Made by a program: the position numbers and the translations under genes. The notes below the pieces were generated by a model, which did no database searches, was not told the DNA's origin, and saw only the letters and a program-made list of their open reading frames with translations. Shown one piece after another: positions 1-64,000 of a DNA stretch of 64,000 nucleotides. The stretch comes from Flavobacteriales bacterium (GTDB taxonomy: Bacteria > Bacteroidota > Bacteroidia > Flavobacteriales_F > PHOS-HE28): positions 1-64,000 of the forward strand of contig JAEUSY010000061.1 of assembly GCA_016788295.1 (NCBI GenBank). Direction: 5' to 3'. Each line of letters opens with the position of its first letter. Position 1 is the first letter of the stretch.

Positions 1-116
1 GCGCGGACGTGCAGGGCGCACGGCGTATACGCCGCATCCGGGCCCGTACCGGGCACAACCTCTTCAGCCGCGTCCCGGCCGCCATGCAGGACCTGCCGGA
101 TAGTGGGCCTGCGGAA
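1..116 (+). pseudogene. Remnant of a DNA/RNA non-specific endonuclease C-terminus
   Basis: Read in the frame of position 9, this segment ends with TGHNLFSRVPAAMQD followed by DSGPAE. The intact nuclease at 9950-10837 ends with TGLNLFSRIPTTVQND, a few residues, then DSGPTE. The match covers only the last ~30 residues. Upstream of it, codons are arginine-rich and do not match the paralog. The stop found after DSGPTE in the intact copy is missing, and the frame runs on across the end of the TPR gene on the other strand. I infer a decayed or frameshifted second copy whose body lies left of the window. It could also be the intact end of a diverged gene with an extended tail. Confidence 0.45.
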
Positions 117-186
117 CGAGGGTTACGCAGGATCCATGCCGCACGGCGGGAGACCCTGCTGCGATCTAGTTTACAATTCCAGTTCG

Positions 187-2481
187 TCATACACGAGCGC
201 GCATCGCCACCACCTTCGGATGCGAACCAGGGAAACACAACGAATAGATGCGCAGCGCTTGAGCATAGTGCAAGGCTGCTTTCTCCATGTTGCCAGCGTG
301 CTTCGCCATATCGCCGAGTAATTTCTCGATGTCACCTAGTTGGTCATGGTCATTGCCAAGGGAACGCTGGGTGACGGTCTTTGCGATGTTCAAGAGCCGA
401 GCCGCATCCGGAAAGCGTCTTTGTTCCAACCGGAGTTCTGCCTGATTGATCATCACTTGGGCGATGAACGGATGCGTATCGCCATACACGGCCTCTGTGA
501 TGCGATATGCTTGGTCCAACAAGGAATCAGCTCGGTGCGATCGTTGGCGTGCCATTTCCACCAAGGCCAGTCCGTTCACCGCCTGTGCATAGGTGGCGGT
601 AAGCTTGGCACTGTACCTTTCGCATAGCTCCATGGTATGCTTGTAGCGTTCACTGGCCCGCTCCAATTCACCCGACAGGTAGTTGGCATAGGCTGCTGTG
701 TTCATCACGAATGCCTGACTCGGCGTCAATTCGGTGATCGTATCCGCCATCTGAGCGAGGGCCTCCTCGGCCAATGACCGGGCACGTTCAATTTGAGCCA
801 GATCCAACAACACTTCGGCCAGCCCGTTCATCGAAGAGGCCAGCTGGTCCGACCCTTCGGCGCGTTGTTGCTCGATCAGCGTTTCATAGCCGCTCAAGGC
901 ACTGGAATACAAGCCCTGCTGGTGGTGTATCTCAGCCCGAAGGCGTAGGAGGTTCGGCAACATGGAGAATGGTCGTCGCAGGCCGGTATTCGCTGCTTCA
1001 CCAGCATCCACCATCCTCAGGGCTTCCGGAAAAGCTGCTAGTGCAAGTTTGCTGTAGCCCCGTGCGACGTAGGCGTGTTGAAGGATGGTTCCTTTCGCCT
1101 CATGGTCGAGCAAGCAGTTGAGCGATTCATCGAATGTGCCATCGGCTTTTTTGAATGCATTCTGCCGGTATTCCAGCGAGCCTTTCACAAGCAAGACCTT
1201 GCATCGGAGTTCAGGGTCCATGGGTATGTAGGCCAGGCAAGGGGCGAGGACAGCCTCGCAGTGGCCCAGACTATCTGTGACCATCAGGTTCTTCACCAAC
1301 TGCAAGCGGTGCTCGATCCACTGTTCATCCGTTCGCATCGCGGTCGTGTCCGCTTCGCAAAGACCAATGGCCCAGCGTAACAAGAAGTTCGAGTACCCCC
1401 ATTGCCTGCGTGTGGCGAGGCTCCTTGACCAGTCGTACAAGATCCAAGCCCCCCCGGCATCAAGCGTGTCCTTGGCTTCTTCATAGCACTCCAGCGATCT
1501 TCTGAAGAGTGAGTCAGCCACGTCGTATTCCATCATGTCCGATGCCATTCGGGCCATGTTCTGTAAGGAACGTGCGCGTTCCCGGGTCTCGTTCTCGCCT
1601 TCACGTTCGATCAAGTTGAACAGGCTGTCCCCCGTTCGGAAGTGGGTATATGCCAACCGTGGGTCACCCGCTGTTTCGGCAGCGTGGCCCAAGCAGTGGT
1701 GTGCTGAATAAAGATCGTCCAAGGCTTTCCCGATCTGCCAGAGTTCTTCTCGCTCACGTTCCGCTTGCAGCTTTTTGATCGCACCAGCTACATCAAGTCT
1801 CTGCTGCCGTTCAGCACCACCTTCATCAAGGGGGCGCAGGCTCATCTCCTTATCCCAGGAAGGCCCGAATAACCAAATACGCCCCGCCGCATAAGCCCGC
1901 TCCGCATGCTGCAAGGCGAGGGAACAATCCTGTGCAGCCAGCGCAGCCTCGAACGCTTCTCTCTCTTCGAGCATGTCCATGATCGCGACGAGTTCCACAT
2001 CACCGCGATTCAGGATCTTGATCACCGCACGGGCAGGCGCGATCGGTGGTATATAGGCCAGGAAACAGACCGGTAGTGCCAGCGCAGCTGAACGCCAACG
2101 CAACAGACCTTCCGCCATTGTGGAAGAGGCTTGTCGGCGAGCTTGTAGATAGCGAACGAGAAGAAGAACGAGGACAGCGATGTTCAGGATGGGGATCAGT
2201 TCCAGTGCCAACGAACGGCGCGCGAACGTGAGGAACGGCAGGATGAACATCGACGACCCCAGACCGAAGCCCGAGATGATCGCCAGCCAGATAGGCGTGG
2301 ACCCATTCCTGCGCAGGTAATGGTAACCCCAGGCCACATACACCAACGCCAACACCCACGAGGTCAACGTGAATATGCCACGGCACCATAAGAGACCCGC
2401 CGTGCGGCCGGCCAGACCGAGGCAAAGGACGATGAGGAGGATCTTCTCGAGTTTCTTCACGGCCCGTGGTAGGATGGCCAA
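187..2481 (-). CDS. Multi-spanning membrane protein with TPR repeats
   Basis: A protein of about 764 residues. The N-terminal ~150 residues contain about five hydrophobic helices (roughly residues 10-30, 37-55, 62-84, 90-109 and 130-150). They are followed by a long alpha-helical region of tetratricopeptide-like repeats reaching the C-terminus, with typical pieces such as YEEAKDTLDAGGAW and YGDTHPFIAQVMINQAE. TPR arrays bind proteins; the partner is unknown. The first codon of the open frame is TTG (2481); a GTG at 2460, just before a lysine-rich start of the first TM helix, is an equally good choice. No enzymatic domain was recognised. The gene stands alone between a nuclease remnant and a secreted-protein gene. 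Confidence 0.8.
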   Translation of the reverse strand: MAILPRAVKKLEKILLIVLCLGLAGRTAGLLWCRGIFTLTSWVLALVYVAWGYHYLRRNGSTPIWLAIISGFGLGSSMFILPFLTFARRSLALELIPILNIAVLVLLLVRYLQARRQASSTMAEGLLRWRSAALALPVCFLAYIPPIAPARAVIKILNRGDVELVAIMDMLEEREAFEAALAAQDCSLALQHAERAYAAGRIWLFGPSWDKEMSLRPLDEGGAERQQRLDVAGAIKKLQAEREREELWQIGKALDDLYSAHHCLGHAAETAGDPRLAYTHFRTGDSLFNLIEREGENETRERARSLQNMARMASDMMEYDVADSLFRRSLECYEEAKDTLDAGGAWILYDWSRSLATRRQWGYSNFLLRWAIGLCEADTTAMRTDEQWIEHRLQLVKNLMVTDSLGHCEAVLAPCLAYIPMDPELRCKVLLVKGSLEYRQNAFKKADGTFDESLNCLLDHEAKGTILQHAYVARGYSKLALAAFPEALRMVDAGEAANTGLRRPFSMLPNLLRLRAEIHHQQGLYSSALSGYETLIEQQRAEGSDQLASSMNGLAEVLLDLAQIERARSLAEEALAQMADTITELTPSQAFVMNTAAYANYLSGELERASERYKHTMELCERYSAKLTATYAQAVNGLALVEMARQRSHRADSLLDQAYRITEAVYGDTHPFIAQVMINQAELRLEQRRFPDAARLLNIAKTVTQRSLGNDHDQLGDIEKLLGDMAKHAGNMEKAALHYAQALRIYSLCFPGSHPKVVAMRARV

Positions 2482-2742
2482 TTTAGATCCATCATACAGG
2501 CAAGCCGGACATCGTCCTCCGCAGGCTCAAGCCGATCCCGTACCCTCCACCTCTGCATGGTCCTCCGAGGAACGAGGAGCCCCTGCTGCACGGGGTGCAC
2601 GGGCGGTAATGGAGACCAGGCCACGACCGGGGGCGCAGGGTCCCTTTCAGGAGGCCCTGGTGGGGTTCAGCACCGTGCCCCCGGAAGCGCGCGGTCCAAT
2701 ACACCATACGATCGTTAGCTTCGATGGCTCCAACGGACCAAC

Positions 2743-3819
2743 ATGCGTACGCTCCTTACCTCCCTGCTGCTGCTCCCCATGGCCACGGCCTTCGGCCAGT
2801 GCATCATGTCCAACACCAACGCGCCGCAGAGCGATCCCACGAACGTGGAGATCGGACAGTCGTTCATTGCGACCTGCGGTGGTCTGCTGGAATACGTGGA
2901 GATCTTCTGCGCAACAGGCGGTGTGAACACGGCCGGGCAACTGCGCATCTACAGTGGCAGCACCGTTACCAGCACACCCATCCACACCCAGCAGCAACCG
3001 GCCACCACCGTGGCCGCCGGTGAGGCCATCCGCATCTACCTCTCCGCTCCGGTGACCGTAACGGCCTTCAGCAGCATCACCTTCGAGCTGCCCATGAGCC
3101 TGGAAGTGCCCTTCTCCGGCGGCAACCCCTACCCACAGGGCCGCATGTTCTACAATGGCACCAACAGTTCGGTGTACCAGAACTCCGACATCAAGTTCGG
3201 TGCCTCCATTATTCCCAGTTGCACCAATACCACATCCGCCTTTGCCGATAGCGGATGCCAGCAATACACCGCGCCCAGCGGTGCCCTGTGGACCGCCAGT
3301 GGTGTGTATGTGGATGTGATCCCCAACGCCCAAGGCTGCGATTCCATCATCACCATCAACCTTGCCCTTACCGTGGTGGACACCACCCTGGTGCAGGACG
3401 GACCACAGCTTACCGTGGGCGAGGCCGGTGCCACCTACCAATGGTTCGATTGCCTTACCGGCCTGCCGGTGGACGGCGCCACCCAGCAGAGCATCACCGC
3501 CGAGCTGGTGGGCACCTATGCCGTGGATGTTACCGTGGGCACCTGCACCGTGCGCAGTGCCTGCGTGTTCACCGGAAGCACCGGCATGGCGCGCAACGAG
3601 GCACGCCTTGTGCCCACCGATGGCCCTGCCACCTGGCGCATCCAAGGGGCCAACGCACCGCAGCAGAGCGCGGTACACGATGCCATGGGCCGCCCCGTGG
3701 CACATACACTGAGCGGTGGTGTGTTGCAGCTGCACGGCACGGCACCCGGTGTGCACTTCCTGCGCTTTACCGACAGCAGCGGCCGCAGCCATGTGCTGCG
3801 TTTCGTGGTTGGCCAGTAG
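2743..3819 (+). CDS. Secreted protein with degenerate T9SS-type C-terminal domain
   Basis: A 358-residue protein that begins with a clear signal peptide (MRTLLTSLLLLPMATAFGQ). The body is rich in Thr, Ser, Gly and beta-strand-like sequence, with several cysteines (for example SGCQQYTAPSG and GCDSIITINL, the latter typical of Bacteroidota secreted repeat domains). The last ~70 residues (from about NEARLVPTDG to FVVGQ) have the layout of a type IX secretion C-terminal sorting domain: a beta-rich block, a DAMGRPV turn, and a final arginine-containing strand (LRFVVGQ). The PNP motif is replaced by a variant, so the match is weak. Probable role: an exported surface or extracellular protein; ligand unknown. 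It is followed directly by the 112-bp tandem repeats. Confidence 0.8.
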   Translation: MRTLLTSLLLLPMATAFGQCIMSNTNAPQSDPTNVEIGQSFIATCGGLLEYVEIFCATGGVNTAGQLRIYSGSTVTSTPIHTQQQPATTVAAGEAIRIYLSAPVTVTAFSSITFELPMSLEVPFSGGNPYPQGRMFYNGTNSSVYQNSDIKFGASIIPSCTNTTSAFADSGCQQYTAPSGALWTASGVYVDVIPNAQGCDSIITINLALTVVDTTLVQDGPQLTVGEAGATYQWFDCLTGLPVDGATQQSITAELVGTYAVDVTVGTCTVRSACVFTGSTGMARNEARLVPTDGPATWRIQGANAPQQSAVHDAMGRPVAHTLSGGVLQLHGTAPGVHFLRFTDSSGRSHVLRFVVGQ

Positions 3820-3870
3820 GGCCGGCCGCAGGGCATGCGGTCGCCATTGTGAACCTGCTCGCTGGTGAAT

Positions 3871-4395
3871 GCCTTTACCGTGAATGAACGGAAATGGATA
3901 GCCCATCCGCCCCTGCATTCAATCACGTGCATGCACGTCCAATCCAGGTTCCTTCTTTCTGCGGTGGTGAGTGCCTTTACCGTGAATGAACGGCAATGAA
4001 CGGAAATGGATAGCCCATCCGCCCCTGCATTCAATCACATGCGTGCACGTCCAATCACGGTTCCTTCTTTCTGCGGTGGTGAGTGCCTTTACCGTGAATG
4101 AACGGCAATGAACGGAAATGGATAGCCCATCCGCCCCTGCATTCATTCACGTGCATACACGTCCAATCCCGGTTCCTTCCTTCTGCGGTGGTGAGTGCCT
4201 TTACCGTGAATGAACGGCAATGAACGGAAATGGATAGCCCATCCGCCCCTGCATTCATTCACGTGCATACACGTCCATTCACGGTTCCTTCTTTCTGCGG
4301 TGGTGAGTGCCTTTACCGTGAATGAACGGAAATGGATAGCCCATCCGCCCCTGCATTCATTCACGTGCATGCACGTCCATTCACGGTTCCTTACC
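3871..4395. repeat. Five tandem ~112-bp intergenic repeats
   Basis: Units starting with GCCTTTACCGTGAATGAACG begin at 3871, 3973, 4085, 4197 and 4309. The first is 102 bp (it lacks a 10-bp GAACGGCAAT duplication), the next three are 112 bp, and the last is truncated. Each unit contains short internal repeats (TGAACGGAAATGGA, and TTCATTCACG paired with CGTGAATGAA). Frames on both strands stay partly open, but only because of the repeats. The array separates a secreted-protein gene from a response regulator. Related single copies occur near 9862-9916, 25870-25990 and 44405-44552. Confidence 0.9.
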
Positions 4396-4494
4396 CATTC
4401 CCTTTCCAACGCCCCCCTGTTCACTACCCGCCCACGGCGCAGGCAATAAGGCACGGCGGCCAGCGTAGCTTGGGGTGTACAAACACCGCAGCCC

Positions 4495-5157
4495 ATGGCC
4501 TCTGCTCCCTTGCATATCGCGTTCGTTGATGATCATCGGCTGGTGCGCGAAGGACTGGCGAACACCTGTTCCCAATGGCCGTTGGGCAAGGTGGTATTGC
4601 AGGCCGATGACGGGCTCCATTACGAGAAGCAGTTGCCCGAGGTGGGGCACATCCACGTGGCCATCGTGGACCTGCACATGCCTGTGCGCGATGGCTACGA
4701 CACCATTGCCTGGATCGTGCGGCACACCCCGCGCACACGCGCACTGGCCCTCAGTTTCTCCGATGATCCCCTGCACGTGGAACGCGCCCTGCGCGCGGGC
4801 GCATGCGGCTACCTGCTGAAGAACGCACGGACCGAGGAGATGTTCAAGGCCATTGTACACGCGCACGAGCACGGGTTCTACTACAACCACCTGGTGGACC
4901 GCCAGCTGCGCGGCCGGGTGGACCACGACCTGGCCACCCGCCATCCGCACAAGCGCTGGGCCAGCCTCACCGCCATGCAGCACCAGGTGGCCGTGCTCTA
5001 CGCCGACCCCGACAACGGCACCATGGCCGACATCGCCATACGCCTCGGCATAGCGCCCGCCACGGTGGAGAAGCACCGGCAGGCCGTGTTCGAGAAGCTG
5101 GATATCGGTTCGCGCCCCGAACTGGTGAAGTTGGTGCTGCTCAATGGGCTGAAGTAG
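4495..5157 (+). CDS. NarL/LuxR-type response regulator
   Basis: A 220-residue two-component response regulator. The receiver domain covers about residues 5-125, with the acidic pair D12-D13, the phospho-acceptor D59 in VDLHMP, and the conserved lysine in CGYLLKNA. The C-terminal LuxR-type helix-turn-helix occupies about residues 150-215 (ADIAIRLGIAPATVEKHRQAVFEK). The usual '(L)SxRExEVL' start of the HTH is diverged (LTAMQHQVAVLYAD). No histidine kinase is adjacent, so the partner is encoded elsewhere. It likely regulates transcription in the cytoplasm; the targets are unknown. The gene follows the 112-bp repeat array, which would lie in its upstream region. Confidence 0.92.
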   Translation: MASAPLHIAFVDDHRLVREGLANTCSQWPLGKVVLQADDGLHYEKQLPEVGHIHVAIVDLHMPVRDGYDTIAWIVRHTPRTRALALSFSDDPLHVERALRAGACGYLLKNARTEEMFKAIVHAHEHGFYYNHLVDRQLRGRVDHDLATRHPHKRWASLTAMQHQVAVLYADPDNGTMADIAIRLGIAPATVEKHRQAVFEKLDIGSRPELVKLVLLNGLK

Positions 5158-5768
5158 GGGAGGGGGCACATGATCAAAGGAGCGGCGTATACATCTGCAT
5201 GTTAAGGGGTAGCGGCTAAATGGCCAGCACCAACCTCAAAAGGCTTCAGCCGCAACCACATCACCTGCAGAACGATGCAACAGGTATTTAGCTGAACGAT
5301 GCAGTGCCTGAACAGGCCAGTGTTCGCAGCGGTTCTACAGCAGGTCGTTCACCATCGGGACAGTTGTCAACAGGCGGTTCAAATTTTTATGTCGGGATAG
5401 TTGCTGAAGGTGTTTACTTCGCACACTCTAGAACGGGAACCACATAGCTGAAACCCGCGCAGATCGGCCCACGTGGTCATTCTGTATGAGGTAGCCCTCA
5501 GGACGGTACGAGTACCTTGTCCTACGGTTGCCTTGTGTGAAAAACAATTTTTCCGCGTTTTGCGGTGTGTAACCGCGACCCTGGTGACCTATCTTCGGTC
5601 CACTCATGGTCCCTGTTACGCCCATAGTCGAGCAAGCCAAGCGGAATGCCCTGCATGCGGGATTCCCCAGGAGCATGAAGGGTGCCAATGAACAACGAGC
5701 ACACTATAGGTCTCACTCGTGCAGAGGTCGGCGAAAGGTGATGAAGGGAATGCCTGCACGAAGTGAAG

Positions 5769-5791
5769 CCCAGCCTCAGCGCTGGGTTTTT
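5769..5791 (+). terminator. Rho-independent-like terminator
   Basis: CCCAGC and GCTGGG form a 6-bp stem with a 6-nt loop, followed immediately by five T. It may end a small transcript from the upstream intergenic region. Confidence 0.5.
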
Positions 5792-5838
5792 CATATCTCC
5801 TTGAGGGGAGTGCCCCCTTACTGCGCCATCAGGAAGCA

Positions 5839-5875
5839 AAGAAGCCGAAACGTGGCAGCGTCCGGCTTCTTCTTT
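5839..5875. terminator. Hairpin with T-rich tail
   Basis: AAGAAGCCG (5839-5847) pairs perfectly with CGGCTTCTT (5863-5871), a 9-bp stem and 15-nt loop, followed by CTTT. It could terminate from either side; no gene ends directly beside it. Confidence 0.4.
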
Positions 5876-6064
5876 AGTACACGATCACCCCAACTCTTCA
5901 ACTGCGTTCCGACCGGGGGTGCTCTGTCAACTGGTTGCAAGTATAGTCCCGACTTGCGCCCAGCGAGTATGTTCAGTGTCATTTCTTCGCCCCCATTGAA
6001 CGGGGAACTGATCATGTGCGCTACCTCCAGTTGACCGGGCCAGCCGGCCGGACGCCCCATTCCC

Positions 6065-7255
6065 ATGGAGCGAACGGTCCTATTTGCGGCGGGGGGGCCA
6101 CCTGGAAAACCCGGGTGGGTTGAAGCTTTTTCCATTGCTTGTGCCAAGGTCATAAGGGGCATTAAGGACATTGCAGAGCAGCTGCCGAACCTGTCGGTTA
6201 CCGACGCCATGCAACTTCGGACAACGGCAGTGAGGGCGGTGCGCAACAACGCGGAGCTGGCCGTCACGGGATTCAGTAAGGAACTTGATGATGAGTACTT
6301 GGACCCTGACCAGTCCGTTGGGCCGGATCATTGGGCAGCGTGCATGACCGATCATCTTGCTGATAAGGCCGTCCGTATGGAAGGCCTGCGGGCGGACCTT
6401 GAAGTGGCTTTTCTTTCGGTCAAGCAAGACTTGAACGGCATCCTGTTCAAGGAGGAAAATGATCTTTCGGAACAAGATCGGGACCTGCTCCGGCGAGAAC
6501 GGCTTTTCGCACAGGTTGATGCGCCCCACGATCCACGCACATCTCAGAAAGGACAGGCCAAGACCGATGTGTCTACTGAGGTTGAACGGGAAATGTCCGC
6601 TGAGATCGATGCCGCCATCAGTAACCTTCTGCGCGATGTTTCAAAACAGATCCAGGACAAGCAGGATGCAGCGAAGGAAGTTGCCGACCGAAAGGACCAG
6701 ACCCGGCCACCCAGCAATTCAAAACAACGGAAGCGTGAGACCGAGGCGCGCAACAAGAAGTGGCAGGAGCAGGTAGTGGCTCTTGGTGCACTGCCCATTC
6801 GCATTCTCGTCATCAAGCATCTGAAGGACTCCATTGAAGCATCACCGATCGCTCATGTTGCCACGAGTTCGAGTGCCATCGGCGACTTTTTCATGTGGTT
6901 GCTTGTGCTCTATGCAATGGTCAAGACCATAGAGCACCTCATTCCGACTGAAGCCGACCGGCAAGTGCATGGCGCATTGTGGCCAACAGGTTTCCTGTGG
7001 TTGTTGGGGGTAGTGGTGGTGGCCCTTATCCTCAACTGCTACAATACTTTGTGGACCTACGCGAACGAACACCAGCTATGCACGATTTCCCAGGCTCTGC
7101 AAGACCATCACTTCCAAATGGAACTTGCTGGCTGTCTTATCCTGATGGCACTGGAGTTCTTGGCGCTCGTGATCCCAGAGAAGGTCCTGCACGCCATGAT
7201 CCACAAGCATCAGAAGCATCGGAAGAAGAAGAACACAAGCCTTGGGCATTCCTAG
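6065..7255 (+). CDS. Orphan membrane protein with large charged N-terminal region
   Basis: A 396-residue protein I do not recognise. Residues 1-~260 are soluble, helical and strongly charged (many E, D, K and R; coiled-coil-like around 165-240). The C-terminal third contains about three hydrophobic segments (near FFMWLLVLYAMVKTIE, LWLLGVVVVALILNCY and LAGCLILMALEFLALVIP). It ends in a lysine/histidine-rich cytoplasmic-looking tail (HKHQKHRKKKN). There is no signal peptide. The gene stands alone, flanked by the long intergenic region and by hairpin repeats plus a pseudogene. Possible roles such as membrane anchoring of a cytoplasmic sensor are only speculation. Confidence 0.7.
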   Translation: MERTVLFAAGGPPGKPGWVEAFSIACAKVIRGIKDIAEQLPNLSVTDAMQLRTTAVRAVRNNAELAVTGFSKELDDEYLDPDQSVGPDHWAACMTDHLADKAVRMEGLRADLEVAFLSVKQDLNGILFKEENDLSEQDRDLLRRERLFAQVDAPHDPRTSQKGQAKTDVSTEVEREMSAEIDAAISNLLRDVSKQIQDKQDAAKEVADRKDQTRPPSNSKQRKRETEARNKKWQEQVVALGALPIRILVIKHLKDSIEASPIAHVATSSSAIGDFFMWLLVLYAMVKTIEHLIPTEADRQVHGALWPTGFLWLLGVVVVALILNCYNTLWTYANEHQLCTISQALQDHHFQMELAGCLILMALEFLALVIPEKVLHAMIHKHQKHRKKKNTSLGHS

Positions 7256-7348
7256 GGCAGCGGGGGCTCTCCATATTCGTGGACCCGTGTGCTCGTTCCG
7301 AATAATGGCGCATTACCCACCCCAATGGCTATGCAGGGCTTCCCACCC

Positions 7349-7430
7349 CCAAACCCGCGCAGGGTCTCCTGAGGCACGAAGGGACCCTGCGCTTCAGGCC
7401 ATGACTCAAACCCGCGCAGGGTCTCAACAA
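7349..7430. repeat. Hairpin repeat (GCGCAGGGTC ... GACCCTGCGC), 1.5 copies
   Basis: The element starts at CCCCCAAACC and contains GCGCAGGGTC paired with GACCCTGCGC, separated by a short loop, then CTTCAGGCCATGAC. A second, partial copy follows directly (CAAACCCGCGCAGGGTCTC). The same element occurs twice at 9626-9870. Shorter relatives with the GCAGGGTC core lie near 151, 2635, 7812, 7854-7883 and 27625. Confidence 0.85.
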
Positions 7431-7445
7431 GGGGAGGAGGCTTCC

Positions 7446-7724
7446 ATGCTACCGCTGGTGTTTTCGTGCATGGCCTATGCCTTGCTGCTCGTGCTCGTGT
7501 ATGTGTACTGGGCACGCATCACCACCTTCAGGGAAGGGCTGTAATTGGGTGCGCTAGTAGGCACGTTGGTGGCCTGCATGACGGACCTCTACTGGTACTC
7601 CGCTTCGCATTTCTTCAACTCGCTGCTTCCTGTGGCGGTGGATGTGCTGGCCGCAGCACTTACTGTGGGCCTGATGGGCGGCCTTATCGGCTGGTTCCTG
7701 GGAGCATGGGCCAGGTGGAACTGA
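7446..7724 (+). pseudogene. Truncated small membrane-protein gene with internal stop
   Basis: From ATG 7446 the frame encodes 32 hydrophobic residues (ending ARITTFREGL) and meets TAA at 7542-7544. In the same frame it then continues for 59 codons (starting LGALVGTLVACMTDLYWYS and ending IGWFLGAWARWN) to TGA at 7722. Together they resemble the C-terminal two-thirds of a multi-TM family of about 140 residues common in Bacteroidota (pattern 'YALLLAYI..WA.ISTF..GL..GAI.G......DL..Y......N......VDVI......GGVIGWVLG'). I recall the pattern but am not sure of the Pfam name. The N-terminal part is missing, and the sequence starts right beside the hairpin repeat. I infer 5' truncation plus a nonsense mutation; two independent mini-proteins are a less likely reading. 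Confidence 0.6.
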
Positions 7725-7853
7725 TCCACCGGTCCGCCCGTTGCCGCCTGCGGCGCTCCTGAAGGTGTTCGGGCTTGGCCGTGTTGGACCCGGGCACGGT
7801 CTTTCAAAGGCGACCCTGCTGCGGTGCAGAGCGAGGTGAGTGGCCGCTACGCA

Positions 7854-7883
7854 CAGCAGGGTCCACTACGTGAGACCCTGCTG
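7854..7883. repeat. Perfect 10-bp inverted repeat
   Basis: CAGCAGGGTC (7854-7863) and GACCCTGCTG (7874-7883), 10-nt loop. It shares the GCAGGGTC core with the neighbouring hairpin repeats. It lies downstream of the LRR-like gene on the minus strand and may act as its terminator. Confidence 0.6.
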
Positions 7884-7948
7884 TGGCTGGGGATGTTCAG
7901 GATGCTCAGCATGCGGACCAACCTTCCGCTCCGGTGGTGCTGCCTGCG

Positions 7949-9007
7949 CTACCTGTACGCGAACGCCTGCCATCGCGTCCATTCGGCCTTCCCGTAGTGC
8001 GCACGCAGTTGTGCGAACTCCTTGTCCTTGCGGTCGCTCCCGAAATTCGCGCTGATGCTGCGCAGCGCCGGGTTCTTCAGCACGGGCACAAGCTGTTGAG
8101 GCACCTGTTTCTTTCCGTCCCGCAGATCGAATTCCTCCAAGGCAGGCGCATGCTCCAGGGCGCTGAGGTCGCTCAGCCCTTTCATGTTCTCCACCACCAC
8201 ACGGCGCAGGTGCCTGGCATCCCCAAGCTGCGGGAAGGCCGCCACGTTCGGCAGCGATTGCAGGAAGAGGTTCTGCAAGCCCGGAAGCGCTGCAACAACG
8301 TCGATGTCGGGAAGCTCCCGCACCTGCCATAGCTCCAGGTTCTTGATGCTCTTCTTGCCGACCACACCGGTGAAGTCCCGGATGCCGCCCAGTTTGATGT
8401 CCAGCGACCAAAGGCGTTGCAGGGGCTCCAGGTAACGCAGGTCTTCGGTCGTGATGGAACGGAGCATGAGGTCCTCCAATGCGGACAGCTCGCCCAGCAC
8501 CTCGATGTCCGTGCTGTGACCTTCGAGCCGGAGTTCCTTGAGCGCGCGGAACCTGCCCAGTACCTTCAGGCTCGCTCGTTTGTTGCGCGTGGCTTCGAGC
8601 GCCAGCGAGGTGAGCTCCGCCGGGACACGTTCCAGGATGCCGAGGTCCTTCAGCTCGAAGATGCCGAGATGCAGGGACCGGAGCCCGGTCATGGCGGCGA
8701 TGTGCTCCACACCGGTCGGCTTGTTCAGGCCGTGTGCGGAAAAGCGCCTCACGTTGGGCAACAGGCGTGTGAACGACAGGTCGCAGGTGATGCCGTAGTG
8801 GCCGTACACGCACAGCACAACATCGGGGCGCGCCGTGAAGAACACCGTATCGAGCGTGGTCCAGAGCGCTTCGGGCACGGGCACGGAGCACTGCACGACC
8901 TCCAGCTCCGGCAGAAGCGCAAGTTCAACGAGGTCGCGCTCCGTGGCCGTGCCATCGAATTCCGCGCGCGTGGCATCGACCATCCTGATCCCACCGGTCC
9001 GTGTCAT
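7949..9007 (-). CDS. Leucine-rich-repeat-like protein
   Basis: A 352-residue protein from ATG 9007; a GTG two codons upstream is also possible. Residues ~90-320 form irregular leucine-rich repeats of about 22-24 residues, for example LRSLHLGIFELKDLGIL, ALKELRLEGHSTDIEVLGEL, ALEDLMLRSITTEDLRYLEP and ALEEFDLRDGKK. The repeats would form a curved protein-binding solenoid. No signal peptide and no TM segment are visible, so it is probably cytoplasmic. No enzymatic domain is attached. The gene is isolated, with hairpin repeats downstream and a repeat-interrupted pseudogene upstream. Function unknown. Confidence 0.82.
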   Translation of the reverse strand: MTRTGGIRMVDATRAEFDGTATERDLVELALLPELEVVQCSVPVPEALWTTLDTVFFTARPDVVLCVYGHYGITCDLSFTRLLPNVRRFSAHGLNKPTGVEHIAAMTGLRSLHLGIFELKDLGILERVPAELTSLALEATRNKRASLKVLGRFRALKELRLEGHSTDIEVLGELSALEDLMLRSITTEDLRYLEPLQRLWSLDIKLGGIRDFTGVVGKKSIKNLELWQVRELPDIDVVAALPGLQNLFLQSLPNVAAFPQLGDARHLRRVVVENMKGLSDLSALEHAPALEEFDLRDGKKQVPQQLVPVLKNPALRSISANFGSDRKDKEFAQLRAHYGKAEWTRWQAFAYR

Positions 9008-9243
9008 GTGCACAGGTGCTTGGCGTGCTGTGTTCCATCTGTCGTTCCAGCACGTCCAAAGATGGCGATCAATTGGTCGCGACCACCGACCCGGTCAACG
9101 TGCTCGCGCGCAACGGACCCCCGCCCCGGCAGGGACTTCCGAGGAACGGGGAGGCCCTGCTCTATGGCGCGCAAGGGCGCTTGTCGGACACCATCGGGCA
9201 ACCGCGCACGGCGCTGCATCATTAGCGTGGTGCGGCACGGCCC

Positions 9244-9630
9244 TCAGGGGTGCACGAGCATCCGGGTCCAGCGCTTCCCGTTGGTGTGGAGCGTAATGGT
9301 GTATGCGCCGGGGGCCAGGTCCGCGAGGAAGAGCCGGGCTTCCGTGCCGGCCATCGGCGCGGAACGCACCGAACGACCGTGCAGATCGCGCAGCAGCACG
9401 TCACCCATGATCGGGGTGGCGCTCAGCACCAGGGCATGCACCCCATCGGAGCGCAGCTGCCAGGGCATCGCAGCATCCGCGGCAGGGGCCATGCCCACAG
9501 CGTCCGGCCCCAGCTTCACGGCCCACAGGTCCTGCAGCCCGAAGTTGCCCGTGAGGTCCCCATCGCCGGAGAGCGCATGGCCCACGAGGAGGTAGGAACC
9601 ATCGTTGGTGGGGCGCACGGCACGTCCCCC
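9244..9630 (-). pseudogene. C-terminal tail of a secreted T9SS-type protein
   Basis: The minus-strand frame ending at 9244 encodes about 129 recognisable residues. First comes a block of the 'DGSYLLVGHALSGDGDLTGN' type, continuing FGLQDLWAVKLGPD. This is the repeated motif of long Bacteroidota surface proteins. It is followed by a sorting-domain-like end (VLSATPIMGDVLLRDLHGRSV ... GAYTITLHTNGKRWTRMLVHP, quoted in pieces). Upstream of 9630 the frame runs straight into the hairpin repeat, so any protein start would be repeat-encoded. I infer a gene whose 5' part was removed by deletion or recombination at the repeat. Confidence 0.6.
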
Positions 9631-9870
9631 AAACCCGCGCAGGGTCTCCTGTGGCACGAAGGGACCCTGCGCTTCAGGCCATGACCGCCGGATGCCGAAG
9701 TCGGATGCCCGGCCGAGCTTTGAATGTCCATCCAAGCCCGCATTCATCTCAAACCCGCGCAGGGTCTCCTGAGGCACGAAGGGACCCTGTGCTTCAGGCC
9801 ATGACCGCCGGATGCCGAAGTCGGATGCCCGGCCGAGCTTTGAATGTCCATCCAAGCCCGCATTCATTCA
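9626..9870. repeat. Two tandem 120-bp copies of the hairpin repeat
   Basis: AAACCCGCGC begins at 9631 and again at 9751, exactly 120 bp apart. Each copy contains the GCGCAGGGTC / GACCCTG(C/T)GC hairpin and CTTCAGGCCATGAC, as at 7349. After that comes about 65 bp of further sequence (GCCGAAGTCGGATGCCCGGC and following). The second copy runs into the TTCATTCACG element. Both copies are almost identical, indicating a recent duplication. Confidence 0.9.
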
Positions 9871-9916
9871 CGTGCATCCCCGCCTGCCTGCCGGCAGGCA
9901 GGTCCATTCACGGTTC
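9862..9916. repeat. TTCATTCACG element with embedded 20-bp perfect palindrome
   Basis: ATTCATTCACGTGCAT and TCCATTCACGGTTCC flank a perfect palindrome of CCTGCCTGCC followed by its complement (9883-9902). The flanks match the ends of the 112-bp repeats at 3871-4395. The palindrome recurs in degenerate form near 27605 and 44515. Confidence 0.8.
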
Positions 9917-9938
9917 CCCTTCCTCCCTCCGCGCCCCC

Positions 9939-9946
9939 ATCTTTGC
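9939..9946 (+). promoter_or_regulatory. Bacteroidota -7-like box
   Basis: CATCTTTG matches the TAnnTTTG -7 consensus of Bacteroidota sigma factor except at the first base. It sits only 3 nt before the ATG of the nuclease, implying a very short leader. Confidence 0.45.
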
Positions 9947-9949
9947 ACC

Positions 9950-10837
9950 ATGCTCCTGCAACGGTATCCCCTGCGTGTGGCGCTGGCCTGGGTGTGGGCG
10001 GGTGCGCTGGTGCTGGGCGGTTGTGCGCCCGAAGAGGTGGTGCCGCCCGCGCTGCCGCCCGTGGTGGAGGAGGTGCCCCTGCACCTTACGCTCGGCAACC
10101 CCAGCGGTGCCACGGCCGATGTGCTGCAGCCCGACAATTACCTCATCAGCAAACACCAGTACGCGCTGGCCTACAACAATGCGCGGGGCACCGCCACCTG
10201 GGTAAGCTGGCACCTCAATGCCGACTGGTTGGGCAATGCCCCCCGCTGCGACTGTTTCCTGCCCGACCCCGAACTGCCGCCCGGCTTCTTCACCGCCTAT
10301 ACCTGGGACTATAGCGGCACCGGCTTCGATCGCGGGCACCTGTGCCCCAGTGCCGACCGCGACCTCAACGATGCCGACAACGCCGCCACCTTCCTGCTCA
10401 CCAACATCATGCCCCAGGCGCCGCAACTGAACCAAGGCATTTGGGCCGAGCTGGAGGACTATGCCCGCGCCCTGGTGCTGCAGGGCAACGAGCTCTACAT
10501 CGTGGCCGGTGGCTACGGCAGCGGCGGCACCGGCAGCCAGGGCGGCACCACCACCACCTTGGCCAACGGCGCCATTACCGTGCCTGCCCGCTATTGGAAG
10601 GTGCTGCTGATCATGCCCAATGATGATGCGCCCGACATCCCCCGCATTACCTCCGATACCCGCGTGATCGCCGTGGACATCCCCAACACGCAGGCCGCCA
10701 GCGCACTGCCCTGGGGCCAATACCGCACCAGTGTGGATGCCATCGAGGCCAGCACCGGCCTCAACCTCTTCAGCCGCATCCCCACCACCGTGCAGAACGA
10801 CTTGGAGGGCGGCGTGGATAGTGGGCCGACGGAGTAG
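9950..10837 (+). CDS. DNA/RNA non-specific endonuclease, lipoprotein
   Basis: A 295-residue sugar-non-specific nuclease of the NUC/EndoG beta-beta-alpha-metal family, which cuts DNA and RNA using a bound divalent cation. The N-terminus is a lipoprotein signal with lipobox LGGC, so it should be anchored in the envelope. The signature FDRGHLCPSADR carries D127-R128-G129-H130, with H130 the general base. LLTNIMPQAPQLNQGIW supplies the metal-binding asparagine region. The longer open frame upstream is repeat-encoded. I chose ATG 9950 because it gives the signal peptide and follows a promoter-like box. Likely roles are nutrient scavenging or defence against free DNA. It has no operon partners; a remnant of a second copy is at 1-116. 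Confidence 0.95.
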   Translation: MLLQRYPLRVALAWVWAGALVLGGCAPEEVVPPALPPVVEEVPLHLTLGNPSGATADVLQPDNYLISKHQYALAYNNARGTATWVSWHLNADWLGNAPRCDCFLPDPELPPGFFTAYTWDYSGTGFDRGHLCPSADRDLNDADNAATFLLTNIMPQAPQLNQGIWAELEDYARALVLQGNELYIVAGGYGSGGTGSQGGTTTTLANGAITVPARYWKVLLIMPNDDAPDIPRITSDTRVIAVDIPNTQAASALPWGQYRTSVDAIEASTGLNLFSRIPTTVQNDLEGGVDSGPTE

Positions 10838-10914
10838 GGGGGAGGGGCATATTGGCTTTTGTGGAAGACCTTGCGGAGGCTATGGATGTCTTCAAAAGAT
10901 GAACATGATATTGT

Positions 10915-10937
10915 GTATGCTTATTGTTGATGCATAC
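10915..10937. promoter_or_regulatory. Inverted repeat upstream of zeta-like gene (possible operator)
   Basis: GTATGC (10915-10920) and GCATAC (10932-10937), 11-nt spacer, followed by a related half-site TTGCAT. It lies about 40 bp before the start codon in the AT-rich leader, a usual place for an autoregulatory operator. Confidence 0.35.
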
Positions 10938-10974
10938 GCTATTGCATAAAATTGCGCTCTACTATTGAAGTGCA

Positions 10975-11919
10975 ATGTCTGGAGACCCTAATCGACCCCT
11001 CAATAGCTTCCCCTTGGTGGAGAGTTTCTTGCGTGAGACATTGCAGTACAGTCTCGAAGGAGAACTTCAATATCAGGCAGTGCCGCGCATCGCAGCGAAC
11101 GAACTTACCCTAAAGGCTGTTTCCAAGGATCTCAGCACTTTAAGCAGCGTATCATTCCGACATATCGATTATCGCAATCGTGAAGCGCGAATAGCTCTTT
11201 GCGAGCAGATAGTCACCGAGCTAATCGTGTTACCTCGGCTTGCCGACGACGAACAGATTAAACTGGGAGATGGTGGTGCTGTCCCTGCTGATGGTTTTTT
11301 AGCCGGCAAGCAAGCCTACCTGATTGTTGGCCTTCCTGCCTCGGGGAAGTCTTCAATCGCCGCGTATATTGCCGATAAGAAGGGAGCAGGGATTTTAGAT
11401 TCGGATTTTGCTAAACGCAAGTTGCCTGAGTTCCGATGCGTGTCATTCGGCGCATCTCTGGTTCATGACGAGTCATCGGAAATAGTATTTGGTGCTCCGA
11501 GTAAGACGAGGGGTTATCAATCAATGTTAGAGGTGGTGGCTCAGGCAGGTATGAATTTGGTTATACCGAAGATCGGTAATGATGTTGAGGCAGTTGAAGA
11601 CCTTGCAAAGACTTTGAAACTGTATAAATATGCCGTGCATCTTACTCTTGTTGACCTGCCCAAAGCAAAGGCAACTAAACGGGCTATATCCCGCTTCATG
11701 GAAACTGACCGGTACGTTCCACTTGCGATGATACATGACAGCTTCGGTGATCTTCCTAGCAAGACATTTTTGGAAGTACAGAAGAGAAATAAGAGTACCA
11801 AACTATTTGCATCATTTGGCGTATTGAACAACGATGTGGACAAGGGGGTTTTGCCTAAGTGTATGGAATCTACGAAGAATAACGCCGCTGAGCTCTACAA
11901 GAAAGCAAGAACAAAATGA
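10975..11919 (+). CDS. Zeta-toxin-like kinase
   Basis: A 314-residue protein with a P-loop kinase domain of the zeta toxin type from about residue 110. Features: Walker A GLPASGKSS (119-127), ILDSDFAKRKLPEF (acidic residues ~142-144, phosphate-acceptor site region), VHDESSEIVFGAPSKTRG (~163-180), and a basic KATKRAISRF segment (~232-241). Zeta toxins phosphorylate UDP-N-acetylglucosamine and block wall synthesis; other members phosphorylate nucleotides or tRNA. The N-terminal ~105 residues are an extra domain I do not recognise. Start and stop are clear. The gene overlaps the next one by 4 bp (ATGA), so the two are co-translated. Base composition is far more AT-rich than neighbours, suggesting horizontal transfer. 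Confidence 0.8.
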   Translation: MSGDPNRPLNSFPLVESFLRETLQYSLEGELQYQAVPRIAANELTLKAVSKDLSTLSSVSFRHIDYRNREARIALCEQIVTELIVLPRLADDEQIKLGDGGAVPADGFLAGKQAYLIVGLPASGKSSIAAYIADKKGAGILDSDFAKRKLPEFRCVSFGASLVHDESSEIVFGAPSKTRGYQSMLEVVAQAGMNLVIPKIGNDVEAVEDLAKTLKLYKYAVHLTLVDLPKAKATKRAISRFMETDRYVPLAMIHDSFGDLPSKTFLEVQKRNKSTKLFASFGVLNNDVDKGVLPKCMESTKNNAAELYKKARTK

Positions 11920-12287
11920 AAGCGAAAAAGGCAAGTACCAAAAAAAGGGGCAGAGGCCAACGCTTTGTTGCAGCTAATACGAAGAAAGCTCCTAGAACAA
12001 CAAAGGATCCTGCTAAGGCAATTGATTACCAGGTCGTGCATCTCAATGATGATGACATCCTATATGGTAAGAAAGCGTATGCTCAAATACTGAAGAGAGA
12101 AGTCAAGGATATTGAGAAGATATATAAAGAACATCTCAAGGCCTTTACGCAGTTGGAATATCGCAAAAAGCTCTCGAGTAATAAGTCTGGAGTTCAGTCA
12201 AGTCTGACCAAAAAGGGGGTGTCAGTTAGGGCAGCGCGGAGAGGCTATTTGCGCTTTGTGCTAACAAATAAGACGGTCCAAGTTTAA
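11916..12287 (+). CDS. Small basic protein, partner of zeta-like kinase
   Basis: A 123-residue, lysine/arginine-rich protein with no recognised family. It begins with a highly basic stretch (KAKKASTKKRGRGQR) typical of nucleic-acid or ribosome contact. A helical middle section follows (DILYGKKAYAQILKREVKDI), then a basic C-terminus (VRAARRGYLRF). Its ATG overlaps the stop of the kinase gene and it shares the AT-rich composition, so the two act together. Classical epsilon antitoxins are acidic and encoded before zeta. This one is basic and second, so it may be a target adaptor or a non-canonical antitoxin. That role is inference. Confidence 0.7.
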   Translation: MKAKKASTKKRGRGQRFVAANTKKAPRTTKDPAKAIDYQVVHLNDDDILYGKKAYAQILKREVKDIEKIYKEHLKAFTQLEYRKKLSSNKSGVQSSLTKKGVSVRAARRGYLRFVLTNKTVQV

Positions 12288-12560
12288 AGTGCTGTAGTTC
12301 TTCCTCCGTCATGCTAGGGCCTGTCCGCTGCTATTTGAGTTGAGACCTTTGCGCAACGCAGTGAACGTCTCTGCCCAATTCTCTGTTCACCTAAAGTCTT
12401 CCCGAGACTCAAGTTAACCGCTCCTTCGGCAAGCAAATACTGTGCAGGCTAAGGGTCCACCTCTCATTGGTCAGACTCCGCCGCCACGCCCAACGGCGTC
12501 TAAGACCTAAGCTGGTTCGAGCGCAATGCCTCCTCCGGTGAATCCGGAGGATCTTGGGCA
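12288..12560. other. Intergenic region between zeta-like operon and hsdR
   Basis: About 270 bp between the end of the basic-protein gene and the end of hsdR, which are convergent. I see no supported gene or strong terminator in it. Confidence 0.4.
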
Positions 12561-15500
12561 TCATACTCTCCCGCCATACACGCTCACGCCGCGTTGAGTG
12601 TATGCCGCAAACACATGCTGGAACACCTTGTCGCACTTCTGCTTGTAAAGCTCCGGCGTGTAAGCGCGTGGCAGACCGGAATCCAGCAGGTCTTCAATGG
12701 CCAGCTTCACGCGGGCGCGGCTCTCATTCCGCTCGCGCCAATCGAGGGATAGCAGTTCCTTCAGCTTCATCAGTAGTTCGCGCGCGGCCTTCTTCACCGC
12801 TTCCTGCTCCTGCTTGTTCAGGTCCGGGCCGGGGCGGGTGAGCAGGTCAAAAAGCGTGAGTTCCTCCTCGCTGAGGTTCTCACGCACGTGGCGATGCTCC
12901 TCGGCGCTCATGTCCTTCATCATGCGCAGCAGCTCCTCGTAGAGTTGCTGCACGTTGCGGCTGCCGCTGTTGTAGCTCTCGATCAGCTCGTTGAACTTCT
13001 CCAGGTAGTCCGCGCGGGTGGGGTTCAGGCGGACCATGCGTTCCAAACGCGCCTTGATCTGGGCCTTCAGGCGCTCAATGTCCGTTTGCTTGCGCGCAGA
13101 GCTCTTGAACTTCTGCGCCAGGGCCTCGAAGTCGATCTTCGAGAGGTCCAACGGAGCACCGAGGTCATCCTGGATCACGAAGCCTTCGGAAGCGATGGAC
13201 TCATCCAGCAGCGCATTGATGCCCGCCATCACACCACTGATGTCGGCCGTACCATTGCCGACCTGTGCGCGAATGGCACCGGCAATGGTGGCGATCGCCG
13301 AAATGCGGTTGGCGAACTGCGCCGCGCGCTTGTCCGGTTTCACGGCCTTGTAGAGCGCGTCCAGCAACTTCTCGTGGGCCAGGAAGGTCTTGCGCGTGGC
13401 ATCCGGGGCGATCATTGCTTCCACCGCATCGCTCACCAGTTGCAGGCGCTCCAAGCGCTCGGTGGTGGTGAACGCGCTGATGTCCACACCGTGCTCGTTG
13501 CAGAAGGACGTGGCATCGGCCAGGGCCTGCTCCAACTCCTTCACCAGCATGTCCTTTTCCTGTACCGGGGTCTTGCCGCCTTTGTCCTGTGTGTAGATCG
13601 CCAGTGCTTTCTCCAGTGAGGCGAACACGTTGGCGTAGTCCACAATGAGGCCGCTGTGCTTGCCCGGATACACGCGGTTGGCCCGCGCGATGGTTTGCAT
13701 CAGCGTGTGGTTGCGCATGGGCTTGTCCAGGTAGATGGTGCTGCAGCTCGGCGCATCGAAGCCGGTGAGCCACATGGCGCACACGAACACGATCCGGAAA
13801 GGGTCCTTCGGGTCCTTGAACTTCTCGTCCATGCGCTCTTCCACCATCCGCTTGCGGTGCGGGGTGATGTCCAGGCCCTGCTTGCGCATCTCCTCCACCT
13901 CGTTCTGCCCGCCGCTCACGATCACGGCCATGTCCGTGCTCTCCAGCACCTCCAGCCGGGCCAGTAATTCGTTCAGTCGCCTCTGGCTGCGCTGCTCGTT
14001 GGTGAGCCTGCGCTCGTCGGCGATGGCGCGTTGGGTGCGCTCAAGGTCCTCCTGCCAGTAGCGCCGCACCTTGTCGTACATCTTCACGGCGGTGGCCTTG
14101 TCGATGCCCACCACCATGGCCTTGCCTTGGAAGCCGCGACCGAGGAAGTGTTGCACGATGTCGCGTGCCACGGTGTTCAGGCGGTCGTCGCGGGTGATCA
14201 GGTGGTACTGGCGGCCCAGTTCGCGCTCCAGCTTCTTCTCAGCCACTTCGTCCAGCTCGGCCTCTTCGATCAGGTCGTAGATCTGCTCGTTCAGCGCGGG
14301 GTTCTCCAGCTTCAGTTCGGGCGTGCGGTTCTCGTAGAACAGCGGCACCGTGGCGCCGTCCTCCGCGCTCTGCTGGTAGTCGTAGATGGACACGTAATCG
14401 CCGAACACCTCGCGCGTGCGCTCCTCGCCGGCCAGCAGCGGCGTGCCGGTGAAGGCCAGGAAGAGCGCGTTGGGCAGGGCCGTGCGCATGTTCATGGCCA
14501 GCGTGTCGTACTGGCTGCGGTGCGCCTCGTCCGTGAGCACGATGATGTCGCGGCGCTCGTTGAGCACCTCGGCCGTGCCGAACTTCTGGATGAGGGTGAA
14601 CACGTAGCGGTGGTTGCCGCGCAGCAGCTCGCGCAGGTGCGCGCCGCTGGTGGCCTGGCACTCCTTGCTCTCGGCCTCGCTCACCGCGCCCACGGCCTTG
14701 AAGGTGCCGCTGATCTGGTCGTCCAGGTCATCGCGGTCGGTGATCACCACGAAGGTCCAGTTGCCGGGCAGCTTGCGCAGCACCTTCTGCGCGTAGAACA
14801 CCATGCTGAAGCTCTTGCCGCTGCCCTGCGTGTGCCAGAACACGCCGCCCTGGTGGCTGCCGCGTGCGTGGGCCACCATGCTCGCCCGGATGGCGTTGTT
14901 GACGCCCAGGAACTGGTGGTTCTGCGCCAGCGCCTTGATGGTGCCCGCCTTGTGGCGGCTGAAGAGGGTGAAGTTCTCCACCAGGTCCAACAAACGGCCG
15001 GGCTCGCACACGCCGCGCAGCATCACCTCCAGGCTCACGCGCTTGGGTTCGTCCTCGCGCTCCACGCGCTTCCATTCGCTGAAGCGTTCCCAATCAGCGG
15101 TGAGGGAGCCCACCTTGCTCTCGGTGCCGTTGCTGGCGATGAGCAGGGCGTTGTACACGAAGAGCGGCGGCATGCCGTTCTGCGGGTGCTTGTAGCTGGT
15201 GAGGTTGTCGTCGAACCCGCGCTGCGCGGGCACCCCGGGCTTCTTCAGTTCGATCACCACCCAGGGTAGGCCGTTCACAAAGCCCACGATATCGGGGATG
15301 CAGTTGTAGAGCACCCCGCTCACTTTCAGTTGGTTCACGGCCAGCAGGTCGTTGAACTGTGGCGTGTCCCAGTCCACCAGCCGCAAGCGCAGCTTCTTCT
15401 GGCCACCGTGCTCCGGGTCGGGCAGGCTCACCAGCAGCCCATCGCGCAGCAGGCCCCACAGCTCCTGGTTGGCATCCACCAGGCTCTTGGTGCTGCGGTC

Positions 15501-15740
15501 GCGCGTCAGTTCGTCCACCGCCTGCTCAATGGCTTCGGGAGGCACCTCGCGGTTCAGCTTGCGCAGGGCGACGCGTAGCCGGGGCACCAGCACCACCTCG
15601 CGGCTGTTCTGCCTGCCCAGTGTGCCGCCCTCACCGAACACCTCGTCCTTGCCGGTGGCCAACTCCCAGCCCAACTGGTGCAGCAGCTGCATGGCCGGCA
15701 GCTCCACCAGTTCGTATTCGCTGTCAAGGGGCGGGGTCAT
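12561..15740 (-). CDS. hsdR: Type I restriction endonuclease subunit R (HsdR)
   Basis: A 1059-residue HsdR, the motor and nuclease subunit of a type I restriction-modification complex. The N-terminal PD-(D/E)xK-type nuclease is seen as WVVIELKKPG (E164, K166). The superfamily 2 helicase follows: Walker A HTQGSGKSF (K309), DEAH box TDEAHR (D404), FTGTPL, and the late motif QTIARANRVYPGK. A helical C-terminal part is expected to contact HsdM. I chose ATG 15740 (MTPPLDSEYELVEL), which fits family N-termini; the open frame extends upstream without homology-like sequence. It is separated from hsdM/hsdS by two plus-strand genes and by the other genes of their operon, so hsdR has its own promoter, divergent from the DUF488 gene. 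Confidence 0.97.
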   Translation of the reverse strand: MTPPLDSEYELVELPAMQLLHQLGWELATGKDEVFGEGGTLGRQNSREVVLVPRLRVALRKLNREVPPEAIEQAVDELTRDRSTKSLVDANQELWGLLRDGLLVSLPDPEHGGQKKLRLRLVDWDTPQFNDLLAVNQLKVSGVLYNCIPDIVGFVNGLPWVVIELKKPGVPAQRGFDDNLTSYKHPQNGMPPLFVYNALLIASNGTESKVGSLTADWERFSEWKRVEREDEPKRVSLEVMLRGVCEPGRLLDLVENFTLFSRHKAGTIKALAQNHQFLGVNNAIRASMVAHARGSHQGGVFWHTQGSGKSFSMVFYAQKVLRKLPGNWTFVVITDRDDLDDQISGTFKAVGAVSEAESKECQATSGAHLRELLRGNHRYVFTLIQKFGTAEVLNERRDIIVLTDEAHRSQYDTLAMNMRTALPNALFLAFTGTPLLAGEERTREVFGDYVSIYDYQQSAEDGATVPLFYENRTPELKLENPALNEQIYDLIEEAELDEVAEKKLERELGRQYHLITRDDRLNTVARDIVQHFLGRGFQGKAMVVGIDKATAVKMYDKVRRYWQEDLERTQRAIADERRLTNEQRSQRRLNELLARLEVLESTDMAVIVSGGQNEVEEMRKQGLDITPHRKRMVEERMDEKFKDPKDPFRIVFVCAMWLTGFDAPSCSTIYLDKPMRNHTLMQTIARANRVYPGKHSGLIVDYANVFASLEKALAIYTQDKGGKTPVQEKDMLVKELEQALADATSFCNEHGVDISAFTTTERLERLQLVSDAVEAMIAPDATRKTFLAHEKLLDALYKAVKPDKRAAQFANRISAIATIAGAIRAQVGNGTADISGVMAGINALLDESIASEGFVIQDDLGAPLDLSKIDFEALAQKFKSSARKQTDIERLKAQIKARLERMVRLNPTRADYLEKFNELIESYNSGSRNVQQLYEELLRMMKDMSAEEHRHVRENLSEEELTLFDLLTRPGPDLNKQEQEAVKKAARELLMKLKELLSLDWRERNESRARVKLAIEDLLDSGLPRAYTPELYKQKCDKVFQHVFAAYTQRGVSVYGGRV

Positions 15741-15796
15741 TGCCTGCAAAGTACTGGACAAAGCCTTTTCCTGTGGCAGTGGACCTTTCAGCGCAG

Positions 15797-15804
15797 TATT
15801 TTCG
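15797..15804 (+). promoter_or_regulatory. Bacteroidota -7-like box before the DUF488 gene
   Basis: TATTTTCG matches TAnnTTTG at all but one conserved base and ends 5 nt before ATG 15810. It lies in the 69-bp gap shared with the divergent hsdR start. Confidence 0.4.
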
Positions 15805-15809
15805 AGTGC

Positions 15810-16364
15810 ATGGGAACGCTGCCGCTCTATTCCATTGGGCATGGCACACGGCCTTTGGAGGTGTTCCTTGGCCTGCTGAAGGAGCACGGCATCGAATACC
15901 TCATCGATGTGCGCACCCGGCCGTATTCCCGCTTCAATCCGCAATACAACCGAAAGGCACTGGAGCAGAGCTTGGGCGCGGTGGGCATCCGTTACGTGTT
16001 CATGGGCGATACGCTAGGCGGCAGACCGGAGGACTCTACCTGCTACACCTCAGATGGCCGGGCGGACTATGCCGTGATGCGGACCAAGGACTTCTTCCTG
16101 GCCGGGATGGAGCGATTGATGAAGGCGCACGGAACGGGCTGTGCGGTGGTCATGATGTGCAGCGAGAGCAAGCCCAGTGAGTGCCATCGCACCCGGCTCA
16201 TCGGCCAGGCGTTGGCGCAAGCCGATGTACCGGTGATGCATATTGATGATATGGGTGCGCTGAAGCCGCAAGAGGCCATCATGGAGCAGTTGCGCAACGG
16301 CCTAACCAGGTTGAACCTGTTCGGTGAAACCAGCTTGACCACTTCGATGAAGCCCATCCGCTAG
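15810..16364 (+). CDS. DUF488 family protein
   Basis: A 184-residue DUF488 protein. Hallmarks are the start LYSIGHGTRPLEVFLGLL, DVRTRPYSRFNPQ, the segment MGDTLGGRP, and CSESKPSECHRTRLI near residue 130 with its conserved cysteines. Members are small cytoplasmic proteins of unknown biochemical role, often found in mobile or defence neighbourhoods. ATG 15810 was chosen because conserved sequence starts there and a promoter-like box is just upstream; the open frame extends back into hsdR. It is followed, after 108 bp, by the DNA methyltransferase on the same strand. Confidence 0.9.
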   Translation: MGTLPLYSIGHGTRPLEVFLGLLKEHGIEYLIDVRTRPYSRFNPQYNRKALEQSLGAVGIRYVFMGDTLGGRPEDSTCYTSDGRADYAVMRTKDFFLAGMERLMKAHGTGCAVVMMCSESKPSECHRTRLIGQALAQADVPVMHIDDMGALKPQEAIMEQLRNGLTRLNLFGETSLTTSMKPIR

Positions 16365-16472
16365 AGCTTCGTATTCTGCTGTTGGAAACTCGCAGTCCGG
16401 CGCTTGTTGGTGTCTCTCCATCGGCTGTACCTTGCCGCTAATCAACTGCTTGGTTCTTCGTCAGCCCCTTCT

Positions 16473-17474
16473 ATGGAAAAGACCCGTGCCCCGCGCAACC
16501 GTACGCTCACGCTCACCGAAGCCGATCGCCTGGAACTGCACCCGCGTTTGATCCAGGGGAAAGAGGCCGTGGCGTTGGATGCCGTGCTGGACCGCACCAT
16601 CCTGGGCGATGCGCTGGCCGTCTTGCGGCACCTCCCTGCGGCCAGTGTGGACCTGATCGTGACCGACCCGCCCTATAACCTGACCAAGGTTTACAACGGC
16701 ACCACCTTCCGCGAGCGCGACCGGGCGGACTATTTGAGCTGGCAGGACCAGTGGCTGCGCGAGTTGAAACGCATCCTCAAGCCAGACGGCTCGCTCTACA
16801 TCTGCTCCGATTGGCGTACCTCTGCCATGGTGCAGGCCGGTGCCGAACCGTATTTCACCACGCGCAACCGCATCACCTGGGAACGTGAGAAGGGGCGCGG
16901 TGCGCTCAGCAATTGGAAGAACTGCTCGGAGGACATCTGGTTCTTCACCGCCGGGGAGGACTACCACTTCGACGTGGAGGCCGTGAAGCTGAAGCGCAAG
17001 GTGCTGGCGCCCTACCGCGATGCGGAAGGCAAGCCCAAGGATTGGGAGCAGGGTGAGGATGGGAATTTCCGCGCCACCAGTCCCAGCAACCTGTGGACGG
17101 ACATCAGCGTGCCGTTCTGGAGCATGCCGGAGAACACCGACCACCCCACGCAGAAGCCCGAGAAGCTGGTGGCCAAGTTGATCCTGGCCAGTTCACAGCC
17201 CGGCGATGTGGTGCTGGACCCCTTCCTCGGCAGCGGCACCACCAGCGTGGTGGCCCGCAAGCTGGGGCGGCACTTCATCGGCATTGAACAGGAAGCGGAG
17301 TACGCACTGCTGGCCGAGAAGCGACTGCAGAACGCGCTGCAGGACACCGGCATCCAAGGCTATGTGGACGGCTACTTCTGGGAGCGTAACACGCTGGCCG
17401 AACAGCTGGCGCGCGGTGCCAAGCCGATGAAGACCCGGAAGCCCGCCAGCGCGGACCTGTTCCAGGAAGCCTAA
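16473..17474 (+). CDS. Site-specific DNA methyltransferase (beta class, type II)
   Basis: A 333-residue amino-methyltransferase that should modify adenine-N6 or cytosine-N4. The catalytic motif IV is TDPPYN (D65). The AdoMet-binding motif I comes later as DPFLGSGTT (249-257), the beta-class order. NTDHPTQKPEKL is the usual motif before motif I. The variable middle (~120-225) should read the target sequence, which cannot be predicted. ATG 16473 gives the normal N-terminus. Its 3' end overlaps by 4 bp the convergent gene 17471-18571, which has a possible nuclease motif. The two therefore probably form a type II restriction-modification pair inserted within the type I locus. Confidence 0.95.
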   Translation: MEKTRAPRNRTLTLTEADRLELHPRLIQGKEAVALDAVLDRTILGDALAVLRHLPAASVDLIVTDPPYNLTKVYNGTTFRERDRADYLSWQDQWLRELKRILKPDGSLYICSDWRTSAMVQAGAEPYFTTRNRITWEREKGRGALSNWKNCSEDIWFFTAGEDYHFDVEAVKLKRKVLAPYRDAEGKPKDWEQGEDGNFRATSPSNLWTDISVPFWSMPENTDHPTQKPEKLVAKLILASSQPGDVVLDPFLGSGTTSVVARKLGRHFIGIEQEAEYALLAEKRLQNALQDTGIQGYVDGYFWERNTLAEQLARGAKPMKTRKPASADLFQEA

Positions 17475-18571
17475 GCCTCCTGCGCCAGCAGGTCTTTCAG
17501 CTTGGCCACCGCTGCAGCAGGGCCCAGTTCCAAGCGCTCCTTTGCGGAAAGCACACTCGATAGGTCGCCCTTGAACGACAGGGTGCCCAACGAATCACGG
17601 CCGGACCAGCGCACGTCGTGCCAATAATGCGGTAGCAGGTCGGTGTGCAGCATTTGGATGAGGTTGCAGGACAGCGTACCACTGGCCACATCCACCGTGA
17701 CCATGAAGTACAAGGTCGCGCCGGGCCCCTTGCTCAGATGGTCCACCAGTTTCTGTACGTTCACCGCCTTGGGGCTGCTGGGCACGCCCGCCTTCCGCGC
17801 CTTGATGTCCACCGCGATGCGGCCATCAGCGAAGTGGATATCGCCCAAGGCATGCGCCGGATCTGCGCCGAGGATCATGCGCTCCACGCAATCGCCGAAA
17901 GCTTTGGGTGTAGTGTGTGAGGCGCAAGCCAGAATGGCCTCCTTCATCTGCTCCACCCTTGTGAAGAGCTTCGCCCGGATCTCCTCCAGTGTTGCATTGT
18001 CCAATAGCTCACTACCAGCGCTTAGGTTGCGTTCCACCAGCTCCCAGTCGGGTGCTGCGGACGATGCGCGGCCCTTGATGGCCAGTGTAGCTTCCACAAT
18101 GCGTTCGCGGTGCTCCGAGTGGTCTTCCATCTCGTGCTGCGCGAACAACTGCTCTATGTGCTCGCGGTCGTTGGGCGTATCACCCAGCGCGTGGAGGATA
18201 TCGCCACCGTTGATGCTGCCCTTGATCCGCTGGTGCGTGATCCCCTGGCTGCTGTGCGAAGCCTTCTTCACAAGGCTGCTGTTGGCCAGCATGAAGCGCA
18301 CCGCGGCGCGGTCCAGGAACACGGCGATGAAGGGTACATCGTCATGCTTCAGTATGTTCTTGAGCGAGGTGACCGTGTTCGAGTTGCTCTTCTTGGAATC
18401 GACCAACTTGAACACTGCTACAAGCTTGCCCTGTTCATCCTTGCACCCATAGAGGCTGCGACCCACCTTGTGGAGGCCGTTGGTGAGCAGTTTCGTCTTT
18501 ACCGCTTCCTTGTTGTACCGCTCCGCTGCGGCGATCCGCTGCAGCGCACTGATCGCTTCTTCCAAGTTCAT
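17471..18571 (-). CDS. Probable type II restriction endonuclease
   Basis: A 366-residue protein without a family I can name. The segment GDIHFADGRIAVDIKARK offers D244-x10-D255-x-K257, a plausible PD-(D/E)xK metal-binding core in a beta-hairpin context. It is followed by an LVDHLSKGPGATLYFMVTVD strand-rich block, as in restriction enzymes. The N-terminal ~160 residues look like a DNA-binding or regulatory part (ALQRIAAAERYNKEAVK). The gene is convergent with, and overlaps by 4 bp, a type II methyltransferase. It is also the last gene of the minus-strand hsdM operon (31 bp after the GIY-YIG gene). Function is inferred from motif and context; another defence nuclease is possible. Confidence 0.6.
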   Translation of the reverse strand: MNLEEAISALQRIAAAERYNKEAVKTKLLTNGLHKVGRSLYGCKDEQGKLVAVFKLVDSKKSNSNTVTSLKNILKHDDVPFIAVFLDRAAVRFMLANSSLVKKASHSSQGITHQRIKGSINGGDILHALGDTPNDREHIEQLFAQHEMEDHSEHRERIVEATLAIKGRASSAAPDWELVERNLSAGSELLDNATLEEIRAKLFTRVEQMKEAILACASHTTPKAFGDCVERMILGADPAHALGDIHFADGRIAVDIKARKAGVPSSPKAVNVQKLVDHLSKGPGATLYFMVTVDVASGTLSCNLIQMLHTDLLPHYWHDVRWSGRDSLGTLSFKGDLSSVLSAKERLELGPAAAVAKLKDLLAQEA

Positions 18572-18602
18572 GCTATTGGTGTATGGATCCGGTCCTTGCA
18601 GA

Positions 18603-19448
18603 TCATCCCTTCCTCCTCACCTCATCCAACGTCCTCCCCTCCGCATCCTTCCACTCCGTCCAGCCGTTGGCGCTGCGGCCCAGCACCACGGCAGCGGCCG
18701 TGCTGGGGCTGGTGAACTCGTAGTCCTTGGTGAAGCGCAGGGTATCGGGGCCGGCGGGCACGAGCACCTTGCTCGCCACCAGCTCGGCGTGACGGCGAAC
18801 TACTGTAGCATCCGTGCTCCTCTGCAATACGGCCATGGCCACACTGCCCATGAACACCACGAAGCCATCGGCCGTGGGGCAACCGGTGCCCAACGCCTGC
18901 TTGCCTTTGCAGGTGTACTGCTCCTTCACATCCGTGGGGCGGGGCGCAAGGGTGAAGGGGAAGCCCAGGATGTCGCACAGGGTGCGGATGGCCTCCACAT
19001 CGTGCAGGCGGTCGGCCTTGTCCTCCTCGGTGGCGTGGGGCTCCTTGGTGCTGTTGGGGTTCACCACGGCATAGCGCTGGGCGGTGGCCACCTCCCGGTG
19101 GAAGTGCCACTCCAGCCAGCGGACATCGGCCTTGTCGATGGCGGGGCTTACGGCGATGAGCGCGTAGCTCCAGTCCAGCGGCTGTTTCTTGTTGGTACGG
19201 TGGTAGCTGAGGCGCTCGGCGCAGTTATCGCTCTCGCCGATGTACACCTGGCCGCTGCGCAGGTCGGTGGGAGCCACCAGGAAGTAAAGGCCCGGCCGCT
19301 TCAGCTCCTCGCGCTTCAGGGCGTGGGGCAGCTTCTCGCGTGGCACCTGGTACACCACCACCTTGCTGTTGCGCGTAAAGTGGGCGCGGCGCACACCGGC
19401 CTCATCGCCGCCGGGCAGGTAGAGTTGGATGTTCTGAGCGGCGATCAT
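18603..19448 (-). CDS. GIY-YIG nuclease family protein with DUF4357-like domain
   Basis: A 281-residue protein. The GIY-YIG core is in residues ~45-150: GLYFLVAP as the 'GIY' strand, VYIGES as 'YIG', then CAERLSYHR with the conserved arginine region and a downstream WLEWHFHRE glutamate. The C-terminal ~70 residues (ADGFVVFMGSVA to the end) resemble DUF4357, a small domain often attached to GIY-YIG nucleases and to restriction systems. It probably cuts DNA in a defence setting. Its start overlaps by 4 bp the stop of the preceding membrane-protein gene, showing translational coupling within the hsdM operon. Confidence 0.85.
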   Translation of the reverse strand: MIAAQNIQLYLPGGDEAGVRRAHFTRNSKVVVYQVPREKLPHALKREELKRPGLYFLVAPTDLRSGQVYIGESDNCAERLSYHRTNKKQPLDWSYALIAVSPAIDKADVRWLEWHFHREVATAQRYAVVNPNSTKEPHATEEDKADRLHDVEAIRTLCDILGFPFTLAPRPTDVKEQYTCKGKQALGTGCPTADGFVVFMGSVAMAVLQRSTDATVVRRHAELVASKVLVPAGPDTLRFTKDYEFTSPSTAAAVVLGRSANGWTEWKDAEGRTLDEVRRKG

Positions 19449-20248
19449 ACCTCACTGCGTTCCATTCGGTCAAGCATAGCTGCTGGTACTCCACGCGCGA
19501 TCAACTCCTCCCTACTAAGAATTGGAACCGCACCTAGGAAGTCATTGGAGGCACCTCGAGCTATCTGCGCGTCAACCTCCCTTAACCACTGAATATGTCG
19601 CCGAATCGCAGCAAACTGCATGAGCGGGCCACTCAACTCATGGCCTACTGCCGGAACGCCATCACGCCCAACGATAACACGGTGGTCGAGCTCCCGCCTG
19701 ATCCGGTTCAATGCAACCACGAACGTGGGATGGAAATGGGACAGGAAGGGGCCGATTTCCTCGAAATGTTCTTTGAACATTTCCAAGGCACTTTCCTGAA
19801 AGACCTCAATAGCCTTCAATTGCTGTTCGGGCTGGATACCCTGGCGGAACTCATCCCATCTTGCACGAGTCCGTTCCTCAAGTTCAGCCGCGTCAATCAG
19901 GCTGTAGTTCTCACTATCTGATGAGGCAGAGCCTGTGCCCGATATAATGAAGTCGTAGAAACAATTGTGAGCTTCCTCCATGAACTGAATAGCACTCTGC
20001 CGCAATTCGGCCGCGCGTGCTACTTCAGACAATGCTTGAAAATGGCTCCAGAGAAAGGTGACGATGAAGCCACCTACGTAGGCAAGGGAAATGTTCGACA
20101 GCAGATCACCGACCTCTTCTCCCAAGGAAAAACACTCGGGCCATAATCTCAGTACAAGGATGACCACAATACTTGCCACAGAGAACCAAAGAATGCGCTT
20201 GAGCAGCTGAGGTACGTTGCGCCAGGAACGATTCAATTGGTCATTCAT
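19445..20248 (-). CDS. Two-TM membrane protein in the defence operon
   Basis: A 267-residue protein of unknown family. Two hydrophobic segments lie near the N-terminus (ILWFSVASIVVILVLRLW at ~18-36 and ISLAYVGGFIVTFLW at ~53-68). About 195 residues of charged, helical, presumably cytoplasmic sequence follow. There is no signal peptide. It sits between the SIR2-like gene (20-bp gap) and the GIY-YIG gene (4-bp overlap), so it is made from the same transcript. A small TM protein beside a SIR2-like protein suggests an effector or anchor role, but this is inference. Confidence 0.8.
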   Translation of the reverse strand: MNDQLNRSWRNVPQLLKRILWFSVASIVVILVLRLWPECFSLGEEVGDLLSNISLAYVGGFIVTFLWSHFQALSEVARAAELRQSAIQFMEEAHNCFYDFIISGTGSASSDSENYSLIDAAELEERTRARWDEFRQGIQPEQQLKAIEVFQESALEMFKEHFEEIGPFLSHFHPTFVVALNRIRRELDHRVIVGRDGVPAVGHELSGPLMQFAAIRRHIQWLREVDAQIARGASNDFLGAVPILSREELIARGVPAAMLDRMERSEV

Positions 20249-20268
20249 CCTCGGTCAGTGCATTGAAG

Positions 20269-21603
20269 TCACGACTTGAACAGCTCGTCAAGATCCACCT
20301 CATCCGCCTTTGCCTTAATCAGTCTCAGCCCGTCAGAATTCAGCGCATCTTGCTTCTGCACCTTGGTCTTTGACCACGCATTTGGCGCAATCCCAAACAC
20401 TTTCTCGCAACGCTTCTGGAATGCATCCGATAGCACACCAGGTCCGACAATGTCAAACTTCACTTTACCACGATGAGCTCGCAGGATATCATTGAAGTGC
20501 TCGTCCGATGTGCTGAGCGAATAGCCGACGATGACCACCTTGTCAGCACTGCCTATCCACTCGTCTGCGCGATGCCACAGCTCAATGTAGCTACGCGATA
20601 GGATGGGTTTGATCCGGAGCGGCGGGACTAAGGCCGGAACGACAAGCTTTCGGTCCACCCCCTCGTTAGGGGCCAGGTCAATGTTCGGGATGATCTCCTC
20701 ATCGAGGATCACTTTGATATCACGCTCTTCGAATCGCTCGATGGTCGTAAGGTACCGGGTATCCATCCGGATGTACTTCCGCAGGTCACCGTGGAAGTAT
20801 ATGGCATGTGCATTGCCAACGGCCTGCTCTAAGAAGATGGTATAGTTCAGGGAGATGGCTTTCGTGTCCTCTGGGATACCTGTATAGAACGGCACTTCCT
20901 TGCCTTTCAAATTTCCAAGAATGTCGCGCTGTTTGTGCACTAGATAGGCCCAGAAGCACCAGGAGATGTACAGGTAGTTCTTGATGTCGGCATCATGCTC
21001 GTTGTAGAAGCCCAAGAACTTCTGAACAAGCAATTGCTCGATGTCGAGCATGTCTCCCCCAAGTGCCTCCGCTACAGCGTTCGTATCAGTGCCGAGGCTT
21101 TGCTGTAACGTCATTCGCATGACGTTCTTGAAGGTGTCGGACAAGGTCACCTTGTGGAAGTCGATCACGCTATCCGTCACTTCCACATCCTCTGCCTTGC
21201 TGCCGAATACTTCTTTGATCAGCTCGATGATCTCGTCATCGAGTTGGCTTGCCTCCTGAATGGTGACAAGGCGCTCAAAGAGCAAGGTGATCAGCTTGCC
21301 TTGTTTCTTGATCGGATCTTTGTCATCCTTGATGCCTTTGACAACTTGCTGCACTTTCACAACGAGCGTGCGCAGTTCACCGATATCCTTCTTTGAAAGG
21401 TCGTCTATCGAGGACTTGATGAACCTCTTGAATGTGAAGCGCAATCCAGGGAGTGCAGCCCTTAGCTTCTGCTCAAATTCCTTGCCCTCGCCTTCGAGGA
21501 ACTTGGCGATCTCTGGCAACAACCGATTCGCTGGTGGAAGGTCGATGCCCTTGGTACAATCGACCCCAGCACCAATGATGAGTACATTATTCGGCTTCGA
21601 CAT
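20269..21603 (-). CDS. SIR2-like domain protein (probable NAD-consuming defence protein)
   Basis: A 444-residue protein with a divergent SIR2-like fold. Rossmann glycines: VLIIGAGVDCTKGIDLP (G11-A12-G13). The usual NYD-type motif is SLNYTIFLEQ with N253, but threonine replaces aspartate. A catalytic-type histidine is in YFHGDL (H271), and VIVGYSLSTSDEHF (G360-Y-S) is the late SIR2 motif. Residues ~50-215 form a large helical insertion. SIR2-like domains in phage-defence proteins hydrolyse NAD+; that this one does is inference. Its start lies 17 bp inside the end of hsdS, and a membrane-protein gene follows, so it is translationally linked to the type I RM operon. Confidence 0.82.
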   Translation of the reverse strand: MSKPNNVLIIGAGVDCTKGIDLPPANRLLPEIAKFLEGEGKEFEQKLRAALPGLRFTFKRFIKSSIDDLSKKDIGELRTLVVKVQQVVKGIKDDKDPIKKQGKLITLLFERLVTIQEASQLDDEIIELIKEVFGSKAEDVEVTDSVIDFHKVTLSDTFKNVMRMTLQQSLGTDTNAVAEALGGDMLDIEQLLVQKFLGFYNEHDADIKNYLYISWCFWAYLVHKQRDILGNLKGKEVPFYTGIPEDTKAISLNYTIFLEQAVGNAHAIYFHGDLRKYIRMDTRYLTTIERFEERDIKVILDEEIIPNIDLAPNEGVDRKLVVPALVPPLRIKPILSRSYIELWHRADEWIGSADKVVIVGYSLSTSDEHFNDILRAHRGKVKFDIVGPGVLSDAFQKRCEKVFGIAPNAWSKTKVQKQDALNSDGLRLIKAKADEVDLDELFKS

Positions 21604-22867
21604 GGTCGTGCATTGGTTCTACCTCCACCCGCCCGCTCATCAACCGCGGCAACAACAGGTCCCGCGTGCGGCGAAGGTTCGCGGTCTTTTCGTGTAGGGT
21701 CTCGACGAGGTCAAGCATAGGACTCACCTTCTCGTCAAATGCCTTTGCTAAATCGCGCGGTGGGATGATGGCGGAATAGTCCTCGGCATCGCCCGTTCGG
21801 AACCCAAGCACCGTAGTGCCACTGGCCCGCCCCTTGGCGAAGTCCTTAAAGCGTTCATCGCCCAGGATGAAGTAGAGCAGGGTATTGCATACCATATAGC
21901 TCCGGGGTCGTGCGATGCAAATGTGATGCGTAGCCAGACCTCCTTGCTCAAACCCAGCACGTGGTACCAATGCGGCACTGCCGATGATACCTCCTGCCTG
22001 CGTGAGATCTGTGTTAGCGAACACGATGTCGCCGGGCTTCACCGATTGCCGGTCCTTGTAAGGACCACTGTATCCCTTGGTGCCATCGCGTCGGAAGCCA
22101 CCACCGGGATTAATGCACTTCAGGTTCACCATCGGAGTGCCACCTTCATCTTCCAGGAACTCCCCTTTGTAGGAAAGCCCCTTCTCGATGTCCGCGATCT
22201 CCCCTAACCGCTTCACCTCCCACCCCTCCGGCACCCCATCTTCCCCCATCACCACATCCGCCTTCGCTGAAGCTTCGGCGGACATGCCCGGCGCACGGAA
22301 ATACACGAACCACTCCCGGTACAGCGCCCGCGCCATCTCCTCCAGGATCGCGATGCGCCGCTGGTTGTTCGCGATCAGCTCGTCGTATGCCGACAGGATC
22401 CCCGCGATGCGGCGTTGGATGGGGAGGTCGGGGAGCTCAGGTATTGGCAGCTCACGCACGTCCTTCATGTTCAAGTGAGGGACGGTAGAACCGTTGGTCT
22501 TAGCGTGTATGCTGCTCTGTACCTCATCCCCGAGAAGCAAATAGGTCAGGTATGCCGGGTCAACCTTCCTTAAGTCAGGCCTGATCAGCAGGGTCCGTTG
22601 CCCCAAGCATGGTTCAAGACCTTCAGGGATCATGGCCACATTACCGACCGGGGCCTCGCGGGCCATGATGAGATCCCCTGGTTTCGGAATGGCACGCTTG
22701 GTCCAAGCTCGATAGGTTTCCTCAGAAACACGATTCACTCCATCCAGGATGAAGTACCCTCGGCCGATGTTCGGCGTCCGGATAGAGGGATAGCCATCCT
22801 CTTGCACTGGAGCTGTCTTGTGCTCGCAGTCCACGATCATCTCGCTCAGTTCGCTCAGTAACGGCAT
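21587..22867 (-). CDS. hsdS: Type I restriction-modification specificity subunit (HsdS)
   Basis: A 426-residue HsdS that determines the target site of the type I complex. Two target-recognition domains (about residues 1-145 and 205-360) are each followed by a conserved helical spacer, seen after the first as LPIQRRIAGILSAYDELIANN and at the end as FDEKVSPMLDLVETLHEKT. The gene starts 1 nt after hsdM. Between spacer 1 and TRD2 the protein carries MSAEASAKADVV, encoded by an imperfect palindrome at 22257-22282 that looks like an inserted repeat. The 3' end overlaps the SIR2-like gene. Confidence 0.95.
   Translation of the reverse strand: MPLLSELSEMIVDCEHKTAPVQEDGYPSIRTPNIGRGYFILDGVNRVSEETYRAWTKRAIPKPGDLIMAREAPVGNVAMIPEGLEPCLGQRTLLIRPDLRKVDPAYLTYLLLGDEVQSSIHAKTNGSTVPHLNMKDVRELPIPELPDLPIQRRIAGILSAYDELIANNQRRIAILEEMARALYREWFVYFRAPGMSAEASAKADVVMGEDGVPEGWEVKRLGEIADIEKGLSYKGEFLEDEGGTPMVNLKCINPGGGFRRDGTKGYSGPYKDRQSVKPGDIVFANTDLTQAGGIIGSAALVPRAGFEQGGLATHHICIARPRSYMVCNTLLYFILGDERFKDFAKGRASGTTVLGFRTGDAEDYSAIIPPRDLAKAFDEKVSPMLDLVETLHEKTANLRRTRDLLLPRLMSGRVEVEPMHDHVEAE
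22257..22282. repeat. Palindromic element inside hsdS coding sequence
   Basis: TCCGCC (22257-22262) and GGCGGA (22277-22282) form the outer stem, with GCT/AGC inside. In frame it encodes SAEASAKA between the first spacer and the second recognition domain of HsdS. Similar in-frame palindromes that encode Ala/Ser/Glu/Lys-rich peptides are known repeat insertions in bacterial genes. Confidence 0.5.
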
Positions 22868-22868
22868 A

Positions 22869-24932
22869 CTAATCGAGCAAGTCGGTGATGTTTGCTTCGA
22901 TCGTTTCCTCCAACTGCCTCGCCTGCGCGTTCAGGCCCACCAGTTCCTCGTTCAGCGCCTGCAGCTTCTCCTGGAAGTCCTCGTCGCTGAGGTCGGCGCC
23001 GGGCACAACCCCCACGTAGCGGCCGGGGTTGAGGCTGTAGCCCTGGGCGGCGATGTCGGCGAGGGTGGCGGCTTTGCAGAGGCCAGGGATGTCGCGGTAA
23101 CGCAAGCTGGGGGAGTCGGCAGTCGTCTGAGTCGCCCGAGTCGGTAGGGCCAGCTTGGCGTACCGCTCGGTGGGTTCAGCCGCCATGGCCCAAGCCGCAA
23201 CCCCTTGCTCCTGCACACCGAAGATCTCCGTGAGCTTGGCGAGGGCCTCGGGGCCGCCGAAGGTCACGTCCACTTCCTCGCCGCGGTACAGCCGCACGAT
23301 GTTGGCCAGGAAGCCGATCTGCGCCTCGGTCCAGTCGCGGTGCGCGCGGTCCACTTGGCGGTAGATGTGGCGGGCATCGAGGAAGAGCACGGTGTCCTTG
23401 CGCGCGGTGCTGCGCTTGCCTTTGTCCAGGAACCACAGGGTGCAGGGCAGGGTAACGGTGTAGAACATGTTGGGGCCCACGCTCACCATCACGTCCACGG
23501 CGTGGTCCTCCAGCAGCTGGCGGCGGATGTCCTGCTCGCTGCTGCGGGCATCGCTGGCGCTGTTGGCCATGACGAAGCCTGCGCGCCCCTGCGCGTTGAG
23601 GGCGCTGTGGAAGAGCTGGATCCAGAGGTAGTTGGCATTGTCCGTGCGCGGCACGCCGTAGGGGTAGCGCCGCCCGTGGCCCACCATGCTCTCCAGCCGC
23701 TCCTTGTCCACCTTGTTCACGTTGAAGGGCGGGTTGGCCAGCACATAGTCGAAGCGGCCGGTGGCGTTGTGCGGATCGTCGTAGTAGCTGATGGCCTGTT
23801 TCACATCGCCCTCCAGCCCGTGCATGGCCAGGTTCATGCGGGCCAGCGCGGTGGTGGCCTCCTCCTTCTCCATGCCGAACACGCTGAGCTCGGAAGAGGG
23901 GTTCTTCCTGTGCTCGCTCACGAAGCGGGCGCTCTGCACGAACATGCCGCCGCTGCCGCAGGCGGGATCGAGGATGCGGCCGTGGAAGGGTTCCAGCACC
24001 TCCACCAGCAGGCGCACGATGGGCAGCGGGGTGAAGAACTCGCCGCCCTTCTGGCCCTCGCTGCGCGCGAATTCGCCGAGGAAGTACTCGTAGATGCGCC
24101 CGAAGGCATCGAACTCCAAGCTGGCGGGGATGGTGCTGATGGTCTTGAGCAGGCTCTTGAGCGCGGCGGGGTCGCTGAAGCGTTCGTAGGTCTTGGGCAG
24201 CACGCCGGCCAGCTGGGGGTTGTCGCGCTCAATGGCGCGCATGGCTTCGTTCACGGCCTGGGCCAGGCTCACCTTGTCCTTGCCGCCCTCGGGGTAGCCC
24301 AGCAGGTGGTCGTAGCGGGCGGCGGGCTCCAGGTAGATGATGCCCTTGGCGTGGTAGGCGGCGGGCTCGTCGGCCCGGTTGCCGCGCCGGCTGCTGGCGC
24401 CCTGCGCCTCCAGCTCCTTGCGCGCGGCGGCGTAGCGCACCTCCGCGAAGCGTAGAAATAACAGGCCGAGCACGGGGTTGCTGTACTCGCTGGCCTTAAG
24501 GCCGCTGTTGGCGCGCATCTCGTCGGCGGCGTCCCAGAGCTTCTTCTCCAGGGTCTCGCGTTCGGTGTCGCGTTCGGTGGGGGCGATCCAGTGGCCGGGC
24601 CAACCGGTATCCGAAGATGATTTGCTGTTCAAGGCTTTCTGCTTAGAGGCCTCTTGGCCAACAGGCCTTTCCGCTTCGCGGCTTTTTTTGGTCACAGGCT
24701 TGATAGGTTCAGGGGCCAATAGGTTACCGGCCAGCGGCCTCTTGGCCCCTAGGCGCTGGGCTACCTGCATGCTGCCACCCTTGCCCAGGCGGATAAGGCC
24801 TTTGGAGGCCAGGGCTTCCTTGGCCTGGGCCACTTGCTCCTTGGTCCACCCCAAGGCAGTGGCGGCCTGCTTGGGGCCCATGCTGGTGTGCTTGGCCAAA
24901 AGGAGGAGCAGGAGGTGTTCGTGGTCGGTCAT
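22869..24932 (-). CDS. hsdM: Type I restriction-modification methyltransferase (HsdM) with N-terminal HTH-like extension
   Basis: A 687-residue HsdM, the adenine-N6 methyltransferase subunit. From about residue 128 it follows the family: [19 protein letters not shown] start, helical HsdM N-domain, motif [11 protein letters not shown] (D322) and motif IV ANPPFN (N400). Unusual are the first ~125 residues: a winged-helix-like segment ([20 protein letters not shown], then [14 protein letters not shown]) and a basic low-complexity linker. The family is usually ~500-520 residues. I chose ATG 24932; the longer frame to 25043 adds low-quality sequence. It is the first gene of an operon with hsdS (1-nt gap), SIR2-like, TM, GIY-YIG and nuclease genes. 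Confidence 0.95.
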
Positions 24933-24941
24933 TCGGGGCTT

Positions 24942-24948
24942 CAAAATA
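24942..24948 (-). promoter_or_regulatory. Possible -7 box for the hsdM operon
   Basis: Minus strand TATTTTG, one base shorter than the TAnnTTTG consensus, 9 nt before ATG 24932. Weak on its own. Confidence 0.25.
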
Positions 24949-25043
24949 GCACCCCCACCTTGCCAAAAGATGACGTACGGGGTGGGATGTGTACGGGCGC
25001 AAGCTAGAGGCCCGTTTCTCCCCGGACTTATGGTAAATACCAC

Positions 25044-25450
25044 AACGGAGAGGGTGAGTTATTAACAATTTGGGTGTTGATAAGAGGAGCGGGGTCAAGC
25101 TTCAAGACCCAAGACTCAAGCTTCAAGACTCAAGGATCAAGGCCAAAGCTTAAAGCTTCAAAGGCCGAAAAGCCTCCAGGCCTCGAGGACCATCCTTCTG
25201 CCGTACCCAACTGGCCAACCCTTCCACCGTGCCCAGGGTGGCATGGCCTAGGCCACCGATGCCGGCCAACGCACCTATTACCGATTGACCGACCGGCCCA
25301 AGCCCAGGCCATAGGCATGTGGTTCATGGTCCGTGGTTCGGCGGCCGCATGGTGTTGCGGGTCTGGAGAAGGGAAGCCAATGCCTGCCGTACCACACCGC
25401 CCATGGGCTCCGCCCACTTTTTAATGCGCGCGGTCCGCGAGGTGGGTGGC
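25044..25450. other. Intergenic region with CAAG/CTCAAG-rich simple repeats
   Basis: About 400 bp upstream of hsdM. At 25096-25165 it contains repeated AAGACTCAAG / GCTTCAAG words, resembling the longer tract at 45755-45905. The rest shows no convincing gene; open frames have no plausible composition. Confidence 0.5.
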
Positions 25451-25654
25451 TTACTCATCGGGCCGTGCCAGGCGGAGGCGGTGCTCAGGCACGCGGTGGG
25501 TGTAGCCGATGCTGGTGGCGCGGATGTCGTAGACGATCTCGCGGGTGCTTTTTCGATAATAGCGGCCGGTAACGGTCCAGGTATCCCCGGCCTGCAAGCG
25601 CACGCGGTCGCCGAGCTGGAAGCGGGCGCGTGCCGATATTCTTGTCAGGTCCAT
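25451..25654 (-). CDS. Small SH3-like hypothetical protein
   Basis: A 67-residue protein starting at ATG 25654 (MDLTRISARARFQLGDRV). The sequence has the pattern of a small five-stranded barrel: FQLGDRVRLQAG, DTWTVTGRYYRK, EIVYDIRATS, then HRVPEHRLRLA. This is the arrangement seen in SH3-like or KOW-type domains that report binding of nucleic acid or peptide. No name can be given. The longer frame upstream (to 25957) is repeat-derived and I left it out. Isolated between repeats. Confidence 0.6.
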   Translation of the reverse strand: MDLTRISARARFQLGDRVRLQAGDTWTVTGRYYRKSTREIVYDIRATSIGYTHRVPEHRLRLARPDE

Positions 25655-25734
25655 GGGATGTAGTATACAATGGGGATGGGGTGGTTGGTGATACCGTTCG
25701 TGCACGTGCATTGATGGTTCGTTCAAATGCTTGA

Positions 25735-25990
25735 ACCGGGAATGAACGGGGATGAACGGGAATGGAAATGCGAATGCGAATACGAATGCAATTTCATCCG
25801 CAGATGGCTGAGATGACACAGATGTCCCTCCTGACGGGGACGGAGTAGCTGTGTTGAGTAAGGTTGGGCGCAGGTGAACCTGCTTGCTGTGGAAGGCGCA
25901 AACCGGGAATGGATGGGGATGAACGGAAATGGGAGGACCATCCCGGCCGGCATTCATTCACGTGCATGAACGTTCATTCACGGTTCCTAA
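25735..25990. repeat. Dispersed TGAACGG/TTCATTCACG repeat copy
   Basis: It holds runs of GAACGGGAATG words, the fragment CATCCGCAGATGGCTGAGAT, and, at about 25876-25987, a unit parallel to the start and end of the 3851-4395 array: GAACCTGCTTGCTG, TGAACGGAAATGG, GCATTCATTCACGTGCATG and CATTCACGGTTCC. Confidence 0.75.
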
Positions 25991-26189
25991 CAGGCCATAC
26001 TGGCTATGGCCGGTAATGCACGGTAATGGGAATGCGTGTTGGATGCCGGTTGCCAGGTACGGGTGGTTGTATGCACGGATTTGGGGCGGTCGGGGGGGCT
26101 CCAGTGCGCACATATAGATAAGGATAGGGCTGGGGTGGGGCTTGGTGGCAACGGGAACCCCTGAAAAGGCCGCAGCACGGGCCGGGGTG

Positions 26190-26693
26190 CGATCGTATGG
26201 CGCCTTCGTACGATCGTATGGCACCGTGATACGATCGCATGAAGCCAGCGCACGATCGTATGGCGCCGTGATACGATCGCATGAAGCCAGCGCACGATCG
26301 TATGGCGCCGTGATACGATCGCATGAAGCGAGCGTACGATCGTATGGCACCGAGATACGATCGCATGAAGCCAGCGCACAATCGTATGGCGCCGTGATAC
26401 GATCGCATGAAGCAAGCGGACGATCGTATGGCGCCGTGATACGATCGCATGAAGCCAGCGTACGATCGTATGGCGCCGTGATGCGATCGCATGAAGCCAG
26501 CGCACGATCGTATGGCGCCGTGATACGATCGCATGAAGCCTGCGTACGATCGTATGGCGCCGTGATACGCTCGCATGAAGCAAGCGGACGATCGTATGGC
26601 GCCGTGATACGCTCGCATGAAGCCTGCGTACGATCGTATGGCGCTGTGATACGATCGGATGAAGCCAGCGTGCGATCGTATGGAGGGTCAAGA
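26190..26693. repeat. Satellite of 24 exact 21-bp units with CGATCG at every start
   Basis: Every 21 bp from 26190 to 26673 a unit begins with CGATCG (three carry a single change: CAATCG once, CGCTCG twice). From the second unit onward two types alternate, one like CGATCGTATGGCGCCGTGAT and one like CGATCGCATGAAGCCAGCGC, giving a 42-bp higher period. There is not one insertion or deletion in 504 bp. Where a unit ends in TA, the palindrome TACGATCGTA arises. One plus frame and all three minus frames are open, encoding heptapeptide repeats (RSYGAVI RSHEASA; APYDRTL ASCDRIT). This argues that openness is a by-product of the period. Confidence 0.95.
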
Positions 26694-26763
26694 AGAGGGG
26701 GTGTTGCGGCCATTTGTTGCAAATAGCTGCGGGCCTTGCTGGGCGCGGGTTTCAGGCGGCCAT

Positions 26764-26807
26764 CTACCGGCTGGCCGGTAGGGGTTGGCCTACCGGCCAG
26801 CCGGTAG
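26764..26807. promoter_or_regulatory. Nested perfect palindrome / tandem operator-like sites
   Basis: Left arm 26764-26782 and right arm 26789-26807 are perfect 19-bp inverted repeats with a 6-nt spacer. Each arm contains its own palindrome CTACCGGC-NN-GCCGGTAG, so two identical 18-bp dyads lie 26 bp apart (starts 26764 and 26790). It is located 60 bp before the fibronectin type III gene and 70 bp after the 21-bp array. It could be a paired operator, or simply a stable cruciform or REP-like element. Confidence 0.6.
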
Positions 26808-26866
26808 GTTTTGAACGATGGGCCGCCCGGCTGCGCTTAAGGGTCAAACTTCAAAAAACTGAAGCC

Positions 26867-27499
26867 ATGAAGAAAGTAGTGTACATCGTGAAACCCGGGA
26901 TCGCGCGGGTCACCTTCAAAGCCTTGGTGGGAAAGGCTCGTAACAGCGTAACGATGATGACCGGCAACCCGGCCTTCCCCACGCCCAACCCGACACTGGA
27001 CATGGTGACGGAAGGCGCGGACAAGTTGGCCAAGGCGGACGAGGCCTTCGACTTCACGCGCAGCAAACTGGCCAAAACGGACCGCGACAATGCCTTCGCG
27101 GACATGAAAAGCCTGTACCGCGACCTCGGCGCGTACGTACAGGTGGCCAGCGAAGGCAAAAAGGAGTTGATCGAGAGCGCAGGTTTCGATGTGGTGCGCC
27201 GCCCCGAACCGCCTGCACTGCCCGAGGCCCCGCAGAACGTGATGGCCCTGGCCACCAAGTACTTCGGCGAGATCGAGGTGCGCTGGGGCGCCAGCAAGGG
27301 TCGCCGCATCTACAAGTTGTACCAGACCGAGGGCGACCCCTCTGTGGAGACCGGCTGGGAGCTGATCGCTGAAACGGGCAAGAACCGCATGCTGGTGAAG
27401 GGCCTGGAGCGGTTCAAGACCTACAGTTTCCGGGTGGTGGCCGTGGGTGCCGCCGGAGTGAGCACCGCCAGCGACGCAGCCAGCGCAACGGCTGCCTAA
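26867..27499 (+). CDS. Fibronectin type III domain protein
   Basis: A 210-residue protein from ATG 26867 (MKKVVYIVKPGIARVTFKAL). Residues ~1-110 are helical and resemble the four-helix N-domain often seen in Bacteroidota FN3 proteins (GADKLAKADEAFDFTRSKLA, DMKSLYRDLGAYVQVAS). Residues ~118-210 form a fibronectin type III beta-sandwich (APQNVMALATKYFGEIEVRW ... LERFKTYSFRVVAVGAAGVS). There is no signal peptide. The role is unknown; it is probably a binding or structural protein. The gene is preceded by the nested palindrome and followed by a long hairpin that should act as terminator. Confidence 0.85.
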   Translation: MKKVVYIVKPGIARVTFKALVGKARNSVTMMTGNPAFPTPNPTLDMVTEGADKLAKADEAFDFTRSKLAKTDRDNAFADMKSLYRDLGAYVQVASEGKKELIESAGFDVVRRPEPPALPEAPQNVMALATKYFGEIEVRWGASKGRRIYKLYQTEGDPSVETGWELIAETGKNRMLVKGLERFKTYSFRVVAVGAAGVSTASDAASATAA

Positions 27500-27519
27500 C
27501 ACGCTCGCATGCACGATGC

Positions 27520-27567
27520 CCGTCCCCCGGGTCCACCAGCCGCCGGTTGGTGGATGCCGGGGGACGG
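27520..27567 (+). terminator. Long GC-rich hairpin after the FN3 gene
   Basis: CCGTCCCCCGG ... TCCACCA pairs with TGGTGGA ... CCGGGGGACGG, an interrupted stem of about 18 bp. There is no T-run, so it may stabilise the mRNA end rather than be a classic terminator. Confidence 0.5.
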
Positions 27568-27693
27568 TCGTTCAGGACCTGCGCAGCGGTGGCCCGACGA
27601 AAGAGCCTGCCTGCCGAAGGCACGGGGGACCCTGCGCCGGAACCCGAACAACAAGGTCACTTAACCACGTAGAACACTTGTCCATCAACACCC

Positions 27694-28494
27694 ATGCACC
27701 CCTCCATCACGATAAGCCCATTGTTACCCACCGAGGTGGACACGGCCTACCCGCTCTGCGCCGATGAGCCGGCGCTGCACGGCCAGTTGCTGTGGCACGT
27801 GTACACGCCCGATGCCCACGCCGTGAAGGCCGTGGTGGACGGCGAGCTGTGCGCCTTTGCCTATGCCCACGCGCACGCCACCACGGGCTGGGTGCGCGAG
27901 GTGTTCGTACATCCCGGCCACTTCGGCACGGGGGTGGGCACGGCGCTGGTGCAGGCGCTGGTGCAATGGTTGGTGGCGCGCGGCACCACGGCGCAGGGCG
28001 TGGTGGCGGCACCGGGCACCGAGCATTTCTTCGCGCGCCTGGGCTTTGTGCCCGAACTGGAACTGCTGGGCTACAGCGGCGGCCGCTTCAAGCAGGCGCA
28101 GTACGACGAGGTGGTGTCGCTGGAGCCGCAGCACCTGCTGGGCGTGCTGCACCTGGACCGCAAGGTGTGCGGCGAGGACCGCAGCACCTGGCTGCGCGAG
28201 CACCTGTACCTGGGCAACGTGTGGGCCGAGGGCACGCAGGTGCGGGGTTTCCTGCTGCCGCTGGCGGGCCGTGGCCTCATAGTGGCCGATGCGCCGCTGG
28301 TGGGCCTGGAGCTGCAGCGCTGGCTGTGGCCGGTGCAGCACGAGCTGGTGCTGCCCGTGGGCGCCGTGCAGGCCCACGCGCACCTGCTGGACCTGGGCCA
28401 CACCACGCGCCCCGTGGGCCTGCGCATGTGGCGCGGTCCCGCCCCGCTGCTGCACCCCGAGCGCGTGTTCGCCTGGCCGCAGGGGTGGGGGTGA
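27694..28494 (+). CDS. GNAT-family N-acetyltransferase
   Basis: A 266-residue protein. Residues ~10-140 form a GNAT domain: VREVFVHPGHFGTGVGTALV contains the acetyl-CoA-binding (R/Q)xxGxG/A-type loop (HFGTGVGTAL), and HFFARLGFVPE is the usual C-terminal strand. Residues ~150-266 form a second, GNAT-related or sterol-carrier-like half (WLREHLYLGNVWAEGTQVRG). It transfers an acetyl group to an unknown amine in the cytoplasm. The ATG gives a normal start. A strong hairpin at 28523 separates it from the convergent secreted-protein gene. Confidence 0.88.
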   Translation: MHPSITISPLLPTEVDTAYPLCADEPALHGQLLWHVYTPDAHAVKAVVDGELCAFAYAHAHATTGWVREVFVHPGHFGTGVGTALVQALVQWLVARGTTAQGVVAAPGTEHFFARLGFVPELELLGYSGGRFKQAQYDEVVSLEPQHLLGVLHLDRKVCGEDRSTWLREHLYLGNVWAEGTQVRGFLLPLAGRGLIVADAPLVGLELQRWLWPVQHELVLPVGAVQAHAHLLDLGHTTRPVGLRMWRGPAPLLHPERVFAWPQGWG

Positions 28495-28522
28495 GGGCAC
28501 GTGGAACGGTGTACGAATGACA

Positions 28523-28550
28523 AGCGCCCCGGCCTGCTGGCCGGGGCGCT
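28523..28550. terminator. Bidirectional GC-rich terminator hairpin
   Basis: AGCGCCCCGGC and GCCGGGGCGCT pair perfectly (11 bp) around a short loop, followed by CGTTGTT. It lies between two convergent genes. Confidence 0.75.
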
Positions 28551-28577
28551 CGTTGTTAGAGGCCATGAGTGAGCCGA

Positions 28578-31500
28578 TCACTTGGCGATCACCAGTCGCT
28601 CGGTAAAGCGCAACGTGCCAGCGGTGATGTTCACCATGTACAGGCCGTCGGCCATTTCGCCGAGGCTCAGCACTTGGTACACCATGCCGTCGTTCACAGC
28701 CATTGTGCGGCTGCTTACGCGGGCGACGCTCAGGTCGAAGATGTCCACGCTGATCGTCTCCACGCCCTCTTCCACTGCGCTCAGGCTCACGGTGAGCTGC
28801 TCGCCGTTGTTGGGGTTCGGGAACATCGCCAGCTTGGCATCGCCCGTGCTCGTGGCGCTTCCACCGTTCAGCGCCATGGCGGTGCTGCCCGTGATCGTCA
28901 CGTTGCACTCATCGCCCCAGGGCAGGCTGGTAATGCACCACACACCGTTCTTGAAGGCACGCACCTGCACTTGGTAGGTACCATTGGGCAGGGCAGGGCT
29001 CCAGTTCAATTGCAGCACTGGCGAGGTCGAGTTGCGGATCACTGGAGCGGCCAGTTCAGCATTGTACCAACGGAACTGGTATTGCGTGGTGCCGACCACG
29101 GGATTGGCCACCACTTTGCTCAGCGAGCTGCCGCCCCAGCTGCGGGTAACGCCACAGCTGTAGTTGGCATTGCCGGGACTGTCCACAAGCTTGGTGAGGG
29201 GGCAGGCCGCACGCACCGGGTCGATCATGAAGCGGCATACGGGACCCCAGGCGCTGTTCACGCCGGCCACGCGGCTGCGCACCTTCACGTTCATCAGCAC
29301 GTTGGCGGGGATCTGGTTGGGGCTCCAGTTGTTGATGCGGGCGTGGCAGGCACGCGTTGCACCCGTGCCGAAGCCGTCGCTGGTGGCATGGCTACGGAAC
29401 TTGGCGTAGCCGTAGGTGCCGTTCGGATCGAACCACCAGAACTGGTAACCGCTCGTGGTGTTCGTTACGCCGAACTGGGCGCTCACAGCAGGGTTCTCGG
29501 CAGCAACAATGAACTGGTTATTCACCCAGTCCAGCTTGTCGCAGCTGGTGAAGATCAGTTTGTCGGTGCCCAGGGGCAGGCAGAAACCGCCGTTACCGAT
29601 CACTGCGCTCACGCTGCCGAAGGCACCATTGCCGGTGTTGTCCAGGATGCGCTGCCCGTTGGGACCTGCCGTGCGCAGGACGTAGCCTCCGTTGGCGATG
29701 CCATCACCCGCAGCATCGCTCACCACCAATCGATAACAACCAACGGGCACACAAAGCGCTTCCGTGATGGTCGCACCGGGAGTACCGTCGGCATATGGGC
29801 CACCCTGATCGGCCACCGCATTGGTGCCTTGCTCGAGGAGTGTCCACGTCGTCTGGCTTCCGAAGGCGTCGAGCGTGAGGTTCAGCGCCAGTTGCTCGGT
29901 GCAACTGGTCACCGGTGTGCCGGCACAGACGCAATTGCTGTCCACCACATCGTTGATGGTGCCCGCATTGCCATCGTCGCAGGCCGAGCCCGGTTCGGGG
30001 TTGTTCGGGCACACATCGTTCGCATCGCACACGCCATCGCTGTCGGTGTCCTGGAAGGTGCCCGCGCAGTTGCAGTTAGCGTCCAGCACGTCGTTGATGG
30101 TGCAGGCATTGCCGTCGTTGCAAGGCGAGCCGACCTGGCCAGCCACGTTCGGGCAGCTGTCATTGGCATCGCAGACGCCGTCGCTATCCGAATCCTGGAA
30201 GGTGCCCGCGCAGTTGCAGTTGGCGTCCAGCACGTCGTTGATCGTGCAGGCATTGCCGTCGTTGCAGGGCGAGCCGACCTGGCCAGCCACGTTCGGGCAG
30301 CTGTCATTCGCGTCGCAAACCCCGTCGTTGTCGCTATCCGCGAAGGTGCCGACACAATTGCAGTTGGCGTCCACCGTATCGTTGATCGTGCAGGCATTGC
30401 CATCGTTGCAGGGCGAGCCGACCTGGCCAGCCACGCTCGGGCAGCTGTCATTGGCGTCGCAGACCCCGTCGTTGTCGCTATCCGCGAAGGTGCCCACACA
30501 ATTGCAGTTGGCGTCCACCGTATCGTTGATGGTACATGCATTGTTGTCATTACAAACTGAACCAGGCGCCACACCGCCAAAGCAGAGATCTGGCAATGGC
30601 GAGTCGGTATCGGCGATCGTGAACTCACGGAAGGAGCTGACACCCGTCAACGATCGAACGTAGGGGCCTGTCCCGGAGGCTGCCGCGAAAGGGGTTGCCG
30701 ACCAGTCCAGCCCATCATAGCGGTGAACGGCGCAATTGCTCCGATCGAAGCCCACACCTTCATCACTGCTGTTCCATTGCAGCCCGATCGTTGCTTGATT
30801 GCCACCACTGATCTGTTCGGTGACCACCCAGGTACGTTCCACCTGCTCCCCGGTGATCACGGGCCCCGTTGGTGCTCCAGGCGCACCATATTCACCATAC
30901 ACACTGTTCAGCACGCGTACCGAATACCGTTCAGAAGGTCCGCTCGTGTTGCTGATCGTCACCGGCAGATAGCTGGTAGCAGTACCGACAGGGAACGAGA
31001 AATCGGCTGCATTGATGGGCAGGATACGTTGCAGGCTTCCTGGTCCTTCAGCAATGATGTAGCTGCTGGCGGAACCACCGCTGATCGCTCCACTTATGGC
31101 ATTGGTAAGGAGCAGGTCACCGCTACCCAAGGCAATACGGCCATTGGTGAGCGTCAGTGTGCCATTCACGACCTGACCACCTCCCAAGGTAAGGCCATTG
31201 GGATTGTTCAACGACAGGTTGGTGATGGTGCCTGTACCATTGAGCACCTGCGCGGCCGTTCCTGCGAAATTCAGCGCGGTCACTGTGATGTTCCCATTGT
31301 TGGTGATGGAACTTCCAGTGAAGTTGGTCATGCTCCCGATCAGGTTGCCTCCAGCAGCGATGGAATAGGTGCCTGAATTGGTGCCGGCTGCAAAGTGGTT
31401 GAAGGTGGCGCCATTGGCGATGTTCAGGCTCCCGGTATGGTTGAACACGGTGCTCTGGTTGAGCTGCCCAGCGTTGAGGTTGAACGTACCGGCGTTATTG

Positions 31501-32387
31501 AACGGAACACAGCAGCCGATGCCCTTCAATGCCGGGTTGTTCACATTGATGACACCTCCTGCATTGTTGTTCCATGCTTGCCCGCCAGCACCATTATTGA
31601 CGAACTGGCCTGCCGTTGACCCGTTCACGTTCAATACACCATTGTTATTGAACGCAGCGTTGGCTGAGTTCAGATTAATGTTCCCATTGGTGACCGTGAG
31701 GGTGCCGTTGTTCGTGAGCTGGGCGGCGAACGAAGCGTGGAAAATGGTGATCGCCCCTTGCACCGAGATGGTGCCGTTGTTGGTAAGCCCGAGCACCTCA
31801 TCAAGCCCGCCGTTCGCAGTGATGGTCCCTTCGTTCACCAGAAAATTGGACACTCGGAGGACCGTTGAGCTGGTCAGGGTGCCACCGGCCTGGATGGTCA
31901 GGGGGGCGAAAACTGCGGAACTGCCCGAAGGGCCGGTCAAGAGGATGGATCCGCTGGAGCCGACGACCACTGCCCCACAGCAACCGATACTACCGCATCC
32001 GGATTGCCCCTCATAAACACCCAGGATCGTGACATCCACGGCCGCAGCGCCATCATTGAACGTATGACATCCGGACTGATTGGTCAGGTTCGCACCGGCC
32101 TCTACGGTAAGGTCGTCCATGACAATGCTACCCACCGCATTGGTGAGCGTGACAGTGTGGGGTGAGCGCACTTGGATGGAAGTGCTGTTGGTAGCTGTCG
32201 GATAGGTGATCGCTGCGACCCAGTTCGTACCATCGAACCGTTGCCAGGTACTGGCGTTGTGCCAAAGGCCGGAGGCCGTGCTGCGATACATATCCTGCGC
32301 AGTGGCCGTCATTGCAAGCAGCAGGCCGAGCAGGATGGAACAGCATGTGTACCGCACTGTTCCGCGCGGTCGTTCAGAAATTTTCAT
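28578..32387 (-). CDS. Very large secreted adhesin-like protein with TSP3-like repeats and T9SS sorting domain
   Basis: A 1269-residue protein with an N-terminal signal (LGLLLAMTATAQDMYRS). Residues ~50-480 are a T/N/G-rich, right-handed beta-helix-like region with repeated NNGT words. Residues ~600-800 hold four to five 48-residue repeats of the thrombospondin type 3 / calcium-binding kind (DSDNDGVCDANDSCPNVAGQ followed by CNDGNACTIND). Later come two SbsA/FN3-like blocks. The C-terminus is a type IX sorting domain (LAMFPNPNNGEQLTVSL ... FTERLVIAK). It should be exported across the outer membrane and displayed or released, probably for adhesion. It stands alone between two strong terminators. 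Confidence 0.93.
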   Translation of the reverse strand: MKISERPRGTVRYTCCSILLGLLLAMTATAQDMYRSTASGLWHNASTWQRFDGTNWVAAITYPTATNSTSIQVRSPHTVTLTNAVGSIVMDDLTVEAGANLTNQSGCHTFNDGAAAVDVTILGVYEGQSGCGSIGCCGAVVVGSSGSILLTGPSGSSAVFAPLTIQAGGTLTSSTVLRVSNFLVNEGTITANGGLDEVLGLTNNGTISVQGAITIFHASFAAQLTNNGTLTVTNGNINLNSANAAFNNNGVLNVNGSTAGQFVNNGAGGQAWNNNAGGVINVNNPALKGIGCCVPFNNAGTFNLNAGQLNQSTVFNHTGSLNIANGATFNHFAAGTNSGTYSIAAGGNLIGSMTNFTGSSITNNGNITVTALNFAGTAAQVLNGTGTITNLSLNNPNGLTLGGGQVVNGTLTLTNGRIALGSGDLLLTNAISGAISGGSASSYIIAEGPGSLQRILPINAADFSFPVGTATSYLPVTISNTSGPSERYSVRVLNSVYGEYGAPGAPTGPVITGEQVERTWVVTEQISGGNQATIGLQWNSSDEGVGFDRSNCAVHRYDGLDWSATPFAAASGTGPYVRSLTGVSSFREFTIADTDSPLPDLCFGGVAPGSVCNDNNACTINDTVDANCNCVGTFADSDNDGVCDANDSCPSVAGQVGSPCNDGNACTINDTVDANCNCVGTFADSDNDGVCDANDSCPNVAGQVGSPCNDGNACTINDVLDANCNCAGTFQDSDSDGVCDANDSCPNVAGQVGSPCNDGNACTINDVLDANCNCAGTFQDTDSDGVCDANDVCPNNPEPGSACDDGNAGTINDVVDSNCVCAGTPVTSCTEQLALNLTLDAFGSQTTWTLLEQGTNAVADQGGPYADGTPGATITEALCVPVGCYRLVVSDAAGDGIANGGYVLRTAGPNGQRILDNTGNGAFGSVSAVIGNGGFCLPLGTDKLIFTSCDKLDWVNNQFIVAAENPAVSAQFGVTNTTSGYQFWWFDPNGTYGYAKFRSHATSDGFGTGATRACHARINNWSPNQIPANVLMNVKVRSRVAGVNSAWGPVCRFMIDPVRAACPLTKLVDSPGNANYSCGVTRSWGGSSLSKVVANPVVGTTQYQFRWYNAELAAPVIRNSTSPVLQLNWSPALPNGTYQVQVRAFKNGVWCITSLPWGDECNVTITGSTAMALNGGSATSTGDAKLAMFPNPNNGEQLTVSLSAVEEGVETISVDIFDLSVARVSSRTMAVNDGMVYQVLSLGEMADGLYMVNITAGTLRFTERLVIAK

Positions 32388-32577
32388 GGGCAGTGAGCTA
32401 TTGTGAGTAGTTCGTTCTCAATGCGTCAAATGGAGCCATATACGTCACTGCGCACAATACCGGGAAACCTTGAATTCCGCAGCACTTCGATACCTCGGTG
32501 GTGCGATCACATGAGGAACGTTACAGACATGCAAAGGGCCCCCGACCGTGAGCCTCGTGCACGTGGAACGAAAAGGG

Positions 32578-32607
32578 AAAGCCCCGGCGGAATGCCGGGG
32601 CTTTTTT
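32578..32607 (-). terminator. Strong terminator hairpin
   Basis: GCCCCGGC and GCCGGGGC pair perfectly around GGAAT. There are six T on the plus strand and a T-rich tail on the minus strand. It lies just downstream of the minus-strand gene ending at 32632. Confidence 0.75.
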
Positions 32608-32631
32608 GGTGGTGGTGTAGGCGTGTGCGCG

Positions 32632-33576
32632 TTACGGTTTCACGAAGCGCATGGTATGGGTGCCGTGCTCGCCGGTGATGCGCAACAGGTAGCTGCCGCT
32701 GGCCAGGGTGCTGATGTCCCAGTTGCGGTGCATGGTGCCGGCCACGCTCCAGGTGCTGAGGTCGCGCACCAGGGCGCCGCTGAGGTCCAGCACCTCCAGC
32801 TGCAGCGTGCGTGCGGCATCGCTGTTCATGCGCAGGCCGAGCTGGTCGGTGACCGGGTTCGGGAAGAGCAGCAGGTCGGTGATGCCCGGCAGTTCCTCCA
32901 CGCTCACTGTGGAAGAGAAGGCGGTGGTGAGCGGCACGCTCCACGTGCCATTGGCACCACTGAAGCGGATGGTGAAGGTGTGGTCGCCGGCCGGCACGCC
33001 GGTGGGCAGGTCGGCAAGGAGGTCCACAACGCCATTGGGGCCAATGGAGCCGCTCGTGAGGTCGGCGATCTCGTCATCGATCCAGTATTCATAGCCGTTC
33101 ACCAGGCCTGCGTTCTTCACGAAGAGCGCCGTCGTTGGCACGCTCCACTCGCCATCGGCGTCGCGGAACTGCAGCGTGACCGTATTGTAGTCCTTCGTCA
33201 GCGTGCCGGGGTCGATGAGTCCGTTCAGGTCCACCAACGCGTTGGGTCCGATGCTCGCTGTTGTCAGCGTGGCCACATCGTCGTTCACCCAGAAACGATA
33301 CCCCGTGAGCACCTTGCCACTGCGGGTGAAGTGCTTGGTCTGCGGCACGCTCCAGTCGCCGTTGGTGTCGCGCACCTGGTAGCTCACCATGTGGTAGCCA
33401 GGGGCCATCGCGCCCGTAGGCCAGTTCGCCACGAGGGTCAGTTCATCCGTAACGGCCACACTGGTGGTCACCGCACTTGCTGCGTTGTCATCGAACCAGT
33501 AGCGGTAACCATTGATCTGTTGCGCCTGCACGCTGCACATGGCCGCGAGCGCAGGCAATAGCATCAAGCTGCGCAT
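32632..33576 (-). CDS. Secreted three-repeat protein with T9SS sorting domain
   Basis: A 314-residue protein with signal peptide MRSLMLLPALAAMCSVQAQ. Three ~75-residue repeats follow, each starting with a YxYW(F/I/V)(D/N)D pattern (GYRYWFDDNAAS, GYRFWVNDDVAT, GYEYWIDDEIAD) and ending in (G/E)(D/E)WSVP or GTWSVP. From about residue 232 comes the type IX sorting domain (LLLFPNPVTDQLGLRM ... HTMRFVKP). The gene starts 3 bp after the beta-helix gene ends, so it is the second gene of that operon, whose promoter carries the candidate ECF motif. The ligand is unknown. Confidence 0.9.
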   Translation of the reverse strand: MRSLMLLPALAAMCSVQAQQINGYRYWFDDNAASAVTTSVAVTDELTLVANWPTGAMAPGYHMVSYQVRDTNGDWSVPQTKHFTRSGKVLTGYRFWVNDDVATLTTASIGPNALVDLNGLIDPGTLTKDYNTVTLQFRDADGEWSVPTTALFVKNAGLVNGYEYWIDDEIADLTSGSIGPNGVVDLLADLPTGVPAGDHTFTIRFSGANGTWSVPLTTAFSSTVSVEELPGITDLLLFPNPVTDQLGLRMNSDAARTLQLEVLDLSGALVRDLSTWSVAGTMHRNWDISTLASGSYLLRITGEHGTHTMRFVKP

Positions 33577-33579
33577 GGC

Positions 33580-34668
33580 TCAGTTGGGTTGCGCGGCCAC
33601 GCGGATGTTCACCGGCAGATCGCCATTGGGGTTGGTGGCGGGTGCGATCACCGCGCTGCGGTAGTGCGGGTTGTAGGGCACGCCTCCGGGCTTGTAGGGC
33701 GATGAGGTGCCGTAGATGCCCGCGTCGGTGCCATCCGTGCCGATCGCAATACCAGGGCCGCCGGGCGCCATGTGCAGGTCATCGGTCACTTCATAGAACC
33801 CGTTGGTCTCTGAAACGAAGACCGTGGACTGCACCACGCCCTCCAGGTTGTTGGACAGAACAGCGCCAGGGGCTGAGCTTGCTATGGTCGCATTCGGGGT
33901 GATGTTGTTCTCCAGAACGCAATTGGCGCAGCCGAAAGTGGCGTAGCCCCCACTGGTCTGGATGTACGAATTGCGGATGATCGCACCGTAGGTGTTCTGG
34001 ATGGTGCCGAGCACCACGCAATTCTCCACCTGCAAGCCGCCCGCGAAGAAGGACACGATGGCAATGGTATTGAACCCATTGGCGGCGATGGTCCGCGTGA
34101 CGGTGGCCGTATGGTTCTCACCGATCAACTGGCCCTTGAGAACGCACTCATCGATGATGGTGTTGGTGTTGGCCGAAGGAGAATTGGGATATCCGAGCAC
34201 CAGGTGGCGTTGGAACCAGCAGCGTTGGAAGACGATGCCTGTTGGGGCATCGTTGGCGATCGAGTTCCCGAATTGCACGCTGGTGGTGTTCGAGGAGCCA
34301 TCCCATTGGGTGCGGGTGAACCGGATACCCGTGAAGGTGCTGCCCGATGCGGCTGTGAGGATGTACAACGGTTGGTTCACTTCTACACCGTTCAGGGTGG
34401 TCACACCGGTGGTTTGCGAACTGTCAGGGATGATCCCCGCACCGATGAAGTGCAGCTCCTTGTCGATCACCAGGCCACCGGTATAGGGGAAGGTGCCTCC
34501 GCTGAAATAGAGCTTGTCACCTGCTTGTGCAGCTGTTACCGCTGAGGTGAGGTCGGTGAACACCTGTGGTGCACCGCTGCCTTGGAGCACGATGCGTTGG
34601 AGCTGGGCCTGTGCGCCCACGCTGAGCAGGAGCGCTGCGGAGAAAAGGAGTGTACGGTCGGTTCTCAT
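33580..34668 (-). CDS. Secreted right-handed beta-helix protein
   Basis: A 362-residue protein with signal peptide (LLFSAALLLSVGAQAQ). A pectate-lyase-like right-handed beta-helix fold is suggested by the start VFTDLTSAVTAAQAGDKLYF, which is typical of this fold, and by repeated short strands with N/T/G turns (TFTGIRFTRTQW, GIVFQRCWFQRH, QVENCVVLGTIQN, CVLENNITPN). No sorting-domain PNP motif is visible, and no catalytic site was recognised. It is the first gene of an operon with the three-repeat protein. The motif GTTCACAT-N12-CCCGAT lies 29-54 bp upstream of its ATG, in sense orientation. Confidence 0.88.
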   Translation of the reverse strand: MRTDRTLLFSAALLLSVGAQAQLQRIVLQGSGAPQVFTDLTSAVTAAQAGDKLYFSGGTFPYTGGLVIDKELHFIGAGIIPDSSQTTGVTTLNGVEVNQPLYILTAASGSTFTGIRFTRTQWDGSSNTTSVQFGNSIANDAPTGIVFQRCWFQRHLVLGYPNSPSANTNTIIDECVLKGQLIGENHTATVTRTIAANGFNTIAIVSFFAGGLQVENCVVLGTIQNTYGAIIRNSYIQTSGGYATFGCANCVLENNITPNATIASSAPGAVLSNNLEGVVQSTVFVSETNGFYEVTDDLHMAPGGPGIAIGTDGTDAGIYGTSSPYKPGGVPYNPHYRSAVIAPATNPNGDLPVNIRVAAQPN

Positions 34669-34696
34669 GGGGATTCGTGTTGGGTTTCAGCGATAC

Positions 34697-34722
34697 ATCG
34701 GGGCAGGTGCGGGAATGTGAAC
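34697..34722 (-). promoter_or_regulatory. Candidate ECF-sigma promoter, copy a
   Basis: On the minus strand GTTCACAT, 12 nt, then CCCGAT, ending 28 nt before ATG 34668. Same elements and same spacing as at 37218-37243 and 37269-37294. Confidence 0.6.
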
Positions 34723-34747
34723 GATCGCGCTGCCGGCTGCCAGCGCC

Positions 34748-35383
34748 TCAGCGTTTTATGAGGCTGATGGCGCGCACGTTGTTGCCACCGACCACCCGTG
34801 CGGTATAGAGGCCTGGGGGCCAGTGGCCCACCTCGAGGGTGAGCTGTTCACCGGTGCCTTGCCGCTCCAGGACCATGCGCCCCATGGGGTCGAAGACCTC
34901 CACCACGGCATCGGGCCCGATACCCGCGATGTGCAACACGTGTTCCACCGGGTTCGGGTAGGCGAGCAGCAGGTCCTGTTCGCGCTGCACGGCCACCATG
35001 TTGCTCCAGGTGGCCGTTCCGTCGAGGTCGGTCTGGCGCAGCCGGTAGTAGCTGAGGCCGGGAAGGGGATCGCGGTCCAGCGCTTGGTACTCGGTGACCT
35101 GCTGCGTGGTGCCCATGCCGGGCACGTGGATGATGGCAACAAAGCGTTCGCCGTCGCTGCTGCGCTCCACCTGGAAGCCCGCGTTGTTCAGCTCTGTGGC
35201 GGTGGCCCATAGTAGCGTAACGTGCGGGCCTTCGGGCACGGCCGTGAAGTGAAGCAGTTCCACGGGCAGCACGGTGAAGCTGCTGGAGCAGGCGGTGAAG
35301 CCGCCACCACCGGTGCCGCCGGTGTATTGGGCCACAGCGGACATGGACATGCAGCAGAGCGCTATGGCGACGAGCTTTCTCAT
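34748..35383 (-). CDS. Secreted protein with T9SS sorting domain
   Basis: A 211-residue protein from ATG 35383: signal peptide MRKLVAIALCCMSMSAVAQ and a short Gly/Thr/Cys segment. A fibronectin-like block follows that is common just before sorting domains in this phylum (LPVELLHFTAVPEGPHVTLLW, TELNNAGFQVERSSDG, YYRLRQTDLDG). The type IX sorting domain is LLAYPNPVEHVLHIAG ... VRAISLIKR. The start codon overlaps by 4 bp the stop of the upstream formylglycine-generating-enzyme-like gene, so the two are co-translated and probably act together on the cell surface. The longer upstream frame overlaps that gene and was rejected. Confidence 0.9.
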   Translation of the reverse strand: MRKLVAIALCCMSMSAVAQYTGGTGGGGFTACSSSFTVLPVELLHFTAVPEGPHVTLLWATATELNNAGFQVERSSDGERFVAIIHVPGMGTTQQVTEYQALDRDPLPGLSYYRLRQTDLDGTATWSNMVAVQREQDLLLAYPNPVEHVLHIAGIGPDAVVEVFDPMGRMVLERQGTGEQLTLEVGHWPPGLYTARVVGGNNVRAISLIKR

Positions 35384-37209
35384 GGCATGGTGCGCACGCC
35401 GCGGCCTCCGAACATGGCGTATCCATTGGCTGCTGGCGCACTCGCGTAGAAGCGGTGCGAAGTCGCACAGGCTACTAGCGATGATGTATAGTTCCCTCCT
35501 CGATACCCCCAGCCAGCGATGACCGCGGGCCACATCCCCGCATCGTGGAGCCCTGCCTGATCAAGCATGCCATTGCCATGTGTCCCGGTGAAAGCGCGCC
35601 CAGCTGGCTGCCCGACCGTGATGCAGAACTCACCAAGATTGCCGCTCATGTGCAGTGCACCATAGTAGGAGGCCCCAGCTGTTATGCGACCGCTGTTCGA
35701 TGCATGGTGCGAGAAGATGCCACCCCGCAGCGGTCCGATCGAGATCGCAGTCTGCGCGTAGGCCGCGTTCCCTGAAACGGTCCCATATCCGCTACTGACC
35801 TGTTCACTGGCAGTGCCGGCATTGACTATGCCGTATATGGTTGCGGGAGAATTAGCGGTGCCCCAAGCGAGCTCGTTCAGAACAGGGGATAGCGGGCCTC
35901 GGCAAGTTTTCTCGAACTCAAGCTCCGACATCGGCCGTAATCCGCTCCAATCAAGGTAGGCCGAAAGGTCAGACCATCGCATGAAATTGCACGGGATCCA
36001 CTGCCCATCTGCCGCCTCGAAGCCGATCCCATTGCCATTCAGATCGCAATCGAAGGTGATGGGGTCATTGGCAACCACAGTGGCAGCGCATCGAACACCA
36101 TTCCTATTTATCATCGTAGCGGTGTTGGTCATGACATAGCGATTCATGATAGCCGTGGTGCCTACAGGCAGCGCTGTTGCAGTGCGCGCATCCTGCTGCT
36201 GCCGCGTGAGCCTGTTCAGGAAGTTCACGTAGTCCGCCTGGGCTAGCTCGTACTTCATGCAGTAGAATGGTACGGTGCCCTTCGGATAAGCTGCTGGAAT
36301 GGGGCCTAACTGGTCGCCAGGTTGCTGAAAGGCGCTGGCGGCGTAGTACAGACTGCCGTTGGATGTGCCTACCGTAATCGCTGCCTCATTGCTGACGAGG
36401 TAAGTACTGCTCGTGTTCGGAGCAGTGTAGAATCCCCCATTTGTGGTGGTCGATTGCCCATCACCAAGTCGGAAACTCCCACCCGTCACATACACCATCT
36501 CGTGCCCGAAGGCGCACACCTCCACCGGAGCACCGATCACCAAGCCCTGTGAACCGTAGTTCCAGCGCAGTTCCACGTTGCTGGCCGTGAAGGTGCCCGT
36601 GCCGTTGGCGCTGCGGTAGATGAAGGCGCCTACCCCGTAGTTGGTGGTGGCGTTGTAGGCCGCTGCGGGTGTGAGCAGGCCCGTGCGGATGGTGCTGCCC
36701 GCAGGCGCGAAGTGCGCGGCATCGTTCGCCAGCCGTGCATGCTCCCAGATGCGGATGAAGCGCACCGTGGCCCCGGCCAGTGCGGTGGTGGGTGCTGCGC
36801 TGATGGTGACCTGCGTGCCGTTGGGTATGGCGGTTATCACCGTGTTCGCGGGTATCGTTCCGGTTCCCGCCGTGCGCAACACGGGCATACCCACCCGCAG
36901 GTGCTGCGTGTTGCCCACGTTCAAGGTGGTGCCGGTGCTGCTCACGCCCGTGCGTGTCGGGTCGGCCGTGCCCACACGGAACTTCAGGAAGACCCAAGCC
37001 GCATCCCAGTTGCCCGGTGCGCTCGTCGTGCGCCAACTGTTCTGCCAGCTGATGGTGAAGCGCACATCCACCGTGCCGGCCGTGCCGTTGAAGTCCATCA
37101 GCACGGGCTGCGTGATGGAGAGGTTGTTGGCCTGCACGTTCGCGCATGGCAGCGCCCCGAAGAGGAGCGCCATTGCGCATGACCGCCAGCGCGCGTGTAC
37201 GTGCTTCAT
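35380..37209 (-). CDS. Secreted formylglycine-generating-enzyme (SUMF1)-like protein
   Basis: A 609-residue protein. A signal peptide (MALLFGALPCANVQA) starts at M13, so the true start may be ATG 37173; ATG 37209 adds 12 basic residues and lies unusually close to the candidate promoter. Residues ~30-225 are a beta-rich domain (VDVRFTISWQNSWRT). Residues ~235-609 match the FGE-sulfatase fold: MVYVTGGSFRLGDG start, KYELAQADYVNFLN, the RWSDLSAYLDWSGLRPMSELEFEKTCRG core and the ending GNYTSS ... RFYASA. Most such secreted Bacteroidota proteins lack the copper-binding cysteines and act as binding modules; I did not see the full pair here. It is coupled to a sorting-domain protein. Confidence 0.9.
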   Translation of the reverse strand: MKHVHARWRSCAMALLFGALPCANVQANNLSITQPVLMDFNGTAGTVDVRFTISWQNSWRTTSAPGNWDAAWVFLKFRVGTADPTRTGVSSTGTTLNVGNTQHLRVGMPVLRTAGTGTIPANTVITAIPNGTQVTISAAPTTALAGATVRFIRIWEHARLANDAAHFAPAGSTIRTGLLTPAAAYNATTNYGVGAFIYRSANGTGTFTASNVELRWNYGSQGLVIGAPVEVCAFGHEMVYVTGGSFRLGDGQSTTTNGGFYTAPNTSSTYLVSNEAAITVGTSNGSLYYAASAFQQPGDQLGPIPAAYPKGTVPFYCMKYELAQADYVNFLNRLTRQQQDARTATALPVGTTAIMNRYVMTNTATMINRNGVRCAATVVANDPITFDCDLNGNGIGFEAADGQWIPCNFMRWSDLSAYLDWSGLRPMSELEFEKTCRGPLSPVLNELAWGTANSPATIYGIVNAGTASEQVSSGYGTVSGNAAYAQTAISIGPLRGGIFSHHASNSGRITAGASYYGALHMSGNLGEFCITVGQPAGRAFTGTHGNGMLDQAGLHDAGMWPAVIAGWGYRGGNYTSSLVACATSHRFYASAPAANGYAMFGGRGVRTMP

Positions 37210-37217
37210 GCCCCTTC

Positions 37218-37243
37218 ATCGGGAAGCCTGCCGCGATGTGAAC
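37218..37243 (-). promoter_or_regulatory. Candidate ECF-sigma promoter, copy b
   Basis: On the minus strand GTTCACAT, 12 nt, CCCGAT, ending 8 nt before ATG 37209. It shares the longer word CGCGATCGTTCACAT with copy a. Confidence 0.55.
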
Positions 37244-37268
37244 GATCGCGTGTAAGAATTCATCCGGT

Positions 37269-37294
37269 GTTCACATTCCCGCCCGTTCCCCGAT
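37269..37294 (+). promoter_or_regulatory. Candidate ECF-sigma promoter, copy c (autoregulation)
   Basis: GTTCACAT, 12 nt, CCCGAT on the plus strand, divergent from copy b with about 25 bp between the GTTCACAT boxes. It precedes the sigma factor gene itself. Confidence 0.55.
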
Positions 37295-37390
37295 AACGTG
37301 CTGGTAGGGCAGGCCAAGCGCCTGTCCGCAACAGGAACATGTGGCACTTGGACCGGACTTCGTATCATCGTGCTCCGCTTCTTTCTCCCT

Positions 37391-37972
37391 GTGGAAGCCA
37401 GAGACAACGAACCCCTTGCCGAGCCGAACTGGGCCACGGGACTTCGCTGCAACGATGCGGCCACGGTGCGCGCGCTCTACAAGCAGCACTTCCCGGCCAT
37501 CAGGCAGTATGTGGTAGGCAACAGTGGTACAACGGACGATGCACAGGACATCTTCCAGGAGGCCATGACGGTGCTCTGGCTCAAAGCGAAGGAACGATCG
37601 TTGGCGGTGGGCAGCGAGCCCGGCGCCTTCCTCTTCCAAGTGGCGAAGAACAAATGGCTCGATGTGGTGCGGTCGGCCGCGCATAAGCACATGAAGGTCG
37701 TACACGACGAAGGGAGGCTGGATGTCCGCGCGGAAACGCCGGACGATACCGAGGAGAAGCTCCAACGGCTCCGTTCGGTCTATGGCCAATTGGACGAGAA
37801 GTGCCGCACGGTGCTCGATCAGTTCTATTTCGAGCGCAAGGACCTGGCCACCATCGCGGCCGGCATGGGCGTGGAGGAAGAGAGCATCCGTACCATCAAG
37901 TACCGCTGCATGATGAAACTGCGTGCTTCGCGCAGGACCATCGCCGGCGAAGCGAACACCAGCGGAACATGA
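37391..37972 (+). CDS. ECF-type RNA polymerase sigma factor
   Basis: A 193-residue sigma-70 family (extracytoplasmic function) factor from GTG 37391. An upstream GTG at 37298 is possible but would lie at or before the expected transcript start of promoter copy c. Region 2: VRALYKQHFPAIRQYVVGN, DDAQDIFQEAMTVLWLKA, and the -10 reading AFLFQVAKNKWLDVVR. Region 4: LQRLRSVYGQLDEKCRTVLDQFYFE with the HTH DLATIAAGMGVEEESIRTIKYRC, quoted in parts. It directs RNA polymerase to a small set of promoters. The stop overlaps the start of the next gene by 4 bp, and the operon ends with a CHAT protease. Confidence 0.93.
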   Translation: MEARDNEPLAEPNWATGLRCNDAATVRALYKQHFPAIRQYVVGNSGTTDDAQDIFQEAMTVLWLKAKERSLAVGSEPGAFLFQVAKNKWLDVVRSAAHKHMKVVHDEGRLDVRAETPDDTEEKLQRLRSVYGQLDEKCRTVLDQFYFERKDLATIAAGMGVEEESIRTIKYRCMMKLRASRRTIAGEANTSGT

Positions 37973-38688
37973 GCGCACTGGACAAACCCACCTTCGAGCG
38001 GATCGAGGCCTACGTGCTCGATCGTATGGGTGCCGATGAGCGCCTGGCATTCGAGCAGCGTATGGCGACCGATCATGCCTTGCGCGCCGAAGTGGAGCTG
38101 GAACGCGAGAACATCCTGGCCATCGAACTGGGCGGCATGGAACGCCTGCTGAAGGCCGCACGGGCAGAGCATCCCGAGCGACGCAACGAAGGCGGTGGCC
38201 TGTCCACCTGGCTGAAGTACGCGGCGGTGCTGGCGGTGTTGCTGGGCGGCACACTGTGGTTCACACTACGGCCCAACGCCAACGAGCGGCTTTTCGCTGC
38301 GCACTTCAGGCCCGATCCCGGCCTGCCCGTGGTGATGGGCGCCACCGAAGGTCATACCTTCCACGATGCCATGGTGGCCTACAAGCTCGGTGATCATGAC
38401 GAGGCCATCGGCAAGTTCACCGCGCTCCTGAAAGAGGATCCCGCGAGCGATACACTGCGTTTTTACATCGGCTGCGCGGAGTTGAACGCAGGACGTGCGG
38501 AGCGTGCACTACCGATGCTCCAGGCCGTGGCCGATCAAGAGCGCTCCGTGTTCGCCCGCAAGGCGCGTTGGTACGCCTTCCTTGCCCTGGTGCGCAGCGG
38601 CGACCGGAACGCTGCGGCAGCGGTGCGGTTCGAGGTGGACGATCCGAACGGCGCGAAGGCCCGGGCCGTGCTGTCCGAACTCAACTAG
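37969..38688 (+). CDS. Anti-sigma-like single-TM protein with TPR-like periplasmic part
   Basis: A 239-residue protein. The N-terminal ~75 residues are a helical cytoplasmic domain (FERIEAYVLDRMGADERLAF) like those of anti-sigma factors. One TM helix lies near 83-99 (YAAVLAVLLGGTLWFTL). The periplasmic remainder holds two or three TPR-like repeats (MVAYKLGDHDEAIGKFTALL, IGCAELNAGRAERALPMLQA). It lacks the zinc-binding HxxxCxxC motif of ZAS anti-sigmas. The start overlaps the sigma gene by 4 bp, so it probably holds that sigma factor at the membrane until a signal arrives. This follows from the architecture and context, not from experiment. Confidence 0.85.
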   Translation: MSALDKPTFERIEAYVLDRMGADERLAFEQRMATDHALRAEVELERENILAIELGGMERLLKAARAEHPERRNEGGGLSTWLKYAAVLAVLLGGTLWFTLRPNANERLFAAHFRPDPGLPVVMGATEGHTFHDAMVAYKLGDHDEAIGKFTALLKEDPASDTLRFYIGCAELNAGRAERALPMLQAVADQERSVFARKARWYAFLALVRSGDRNAAAAVRFEVDDPNGAKARAVLSELN

Positions 38689-38690
38689 GC

Positions 38691-41600
38691 ATGCGCGCGA
38701 TCGGGGCATTGATGATGGGCATCTGCGGTTCCGCAGTGCTCGCGCAGACCGACCCACTGGCAGTCCGCCATGCACGCATCGGTGCGCTTTATGAAGCGAA
38801 GGAATACCCGGCACTGATCCGCGAGATCGATGCGCAGATCACCGCTGCGGAGGGGACCACGTGGGCCGATTCGTTGCACCGGTACCTGTACAAGTACGGC
38901 CGTGCGTACCGCAAAGTGAAGGATGCCGCCGCTGGCACCGCTGCTGCCGAGCGCATCTACGCCCTGGTGAAGGCGCGCGGCAATGCCGACCACGAGTTGG
39001 AGGCGCTCTTCGATCTGAGCTGGACCTACTACGATGTGGGCGAGATGAAACAATGTGCCCGCGTGGACTCCCTGGCCGTGGTGGTGGCCGACAGCGACCC
39101 CAAGGTGCCCATTGCGCAGCGTGGCCGGGCGCGCCAATACCTCGCCTTCGACCACAGCGTGCTCGGTGATCACCGCAGCTCGGGCAAGTGGGCGCTGTCC
39201 GCCATCGCACAATACGAGCAGGCCGATTCCATTCCGCCTGAACAATGGGCCGAGTCGTACACTGCAGCGGGCGTGGCGGCCTGGCATCTGGGTCGCATTC
39301 GTGAGGCGGAGAGCTACTACATGAAGGCGCTGGAGAAGCTCGGTGATGGCACCTCCGAGGCCATCCTGATGCGCAAGGTGAGCGCATACGGCAACCTGGG
39401 CGTGCTCTGGCAGAACGCAGGCGACTTCACACGGGCGAAGAACAACTACCACGAAAGCCTGCGCTACAGCGACCGGGTGATCGCCAGCACCCAGGACCAG
39501 TTCACGCGTGATGAAGCGATCGTTGGCCGCTCGCGTGGTCATTTGAACCTGGCCACGGTCTATTTCCAGCTCGGCGACAATGGGCGTGCGCGGGAACTGC
39601 TGGACATGGCCTGGCGCGACCGCAGCAGCGTGCTGGAGGCCGATGACGCCCAGCTCATTTCCGTGAAGGAACGGTTCGCGGACCTGGAGCTGAACGCTGG
39701 CAACCTGGCGAAGGCGCAGGCGCTGATGACCGAATACGTGGCCGCGAGCGAGCGTAAGTTCGGTACAGGGAGCGAGGAGTATATCCGCGCCAGTTCCAAG
39801 CTCGGCGAGGTGATGGCCCGGCAGGCGCGCTATGCGCAGGCCGATTCGCTCTTCGGCGTGAGCATCGCCGCTGGCCAGCGCACCAGGATGGATGCCACGG
39901 ATGCCGTGCTCGCGGGCACCCTGCAGAGCAGGGCCACAGCACGTATCCGCTCGGGGCGTACGCATGAGGCCATGGAAGACCTGGAGCGGGCGCGTGCGAT
40001 CATCATCGCGATCAATGACAGCACGCACTACAAGGTGGCGCAGGTGGAGGTGCTGATGGCGGAGGCGGCCTTCGCCTCCGGCGATGTCGAAGCGGCGAAT
40101 GCGCATGCACGCACCGCGATGCGGATCCTGGGACCCCGTGCGAAGGCGCTTCGCGAAAGCCCCCTGCCGCGCGCGTTCCCGGAGCCGCACGTGCTGCCCG
40201 ACGCCGTCTTCTGGAACGTCCGCACGGCCATGGCGCTGGCTGGTCCTGCTCCTTCGGCAGCGCAATTGAAGGCCTGGAACGCGGACCTTGATCTGGCCAT
40301 TGTGGCACTGTCGCGCAACAAGGCGGCCGTTGACGATGCGGCGTCCAAACTGCTGCTTACCGGAGCGCAGGAACGGCTCTTCGACCTGGCGCTCGATGTG
40401 GCCTATGCTTCGCGTGACGTGCTGGGCATGGAAGCGGCATGCGCCCGTTTCCTGGCCGTGTCGGAGGCCGATCGCTCCACCTTGCTGAAGGAGCGGCTCA
40501 ATGCGTTCAAGGGATTGCGTTTCGCGGGTGTGCCCGATACCATCATGGTGCGTGAGCAGGAACTGATCACCGCCATGGACATCGACCCCGACGACCCGGA
40601 GACCGCGACGCGCGCCTACGAGAACGAGCGGGCCTATGCCGCGTTCCTGGAGGGCTTGCGCAGGGAGTACCCGGCCTATTTCGCCCTGCGCCACGGCGAG
40701 GCGGTGACCACGATCGAAGAGCTTCGCACGCGTCTATTGAAGCCCGGCAGGGCCTTGGTCGCTTACGCCCAAAGTGAGTTCCACCTGTATGCCCTGGTGG
40801 TGGATGCTTCGTCCGCCAACCTGATGAAGCTGGATGCCGCCCTGCTCGACGATCGCGTACGCCGGCTCAACACCTCCATCGCCAAGCGTGATGACAAGGC
40901 CTATCGCACCGTGGCCTACGAGCTGTATGAGCAGGTGGTGAAGCCACTTGGGCCACACATCCAGGTCGAGGAACTGCTGATCATCCCCGATGGACCCTTG
41001 CGCACCGTGAGCTTTGAAGTGCTGCGGACCGCGCCGTCCGGCAACGGGGCGGGCACGCAGGAGCTGCTGCTGCAGCGCTACACCGTGGCCTATTTGCTGA
41101 GCGCCACCACCGCGGTACAGTTCGCACAGCTGGCGCGGGAGCGGTCACGGGGTGCGCTGGCCTTGGCGCCGGGCTTCACCGATGAGATGAAGCAGGAGTA
41201 CCTCGCGCGCACCACGGACAGCAGCCGCATCGATCGCGATTACCTGCGCTACGTGCGCCAACCCTTTGCCATGCGCACCGCCGAGGACCTTGGCCGCACG
41301 CTGAATGCGAGCGTGCTGTTGGGCACGCGTGCCACGGAGGGTGGTTTCCGCTCGGCAATGCGCGAATATGGCATCCTGCACCTGGGTACGCACGCCGAGA
41401 TGAACGCGACCAACCCGATGTACTCGCGGCTGGTGCTGAGCAAGGATGCCACGGGTCCGGAGCCCGATGCCGACGGCTACCTGCACGCTTACGAGATCTA
41501 TGAGCTGGACCTGCGCGCGCAGCTCGCCGTGCTTGCCGCATGCGAAACAGGCACCGGCGCCGATGATGGCGAAGGCGTGCGCTCGCTCGGTTACAGCTTT

Positions 41601-41921
41601 GCGTACGCAGGCTGCCCCAGCCTGGTGATGTCGCTGTGGAACATCGACGAGAAGAGCAATTCGGCGATCATTGCGCGCTTTTATGAACTGATTGCCGATG
41701 GATGGTCCAAGCACGCCGCCTTGCGCCAGGCCAAGCTCGATCACCTGGCCACGGCCGATGATGAGCTGGCGCAACCATACTACTGGGCCGGACTGGTGCT
41801 GGTGGGTGATGTGGCACCGGTGGATATTTCGCGCACCCCGTCCGTGTGGTGGTTCGTGGCCCTTGGCGCTTTGCTCGTTGCCGTGTTCGTATGGGTGAGA
41901 AGGCGCCACCACCATGGATGA
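38691..41921 (+). CDS. Secreted, membrane-anchored TPR-CHAT protease
   Basis: A 1076-residue protein. A signal peptide (MGICGSAVLAQ end) is followed by ~600 residues of TPR repeats (for example AYGNLGVLWQNAGDFTRAKN and GHLNLATVYFQLGDNGRARE). The caspase-like CHAT domain covers about residues 740-990, with the catalytic pair H901 (HLGTHAEMN) and C951 (LAACETGTG). A C-terminal TM helix (WWFVALGALLVAVFVWV) ends in a basic/His tail. CHAT domains are cysteine peptidases used in regulated proteolysis. Both signal and C-terminal anchor predict a periplasmic enzyme. It follows the sigma / anti-sigma genes by 2 bp, so it may process envelope proteins or the signalling chain itself. Confidence 0.93.
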   Translation: MRAIGALMMGICGSAVLAQTDPLAVRHARIGALYEAKEYPALIREIDAQITAAEGTTWADSLHRYLYKYGRAYRKVKDAAAGTAAAERIYALVKARGNADHELEALFDLSWTYYDVGEMKQCARVDSLAVVVADSDPKVPIAQRGRARQYLAFDHSVLGDHRSSGKWALSAIAQYEQADSIPPEQWAESYTAAGVAAWHLGRIREAESYYMKALEKLGDGTSEAILMRKVSAYGNLGVLWQNAGDFTRAKNNYHESLRYSDRVIASTQDQFTRDEAIVGRSRGHLNLATVYFQLGDNGRARELLDMAWRDRSSVLEADDAQLISVKERFADLELNAGNLAKAQALMTEYVAASERKFGTGSEEYIRASSKLGEVMARQARYAQADSLFGVSIAAGQRTRMDATDAVLAGTLQSRATARIRSGRTHEAMEDLERARAIIIAINDSTHYKVAQVEVLMAEAAFASGDVEAANAHARTAMRILGPRAKALRESPLPRAFPEPHVLPDAVFWNVRTAMALAGPAPSAAQLKAWNADLDLAIVALSRNKAAVDDAASKLLLTGAQERLFDLALDVAYASRDVLGMEAACARFLAVSEADRSTLLKERLNAFKGLRFAGVPDTIMVREQELITAMDIDPDDPETATRAYENERAYAAFLEGLRREYPAYFALRHGEAVTTIEELRTRLLKPGRALVAYAQSEFHLYALVVDASSANLMKLDAALLDDRVRRLNTSIAKRDDKAYRTVAYELYEQVVKPLGPHIQVEELLIIPDGPLRTVSFEVLRTAPSGNGAGTQELLLQRYTVAYLLSATTAVQFAQLARERSRGALALAPGFTDEMKQEYLARTTDSSRIDRDYLRYVRQPFAMRTAEDLGRTLNASVLLGTRATEGGFRSAMREYGILHLGTHAEMNATNPMYSRLVLSKDATGPEPDADGYLHAYEIYELDLRAQLAVLAACETGTGADDGEGVRSLGYSFAYAGCPSLVMSLWNIDEKSNSAIIARFYELIADGWSKHAALRQAKLDHLATADDELAQPYYWAGLVLVGDVAPVDISRTPSVWWFVALGALLVAVFVWVRRRHHHG

Positions 41922-42025
41922 GCCCGCTGCGCGGGCACTTCGATCCATCGACCATTCACGCATTGGGCACCAAAGCAGAGGGCCCTGTACAGGTCTGTTC
42001 GGCACATACCAAGGCCATTCACACA

Positions 42026-42059
42026 CAAGGCCCGGCAGTTCGCCGGGCCTTGTGCTCTT
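42026..42059. terminator. Bidirectional terminator hairpin
   Basis: CAAGGCCCGGC and GCCGGGCCTTG pair perfectly (11 bp, 5-nt loop), followed by TGCTCTTT. It lies between the CHAT operon and the convergent secreted-protein gene. Confidence 0.75.
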
Positions 42060-42073
42060 TCAAAGCGTTCGCC

Positions 42074-44215
42074 TCACTCCTTCACAAAGCGGCCCAGCAG
42101 TGTGCCGTTGTCGGCGCGGAGCAGGTAGATGCCGGGCACCAGGTGCTCCACGGAAATGGTGGTCTGGGCGCTGCCGTTCACGCCATGCACGTCCACCAGG
42201 CGGCCTTGTGCATCCAGCACCTGCAGTTGCTTGAGGCCGGTGGTGGGCCGCACGGAAAGGGTGGTGGTGGCGGGGCTGGGCCACAGTTGCGTGGTGGCCG
42301 TGGTGGTGCCTTGCACGCCAGTGGTGATGTCGGCCTCCACGCAGAGGGTGAAGCTGCCGGCCTCTTCACCGCCGCCGTTCCATAGGCGCAGGTAGAGGTC
42401 CGTGTTGGCGGGCGCACCGGAAACGTTGATGGCATCGGTAACGTCCATCCAGCACGTAATGTACTCGCCGTTGCAGGCGTTGTAGAGCGCGGCGTTGATG
42501 GTGGCGGCGCCCACGGTCTGCAGCAGGATGTCGAAGCTGTTGGCCCAGCCGCTGTTGAAGGTGTACCACACATCGTTGATGGGAGCGAAGGGATCGCAGG
42601 GCGGGTTGGGCAGTGCGGGGGCGAAGGCGCACACGGTGGTGCCTGTGCTGGCCTCGCAGCCACCGATGGGCTGGATGTCGATGACCGTGGCGGTGGCGCA
42701 ATCGTCATTGGCCACCGGGGTGCAGCCGGGCGCACAGCTCATGGCCAGGCTGAAGTCGCCCTGCGCGTCGTTGTAGCCATGTACGTACACGAAGTAGGTG
42801 GTGCCGTTGGTGCTGGGGAAGATGGCCTCGCTGCTGTTGCCGGTGCAGCCGGGCGCATCGTCGTTGCCGGCCACGCAGGTAAAGGCGCCGCAGGACCCGG
42901 TGAACACGCTGATCTTGCTGTCGTAGGTGGTGTTGCCGCAGGTGCTGAGGGTCACCACTTCGCCGGTGCCGGAAAAGGTGTACCACAGGCCGCGGGTGCT
43001 GATGTTGGCCGAGCCGCAGGTGGGCGCATCGGCCTGCAGGCCCAGTGTGGTGTTGCCCTGCACGCTCTGTCCGCATGCAATGGCAATGGCACCGTTGCAG
43101 CCGGCGTTGGGGGCCAGTGCCTCGCTAAGGGTGATGAAGCCGATGGGACCGGTGGTGCTCTCCTCCTTGCCACAGCTCTGGGTGATGTACACCTGGTAGG
43201 CGGTGCCCAGTTCAAGCCCATCGAAGTACACGGGCGGACCATCGGTGCCGGTGATGCCGCTGATGACGGTGCCGGTGCCGGGGGTGAAGCCGCTGGGGCC
43301 GTATTCCACAAAGAAGGGGGTGCCTTCCACGCCGCTGTCCCAGGCCACTTCGGCGTTGGTGTCCAGCGCGTTCACGCTCACGTTGGTGGGCGCGGGGCAG
43401 TTGTTGCACGTCATGCGCAGTTCGTAGCCGCCGACCTGCCCGTTGTAGCCCTGCACCAGCACGTAATAGGTCTCGTTGGCCGTGGCATCGAAGATCACTT
43501 CGGAGCAGAGCACGTCGGGGGCATCATCGTTGCCCACCACGCACACCAGTTCGGCGCAGCTGCCACGGTACACATTGAGGCGCGTGTCGTAGCCGGAACC
43601 GGGGCAAGTGCTAAGGGTCACCTGGGCCTCCACGCCGCTGAAGGTGTACCACTCGCCGGCGGCCTGTATCTCGGTATCGCATTCGGGCGCGCCATCGATG
43701 GTGGCACCAATGGTGTTGCCGTTCACGGTCTGTCCGCAGGCAATGGGCAGTGCGCCCAGGCAGTTGTCCTCGGTAATGGGCCCACAGTCCACCAGCAGTT
43801 GAAAGGCGCCGGTGGCGCCGTTGTAGCCCTGCACCAGCACGTAGTAGCTGACGCCCTCAACGGCCACGAACGAGACCAGGCTCTGGTAGTCGCAGGCATC
43901 GTCGTTGCCGGTAACACAGGTGAAGTTCCCACAGCTGCCGGTATACACATTGAGCCGTGTATCCCAGGTGGTGCCCACGCAGGTGTTGATGATGATCTGT
44001 TCGTTGCTGCCCTGCAACAGGTACCACACACCGGGTGCGGTAACGTTGGTGCCGCAGTTCAGGGCAATGTCGTTGGTGGCGGCCACAGTGGTGCCATTGT
44101 AGAGGTTGCCGCAGCTGATGGGCAGGGCATTGGCACAGGCATCGTTGGCGGGCTGGGCCATGGCGCCCATTGCCGAAAGGGAGAGGAGCAAGGAGAGGGC
44201 GTAGTGTGCACGCAT
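42074..44215 (-). CDS. Secreted multi-domain protein with T9SS sorting domain
   Basis: A 713-residue protein from ATG 44215 with signal peptide (LSLLLSLSAMGAMAQ). Four beta-sandwich repeats of ~110-120 residues follow, each with PxxCG at the start, 'VWYLLQG/EWYTFSG/LWYTFSG', 'TCxGTTxDTRLNVYTGSCG' and 'VxGNDDA' words. These are of the kind that bind calcium or carbohydrate at the surface. A fibronectin type III block lies at ~300-390 (APTNVSVNALDTNAEVAWDS), and a type IX sorting domain at the end (TTQLWPSPATTTLSVRPTTG ... LLGRFVKE). It is likely an adhesin or binding protein. It stands alone and is preceded by a TATCTTCG promoter box. Confidence 0.92.
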   Translation of the reverse strand: MRAHYALSLLLSLSAMGAMAQPANDACANALPISCGNLYNGTTVAATNDIALNCGTNVTAPGVWYLLQGSNEQIIINTCVGTTWDTRLNVYTGSCGNFTCVTGNDDACDYQSLVSFVAVEGVSYYVLVQGYNGATGAFQLLVDCGPITEDNCLGALPIACGQTVNGNTIGATIDGAPECDTEIQAAGEWYTFSGVEAQVTLSTCPGSGYDTRLNVYRGSCAELVCVVGNDDAPDVLCSEVIFDATANETYYVLVQGYNGQVGGYELRMTCNNCPAPTNVSVNALDTNAEVAWDSGVEGTPFFVEYGPSGFTPGTGTVISGITGTDGPPVYFDGLELGTAYQVYITQSCGKEESTTGPIGFITLSEALAPNAGCNGAIAIACGQSVQGNTTLGLQADAPTCGSANISTRGLWYTFSGTGEVVTLSTCGNTTYDSKISVFTGSCGAFTCVAGNDDAPGCTGNSSEAIFPSTNGTTYFVYVHGYNDAQGDFSLAMSCAPGCTPVANDDCATATVIDIQPIGGCEASTGTTVCAFAPALPNPPCDPFAPINDVWYTFNSGWANSFDILLQTVGAATINAALYNACNGEYITCWMDVTDAINVSGAPANTDLYLRLWNGGGEEAGSFTLCVEADITTGVQGTTTATTQLWPSPATTTLSVRPTTGLKQLQVLDAQGRLVDVHGVNGSAQTTISVEHLVPGIYLLRADNGTLLGRFVKE

Positions 44216-44240
44216 GCGTTGGAGGTGGTATGGTGTGCGC

Positions 44241-44248
44241 CGAAGATA
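44241..44248 (-). promoter_or_regulatory. Bacteroidota -7 box
   Basis: Minus strand TATCTTCG, one mismatch to TAnnTTTG, 25 nt before ATG 44215. Confidence 0.45.
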
Positions 44249-44284
44249 CCCGCATGTTCCGGAACCGGGTATGATCGGTCCAGG

Positions 44285-44576
44285 GCCTGCCTGGCGTGGT
44301 CTCAAATGTCATCCACGGATGTCGCAGATGGACCGCCAAGCGGTCAATGCAGGTAAATCGCCGTCAGGCGCTATCTGTGTCATCTGTGTCATCTGCGGAT
44401 ACCCCTTGCATTCGGTCCATTCAGGTTCATTCACGGTCGCTTTTTCCAACCGGGAATGGACGTGCATGAACGGGAATAGGAGGGTTTCGCTACGGACGCA
44501 TTGCCGTCCATCAACGCCTGCCTACCGGAAGGCAGGTTCATTCACGGTTCCTTCACCACGTGTGTTGGCCTGCGCC
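44285..44576. repeat. Intergenic dispersed-repeat cluster
   Basis: It contains CATCCACGGATGTCGCAGATG, the word ATCTGTGTCATCTGTGTCATC (related to the fragment near 25795), and then the TTCATTCACGGT / ATGGACGTGCATGAACGGGA words of the 112-bp family. An imperfect palindrome CCTGCCTACCGGAAGGCAGG sits between the two TTCATTCACGG copies. The layout parallels 9862-9916. Confidence 0.7.
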
Positions 44577-45323
44577 TCAGCTCTTCTTCTTGCGCAGCTT
44601 GGTCTTGTCGGGGTCCTCGTGGAAGTAATAGCGGAGGTCCACGGTGAGGTAGGTGCCGATGAGGTCGGCACGCATGGTATAGGGGAAGAAGGTGCGGGTG
44701 TAGTAGGTGAGCTCGGCCACGGCAATGGGGCTGAAGGTGCGGTGGTAGGTGGCGCCGAGGTAGAACATGCCGCTCTTGCGGGTGCGGTACTCCACGCCCA
44801 GGTTGGCCAGCACGGCGAACTGCGCCCAGTTGTAGCGGTAGAAATAGGCGCGCCCTTCCTGGATATCGCGCTGCACATCGCTGGGGTAGAAGTCGATGGA
44901 GCCGCCCAACGCGGTGTTCATCCATAGCTGTTCGCCCAGGCGGATGTACACCAGCCCGGCCACCGGAAGTTCGTAGCCGATGAAGCGGATGTCGCTGCTC
45001 TCGGCATAGCCGGTGGTATCGTTCACCAGGCCGAAGGTGTAGCGGCGGGTGATCTGGCCCAGGCCGGTCTCCAGCGAGAACATGTCGCTGATGCCCACGC
45101 GCACCGACATGCCGAAGGCCATGCCGCCGGTAAGCTCCACACTACCACTGAGCGAGGGCCGTTGCAGGGTGGTGAGCGGGTCGAAGTACTCCAGCGGCAG
45201 CACCGGTTTCAGTTGGATGCCGAAGGTGGTGACCCCGCGCTGTGCCCGCACGGGTGCGCACCAAAGCCCGAGCAGCACCACCAGGAGGAGTGCGCGGAAG
45301 GGGCGGTGGTGTGGTGCGACCAT
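44577..45323 (-). CDS. Outer-membrane beta-barrel protein
   Basis: A 248-residue protein from ATG 45323 with signal peptide (LLLVVLLGLWCAPVRAQ). Alternating hydrophobic strands and aromatic girdles typical of small outer-membrane barrels follow (SLSGSVELTGGMAFGMSVRV, SMFSLETGLGQITRRYTF-like, WAQFAVLANLGVEYRT, LIGTYLTVDLRYYF). It ends unusually in a lysine-rich tail (DKTKLRKKKS) after the last strand. It probably forms a pore or structural barrel; ligand unknown. The upstream frame beyond 45323 overlaps the next gene and has no homology. A CATCTTTG box lies 6 nt before the start codon. Confidence 0.85.
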   Translation of the reverse strand: MVAPHHRPFRALLLVVLLGLWCAPVRAQRGVTTFGIQLKPVLPLEYFDPLTTLQRPSLSGSVELTGGMAFGMSVRVGISDMFSLETGLGQITRRYTFGLVNDTTGYAESSDIRFIGYELPVAGLVYIRLGEQLWMNTALGGSIDFYPSDVQRDIQEGRAYFYRYNWAQFAVLANLGVEYRTRKSGMFYLGATYHRTFSPIAVAELTYYTRTFFPYTMRADLIGTYLTVDLRYYFHEDPDKTKLRKKKS

Positions 45324-45329
45324 GCGTGG

Positions 45330-45337
45330 CAAAGATG
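45330..45337 (-). promoter_or_regulatory. Bacteroidota -7-like box
   Basis: Minus strand CATCTTTG, identical to the box before the nuclease at 9950, 6 nt before ATG 45323. Confidence 0.45.
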
Positions 45338-45399
45338 CGGCACCGGAGCGGGCCAAGCACGCTGCACGGCAGGTAACGGTGCGGTGTGAACAGGTAACG

Positions 45400-45741
45400 C
45401 TACCCGTTCCAGAAATTGCGCACCACGAAACCCGCCACGGCCAACAACAGAACGAGCGCAACAAAGCCCAGCACCACCTTGCGCAGCAGTCCGTCGGCGA
45501 TAAAGGGTTCGCGGTGGCGGCCCAGCACGGTGTAGTTGAGGCGCACGGCCTGTTCACGGTGCCGCTGTTTCACGCCCACCATGAACGGCGGACCGCCCGC
45601 GCCATCACGCTCGTGCCCGATGCGCGCCTGGTCCAGCAATTGCGTGAACTCGCCCGCCATGGCATCGGTGGGGAAGCGGAACACGATCCAGTTGGCGTCC
45701 TCCGGATGGTCGTCGTAGTTGGTGATGTTAAGGATGGCCAT
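45400..45741 (-). CDS. Small protein with C-terminal TM helix
   Basis: A 113-residue protein from ATG 45741 (MAILNITNYDDHPEDANWIV). Residues ~1-75 form a small alpha/beta domain (FRFPTDAMAGEFTQLLDQA, then PPFMVGVKQRHREQAVRLN). Residues ~88-107 are a TM helix (VVLGFVALVLLLAVAGFVV). It is likely tail-anchored in the inner membrane. No family recognised. It lies between a beta-barrel gene and a repeat tract. Confidence 0.75.
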   Translation of the reverse strand: MAILNITNYDDHPEDANWIVFRFPTDAMAGEFTQLLDQARIGHERDGAGGPPFMVGVKQRHREQAVRLNYTVLGRHREPFIADGLLRKVVLGFVALVLLLAVAGFVVRNFWNG

Positions 45742-45754
45742 GGGGAGAAATGAC

Positions 45755-45905
45755 AAGTGACAAGCTTCAAGTGTCAAGGCTCAAGCGGCAAGCTGCAAGC
45801 TGTGGGAGGCGAGATGCGAGGCTTGCATCATGGATATTGGGTCTTGAGCCTTTAGTCTTGAGCCTTTAGTCTTGAGCCTTTTGTCTTTAGTCTTGAGCCT
45901 TGACG
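45755..45905. repeat. CTTGAGCC / GGCTCAAG simple-repeat tract
   Basis: TCTTGAGCCTTTAG is repeated three to four times at 45842-45900. The first half of the region carries the complementary words (CAAGCTTCAAG, CAAGGCTCAAG), so the tract can fold back on itself. A related tract lies at 25096-25165. It sits between two same-strand genes and may end transcription of the nitroreductase gene. Confidence 0.7.
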
Positions 45906-45928
45906 CTTGTCGCTTGCGCGTCGCGCCA

Positions 45929-46513
45929 TCACTCTTCCCACTTCACCACGTGTTCCAGCGGTTTGCGATAGCCTTTGGGCCACTCGATGGCGGGGTAGCC
46001 GATGTAGAACAGGCCCATGGCGTGGTCGTTGGGCCCCAGGCCGAGGTGGTCGCGCATGGCGGTTCCGGTCATGGGGCCGCCGGTGGCCCAGAAGCCGCCC
46101 AGTCCGTAGGCGGCGCAGGTGAGGTGCATGTTCTGCACAGCGCAGGCCACGGCTAGCAGTTCGTCGCGCTCGTTGATCTTGCCGTTGGGGTCGCGCGCCA
46201 TGCCGATGGCGATCACCACGCTGCTCTGCAGGGGGCGCTGCGTGATGTTGTCGTACTTCCGCTGCATGAACTTGTCCGGCGGTGTGTTGGTGCGGTACAC
46301 TTCGCCGAGGAACTGGCTGAGGCGTTCGCGCGCGGCACCGGTGTACACGGTGAAGCGCCAGGGCTGCGTCATGCCGTGTGTGGGTGCCCAGGTGGCGTTG
46401 GAGAGCACGCGCTCCACGATCTCGCGGTGTACCACGCGGTCGGTGTAGTCCTTGGGATAGATGGTGCGCCGGTGGCGGATGAGATCGGTGATCTCGCTGA
46501 CACTGAATTTCAT
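45929..46513 (-). CDS. Nitroreductase family protein
   Basis: A 194-residue FMN-dependent nitroreductase-like oxidoreductase. The N-terminal pattern SEITDLIRHRRTIYPKDY, then ATWAPTHGMTQPWRFTVYTG (FMN-phosphate and substrate region), SSVVIAIGMARD, and the glycine-rich AAYGLGGFWATGGPM at ~145 are typical. Such enzymes reduce nitro groups or quinones using NAD(P)H in the cytoplasm as homodimers. The ATG is clear. It is monocistronic and divergent from a secreted-protein gene. Confidence 0.92.
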   Translation of the reverse strand: MKFSVSEITDLIRHRRTIYPKDYTDRVVHREIVERVLSNATWAPTHGMTQPWRFTVYTGAARERLSQFLGEVYRTNTPPDKFMQRKYDNITQRPLQSSVVIAIGMARDPNGKINERDELLAVACAVQNMHLTCAAYGLGGFWATGGPMTGTAMRDHLGLGPNDHAMGLFYIGYPAIEWPKGYRKPLEHVVKWEE

Positions 46514-46623
46514 GGCTGTGGAGGTGCAAAGAGAAGCGATCGGTGGATGCGTTCGACGAAGGCGGGCAGCGAACGGGTCCGCACCGGTGTCTTACCTTCA
46601 GCACCGCTAACCGAACCTGCACA

Positions 46624-47637
46624 ATGCGCATACAGACCGTACTCTCCGCCACGCTTCTGACCACACTGGCCGTTCAAGCCCAGGCACCCACGCTCAACGC
46701 CGGGAACAACACACCGGTGGCCGGCCAGGTCATCAATGTGTTCACCCAGCCCACTTGGGCCTTTCCCGGCGGGACCGGCGAGGACATCCTTTACGGCTTC
46801 TGGATGCTGGACTCCACGGGCCAGAAGAACCTGAAATACCTGAGCCCTTCAGTTACCTCTTCATCCTCCGTGGTGCCCACGGCCAACCTGCTGTTCACCG
46901 ATGGCGGCAGCGATACCACCTTCTATGAGTACTCCAGCACGGGGGTGAAGATCGTGGGTCAGCGCAGTCCGCTGGAAGGCCTCTTCAATTACAGCGACCC
47001 CGCACAGGAACTGGTCTATCCCTGCACCTTCGGCACCACGTGGACCGATGCCGTGGGCGCCACCTATACCACCGGTATCGGGGCGGCCACGCGCGTGGGC
47101 ACCATTACCGGTATAGCCGATGGCTACGGCACGCTTCAACTGCCCGAGGACCTTGTGCCCAACGTGCTCCGCGTGAAAGTGCGCCGCAACATTACCGACC
47201 AGACCGCGCTTGCCATTGTGAACCGCATCAGCACCACCTATTTCTTCTTCACCGAGAACGAGGTGCACCCCGTGTTGCGCCTGCAAGAGGATTCCGTGAG
47301 CATCAATGGCGGTACATACAGCGTGCAGAAGGGTGCCCAGTGGATGTTCGGTCCCGGCAATGTGGGCATCATCGACCACGATGCCGTGCGTTTCAACGCT
47401 TACCCGAACCCGGTGGCCGACCTGTTGGTACTGGACCTGGCCGGTGTGGAAAGCACCGTTACCAGCGTTACCGTTGTGGATGCCCGCGGCGCCATGGTGC
47501 TGCAGCAAGGGGTGAACGCCGTTGCCGCGAACAGCATGCTCACGCTGGACCTGGGCGGTTTGTCCGCAGGCCTTTACACCGTGAACCTGCTCGGCGAAGG
47601 CCGTGTGCTGGGCAACCGCCGCGTGGTGGTGCGCTGA
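46624..47637 (+). CDS. Secreted protein with T9SS sorting domain
   Basis: A 337-residue protein from ATG 46624 with signal peptide (TVLSATLLTTLAVQAQ). The body (~20-260) is beta-rich (ILYGFWMLDSTGQKNLKYLS, DPAQELVYPCTFGTTWTDAV) and not assigned to a family. The C-terminus is a type IX sorting domain (FNAYPNPVADLLVLDLAG ... LGNRRVVVR). It is followed by a strong terminator hairpin. The upstream frame extension was rejected because it has no signal-like sequence. Confidence 0.9.
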   Translation: MRIQTVLSATLLTTLAVQAQAPTLNAGNNTPVAGQVINVFTQPTWAFPGGTGEDILYGFWMLDSTGQKNLKYLSPSVTSSSSVVPTANLLFTDGGSDTTFYEYSSTGVKIVGQRSPLEGLFNYSDPAQELVYPCTFGTTWTDAVGATYTTGIGAATRVGTITGIADGYGTLQLPEDLVPNVLRVKVRRNITDQTALAIVNRISTTYFFFTENEVHPVLRLQEDSVSINGGTYSVQKGAQWMFGPGNVGIIDHDAVRFNAYPNPVADLLVLDLAGVESTVTSVTVVDARGAMVLQQGVNAVAANSMLTLDLGGLSAGLYTVNLLGEGRVLGNRRVVVR

Positions 47638-47654
47638 GCCGTTCCGATCTTACC

Positions 47655-47688
47655 GACAAAGCCCCGTCCTTCATGGCGGGGCTTTGTC
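47655..47688 (+). terminator. Terminator hairpin
   Basis: GACAAAGCCCCG and CGGGGCTTTGTC pair perfectly (12 bp) around a 10-nt loop, 17 bp after the stop codon. Confidence 0.75.
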
Positions 47689-47745
47689 ATTTGGTCGATG
47701 TGGTGAACATGGGAGAGGGCAGGGCGTTACTTTCATTCCGCACCC

Positions 47746-48837
47746 ATGCTCGGCCACCGCTTCGGCAAGTTCATTCCCCCGCAGGACGACCGCTCGCCCT
47801 TCGAGAAGCTGTTGCCGATCTTTTTGGAGATGCTCACCCACACCAGCGGCGATGTGGAAGAGGCCCTCGACTGGATGGACCAGGTGGACAAGGAACACGA
47901 CCTGTGGACACCCGCGTATGGCCGCAAGGAGTTCGAGGCCGACCTGCGCAAGCATGGCCTTGTGGGTGACCGGCCCACCAAGGGTGGTAAGACCCCATTG
48001 ACCGGCAAGGCCGAGAAGCTGATCCGCGAGCGCGCACTGGAACAGGTGTTCGGCAAGTTGAAGAAGACCGATCGTGGCGGCCACGGACTGCGCAAGACCG
48101 GCCCCGGCGACGAGCCCACCAGCGACCGGCGCGGCTACCGCTTCGGCGACCGCATCGAACAGGTGGCCATGAGCGACAGCATCCGCAACGCCCAGCAGCG
48201 CGGCATCGACGACCTACGCCTGAGCGAGGACGACCTGGAGGTGATCGAGACCGAGCACCAGAGCGCCTGCGCCACCGTGCTGATGATCGACATCAGCCAC
48301 AGCATGATCCTCTACGGCGAGGACCGCATCACCCCGGCGAAAAAGGTGGCCATGGCGCTGGCCGAACTGATCAAGCGACGCTACCCCAAGGACACGCTGG
48401 ACATCGTGGTGTTCGGCAACGATGCGTGGCAGGTGAGCCTGAAAGACCTGCCCTACCTGCAAGTGGGGCCCTTCCACACGAACACCGTGGCGGGCCTGGA
48501 ACTGGCCATGGACATCCTGCGCCGCCGCAAGCTGAAGAACCGCCGCATCGTGATGATCACCGACGGCAAGCCCAGCTGCATCAAACGCAACGGCGAGTAC
48601 TACATGAACAGCTTCGGGCTCGACGACTTCATTGTGGCCCGCTGCCTCGATGCGGCGGTGCGTGCGCGCAAGGCCGGCATCCCCATCACCACCTTCATGA
48701 TCGCGCGCGACAACTACCTGCAGCACTTCATCGAACGCTTCACCGAGGCCAACCAGGGCCGCGCCTTCTACACCGGCCTGCAAGGCCTCGCCGACATGGT
48801 GTTCCGCGATCATGCATCCAACCGGAGAGCCTCTTAG
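47746..48837 (+). CDS. VWA domain protein
   Basis: A 363-residue protein with a von Willebrand factor A domain in its C-terminal half. The MIDAS metal site is MIDISHSM (D182, S184, S186), followed by VVFGNDAW and the later MITDGKPS segment. The N-terminal ~150 residues are basic and helical. VWA proteins of this kind work with a neighbouring MoxR-type AAA+ ATPase as a chaperone or metal-insertion machine. The next gene is such an ATPase, 44 bp downstream with a short hairpin between. No signal peptide, so cytoplasmic. Confidence 0.93.
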   Translation: MLGHRFGKFIPPQDDRSPFEKLLPIFLEMLTHTSGDVEEALDWMDQVDKEHDLWTPAYGRKEFEADLRKHGLVGDRPTKGGKTPLTGKAEKLIRERALEQVFGKLKKTDRGGHGLRKTGPGDEPTSDRRGYRFGDRIEQVAMSDSIRNAQQRGIDDLRLSEDDLEVIETEHQSACATVLMIDISHSMILYGEDRITPAKKVAMALAELIKRRYPKDTLDIVVFGNDAWQVSLKDLPYLQVGPFHTNTVAGLELAMDILRRRKLKNRRIVMITDGKPSCIKRNGEYYMNSFGLDDFIVARCLDAAVRARKAGIPITTFMIARDNYLQHFIERFTEANQGRAFYTGLQGLADMVFRDHASNRRAS

Positions 48838-48851
48838 AAAGCACCAGCACC

Positions 48852-48870
48852 GTCGACCCGTAGGGTCGAC
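48852..48870. repeat. Intercistronic perfect palindrome
   Basis: GTCGACCC and GGGTCGAC around GTA, between the VWA and AAA+ genes. It is a REP-like hairpin that could balance expression of the two genes. Confidence 0.6.
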
Positions 48871-48881
48871 ACACTCGCTCC

Positions 48882-50387
48882 ATGAACCCACCCACCCCCA
48901 CCACCCTCGGCGAGCTCAAGCAAAGCGGCTATCGCCCCCGCAGCGTGAAAGAGGAATTGCGCACCAACCTCATTGCACGCATCCGCAGCGGACAACCGCT
49001 CTTCGAGGGCATACACGGGTATGAGGAGACCGTGATCCCCGCACTGGAACGCGCCATCCTCGCGGGCCACAGCATCAACCTGCTCGGCCTGCGCGGACAG
49101 GCCAAAACGCGCATGGCCCGCTCGCTCGTACAACTGCTGGATGAGTGGCTCCCCGTGGTGGCCGGGAGCGAGATCAACGACGATCCGTTGGCGCCCATCT
49201 CGCGCCACGCCAAGGACCTCATCGCGCAGCACGGCGATGCCACGCCCATTGCCTGGCTGCACCGCAACGACCGCTACACCGAGAAGCTTGCCACACCCGA
49301 TGTGACCGTGGCCGACCTCATTGGCGACAGCGACCCCATCAAGGCCGCCAACCTCAAGCTCGACTACAGCGACGAGCGCGTGATCCACTTCGGACTCATC
49401 CCGCGGAGCCATCGCGGCATCTTCGTCATCAACGAACTACCCGATCTGCAGCCACGCATCCAAGTGGCGCTCTTCAACATCCTGCAGGAGGGCGATGTAC
49501 AGATCCGTGGCTTCAAGCTGCGCCTGCCGCTCGACATCCAGTTCGTGTTCACCGCCAACCCCGAGGACTACACCAACCGCGGCGCCATCATCACCCCGCT
49601 GAAGGACCGAATCCAGAGCCAGATCCTCACGCACTATCCGCCCACGATCGAGCTGGGCATGCGCATCACCGCGCAGGAGCTGCGTTCACCGAAAGAGCAG
49701 CTGGCCCGGGTGCGCGTGCCCGACCTGCTGCGTGTGCTCATCGAGCGCATTGCCTTGGAAGCGCGCGAGAGCGAGTACGTGGACCGCAAGAGCGGCGTTA
49801 GTGCGCGCCTCACCATCAGTGCGCTGGAGAGCGTGATCAGTGCGGCCGAGCTGCGCGCACTGCACAATGGCGAGGACAGCACGGTGGCCCGCATCGGCGA
49901 TCTGCAGGCCGTGGTGCCCGCCATTACCGGTAAGGTGGAACTGGTGTATGAAGGCGAACAGGAGGGACCCGAGAAGGTGGCGCACCACCTGCTGGGGCTG
50001 GCCATCCGCAACGTGTTCGCCGAGCTCTTCCCCGATCCGGTGAAGGCACGCAAACGCGTGAAGGCCGGTGCCACTTCCGAGCGTTCGGCCGATCCCTACC
50101 ACGATATCGTGGAGCACTTCGAGGCCGCCCAATGCGAGCTGCTGAACGGGGCCACCAACGCCGAGCATGTTGAAGAGCTACGTCATGTCCCCGGCCTGAT
50201 CGACCTGGTACGGAAGCGGCATGCTTATCTGGATGATGAGGAGCAGTTGCTGTGGGCGGAGTTCGTGCTGCACGGCCTGGCGGAGCACAGCCGCATCGGT
50301 CGCACGCAACTGGCCGGGTCGGCGCGCTTCGGCGACCTTATGAGCGCCATGCTTGGCGCCAGCACCGATGACGAGGAACTTGGCTGA
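48882..50387 (+). CDS. MoxR-like AAA+ ATPase
   Basis: A 501-residue AAA+ ATPase related to magnesium-chelatase subunit I / MoxR. Walker A is LLGLRGQAKTRMA (G69-T76, a variant with alanine before KT). Walker B is FVINELPDL, with asparagine in the usual aspartate place. Sensor-1 lies in VFTANPEDY, followed by the arginine-finger region PLKDRIQSQI. The C-terminal ~200 residues are helical (EEQLLWAEFVLHGLAEHS). Such ATPases remodel protein partners together with VWA proteins; the partner gene is immediately upstream. The CPBP gene starts inside its last codons. Confidence 0.93.
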   Translation: MNPPTPTTLGELKQSGYRPRSVKEELRTNLIARIRSGQPLFEGIHGYEETVIPALERAILAGHSINLLGLRGQAKTRMARSLVQLLDEWLPVVAGSEINDDPLAPISRHAKDLIAQHGDATPIAWLHRNDRYTEKLATPDVTVADLIGDSDPIKAANLKLDYSDERVIHFGLIPRSHRGIFVINELPDLQPRIQVALFNILQEGDVQIRGFKLRLPLDIQFVFTANPEDYTNRGAIITPLKDRIQSQILTHYPPTIELGMRITAQELRSPKEQLARVRVPDLLRVLIERIALEARESEYVDRKSGVSARLTISALESVISAAELRALHNGEDSTVARIGDLQAVVPAITGKVELVYEGEQEGPEKVAHHLLGLAIRNVFAELFPDPVKARKRVKAGATSERSADPYHDIVEHFEAAQCELLNGATNAEHVEELRHVPGLIDLVRKRHAYLDDEEQLLWAEFVLHGLAEHSRIGRTQLAGSARFGDLMSAMLGASTDDEELG

Positions 50388-50985
50388 GCACAGCACCTTG
50401 TTGCGCAAGGTCCCGGTGATCATTTGGCTGGGCCTGGCCACGCTGGTGCTTTTCGGTGGTGGTGGCATCGCGTTGATCACCGGTGTGCAACGGCGTGCAT
50501 TGGGTGAGGTGCTCGTGCAGGAAGTGGGTGTTCCGCTACAAGTGGCCTACGGTCTGGTCGTTGGTGTTGCCATCGGCATGTTGGCTTGGATGCTCATCCG
50601 TGCGCCGGGCTTCACGCCGTTGCGCGAACGGTATGCGCTGCTGATCGGCCCGCACGTGCAACAGCGGTCCATGCGCATCGCCATTTCCATCTGCGCCGGT
50701 GTGGGCGAGGAGCTCTTCTTCCGCGGTGCGCTGCAACCCTGGCTGGGCATACCAGTAACGGCGGTGTTGTTCGTGGCCATCCACGGGTACCTGGACCCGC
50801 GTGATAAGCGCCTCTTCATCTACGGCGCAGTGCTAACGCTCGGCATGATGGTACTTGGCTGGATGGCCGATGTGCAGGGCCTTGTAGGGCCCATGGTGGC
50901 GCACACGCTGATCGACATCATACTGCTTGAACGGCTCCACACCACCTATTGCGGGATCACGCAGGAGCGTCATTTGCCCGCATAG
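50368..50985 (+). CDS. CPBP family intramembrane metalloprotease
   Basis: A 205-residue multi-TM protein of the CAAX prenyl protease / bacteriocin-processing (CPBP) family. Motifs are GVGEELFFRG (EExxxR), FVAIHGYLDP and VAHTLIDIIL, which supply the glutamate and histidine metal ligands within the membrane. Five or more TM helices are visible. The ATG at 50368 lies 20 bp inside the AAA+ gene, so it is translationally coupled; a TTG at 50353 is an alternative. Substrate unknown. It is convergent with the next gene, overlapping it by 16 bp. Confidence 0.9.
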   Translation: MTRNLAEHSTLLRKVPVIIWLGLATLVLFGGGGIALITGVQRRALGEVLVQEVGVPLQVAYGLVVGVAIGMLAWMLIRAPGFTPLRERYALLIGPHVQQRSMRIAISICAGVGEELFFRGALQPWLGIPVTAVLFVAIHGYLDPRDKRLFIYGAVLTLGMMVLGWMADVQGLVGPMVAHTLIDIILLERLHTTYCGITQERHLPA

Positions 50986-51383
50986 CGGTGGTAGTCGCTG
51001 TTGTCCTCGTCGATCTGGCGTTTCACTTTGTGCATCTTGTTGCCGATGATCGCCAGCTCCTTGTGCCCGTGCTCCATCAGCCATTGAAAGGCATCCTCAT
51101 CACCATCGCCCGCCAGCGCCACTTGGTTCAGCACATGCATGCCGTTGCGGTCCAGCCATTCCAGCGCGCGCTTGTCGCCCTCAATGCCGGTGATCACGGC
51201 CATCAGGTGCGGATGCCCATTGTCCATCAGCCATTTTCGGGCCTCCTCGCGGTTGCGCAAGGCAAAGGTGAAGATGCCCAGTTCCGGGTAGCCGTTGGTG
51301 GTGAGCCAATCGCGCAGCCCTGTATGGCCGGCGATCGCTTCGCCCCAGGCGAGCAGGACCTTGGCCGGGTATTCAGTGCGCAT
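50970..51383 (-). CDS. Small repeat protein (four WL-NG repeats)
   Basis: A 137-residue protein made of about four ~30-35-residue helical repeats with the pattern 'A..WL..NG(Y/H/M)..L': RDWLTTNGYPELGIFTFAL, RKWLMDNGHPHLMAVITGI, LEWLDRNGMHVLNQVALAG and FQWLMEHGHKELAIIGN. The last ~25 residues are basic. The repeats resemble short ankyrin-like or TPR-like solenoid modules that bind proteins. No signal peptide. Function unknown. Confidence 0.8.
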   Translation of the reverse strand: MRTEYPAKVLLAWGEAIAGHTGLRDWLTTNGYPELGIFTFALRNREEARKWLMDNGHPHLMAVITGIEGDKRALEWLDRNGMHVLNQVALAGDGDEDAFQWLMEHGHKELAIIGNKMHKVKRQIDEDNSDYHRYAGK

Positions 51384-51491
51384 GGCGTAATGAACGGTGC
51401 AGGGGCGAAGTTATTCCCCATGGTCCCTTCAACGGATGCGGGTGTGGGGCCTTGCAGGCGCAGCGTGGCCGCATACCATCTGGCGATCAAC

Positions 51492-51499
51492 TATCTTGC
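51492..51499 (+). promoter_or_regulatory. Bacteroidota -7-like box
   Basis: TATCTTGC, close to TAnnTTTG, 18 nt before ATG 51518. Confidence 0.4.
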
Positions 51500-51517
51500 C
51501 TGCACCAAAACCGAACG

Positions 51518-51979
51518 ATGATGAACATGAAGAGCTTCCTGCTCGCAGCAGGATTGGTCATAGCCTCCATTTCGGGCTTGGCCCAGGAGGTGAAGCAGCC
51601 CACGCCGGAACAGCTTGCCCGCACTCGTGCCGAAGCCTATGCCAAGGCGTTGGGCCTGAGCGCAGCCCAGACGGAAGTGCTTTTCAAGGAGCTGCTTGTG
51701 GGCGAAGAGGAGGTGATGGATATGCGCAGGCAAATGGCCGATCTGAACGCCAAGATAGATGCCACCATGGGCAAGCGCGAGGCCATGGCCGAGGCGACAT
51801 TGGGCAAGGAGGAGCGCGCCAAATTGGATGCGTTGCGCAAGGAAGGTTGGTCGCCATGCGCGGAGCAGTGCACCAGCAGCAAGGGCGAAAAGGCTGGCGC
51901 TTGCTGCGCCGGAGGTAAGCAGGCCACCGGTAAGGCCGCGGCCGCACCGGCACCCAAACCCAACGCCCTCTCGAAATAA
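51518..51979 (+). CDS. Small secreted helical protein with cysteine-rich tail
   Basis: A 153-residue protein with signal peptide (KSFLLAAGLVIASISGLAQ). The middle is all-helical with an LSAAQTEVLFKELL segment reminiscent of the LTxxQ motif of Spy/CpxP-type periplasmic proteins. The C-terminal ~45 residues contain CAEQCTSS and GACCAGGK, a cluster of four cysteines that may bind metal, followed by an alanine/proline/lysine tail. Role possibly metal or stress handling in the periplasm (inference). ATG 51518 follows a promoter box; a strong terminator follows the stop. Confidence 0.75.
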   Translation: MMNMKSFLLAAGLVIASISGLAQEVKQPTPEQLARTRAEAYAKALGLSAAQTEVLFKELLVGEEEVMDMRRQMADLNAKIDATMGKREAMAEATLGKEERAKLDALRKEGWSPCAEQCTSSKGEKAGACCAGGKQATGKAAAAPAPKPNALSK

Positions 51980-51995
51980 CAAGTGCCCATCAACG

Positions 51996-52023
51996 AAAAG
52001 GCCGCCAGGAATGGCGGCCTTTT
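51996..52023. terminator. Bidirectional terminator hairpin
   Basis: AAAAGGCCGCCA and TGGCGGCCTTTT pair perfectly (12 bp, 4-nt loop) between two convergent genes. Confidence 0.85.
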
Positions 52024-52042
52024 CATTTCCGAGCGGTGTGGT

Positions 52043-52882
52043 TCAGTCAACCACCACCACCAGGTATTTGGAGATGCTCCAGAACGCATTGGCATCGGTG
52101 ATCATCAGCTTGCCCGAAGCAAGGTCCAGTTTGTAGCTACCCTCGGGGTGGGTGGTCACCAGCTTGGCCTTCTTGGCGGCCAGTGGGATCTCCTGGGTGC
52201 GCATGATGTCGATCTGCGTGAAGTAGTCCTTCTTCATATCGGCGGTGTTCAATTTGTTCACGCCACCCAGACCGGCCACGCCGCCTTCCTTGGTCAGCAC
52301 GCCGTTCTCGCGCAGTTCCTTGCTGGTGCCCACGGCATAGAACGCGGTGTTCAGTTCGTTGCGCTGCATGTCCGAGAGCTGCGATTTGTCGCGGTACATC
52401 TCGATCAAGGTGGCCAACGAACTGTTGGTGCTGGCCAGTTGCTCCTTCAGGGTCGCGATCTCGGCATCCTTCTCTTTCATGCCCTGCTCCAGGTCGGCCA
52501 CGGTGCGCTCCAGTTCGGCAATGGCCTTGGTGTTGGTGCGTGCCTGTTTGCGCAGCTTTTCGATCAGTGAGCGGTTGGCCGTCAGCAGCGAATCGATGCT
52601 GGCAATGTCGCCCATGATGCGGTCCTCGGGCGAAACGCCGTTCTCGATCCCGGTGCCCGGGCTTACCAACTGGCCCTGCTTGCTGCGGATGGTGCGCAGG
52701 TTCTCGCTGATCTGGTTCAGTGTTCCGAACAGGTCGTTGATGGTGCTGTCCTGCGTGGACACCTTGGCGCTGAGGCGCTGGCCGTCCTCTTCCAGTTGCG
52801 CAACACGCGGATCGGTGGTGGGTTCGGAGGTGCAGGCGGCCAGGCCGGCCACGAGCAACAGGGCGATGATGGAGGTTCTCAT
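52043..52882 (-). CDS. Coiled-coil lipoprotein
   Basis: A 279-residue protein from ATG 52882. A lipoprotein signal with lipobox LAAC (C17) is followed by a long coiled coil (~25-165, for example VAQLEEDGQRLSAKVSTQD and LERTVADLEQGMKEKDAEIA). A C-terminal globular part (~165-279) ends with FWSISKYLVVVVD. Many Bacteroidota encode such proteins with unknown function, probably facing the periplasm. The longer frame up to 53749 runs antisense to the next gene and was rejected. Confidence 0.85.
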   Translation of the reverse strand: MRTSIIALLLVAGLAACTSEPTTDPRVAQLEEDGQRLSAKVSTQDSTINDLFGTLNQISENLRTIRSKQGQLVSPGTGIENGVSPEDRIMGDIASIDSLLTANRSLIEKLRKQARTNTKAIAELERTVADLEQGMKEKDAEIATLKEQLASTNSSLATLIEMYRDKSQLSDMQRNELNTAFYAVGTSKELRENGVLTKEGGVAGLGGVNKLNTADMKKDYFTQIDIMRTQEIPLAAKKAKLVTTHPEGSYKLDLASGKLMITDANAFWSISKYLVVVVD

Positions 52883-53068
52883 GGATATCGGTTCGTTCAA
52901 CGCATGCGGGGCCGCTCCTCGTATGCAGGGGCGGTCGCAGCGGCGCAAAGTAAAGGGGTAGTGCCGGTCCGTTGTCTGAAGGAGGTGCAACGTTCGGTGC
53001 TTCCTTTGCGTAGGAACGCGCCCGCTCCGGTCCAACTGCCGGGTAACGCTGTCGTTGCTATTGCTGTC

Positions 53069-53830
53069 ATGAATTCCCTGATCCGCACGCTTTTGGTCGC
53101 CGCCCTGTTGGGTGGTGCTTTGAATGTCGGTGCGCAGGTGGATACCAGTCTTACCAAGGAGTTCGCGGGCATGAGCGCCAAGGAGCGCACGCGTGTGGCC
53201 AAGCAGGAGACCGAGGATGCGGCGCGCGACCCTGCCTTCCAAGCCGTGATGCAGGAGGCCGAAACGCTGTTCGCAGGCCAGCATTATGATGAGGCCTTGG
53301 AGCGGTTCAAGGAGGCGCGGCGCATGCGTCCGTTGAACGTGTATCCCAAGGTAAAGATCAAGGACCTGGAGGCGCTGATCGCCAAGCGTGATGCCGAGCG
53401 CCCTTCGGAACCACCGGTGGAACCGACCGTTCCCGCCCCAACGCCGGTCGTTGTTGCGCCAATACCCGCCCCGCAGCCCACGAAGCCTGAGCCGGTGAAG
53501 GAGGAGCCACCGAAGGTCGATCCTTCGCCCGCACCTGTGGTTCCGCCCGCCCCAGCGCCAGTGGTCCGTACCGCACCAGCGGAACGCCCGGCACCAGCGG
53601 TCGCCACGTCGCCGACCGTGCGCGACAGTGCAAAGACCGCACTGCCCGATGGCACCCACGAACGCATTTACAAGGAAGGACGGGCCGTGGTACAGGAGCG
53701 GCGCGTGGTGGCCAATGGGCAGGAGACCGTGTACCGCAAGGTGACACACCCCTGGGGCGATGTGGTCTACTTCCAGGATGGCCTTGCCGTGCCAGCGCGG
53801 GTGTGGGCCGAGGTGTTCGGCAACCAGTAG
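53069..53830 (+). CDS. Secreted Pro-rich protein with conserved KVTHPWGDVVYF C-terminus
   Basis: A 253-residue protein with signal peptide (RTLLVAALLGGALNVGAQ). A helical region follows with one TPR-like unit (EAETLFAGQHYDEALERFKE), then a long proline-rich spacer (~120-190, PAPTPVVVAPIPAPQPTKPE style) that could cross the peptidoglycan layer. The C-terminal ~55-residue block is AVVQERRVVANGQETVYRK, VTHPWGDVVYFQDG and so on. I recall this block as a recurrent, unnamed Bacteroidota domain at the ends of envelope TPR proteins. The start is the only ATG giving the signal peptide. Convergent with the SiaC-like gene 4 bp away. Confidence 0.82.
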   Translation: MNSLIRTLLVAALLGGALNVGAQVDTSLTKEFAGMSAKERTRVAKQETEDAARDPAFQAVMQEAETLFAGQHYDEALERFKEARRMRPLNVYPKVKIKDLEALIAKRDAERPSEPPVEPTVPAPTPVVVAPIPAPQPTKPEPVKEEPPKVDPSPAPVVPPAPAPVVRTAPAERPAPAVATSPTVRDSAKTALPDGTHERIYKEGRAVVQERRVVANGQETVYRKVTHPWGDVVYFQDGLAVPARVWAEVFGNQ

Positions 53831-53834
53831 AAGG

Positions 53835-54224
53835 TCAGTCGCGCTTGCTCGCCAACCTTACCGGGAATCGCAGCAGCGACCGGTAATCCTCGCCCGCCTC
53901 TTTCATGTCCAGGTCGTCGGCCATGTGGTGCCACACCAGTTCCACTTTCGTGGCTCCATCGGTGTGTGCATCCTCCAACCGCTTGAACACATCGAGCAGG
54001 TACTTCGATGTGCTGGAGTTGAAATAGGTGAGGTCCACGTGGACTTCGGTGCGCTTGGCAGGGTGTTCGGCATAGCGGTCCACCGCATCATAGAGGGGGC
54101 TGAAGAAGCGGTCGGCGTTCTCGGGAATGGAGCAGCCCGTGATCCGCATCGCACCGTTCACGGGGTCGAGCAGCACCGCAGGGGTCTTGTCCGTGGCGGC
54201 CAGTTCCAAGCGTTGGTCGTTCAT
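53835..54224 (-). CDS. DUF1987 / SiaC-family phosphoprotein
   Basis: A 129-residue protein from ATG 54224 (MNDQRLELAATDKTPAVLLD). It matches DUF1987: TPAVLLDPVNGAMRITGCSI, PENADRFFSPLYDAVDRY, and VHVDLTYFNSSTSKYLLDVF, whose S/T-rich stretch holds the phosphorylation site. In Pseudomonas SiaC is phosphorylated by SiaB, dephosphorylated by the PP2C-type SiaA, and activates the diguanylate cyclase SiaD. None of these partners is next to it here; the only other partner-switch protein seen is the STAS gene at 60644. The upstream frame to 54335 adds non-conserved sequence. Confidence 0.88.
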   Translation of the reverse strand: MNDQRLELAATDKTPAVLLDPVNGAMRITGCSIPENADRFFSPLYDAVDRYAEHPAKRTEVHVDLTYFNSSTSKYLLDVFKRLEDAHTDGATKVELVWHHMADDLDMKEAGEDYRSLLRFPVRLASKRD

Positions 54225-54327
54225 GCCGTTCGCGAAGGTAGCCACCATGGAAATGGCAACGGTCATTTGGGCCGTGGTGCGCGCCTGCTTATTTTCAGCC
54301 GGTCCATGTGCTAAAGGACCACTTTCC

Positions 54328-55128
54328 ATGAGCATTCAGACCATTGTTGTTCCCTACGATTTCTCGGATTGTGCCGCTGATGCCCTTCGCGTGGCTGCCA
54401 AGATCGCGCGCCTTACGGGTGCGGTGATCGATGTGGTGCACCTCTACGAGCAGATGACCGATTTCCACACGGAGAACCAGCGCCTGCGCGAAGAGATCGA
54501 AGCGAAGCTGGACGAAGTGCCCACATTGCCCTTCGTGGAGGGGGTCGAGCTGCGCAAGTTCATGCTTCGGCAGATGACCCTGCCCGATATGTTCAAGAAT
54601 GAACGCATCGCAGCGGCCGATCTTATTGTCATGGGCTCGCACGGGGCCACAGGCATGAAGGGCTTCGTGGGCAGCAATACGCAACGAATCGTCCGCCTGG
54701 CCCCCATGCCGGTGCTGGTGATCAAGCACCGCATCGAGGACTTCCAGGTGAACGACATCGTGTTCGCCTCCAATTTCTCCGACCAGGACATCGCCAAGTT
54801 CGATGCGTTCCGTCCGCTGATCGAGCTCTTTGACCCCAAGGTGCATTTGCTGAAGGTGAACACGCCCAAGACCTTCGAGCGCAGTGCCGACAGCAGCGCC
54901 GCCATCGACCGGTTCCTGCAACGCCACGAACTGCGCCGCTACACGGCCACCATCTACAATGACCTCAGCATCGAGGAGGGCATCCTCAACTTCGCCCGCG
55001 ACATCGATGCGGACCTGATCGCCATGGCCACGCACGGCCGCACGGGCTTCTTCCATGTGGTGAACGGCAGCCTTACGGAGGACATCGTGAACCACACCAC
55101 CTTCCCTGTGCTGAGCGTGAAGCTTTGA
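54328..55128 (+). CDS. Universal stress protein with two USP domains
   Basis: A 266-residue protein of two tandem UspA-like alpha/beta domains. The first (1-~140) begins IQTIVVPYDFSDCAADALRV and has VMGSHGATGMKGFVGSNTQR with the GxxG-S/T nucleotide-binding loop. The second (~150-266) begins DIVFASNFSDQDIAKF and ends MATHGRTGFFHVVNGSLTED ... TTFPVLSVKL. It probably binds ATP in the cytoplasm and supports stress survival. ATG 54328; a GGTCC...GGACC inverted repeat lies just before it (54301-54320). Confidence 0.93.
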   Translation: MSIQTIVVPYDFSDCAADALRVAAKIARLTGAVIDVVHLYEQMTDFHTENQRLREEIEAKLDEVPTLPFVEGVELRKFMLRQMTLPDMFKNERIAAADLIVMGSHGATGMKGFVGSNTQRIVRLAPMPVLVIKHRIEDFQVNDIVFASNFSDQDIAKFDAFRPLIELFDPKVHLLKVNTPKTFERSADSSAAIDRFLQRHELRRYTATIYNDLSIEEGILNFARDIDADLIAMATHGRTGFFHVVNGSLTEDIVNHTTFPVLSVKL

Positions 55129-55145
55129 ACCACGTTCCGCCGCAC

Positions 55146-55153
55146 TATCTTCG
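55146..55153 (+). promoter_or_regulatory. Bacteroidota -7 box
   Basis: TATCTTCG, one mismatch to TAnnTTTG, 20 nt before the DUF1883 gene. Confidence 0.45.
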
Positions 55154-55173
55154 CACAAACCAGCAACGTCACC

Positions 55174-55569
55174 ATGAAGTTCCTGCATCAGTCGATCGAG
55201 GCCAAGAAGAAAGAGATCCTGGAAGTGGAGATCGATACCGCGACCAAAGTGAAGTTCATGACCGGCAAGGAGCTGAAGGCCTACCGCGGCGGTAAGACCT
55301 ACTCCTACTACGGTGGCTTTTTCGAGGAATCGCCTGTGCGTTTCGTGGTGCCTTACGATGCCATTTGGACCGTGGTGGTGGAGAAGGGTACCATGAAGAA
55401 CCCCATTGAGGTGCAGGCCTCGGTGCGCCGCCTTTCGCCCAACAATTCGGTGCACAGCACCATCGCTTCCGATGCGCCGCCCCATGTGCGTGCCGCCGAA
55501 GGTGTGCTCGAAGCGGAGACGGCCCGCATTGCCGCCGAGATGAGCCTCGCAGGAAAAAGCGAGGGCTGA
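55174..55569 (+). CDS. DUF1883 family protein
   Basis: A 131-residue protein matching DUF1883: KEILEVEIDTATKVKFMTG, YRGGKTYSYYGGFFEESPVR, FVVPYDAIWTVVVEKG and VQASVRRL. The remaining ~35 residues are a helical tail. DUF1883 is a small beta-rich domain, found alone or fused to TIR-like domains elsewhere. Function unknown, cytoplasmic. It is followed after 34 bp by a membrane protein that may be co-transcribed. Confidence 0.85.
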   Translation: MKFLHQSIEAKKKEILEVEIDTATKVKFMTGKELKAYRGGKTYSYYGGFFEESPVRFVVPYDAIWTVVVEKGTMKNPIEVQASVRRLSPNNSVHSTIASDAPPHVRAAEGVLEAETARIAAEMSLAGKSEG

Positions 55570-55603
55570 CGAACCGATCCGCCGGATCCAGCGTTCCTGA
55601 AGC

Positions 55604-56317
55604 ATGGACACATCGACCGAACGGGACCGACTGGAGCGGGTGCTCCGCGGTCAGCAGGCACTGGTGGACCAAGTGCACCAGTGGCTGCAGGAGGAACAGA
55701 AGCAGGATGATGTCCTGCGCGCCGTTATTCTCAGCTCGCGTCGCGATGCCGTGGCGCGTATCCGCGGCCTCGATCCGGACCGCATCTATTCCCTGGCCAC
55801 CATTCGTGGCTTGTGCATCAAGCACCGCCTGCGTTTCCTTGATGCCGGACTGTTCAAAGGGCCATTGCCCCCGCAGGCCGTGCACGCCGTGAAGCAGTTG
55901 GAACAGAAAGCGGAAGCACCGTTATCGAGCTTCAAGATCATGGCGCCCGCCGAACGGTTCCGGCTGTGCGACAGTGAGGCCGACCCGCTGCTCTTCGTGC
56001 CCATCGGCCATGATCGCTATTACTTGGTGCATAAGTGGGGCCGCGACCTCAGCGCTTTGCGTTCAGTGGCCTATTGGTCATTCCGCACGCCAGCGAACCT
56101 GGTGGCCACTGTGCTCGCCCTGGCTTTCCTGATGGCCATGCTGGTGCCCAACGCATTGCTCGTCCCAGGAGCGGAGGCGCCGTTCTGGAACGGAAAGCGA
56201 CTGCTGTTCATGGGCTGGAGCACCATCGTGCTCGCGGCCTTTACGTCGTTCGGCTGGCTGGCGTTCTTCGGCCAGTTCAGCGACAGGGCCTGGAACAGCC
56301 GCTATTTCAACGCCTGA
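55604..56317 (+). CDS. Hypothetical membrane protein
   Basis: A 237-residue protein. The N-terminal ~160 residues are soluble (ERVLRGQQALVDQVHQWLQE, SFKIMAPAERFRLCDSEADP). Two TM helices lie at ~168-188 (NLVATVLALAFLMAMLVPNA) and ~208-228 (GWSTIVLAAFTSFGWLAFF). No family recognised. The position 34 bp after the DUF1883 gene suggests a shared transcript. The 3' end overlaps the next, convergent gene by 16 bp. Confidence 0.75.
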   Translation: MDTSTERDRLERVLRGQQALVDQVHQWLQEEQKQDDVLRAVILSSRRDAVARIRGLDPDRIYSLATIRGLCIKHRLRFLDAGLFKGPLPPQAVHAVKQLEQKAEAPLSSFKIMAPAERFRLCDSEADPLLFVPIGHDRYYLVHKWGRDLSALRSVAYWSFRTPANLVATVLALAFLMAMLVPNALLVPGAEAPFWNGKRLLFMGWSTIVLAAFTSFGWLAFFGQFSDRAWNSRYFNA

Positions 56318-56535
56318 GAGCGCACCGGCACGGGGCGCAGGTCGCGCATTTCGGTATCCCCCTGCTGTTGCACTTTGCACACGCAACTGCTGCGGAACCA
56401 CGCCTTCAATTGCTCGCGTTCGGTAGGCAATAGACGTTTGAAGGCCTTGCGCAATTCCTTGCGGAACACACGACGGTCGGCCAGGCTGATGGTGGCCAAT
56501 ACCTGCTGATAGTAGGCGAGCATGTCGGTCTTCAT
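56302..56535 (-). CDS. Small basic hypothetical protein
   Basis: A 77-residue protein (MKTDMLAYYQQVLATISLAD), helical and basic: RRVFRKELRKAFKRLLPTER, then a CVC pair. No family recognised. The ATG is followed by coding-like codon use. A strong terminator lies upstream, between it and hsp20, so it has its own transcript. Its last 16 bp overlap the convergent gene. Confidence 0.6.
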   Translation of the reverse strand: MKTDMLAYYQQVLATISLADRRVFRKELRKAFKRLLPTEREQLKAWFRSSCVCKVQQQGDTEMRDLRPVPVRSQALK

Positions 56536-56610
56536 GGCGCGAGTGCGTGCTGGTGGTGCGGTGGATACGCTGATCGGGCTTTGTGGGTTCCGCAGGCGAT
56601 GTGGGCACGG

Positions 56611-56649
56611 AACGAAGAAGGGGGCACTGTCCGTGCCCCCTTCTTCGTT
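56611..56649. terminator. Strong terminator hairpin
   Basis: AACGAAGAAGGGGGCAC pairs perfectly with GTGCCCCCTTCTTCGTT (17 bp, 5-nt loop). It lies just downstream of the minus-strand hsp20 gene. Confidence 0.9.
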
Positions 56650-56662
56650 GGGTCCGTTCGGA

Positions 56663-57106
56663 TCAGGCGATGGTGATCTCGCGCTGCTTGGGTTTCACGG
56701 CCTCGGCCTTGGGGATGTGCACGTTGAGCACTCCGTTCAGATACTCGGCGCGGATGCCCTCGGCGTTCACCGTTTCGGGTAGGCGGAAGCTGCGGCTGAA
56801 GGCACTGTGCGTGAACTCGCGGCGGGTGTAGCGCTCGTTCTCCTTCAGTTCCTCGGTCTTCTTGTCGGCACTGATGGTGAGCACCTCGTTCTCCATGCTC
56901 AGCTTCAGGTCCTCCTTGGCGAAACCGGGGGCCAGCAGGCGCAGCTCAAAGGCCTTGTCGTTCTCCACGATGTTCACTCCGGGGTTGCTGCGGCGCAGGT
57001 CGTCGCTGCCGAAGAACTGGCCGATGTCGCGGCCCAGGAATTCGTTCACGAGTTCGTTGAAGGGGGCTGCGAACGTGGCTTGGGGACGGTACTTCGTGAT
57101 GGTCAT
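56663..57106 (-). CDS. Hsp20/alpha-crystallin small heat-shock protein
   Basis: A 147-residue holdase chaperone. The alpha-crystallin domain covers ~35-135: VNIVENDKAFELRLLAPGFA, LKLSMENEVLTISADKK, RYTRREFTHSAFSRSFRLPE, and the ending YLNGVLNVHIPKAEA with the conserved GVL motif. The short N-terminus (FAAPFNELVNEFLGRDIGQF) and basic tail are normal. It binds unfolding proteins in the cytoplasm as oligomers. The gene has its own promoter and terminator. Confidence 0.96.
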   Translation of the reverse strand: MTITKYRPQATFAAPFNELVNEFLGRDIGQFFGSDDLRRSNPGVNIVENDKAFELRLLAPGFAKEDLKLSMENEVLTISADKKTEELKENERYTRREFTHSAFSRSFRLPETVNAEGIRAEYLNGVLNVHIPKAEAVKPKQREITIA

Positions 57107-57218
57107 GGCGTTGTTGTTTGATCAGTTGTGTTGTACACAGCCCCGATCAATCAGAATGCCGACGCAGAAATGCGGTCAAAGTGGCCGGTAGGGCCGGTGT
57201 CGGGCGGCCAAAATGGCG

Positions 57219-57950
57219 CTATTGGGGTAGAAAAAGGAAGAAGACCGTGCCTTTTTGTGGGTCGGGGGCACTACCCATCGCATTGAACCTGGCCCGTTGG
57301 GTGCTCCGCAGGGCATGTTCGATCATGCAGTCGTCGGCACCGGCACTGCGGGCTGGGTCGAGCTCGGCCTTGGTCACGCGCCCGCTGCGGTCAACGCTGA
57401 TGCGTATGGCCACTCGGCCCTGGGTGCGGCAGAGGTAGCCGGGCACATCGTTCTCACGCACGCGGCCTAGCAGGTCGTGCCAAACGGTGGTGGCGCCTTC
57501 CACCTTCACGGGTTCGGCGGCCTTATCCATGTACAATTCCTTGTTCCACTTACTGGGGTCCAACTGGGGCATCTCCACTTCCTCGCCGCGGTCGCGACGT
57601 TCCTGCGCCAGCCGGTCGAACTCCTGTTGCTCGAAGTTGCGCAGGTCGTTCTCCACGCGTTCGGCGAGCTTGGCGTGTGAGAAGGTGGGCTTGGCCTCGG
57701 CCGTGATGTTGCTCGTGAGGTTGGTGACCCGCTGCGGTATGCCGAGGGCTTCCTGTTGCATTTGTTCTTCCAGGATCTGCGCCTCCTCCTCCGTGATCAT
57801 CTCAATGCGCATGTCGCTGATCTCGTCCTCGCGCGGGGTGGTGCGGATGCTCCAAAGTGTGAAGAGGAAGAGCGCAATGGTGTGCAGGGCAAGCGTGCCG
57901 ATCACGCCGACCTTGTGCCGTTCGAACCAATCGAGGAAGCCGCTCACCAT
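57219..57950 (-). CDS. TonB-like energy-transducer protein
   Basis: A 243-residue protein from ATG 57950. A short cytoplasmic N-terminus (MVSGFLDWFERHK) is followed by one TM helix (VGVIGTLALHTIALFLFTLW, ~14-33). A charged periplasmic segment (~40-160, TEEEAQILEEQMQQEALGIP) follows, then a C-terminal TonB-like domain (RVAIRISVDRSGRVTKAELD). This is the layout of TonB/TolA-type proteins that link inner-membrane energy to outer-membrane transport. The start lies 7 bp inside the end of the methyltransferase gene, so the two are coupled. Confidence 0.82.
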   Translation of the reverse strand: MVSGFLDWFERHKVGVIGTLALHTIALFLFTLWSIRTTPREDEISDMRIEMITEEEAQILEEQMQQEALGIPQRVTNLTSNITAEAKPTFSHAKLAERVENDLRNFEQQEFDRLAQERRDRGEEVEMPQLDPSKWNKELYMDKAAEPVKVEGATTVWHDLLGRVRENDVPGYLCRTQGRVAIRISVDRSGRVTKAELDPARSAGADDCMIEHALRSTQRARFNAMGSAPDPQKGTVFFLFLPQ

Positions 57951-59359
57951 GTGCCTGTGCGTGGGGCGATGCCCGACCAAGATACGCGGCCCGATCGGGG
58001 TTGTTGTGTGCGAATGCGCCAAGCATCGGGCCAGGCGTTGTTCCAGCGGTTGCCTGCGCCATGCACCCAGCCAAGCGGAAGGCCGGCATAGATCACCAGC
58101 GCTTCGCCCGATGCATCTTTAGCTGGCAGCGTCTCTCCGCGCAGGTAGGCAATGGCCTGTTGCTCGTTCACTTCCACAGTGGTGAATGCGGCTCGGTCCA
58201 GCAGCTGGTTAGTGGCCAGTGCCGGGTGCGGCCGTTGCCGATCGCCTTTCACATAGCTGACCGGTGTGCCGGGCGAAAGCACATGCACGTTTCCCATCAG
58301 TTGGTGTACCGGGCCGGCCCACCGCGCATCGATCGCGTAGGTGATCTCTTGATGAACGATGGCGTGCTGTGCCATTTCCGGGCGCACACCGTGTAAGGGA
58401 GTGGTGGTGCCATTGCTCTTCAACTCGCGCGCCGCCCACGTGCCCGGCTTGCGCAAGGCGGCCACGAAGAAGCCCTCACCTTTCACGCGGTGCGGGTAGC
58501 AACGGTGGCCGATGATGCCGTTCGCCTCTACGCGCACAGCGCCCCACGCGGGATCGAACGCAGGGTCGATGGCCGTGGCCCCCAAGGCCACCAGCGCCGC
58601 CAGTTGCTCCTCGTTCTCGGCGGGCTCCCACGTGCAGGTGCTGTACACCAAAGTTCCTCCGGGGGCGAGCGCGTTCCAGGCGTGTTCCAGTATGCCGCGC
58701 TGGGTGGTCGCACATTGCCGCACCAGTTCCGTGGACCATTGCTCGCGCGCGAAGGGGTCCTTGCGGAACATGCCTTCGCCGGAGCATGGCGCGTCCAGCA
58801 CGATCAGGTCGAAGAGGCTTTCCACGCGCTCGAGGTCCGACGGGTCGCTGTTGCACACCACGGTATTGGGCTGGCCCCACTTCCACAGGTTCTCCTGCAG
58901 CACCCCGGCCCTGCGGCGATCGATCTCGTTGGCCACCAATAGCGAGCCGGGAGTGAGCAGGCTCCGGAGGTGCGTGCTCTTGCCACCTGGTGCAGCGCAG
59001 AGGTCAAGGGCGATGAGGTCGTGCTCTAGCATGCCGCTGGCCTTCAGCACGGGTTCCAACAGCATGGAGGAGGCTTCCTGCACGTAGTAGGCACCGGCGT
59101 GCAACAGCGGGTCGAAGGTGAAGGCGGGGCGTTCCGGCAGGTAATGTCCGGTGGCGCACCAAGGCACGCTTTCGGCCTCGGGCCTGAACGGCTTGAACGG
59201 GTTCACACGGATGCTTACGGGCGAGGGTTCCGCCAGCGATCGTTCCAATGCATTCACTTCTTCACCCAGCAACGGTGCCAACGTGGTGCGCAGCGCTTCA
59301 GGAAGCCCGGTGGTGGGGGCGGAGTTCCGCGCCGGTCGCCAGGCCTTGGATCTGCTCAT
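57944..59359 (-). CDS. rsmF: RsmF-like 16S rRNA cytosine-C5 methyltransferase
   Basis: A 471-residue methyltransferase of the NOL1/NOP2/Sun family. AdoMet motif LDLCAAPGGKSTHL is at ~118-131. Catalytic cysteines lie in DAPCSGEGMFRKD and YSTCTWEPAENEEQL. The C-terminal ~150 residues form the RsmF-type RNA-binding part (KGDRQRPHPALATNQLL, LPLGWVHGAGNRWNNAWP). It methylates cytosine in 16S rRNA; the exact position is inferred from the family. It is encoded 6 bp after purA and overlaps the TonB-like gene. Confidence 0.93.
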   Translation of the reverse strand: MSRSKAWRPARNSAPTTGLPEALRTTLAPLLGEEVNALERSLAEPSPVSIRVNPFKPFRPEAESVPWCATGHYLPERPAFTFDPLLHAGAYYVQEASSMLLEPVLKASGMLEHDLIALDLCAAPGGKSTHLRSLLTPGSLLVANEIDRRRAGVLQENLWKWGQPNTVVCNSDPSDLERVESLFDLIVLDAPCSGEGMFRKDPFAREQWSTELVRQCATTQRGILEHAWNALAPGGTLVYSTCTWEPAENEEQLAALVALGATAIDPAFDPAWGAVRVEANGIIGHRCYPHRVKGEGFFVAALRKPGTWAARELKSNGTTTPLHGVRPEMAQHAIVHQEITYAIDARWAGPVHQLMGNVHVLSPGTPVSYVKGDRQRPHPALATNQLLDRAAFTTVEVNEQQAIAYLRGETLPAKDASGEALVIYAGLPLGWVHGAGNRWNNAWPDAWRIRTQQPRSGRVSWSGIAPRTGTW

Positions 59360-59365
59360 CGCACG

Positions 59366-60640
59366 TTAGTGCACCAGCGCGCCCTTGCGGAGCACGGTCT
59401 GCGCACGGTCGGGTCCCAACGATACCAGGGTGATGGGCACACCCACGGCCTGTTCGATGCGCGCCATGTAGCGTTCCAGCGCAGCGGGCAGTGGGGCCTC
59501 GTGGTGTAGCTCGCCCCAGCCGGGCATGTCCTCGTACATAGGCTCCACACCGGTGGTGATGTCGTAGGGCATCCGCTCGGTGTAGGTGCCGTTCACTTTG
59601 TAGCCGGTGCAGATGCGCACAGTGTCGAGGCCGTTCAGCACATCGGCCTTCATCATGGCCAGCTCGGTGATGCCGTTGATCATTACGGCGTAGTGCAGCG
59701 CGGGCAGGTCCAACCAACCACAGCGGCGTGCGCGGCCGGTGGTGCTGCCGAACTCGTGTCCGGCCTTGCGGATCTGCTCGCCCATATCATCCTCCAGCTC
59801 GGTGGGGAAGGGACCACTGCCCACGCGGGTGCAGTAGGCCTTGAAGATCCCGGTGACCGCACCGATGCGGTTGGGGGCCACACCAAGACCAGTGGACGCA
59901 CCCGCGCATATGGTGTTGCTGCTGGTAACGAAGGGGTAGGTGCCGAAATCGATGTCGAGCAGGGTGCCTTGCGCGCCCTCGGCCAGCACGCGCTTGCCTT
60001 GGCGCAGGGCCTGGTCCAGGTAGTGCTCGCTGTCCACCAGCTGCAGTTCACGCAGGGTGCGCGCGGCGTCCAGCCATTCGGCCTCGGCCTGTGCATCGAC
60101 GCCGGGTTGGCCGTACATGGCCAGCAGGCGTTCGTGCTTTCGCTTCAGCACGGTGTAGCGGTCCATCAGGTCGTGCCGCTCCAGGTCGCCCACGCGCAGG
60201 CCGTTGCGACCGGTCTTGTCCATGTAGGTGGGGCCGATGCCCTTGAGCGTGCTGCCGATCTTGGCCTTGCCTTTCTCGGCCTCGCTTGCGGCGTCCAACG
60301 CGCGGTGCGTGGGGAGGATCAGGTGCGCGCGGCGCGAAACGAGCAGGGTGGGTCGCACGTCCACGCCGGCATCGTCCAGTGCCTTCAATTCCTTCAGGAA
60401 AATGATGGGATCGATCACCACGCCGTTGCCCACCAGGTTGATGGTACCCTCGCGGAACACGCCGCTGGGGATGGTGTGCAGCACGTGCTTGTGCCCTTCG
60501 AAGATCAGGGTGTGGCCGGCGTTGGGTCCACCTTGGAAACGCGCGATCACCTCGTACTGCGGGGCGATCACGTCCACCACTTTGCCTTTGCCCTCATCGC
60601 CCCATTGGGCGCCGAGCAATACGTCCATGCGGGCGGCCAT
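59366..60640 (-). CDS. purA: Adenylosuccinate synthase
   Basis: A 424-residue PurA: IMP + GTP + aspartate to adenylosuccinate, the first step of AMP synthesis. The GTP loop GAQWGDEGKGKVVD begins at residue 10. The QGGPNAGHT segment, GPTYMDKTGRNGLRVGDLER, GAQGTLLDIDFGTYPFVTSS and the late TGYKVNGTYTER all match. Length is normal. It lies in a conserved-looking housekeeping row (STAS, Fur, RelA/SpoT upstream). Confidence 0.98.
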   Translation of the reverse strand: MAARMDVLLGAQWGDEGKGKVVDVIAPQYEVIARFQGGPNAGHTLIFEGHKHVLHTIPSGVFREGTINLVGNGVVIDPIIFLKELKALDDAGVDVRPTLLVSRRAHLILPTHRALDAASEAEKGKAKIGSTLKGIGPTYMDKTGRNGLRVGDLERHDLMDRYTVLKRKHERLLAMYGQPGVDAQAEAEWLDAARTLRELQLVDSEHYLDQALRQGKRVLAEGAQGTLLDIDFGTYPFVTSSNTICAGASTGLGVAPNRIGAVTGIFKAYCTRVGSGPFPTELEDDMGEQIRKAGHEFGSTTGRARRCGWLDLPALHYAVMINGITELAMMKADVLNGLDTVRICTGYKVNGTYTERMPYDITTGVEPMYEDMPGWGELHHEAPLPAALERYMARIEQAVGVPITLVSLGPDRAQTVLRKGALVH

Positions 60641-60643
60641 GGA

Positions 60644-61009
60644 TCAGGCGCCCACCTTGGCCACGGCCTCGGCGACCGTGGGGGTGATGATGAACACCGT
60701 GTCCAGCTTGGTCACGATGAAGAGCTGGCGCACGCTGTGCGAAACGGCCGCGAGCAGGGTGTCGCCGCCAGCGTTGCGGGTGCGGGTGAGCACGTTGATC
60801 AGGATGTTGAGCCCCGTGCTGTTCATGTACTGCAGGTCGCCCATGTCGAGCACTATGGTGCTGGTGCCATCGGCCAGCTCGTCCTCCAGGGTGGTCATCA
60901 GGCGGTCGGCCTGTTGCTGGTCCATCAGGCGGCCATGGAGGTGGAACACTTTGCAGCGTTGTTCCTTGGTCACGCTGAGGTCAAAGGGGAGGCGTTCGGT
61001 CACGTTCAT
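60644..61009 (-). CDS. STAS domain protein (anti-sigma factor antagonist type)
   Basis: A 121-residue single STAS domain: CKVFHLHGRLMDQQQADRLM, then IVLDMGDLQYMNSTGLNILI with the serine-threonine pair that kinases of the partner-switching type phosphorylate, and GDTLLAAVSHSVRQLF. It would bind a serine kinase/anti-sigma or act as a signal relay; no kinase is adjacent. The start overlaps the stop of the Fur-family gene by 4 bp. It may be linked functionally with the SiaC-like protein at 53835, though that is speculation. Confidence 0.92.
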   Translation of the reverse strand: MNVTERLPFDLSVTKEQRCKVFHLHGRLMDQQQADRLMTTLEDELADGTSTIVLDMGDLQYMNSTGLNILINVLTRTRNAGGDTLLAAVSHSVRQLFIVTKLDTVFIITPTVAEAVAKVGA

Positions 61010-61467
61010 TGGGCGTTACGTTCATTTCGACAGGCGCTGCAGATGCCGTGGATCAGCAGGGCATGGTGGGTCACTTGGAAGTCCATCACTTCGGCCACGG
61101 TATTGCGCACCTGTTGGATGCGCGGGTCGCAGAACTCCATCACCTTGCCGCAGCGGTCGCACACGGCGTGGTCGTGCTGGCGGTAGGCGTGGGCCTTCTC
61201 GAACTGGGCCTGGGTGCCGGCGAAGCGGTGGCGGCGCACCAGGTCGCAATCCAGCAGCAGTTCCATGGTGTTGTACAGGGTGGCGCGGCTCACGCGGTAG
61301 TTCTTCGACTTCATGCGGCCATACAGGCGCTCGATGTCGAAGTGCCCGTCGTGGGCGTAGATCTCGGTGAGTATGGCGAAACGCTCGGGCGTTTTCCGGT
61401 GCCCCTTGCGTTCCAGGTACTCGCTGAAGATCTGCCGTACGTTCTCGCGTTGTTCGGCCACGGACAT
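61006..61467 (-). CDS. Fur-family transcriptional regulator
   Basis: A 153-residue regulator from ATG 61467. Winged helix at ~1-80 (RKTPERFAILTEIYAHDGHF, VSRATLYNTMELLLD). The dimerisation/metal domain follows with YRQHDHAVCDRCGKVMEF and GICSACRNE, giving two CxxC pairs for structural zinc and the HDH metal-sensing site. Whether it senses iron, zinc or peroxide (Fur, Zur, PerR) cannot be told here. A perfect TACATTTG -7 box lies 4 nt upstream of the ATG. It is co-translated with the STAS gene. Confidence 0.94.
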   Translation of the reverse strand: MSVAEQRENVRQIFSEYLERKGHRKTPERFAILTEIYAHDGHFDIERLYGRMKSKNYRVSRATLYNTMELLLDCDLVRRHRFAGTQAQFEKAHAYRQHDHAVCDRCGKVMEFCDPRIQQVRNTVAEVMDFQVTHHALLIHGICSACRNERNAQ

Positions 61468-61471
61468 GGCA

Positions 61472-61479
61472 CAAATGTA
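61472..61479 (-). promoter_or_regulatory. Perfect Bacteroidota -7 box
   Basis: Minus strand TACATTTG, exact TAnnTTTG, 4 nt before the Fur-family ATG, implying a near-leaderless transcript. No clear TTTG -33 box was seen. Confidence 0.55.
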
Positions 61480-61525
61480 AGGTCCACGGGGAAGGCGGAC
61501 GAAGCCCTTTTCGGACCGCGCCGCT

Positions 61526-63793
61526 TCAGTGGTCCACGCGCTCCACGATCCGCACGCCACGCACGCGTTTGAGCTTTTCCATCAAGGCGTTCAGGTGGTC
61601 GGTGTCGTGCACATAGGCCTTCACTTTTCCCTCGAAAATGCCGTCGTGGCTCTCGAAACTGATGGCACGCATGTTCACGTTGTGCTCGTGGCTGATGATG
61701 GTGGTGATCTTGTTCACCAGGCCCACATCGTCGATCCCGCTGAAGCGCAGTCCGGCCAGGAATTCCACGCTGTCCTTGCCTTTCCAGCGCGCCTTCACGA
61801 TCCGGTAGGCGAAGTTGCTCATCAACTGCACGGCGTTGGGGCAGTTCACGCGGTGGATCTTGATGCCTTCGTTGAGGGTGATGAAGCCGAACACATCGTC
61901 GCCGGCAATGGGGTTGCAGCAGGGGCTCAGGTTGTAGTCGATCTTCTGCAGGTCGTCGCCGATCAGCAGTGCGCTGTTCTTGTCGCCGCGGATCTCGGCC
62001 ACCACCTCTTCCAGGGTGCGTTCGTCGGGCGCATGCTTCACCTTGGGCAGCACCAGTCGGCCGTTCTTCACCTGCACCACCTGCCCGGTGCCGCCGTCGC
62101 CGATGTCCTCCAGCACGTGTTTGCCACGGGCCACCTGGTAATACAGGTCCATGGCCGAGGTGGCGCGGAAGTAGGCGATGAGCAGGTTCACGTTGGCGGC
62201 GTCGATCTTGGCGCCCCACTTGCGCAGTTGGCGCTGCACGGCCTCGCGCCCCACCACGGCCAGCTTTTTCTTCTGGTCGCGAAGGGCCTGCTTGATCTTG
62301 TGTCGGGCCTTGGCGGTGGCCACATAGTTCAGCCAGTCCTCTTTCGGCTGCTGTTTCTTGCTGGTGATGATCTCGATCTGGTCGCCACTGCGCAGCGGTT
62401 GGCTCAGCGGCACCAGCTTGTGGTTCACCTTGGCGCCGATGCATTGGCGGCCCACATGGCTGTGGATGTCGAAGGCGAAATCGAGCGCGGTGGCCCCTGC
62501 GGGCAGGCTGCGCATGTCGCCCTGCGGGGTGAACACCACGATCTCGTCACTGAAGAGGTTCAGCTTGAAATCATTGACGAAATCGAGGGCGTTGGTGCTG
62601 GGGTCGTCGAGCACCTCGCGGATGCGGTTGAGCCACGCGTCGAGCGCCGATGCATGATCGCCTTCGTCCTTGTAGCGGTAATGCGCGGCCAGGCCCATCT
62701 CGGCCACTTCGTCCATGCGCTTGCTGCGGATCTGCACTTCCACCCAGCGTCCACCGGGGCTCATCACCGTGGTGTGCAGGCTCTCGTAGCCGTTCGCCTT
62801 CGGAATGCTGATCCAGTCGCGCAACCGATCGGGGTTGGGCTGGTAGTAGTCGGTCACCACGCTGTACACCTTCCAGCAGTCGGCCTTCTCCAGTTCGGCG
62901 CGGGTGTCGAGGATGATGCGGATGGCGAACACGTCGTAGACCTCCTCGAAGGTCACGTGCTTCTTCAGCATCTTGTTGTAGATGCTGTGCACGCTCTTCG
63001 GCCGCCCCTTGATCTCATAGGCCAGTCCCTCGCGGTCCAGCGCCTGCTTGATGGGCAGGATGAAGCGGCTGATGAAGCGCTTGCGTACGGCCTCGCCCTT
63101 CTTCAGCTTCAGGCTGATCTCGTTGTACACCGCAGGCTCCTTGAACTTCAGCGAGAGGTCCTCCAGTTCGGTCTTGATGTTGTAGAGGCCCAGCCGGTGG
63201 GCCAGCGGGGCGTAGAGGAAGAGCGTCTCGCTGGCGATCTTCAGCTGCTTGTCGCGCGCCATGCTGTCCAGCGTGCGCATGTTGTGCAGGCGGTCGGCGA
63301 GCTTCACCAGGATCACGCGCACGTCCTGCGCCAGTGTCAGCAGCACCTTGCGGAAGTTCTCGGCCTGTATGCTGTCCGTGCCGAACTGCAGTCCGCTGAT
63401 CTTCGTGAGGCCATCGATGATGGTGGCCACCGTGGGACCGAACAGGTCCTTCACATCGTCGAGGGTGAGGTCGGTGTCCTCCACCGTATCGTGCAGCAGC
63501 GCCGCCACCACGCTGGTGGCTCCCAGCCCGATCTCCTCGGCACAGATGCGTGCCACGGCGATGGGGTGGTAGATGTAGGGCTCGCCGCTCTTGCGCCGTT
63601 GTTCCTTGTGCGCCTCCACCGCAATGTTGAAGGCCTTGCGGATCATGCGGTTCTCCTCCGCGGTGCGCTCGCCCTTGATGGCGCGCAACAAGCCACGGTA
63701 GCGACGCAGGATCTCGGCCCGCTCCTTTACCAGGTCGATCTCGGGGTGGGCGGCCACGGGCTTGTCCTTTCCTGCGTTCTGCACGGTGCTCAT
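61526..63793 (-). CDS. RelA/SpoT family (p)ppGpp synthetase/hydrolase
   Basis: A 755-residue bifunctional stringent-response enzyme. The HD hydrolase domain is intact (AALLHDTVEDTDLTLDDV, ~100). The synthetase has the YESLHTTVM motif and IRIILDTRAELEKADCWKVY. A TGS domain follows (VVFTPQGDMRSLPAGATALD). The C-terminal ACT domain (VGLVNKITTIISHEHNVNMR) ends the protein. Both activities seem possible from the motifs, so SpoT-like behaviour is expected. It has its own -7-like box (63801-63808). Confidence 0.97.
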   Translation of the reverse strand: MSTVQNAGKDKPVAAHPEIDLVKERAEILRRYRGLLRAIKGERTAEENRMIRKAFNIAVEAHKEQRRKSGEPYIYHPIAVARICAEEIGLGATSVVAALLHDTVEDTDLTLDDVKDLFGPTVATIIDGLTKISGLQFGTDSIQAENFRKVLLTLAQDVRVILVKLADRLHNMRTLDSMARDKQLKIASETLFLYAPLAHRLGLYNIKTELEDLSLKFKEPAVYNEISLKLKKGEAVRKRFISRFILPIKQALDREGLAYEIKGRPKSVHSIYNKMLKKHVTFEEVYDVFAIRIILDTRAELEKADCWKVYSVVTDYYQPNPDRLRDWISIPKANGYESLHTTVMSPGGRWVEVQIRSKRMDEVAEMGLAAHYRYKDEGDHASALDAWLNRIREVLDDPSTNALDFVNDFKLNLFSDEIVVFTPQGDMRSLPAGATALDFAFDIHSHVGRQCIGAKVNHKLVPLSQPLRSGDQIEIITSKKQQPKEDWLNYVATAKARHKIKQALRDQKKKLAVVGREAVQRQLRKWGAKIDAANVNLLIAYFRATSAMDLYYQVARGKHVLEDIGDGGTGQVVQVKNGRLVLPKVKHAPDERTLEEVVAEIRGDKNSALLIGDDLQKIDYNLSPCCNPIAGDDVFGFITLNEGIKIHRVNCPNAVQLMSNFAYRIVKARWKGKDSVEFLAGLRFSGIDDVGLVNKITTIISHEHNVNMRAISFESHDGIFEGKVKAYVHDTDHLNALMEKLKRVRGVRIVERVDH

Positions 63794-63800
63794 TCTTCGC

Positions 63801-63808
63801 GAAAGTTA
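63801..63808 (-). promoter_or_regulatory. -7-like box for relA/spoT
   Basis: Minus strand TAACTTTC, one mismatch in the conserved bases of TAnnTTTG, 7 nt before ATG 63793. Confidence 0.35.
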
Positions 63809-63817
63809 GGCCGCCTT

Positions 63818-64000
63818 CTAGATCGCAGGCAGCACCTTGCCGGTCACTTCACCAAAGCCGATGCGCACACCATCCTTCACGCAGTGGCCGCGCATCACAA
63901 GGGTGTCGCCGTCCTGCAGGAATTTCCGTTCGGTGCCGTCGTGCAGGGTGAGCGGCTTGGTGCCTTTCCAGGTCAGTTCCAGCAGGCTGCCATAGCTGTC
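63818..64000 (-). CDS. fahA: Fumarylacetoacetase, C-terminal fragment (runs off window)
   Basis: The last 60 residues of a minus-strand gene that continues beyond the right edge. The translation includes GSLLELTWKGTKPLTLHDG, then ERKFLQDGDTLVMRGHCVK and VRIGFGEVTGKVLP. This is the conserved C-terminus of fumarylacetoacetase, the last step of tyrosine breakdown (to fumarate and acetoacetate). Too short for the open-frame size filters. The stop is TAG at 63818-63820. Confidence 0.9.
   Translation of the reverse strand, partial: DSYGSLLELTWKGTKPLTLHDGTERKFLQDGDTLVMRGHCVKDGVRIGFGEVTGKVLPAI

Follow-up and report, generated by a model that had tools for sequence, protein, structure and literature searches.

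Membrane-bound anti-σ factors of envelope-stress ECF σ factors are known from the RpoE-RseA-DegS system of E. coli and from Bacteroides, where dual-membrane anti-σ factors of the EcfO-Reo type occur (PMC9308784; PMC10028731). A Bacteroidota ECF σ factor that serves the T9SS is found in the SigP/PorXY system of Porphyromonas gingivalis (PMC4800418). CHAT-domain proteins appear in the gene context of ECF54, for which control by proteolysis (CHAT proteases included) has been proposed without an anti-σ factor (PMC8999054). In type III-E CRISPR systems, the TPR-CHAT protease Csx29 cleaves the σ inhibitor Csx30 (Strecker et al. 2022, PMC10028731), and the CASP-σ motifs lie within the system's own type III-E locus (PMC10028731). 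In the literature that we searched, with the main ECF classification outside its scope, we found no description of an ECF/anti-σ/CHAT operon in Bacteroidota or of the motif reported here.

The locus lies in a 64-kb stretch of DNA, referred to here as the window. Its relevant features, together with one site on another contig of the same genome, are as follows.

32632..33576, minus strand: T9SS-tailed protein directly 3' of the beta-helix gene (Pfam Por_Secre_tail, 1.8e-10)
33580..34668, minus strand: beta-helix-like secreted protein (putative fold, from the translation), first gene behind copy a
34697..34722, minus strand: candidate promoter copy a, exact match (GTTCACAT at 34715-34722, N12, CCCGAT at 34697-34702), ahead of the beta-helix gene and the T9SS-tailed gene that follows it
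34748..35383, minus strand: T9SS-tailed protein of the FGE-like operon (Pfam Por_Secre_tail, 4.8e-7)
35380..37209, minus strand: FGE-like secreted protein (Pfam FGE-sulfatase, 2.1e-7)
37218..37243, minus strand: candidate promoter copy b, exact match (GTTCACAT at 37236-37243, N12, CCCGAT at 37218-37223), ahead of the FGE-like operon
37269..37294, plus strand: candidate promoter copy c, exact match (GTTCACAT at 37269-37276, N12, CCCGAT at 37289-37294), ahead of the ECF/anti-σ/TPR-CHAT operon
37391..37972, plus strand: ECF σ factor with regions 2 and 4 (Pfam Sigma70_r2, 2.5e-8, and Sigma70_r4, 2.2e-7; alignment of 33 orthologs)
37969..38688, plus strand: anti-σ-like protein of 239 amino acids, 4-bp overlap with the ECF stop codon
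38691..41921, plus strand: TPR-CHAT protease of 1076 amino acids (Pfam CHAT, 1.7e-53)
C38:13986-14011, plus strand: fourth exact copy, ending ∼40 bp 5' of the ATG start of a gene whose product begins MKKWLPPASLALVGAIVTG

Compared with ECF54, for which PMC8999054 describes no anti-σ factor, a CHAT gene lies near the ECF gene here too, but in this locus an anti-σ-like gene overlaps the ECF stop codon.

The first-pass annotation had reported GTTCACAT-N12-CCCGAT three times within 2.6 kb, and all three copies proved to be exact at the positions and strands given above. Copies b and c stand back to back, with 25 bp between their GTTCACAT boxes. When up to 2 mismatches were allowed, a scan of the window returned copies a, b, and c only; dinucleotide-shuffled windows scanned with 2 mismatches gave a mean of 0.32 matches, and 0 of 100 reached three. 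Genome-wide work consisted of pattern searches. The 61 contigs of the own genome (3.78 Mb) contain four exact matches, i.e., copies a, b, and c and the site on C38, compared with a uniform expectation of 0.03 (P of at least four, ∼3e-8), and with these four exact sites the regulon of this genome looks very small. Three sites with one mismatch, on C14, C43, and C61, lie inside open genes and were taken as chance. A looser search for GTTCACAT-N13/14-CGAT added two sites, which we set aside, namely the in-gene site on C14 and one at C55:28903 in coding-like surroundings. The CGCGATC string that copies a and b share upstream is real and forms part of a weak genus-wide extension, with C or T at base −1 in every copy and mostly G at base −4.

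We then searched for the 26-bp pattern in 98 genomes, of which 45 belong to the genus (the own one included) and 53 lie outside it. The genus contains 74 exact N12 copies (4 in the own genome and 70 in 44 relatives), with 0 for the reversed-pattern control, and the exact motif was found in only 1 of the 53 outside genomes, as one copy. All 74 copies were retrieved with their surroundings, using gene starts from a simple purpose-made gene caller. A same-strand gene follows directly downstream in 71 of them, and none of the 74 lies within a gene; the three that lack a called downstream gene are two copies at contig ends and one (L150) with an ATG ∼25 nt downstream of the motif but no gene called there. 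The first-pass annotation had suggested a genome-wide search, and in the own genome as well as in the genus the motif occurred neither at chance frequency nor within genes. Varying the spacer from 8 to 18 in the genus gave 74 copies at 12, 15 at 11, 14 at 10 (which include one string repeated in several genomes), and 11 at the remaining lengths combined. The spacing of exactly 12 claimed earlier therefore holds for most copies but is not exclusive, since 11 is used too (74 N12 versus 15 N11 copies), and all 9 N11 copies in the retrieved loci stand upstream of genes. In a search of 2.9 million viral contigs, 101 stretches had a match, one each in the 80 listed, which we regarded as background.

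Distant ECF homologs (27 to 38% identity; Algoriphagus, Terrimonas, and others) lack the motif, suggesting that the promoter is confined to the genus. In Terrimonas ginsenosidimutans (L202 with L354), the ECF, anti-σ, and TPR-CHAT genes are arranged alike and the CHAT motifs are intact, again without this promoter motif, which indicates an operon type wider than the promoter sequence. It thus seems that the promoter sequence is restricted to this genus and that the operon type reaches further. In Algoriphagus (L201 with L355), a CHAT gene lies near an ECF gene in a different arrangement.

Orthologs of the ECF σ factor (54 to 81% identity) are present in 33 of the 45 genus genomes. The motif stands upstream of the ECF ortholog in 33 of 33 loci that have upstream DNA, exactly in 16, with one mismatch in 10, and with two in 7; in the shuffle control, 9 of 1,980 sequences had it with two mismatches and none with fewer. 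At these σ genes, almost no variation occurs in GTTCACAT or in the terminal CGAT; the two leading C of CCCGAT do vary, and the leader around the motif has diverged between genomes. A second, opposite-facing copy is found in 26 of 32 ECF loci, compared with 10 of 1,920 simulated or shuffled sequences, and the inner gap between the back-to-back GTTCACAT boxes measures 22 to 26 bp in 16 of those 26 loci. The gene behind this second copy varies by genome, being FGE-like, beta-helix, of the QTETEPNN type, an ELW-DGT repeat protein, or of the LuxR type. The pair (37218-37294 in the window; loci L091-L123) thus persists as the divergent gene is swapped between genomes, in the manner of a cargo slot. 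Without a function, it would be hard to account for a double promoter that stays constant as its cargo changes. These data bear on two earlier expectations: that the motif would be conserved beside orthologous σ genes, which was found at all 33 testable loci, and that the ECF σ factor regulates itself and adjacent targets, which is supported by the motif at its own gene in 33 of 33 loci and by the divergent copy in 26 of 32.

A second conserved leader element, [A/T]TG ... TAT[T/C]ATCG with a fixed 24-nt spacing, follows the motif and precedes the ECF start (37339-37370 in the window; L091-L123). Almost every locus keeps its ATG frame open for 115 to 130 codons, overlapping the ECF gene out of frame with it. 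Possible readings of the element are a second, basal promoter, an ORF in the leader, and a frameshift start. We abandoned the idea that it is a housekeeping box used across the genus, since the box enriched ahead of genes is TAnnTTTG.

Behind copy a, the beta-helix-like protein has no Pfam match, and its family recurs behind the motif in three more loci (L101, L104, and L170). Its gene is probably cotranscribed with the T9SS-tailed gene at 32632..33576, from which a 3-bp gap separates it. Since the first ATG of the FGE-like gene (37207-37209) nearly coincides with the expected transcription start, the ATG at 37173 (MALLFGALPC...) is the likelier start. Apart from the ECF operon itself, the families found behind the motif in several genomes include a lipobox lipoprotein (14), a small GerE/LuxR-HTH protein (13), and a range of secreted or T9SS-tailed families, namely ELW-DGT repeats (6), DUF5122 propellers (5), a loosely joined repeat group (5), BNR-like repeats (4), the QTETEPNN type (4), beta-helix (4), and FGE-like proteins (3). 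The prediction of an envelope regulon of secreted and T9SS proteins thus agrees with the targets of the relatives, which are lipoproteins and secreted and T9SS-tailed proteins; no T9SS machine component was recognized among the targets scanned. Members of the lipobox lipoprotein family (L156 and 13 relatives) have ∼365 to 430 amino acids and often begin 20 to 24 nt behind the motif, and the one member scanned had no Pfam match. The GerE/LuxR-HTH protein is a recurrent motif target of 146 to 161 amino acids with a variable N-terminal part (L104, L106, L109-L112, L114, L116, L145, L157, L160, and L165). Its gene often diverges from the ECF gene and has genes for secreted proteins behind it. An in-frame stop is present in some relatives.

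We propose that RNA polymerase carrying the ECF σ factor (37391-37972) would read GTTCACAT-N11/12-(CC)CGAT as a core promoter. By binding the motif, the σ factor would activate its own operon, comprising the ECF, anti-σ, and TPR-CHAT genes, and would also turn on a few surface and secreted proteins. The motif is non-palindromic, spans ∼26 bp, has a strict 11- to 12-bp spacer, and occurs in a single orientation, and its length and spacer are compatible with the −35/−10 pair of an ECF σ factor. The start codons of many targets lie 19 to 24 nt after CCCGAT, a distance that can accommodate a transcript start but no further promoter. In these genomes, the −7 box typical of Bacteroidota, TAnnTTTG, is enriched ahead of genes, and it was found near 0 of 79 motif sites versus 21 of 274 other intergenic regions. 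The missing box, the lack of space for a separate promoter before many start codons, and the asymmetric, strictly spaced, one-way form of the motif all argue against its being a transcription factor operator, e.g., for the small LuxR/GerE-type protein, at genes that use some other promoter. An operator would fit the many genomes in which the motif-bearing divergent neighbor of the ECF gene is a GerE-HTH protein, but G000, G010, and G022 have the motif with another gene in the divergent place, and the LuxR relatives in G000 are only generic, so that we give this explanation a very low probability.

The assignment to the adjacent σ factor draws on co-occurrence as well. Exact N12 sites were found in 28 of the 33 genomes with an ECF ortholog versus 2 of the 12 without one (p, 4.7e-5), leaving five ECF-positive genomes without an exact N12 copy. 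The presence of the ECF gene changes at least nine times on the purA tree, and phylogenetically independent pairs agree by 3.0 to 0.2 on well-supported branches; with phylogeny counted, co-occurrence alone is not significant on these branches (sign test, median p of 0.25), because there are too few independent pairs. Among the genomes without an ECF ortholog, G005 has one site. G037 (L125-L128) has four well-placed copies before surface-protein genes, and a search of its assembly, which has 310 contigs and 9% contamination, found no ECF ortholog, anti-σ, or CHAT gene. The motif might then be the promoter of a different σ factor in the same genomes, with the ECF operon merely one of its targets. 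The G037 sites and the further ECF paralogs in these genomes speak for this possibility, yet loss of the motif accompanies loss of this ECF, the motif precedes this ECF gene at every testable locus, and three of the only four exact copies in the own genome surround this operon. We regard a different σ factor as improbable to much the same degree as the operator. That three of the four own-genome copies fall within 2.6 kb might suggest chance or a functionless local duplication, but the spacers and flanks differ between the copies, the same placement recurs in relatives despite the diverged leader, and the genus-wide counts, gene placement, and ECF-ortholog loci already refute this idea, leaving it a negligible probability.

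Comparison across the genus shows that the element is real, has a fixed orientation, sits where genes start, and is linked to this σ operon. As far as sequence comparison can tell, the three identical boxes very probably mark a small gene set switched on by one alternative σ factor, its own operon included. We hold with considerable confidence the joint reading of a promoter recognized by the adjacent ECF σ factor, autoregulation, and a surface and secreted regulon.

The ECF gene likely starts at the GTG at 37391, a conserved start position, with an in-frame alternative at 37370. No region 3 match was found in Pfam, and the best solved relatives of the protein are ECF factors such as SigL. Next to it, the anti-σ-like protein is modeled (mean pLDDT, 87) with a helical N terminus (residues 6 to 66), a transmembrane (TM) segment at ∼78 to 100, and TPRs at 104 to 238. 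Its orthologs have roughly 240 amino acids, with one TM segment near residue 80 in all examined and an invariant PGLPV just after it. A profile search returned only TPRs and, at a marginal E of 0.72, the anti-σ partner chain in 3hug, and a fold search returned TPR proteins only. Its role as an anti-σ factor is inferred from position and architecture. In the near-identical genomes G010 and G044, a gap and no overlap separates the ECF and anti-σ genes. The TPR-CHAT protease carries a signal-like segment at its N terminus and a TM segment at its C terminus, the latter shared by most of the orthologs (roughly 1075 amino acids); His901 and Cys951 of the CHAT domain are invariant among the full-length orthologs. 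Its structural neighbors include separase and Csx29 (8eey_B), based on a model that is confident over the TPRs and poor in the catalytic domain.

In the mechanism that we propose, the one-TM anti-σ factor would tether the σ factor to the membrane. Upon an envelope signal, the TPR-CHAT protease, exported and anchored in the membrane, would cleave the anti-σ factor and so free the σ factor. Cleavage by the CHAT protease is proposed because of the Csx29-Csx30 precedent (PMC10028731). We put forward the combination of membrane retention and signal-dependent cleavage tentatively, giving it somewhat less than an even chance.

The promoter and its regulon are well supported by the comparisons made here and, as far as we searched, undescribed. 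For an uncultured genus of Flavobacteriales, they supply a promoter and a regulon defined at the sequence level; the relatives of this genus are known as metagenome-assembled genomes, of which several come from activated sludge. They also place an ECF σ factor, an anti-σ-like protein, and a TPR-CHAT protease together in a conserved operon outside CRISPR. With a back-to-back promoter and exchangeable cargo genes, the surface-protein repertoire could change under fixed control.

Like SigP, the σ factor described here is a Bacteroidota ECF linked to the T9SS, but SigP serves T9SS component genes below a two-component system, whereas the targets seen here are lipoproteins and cargo-like proteins with T9SS tails, and the σ factor is partnered by an anti-σ-like protein and a CHAT protease. 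The predicted membrane-bound anti-σ factor recalls those of RpoE-RseA-DegS and EcfO-Reo, but the candidate first protease is caspase-like (CHAT), and the anti-σ factor has TPRs and no beta-barrel or RseB-bound domain. With Csx29-Csx30-CASP-σ, this locus shares an ECF-type σ factor, a putative protein inhibitor of it, a TPR-CHAT protease, and motifs within the σ factor's own locus. It differs in that the inhibitor-like protein is a one-TM TPR protein of 239 amino acids (versus 565 for Csx30), in that the protease bears signal-like and TM segments and is apparently extracytoplasmic, and in that the targets are surface proteins; none of the type III-E partners Cas7-11, Csx30, and Csx31 was seen beside the operon. 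It is conceivable, though in our estimate rather doubtful, that the chromosomal, non-CRISPR TPR-CHAT protein is the envelope sensor and first protease of a Bacteroidota ECF/anti-σ pair that controls the surface-protein repertoire, and that the CRISPR Csx29-Csx30-CASP-σ cascade is one borrowed version of this wider module. The kind of system is known; the combination of a CHAT protease, a TPR anti-σ factor, and T9SS cargo is new.
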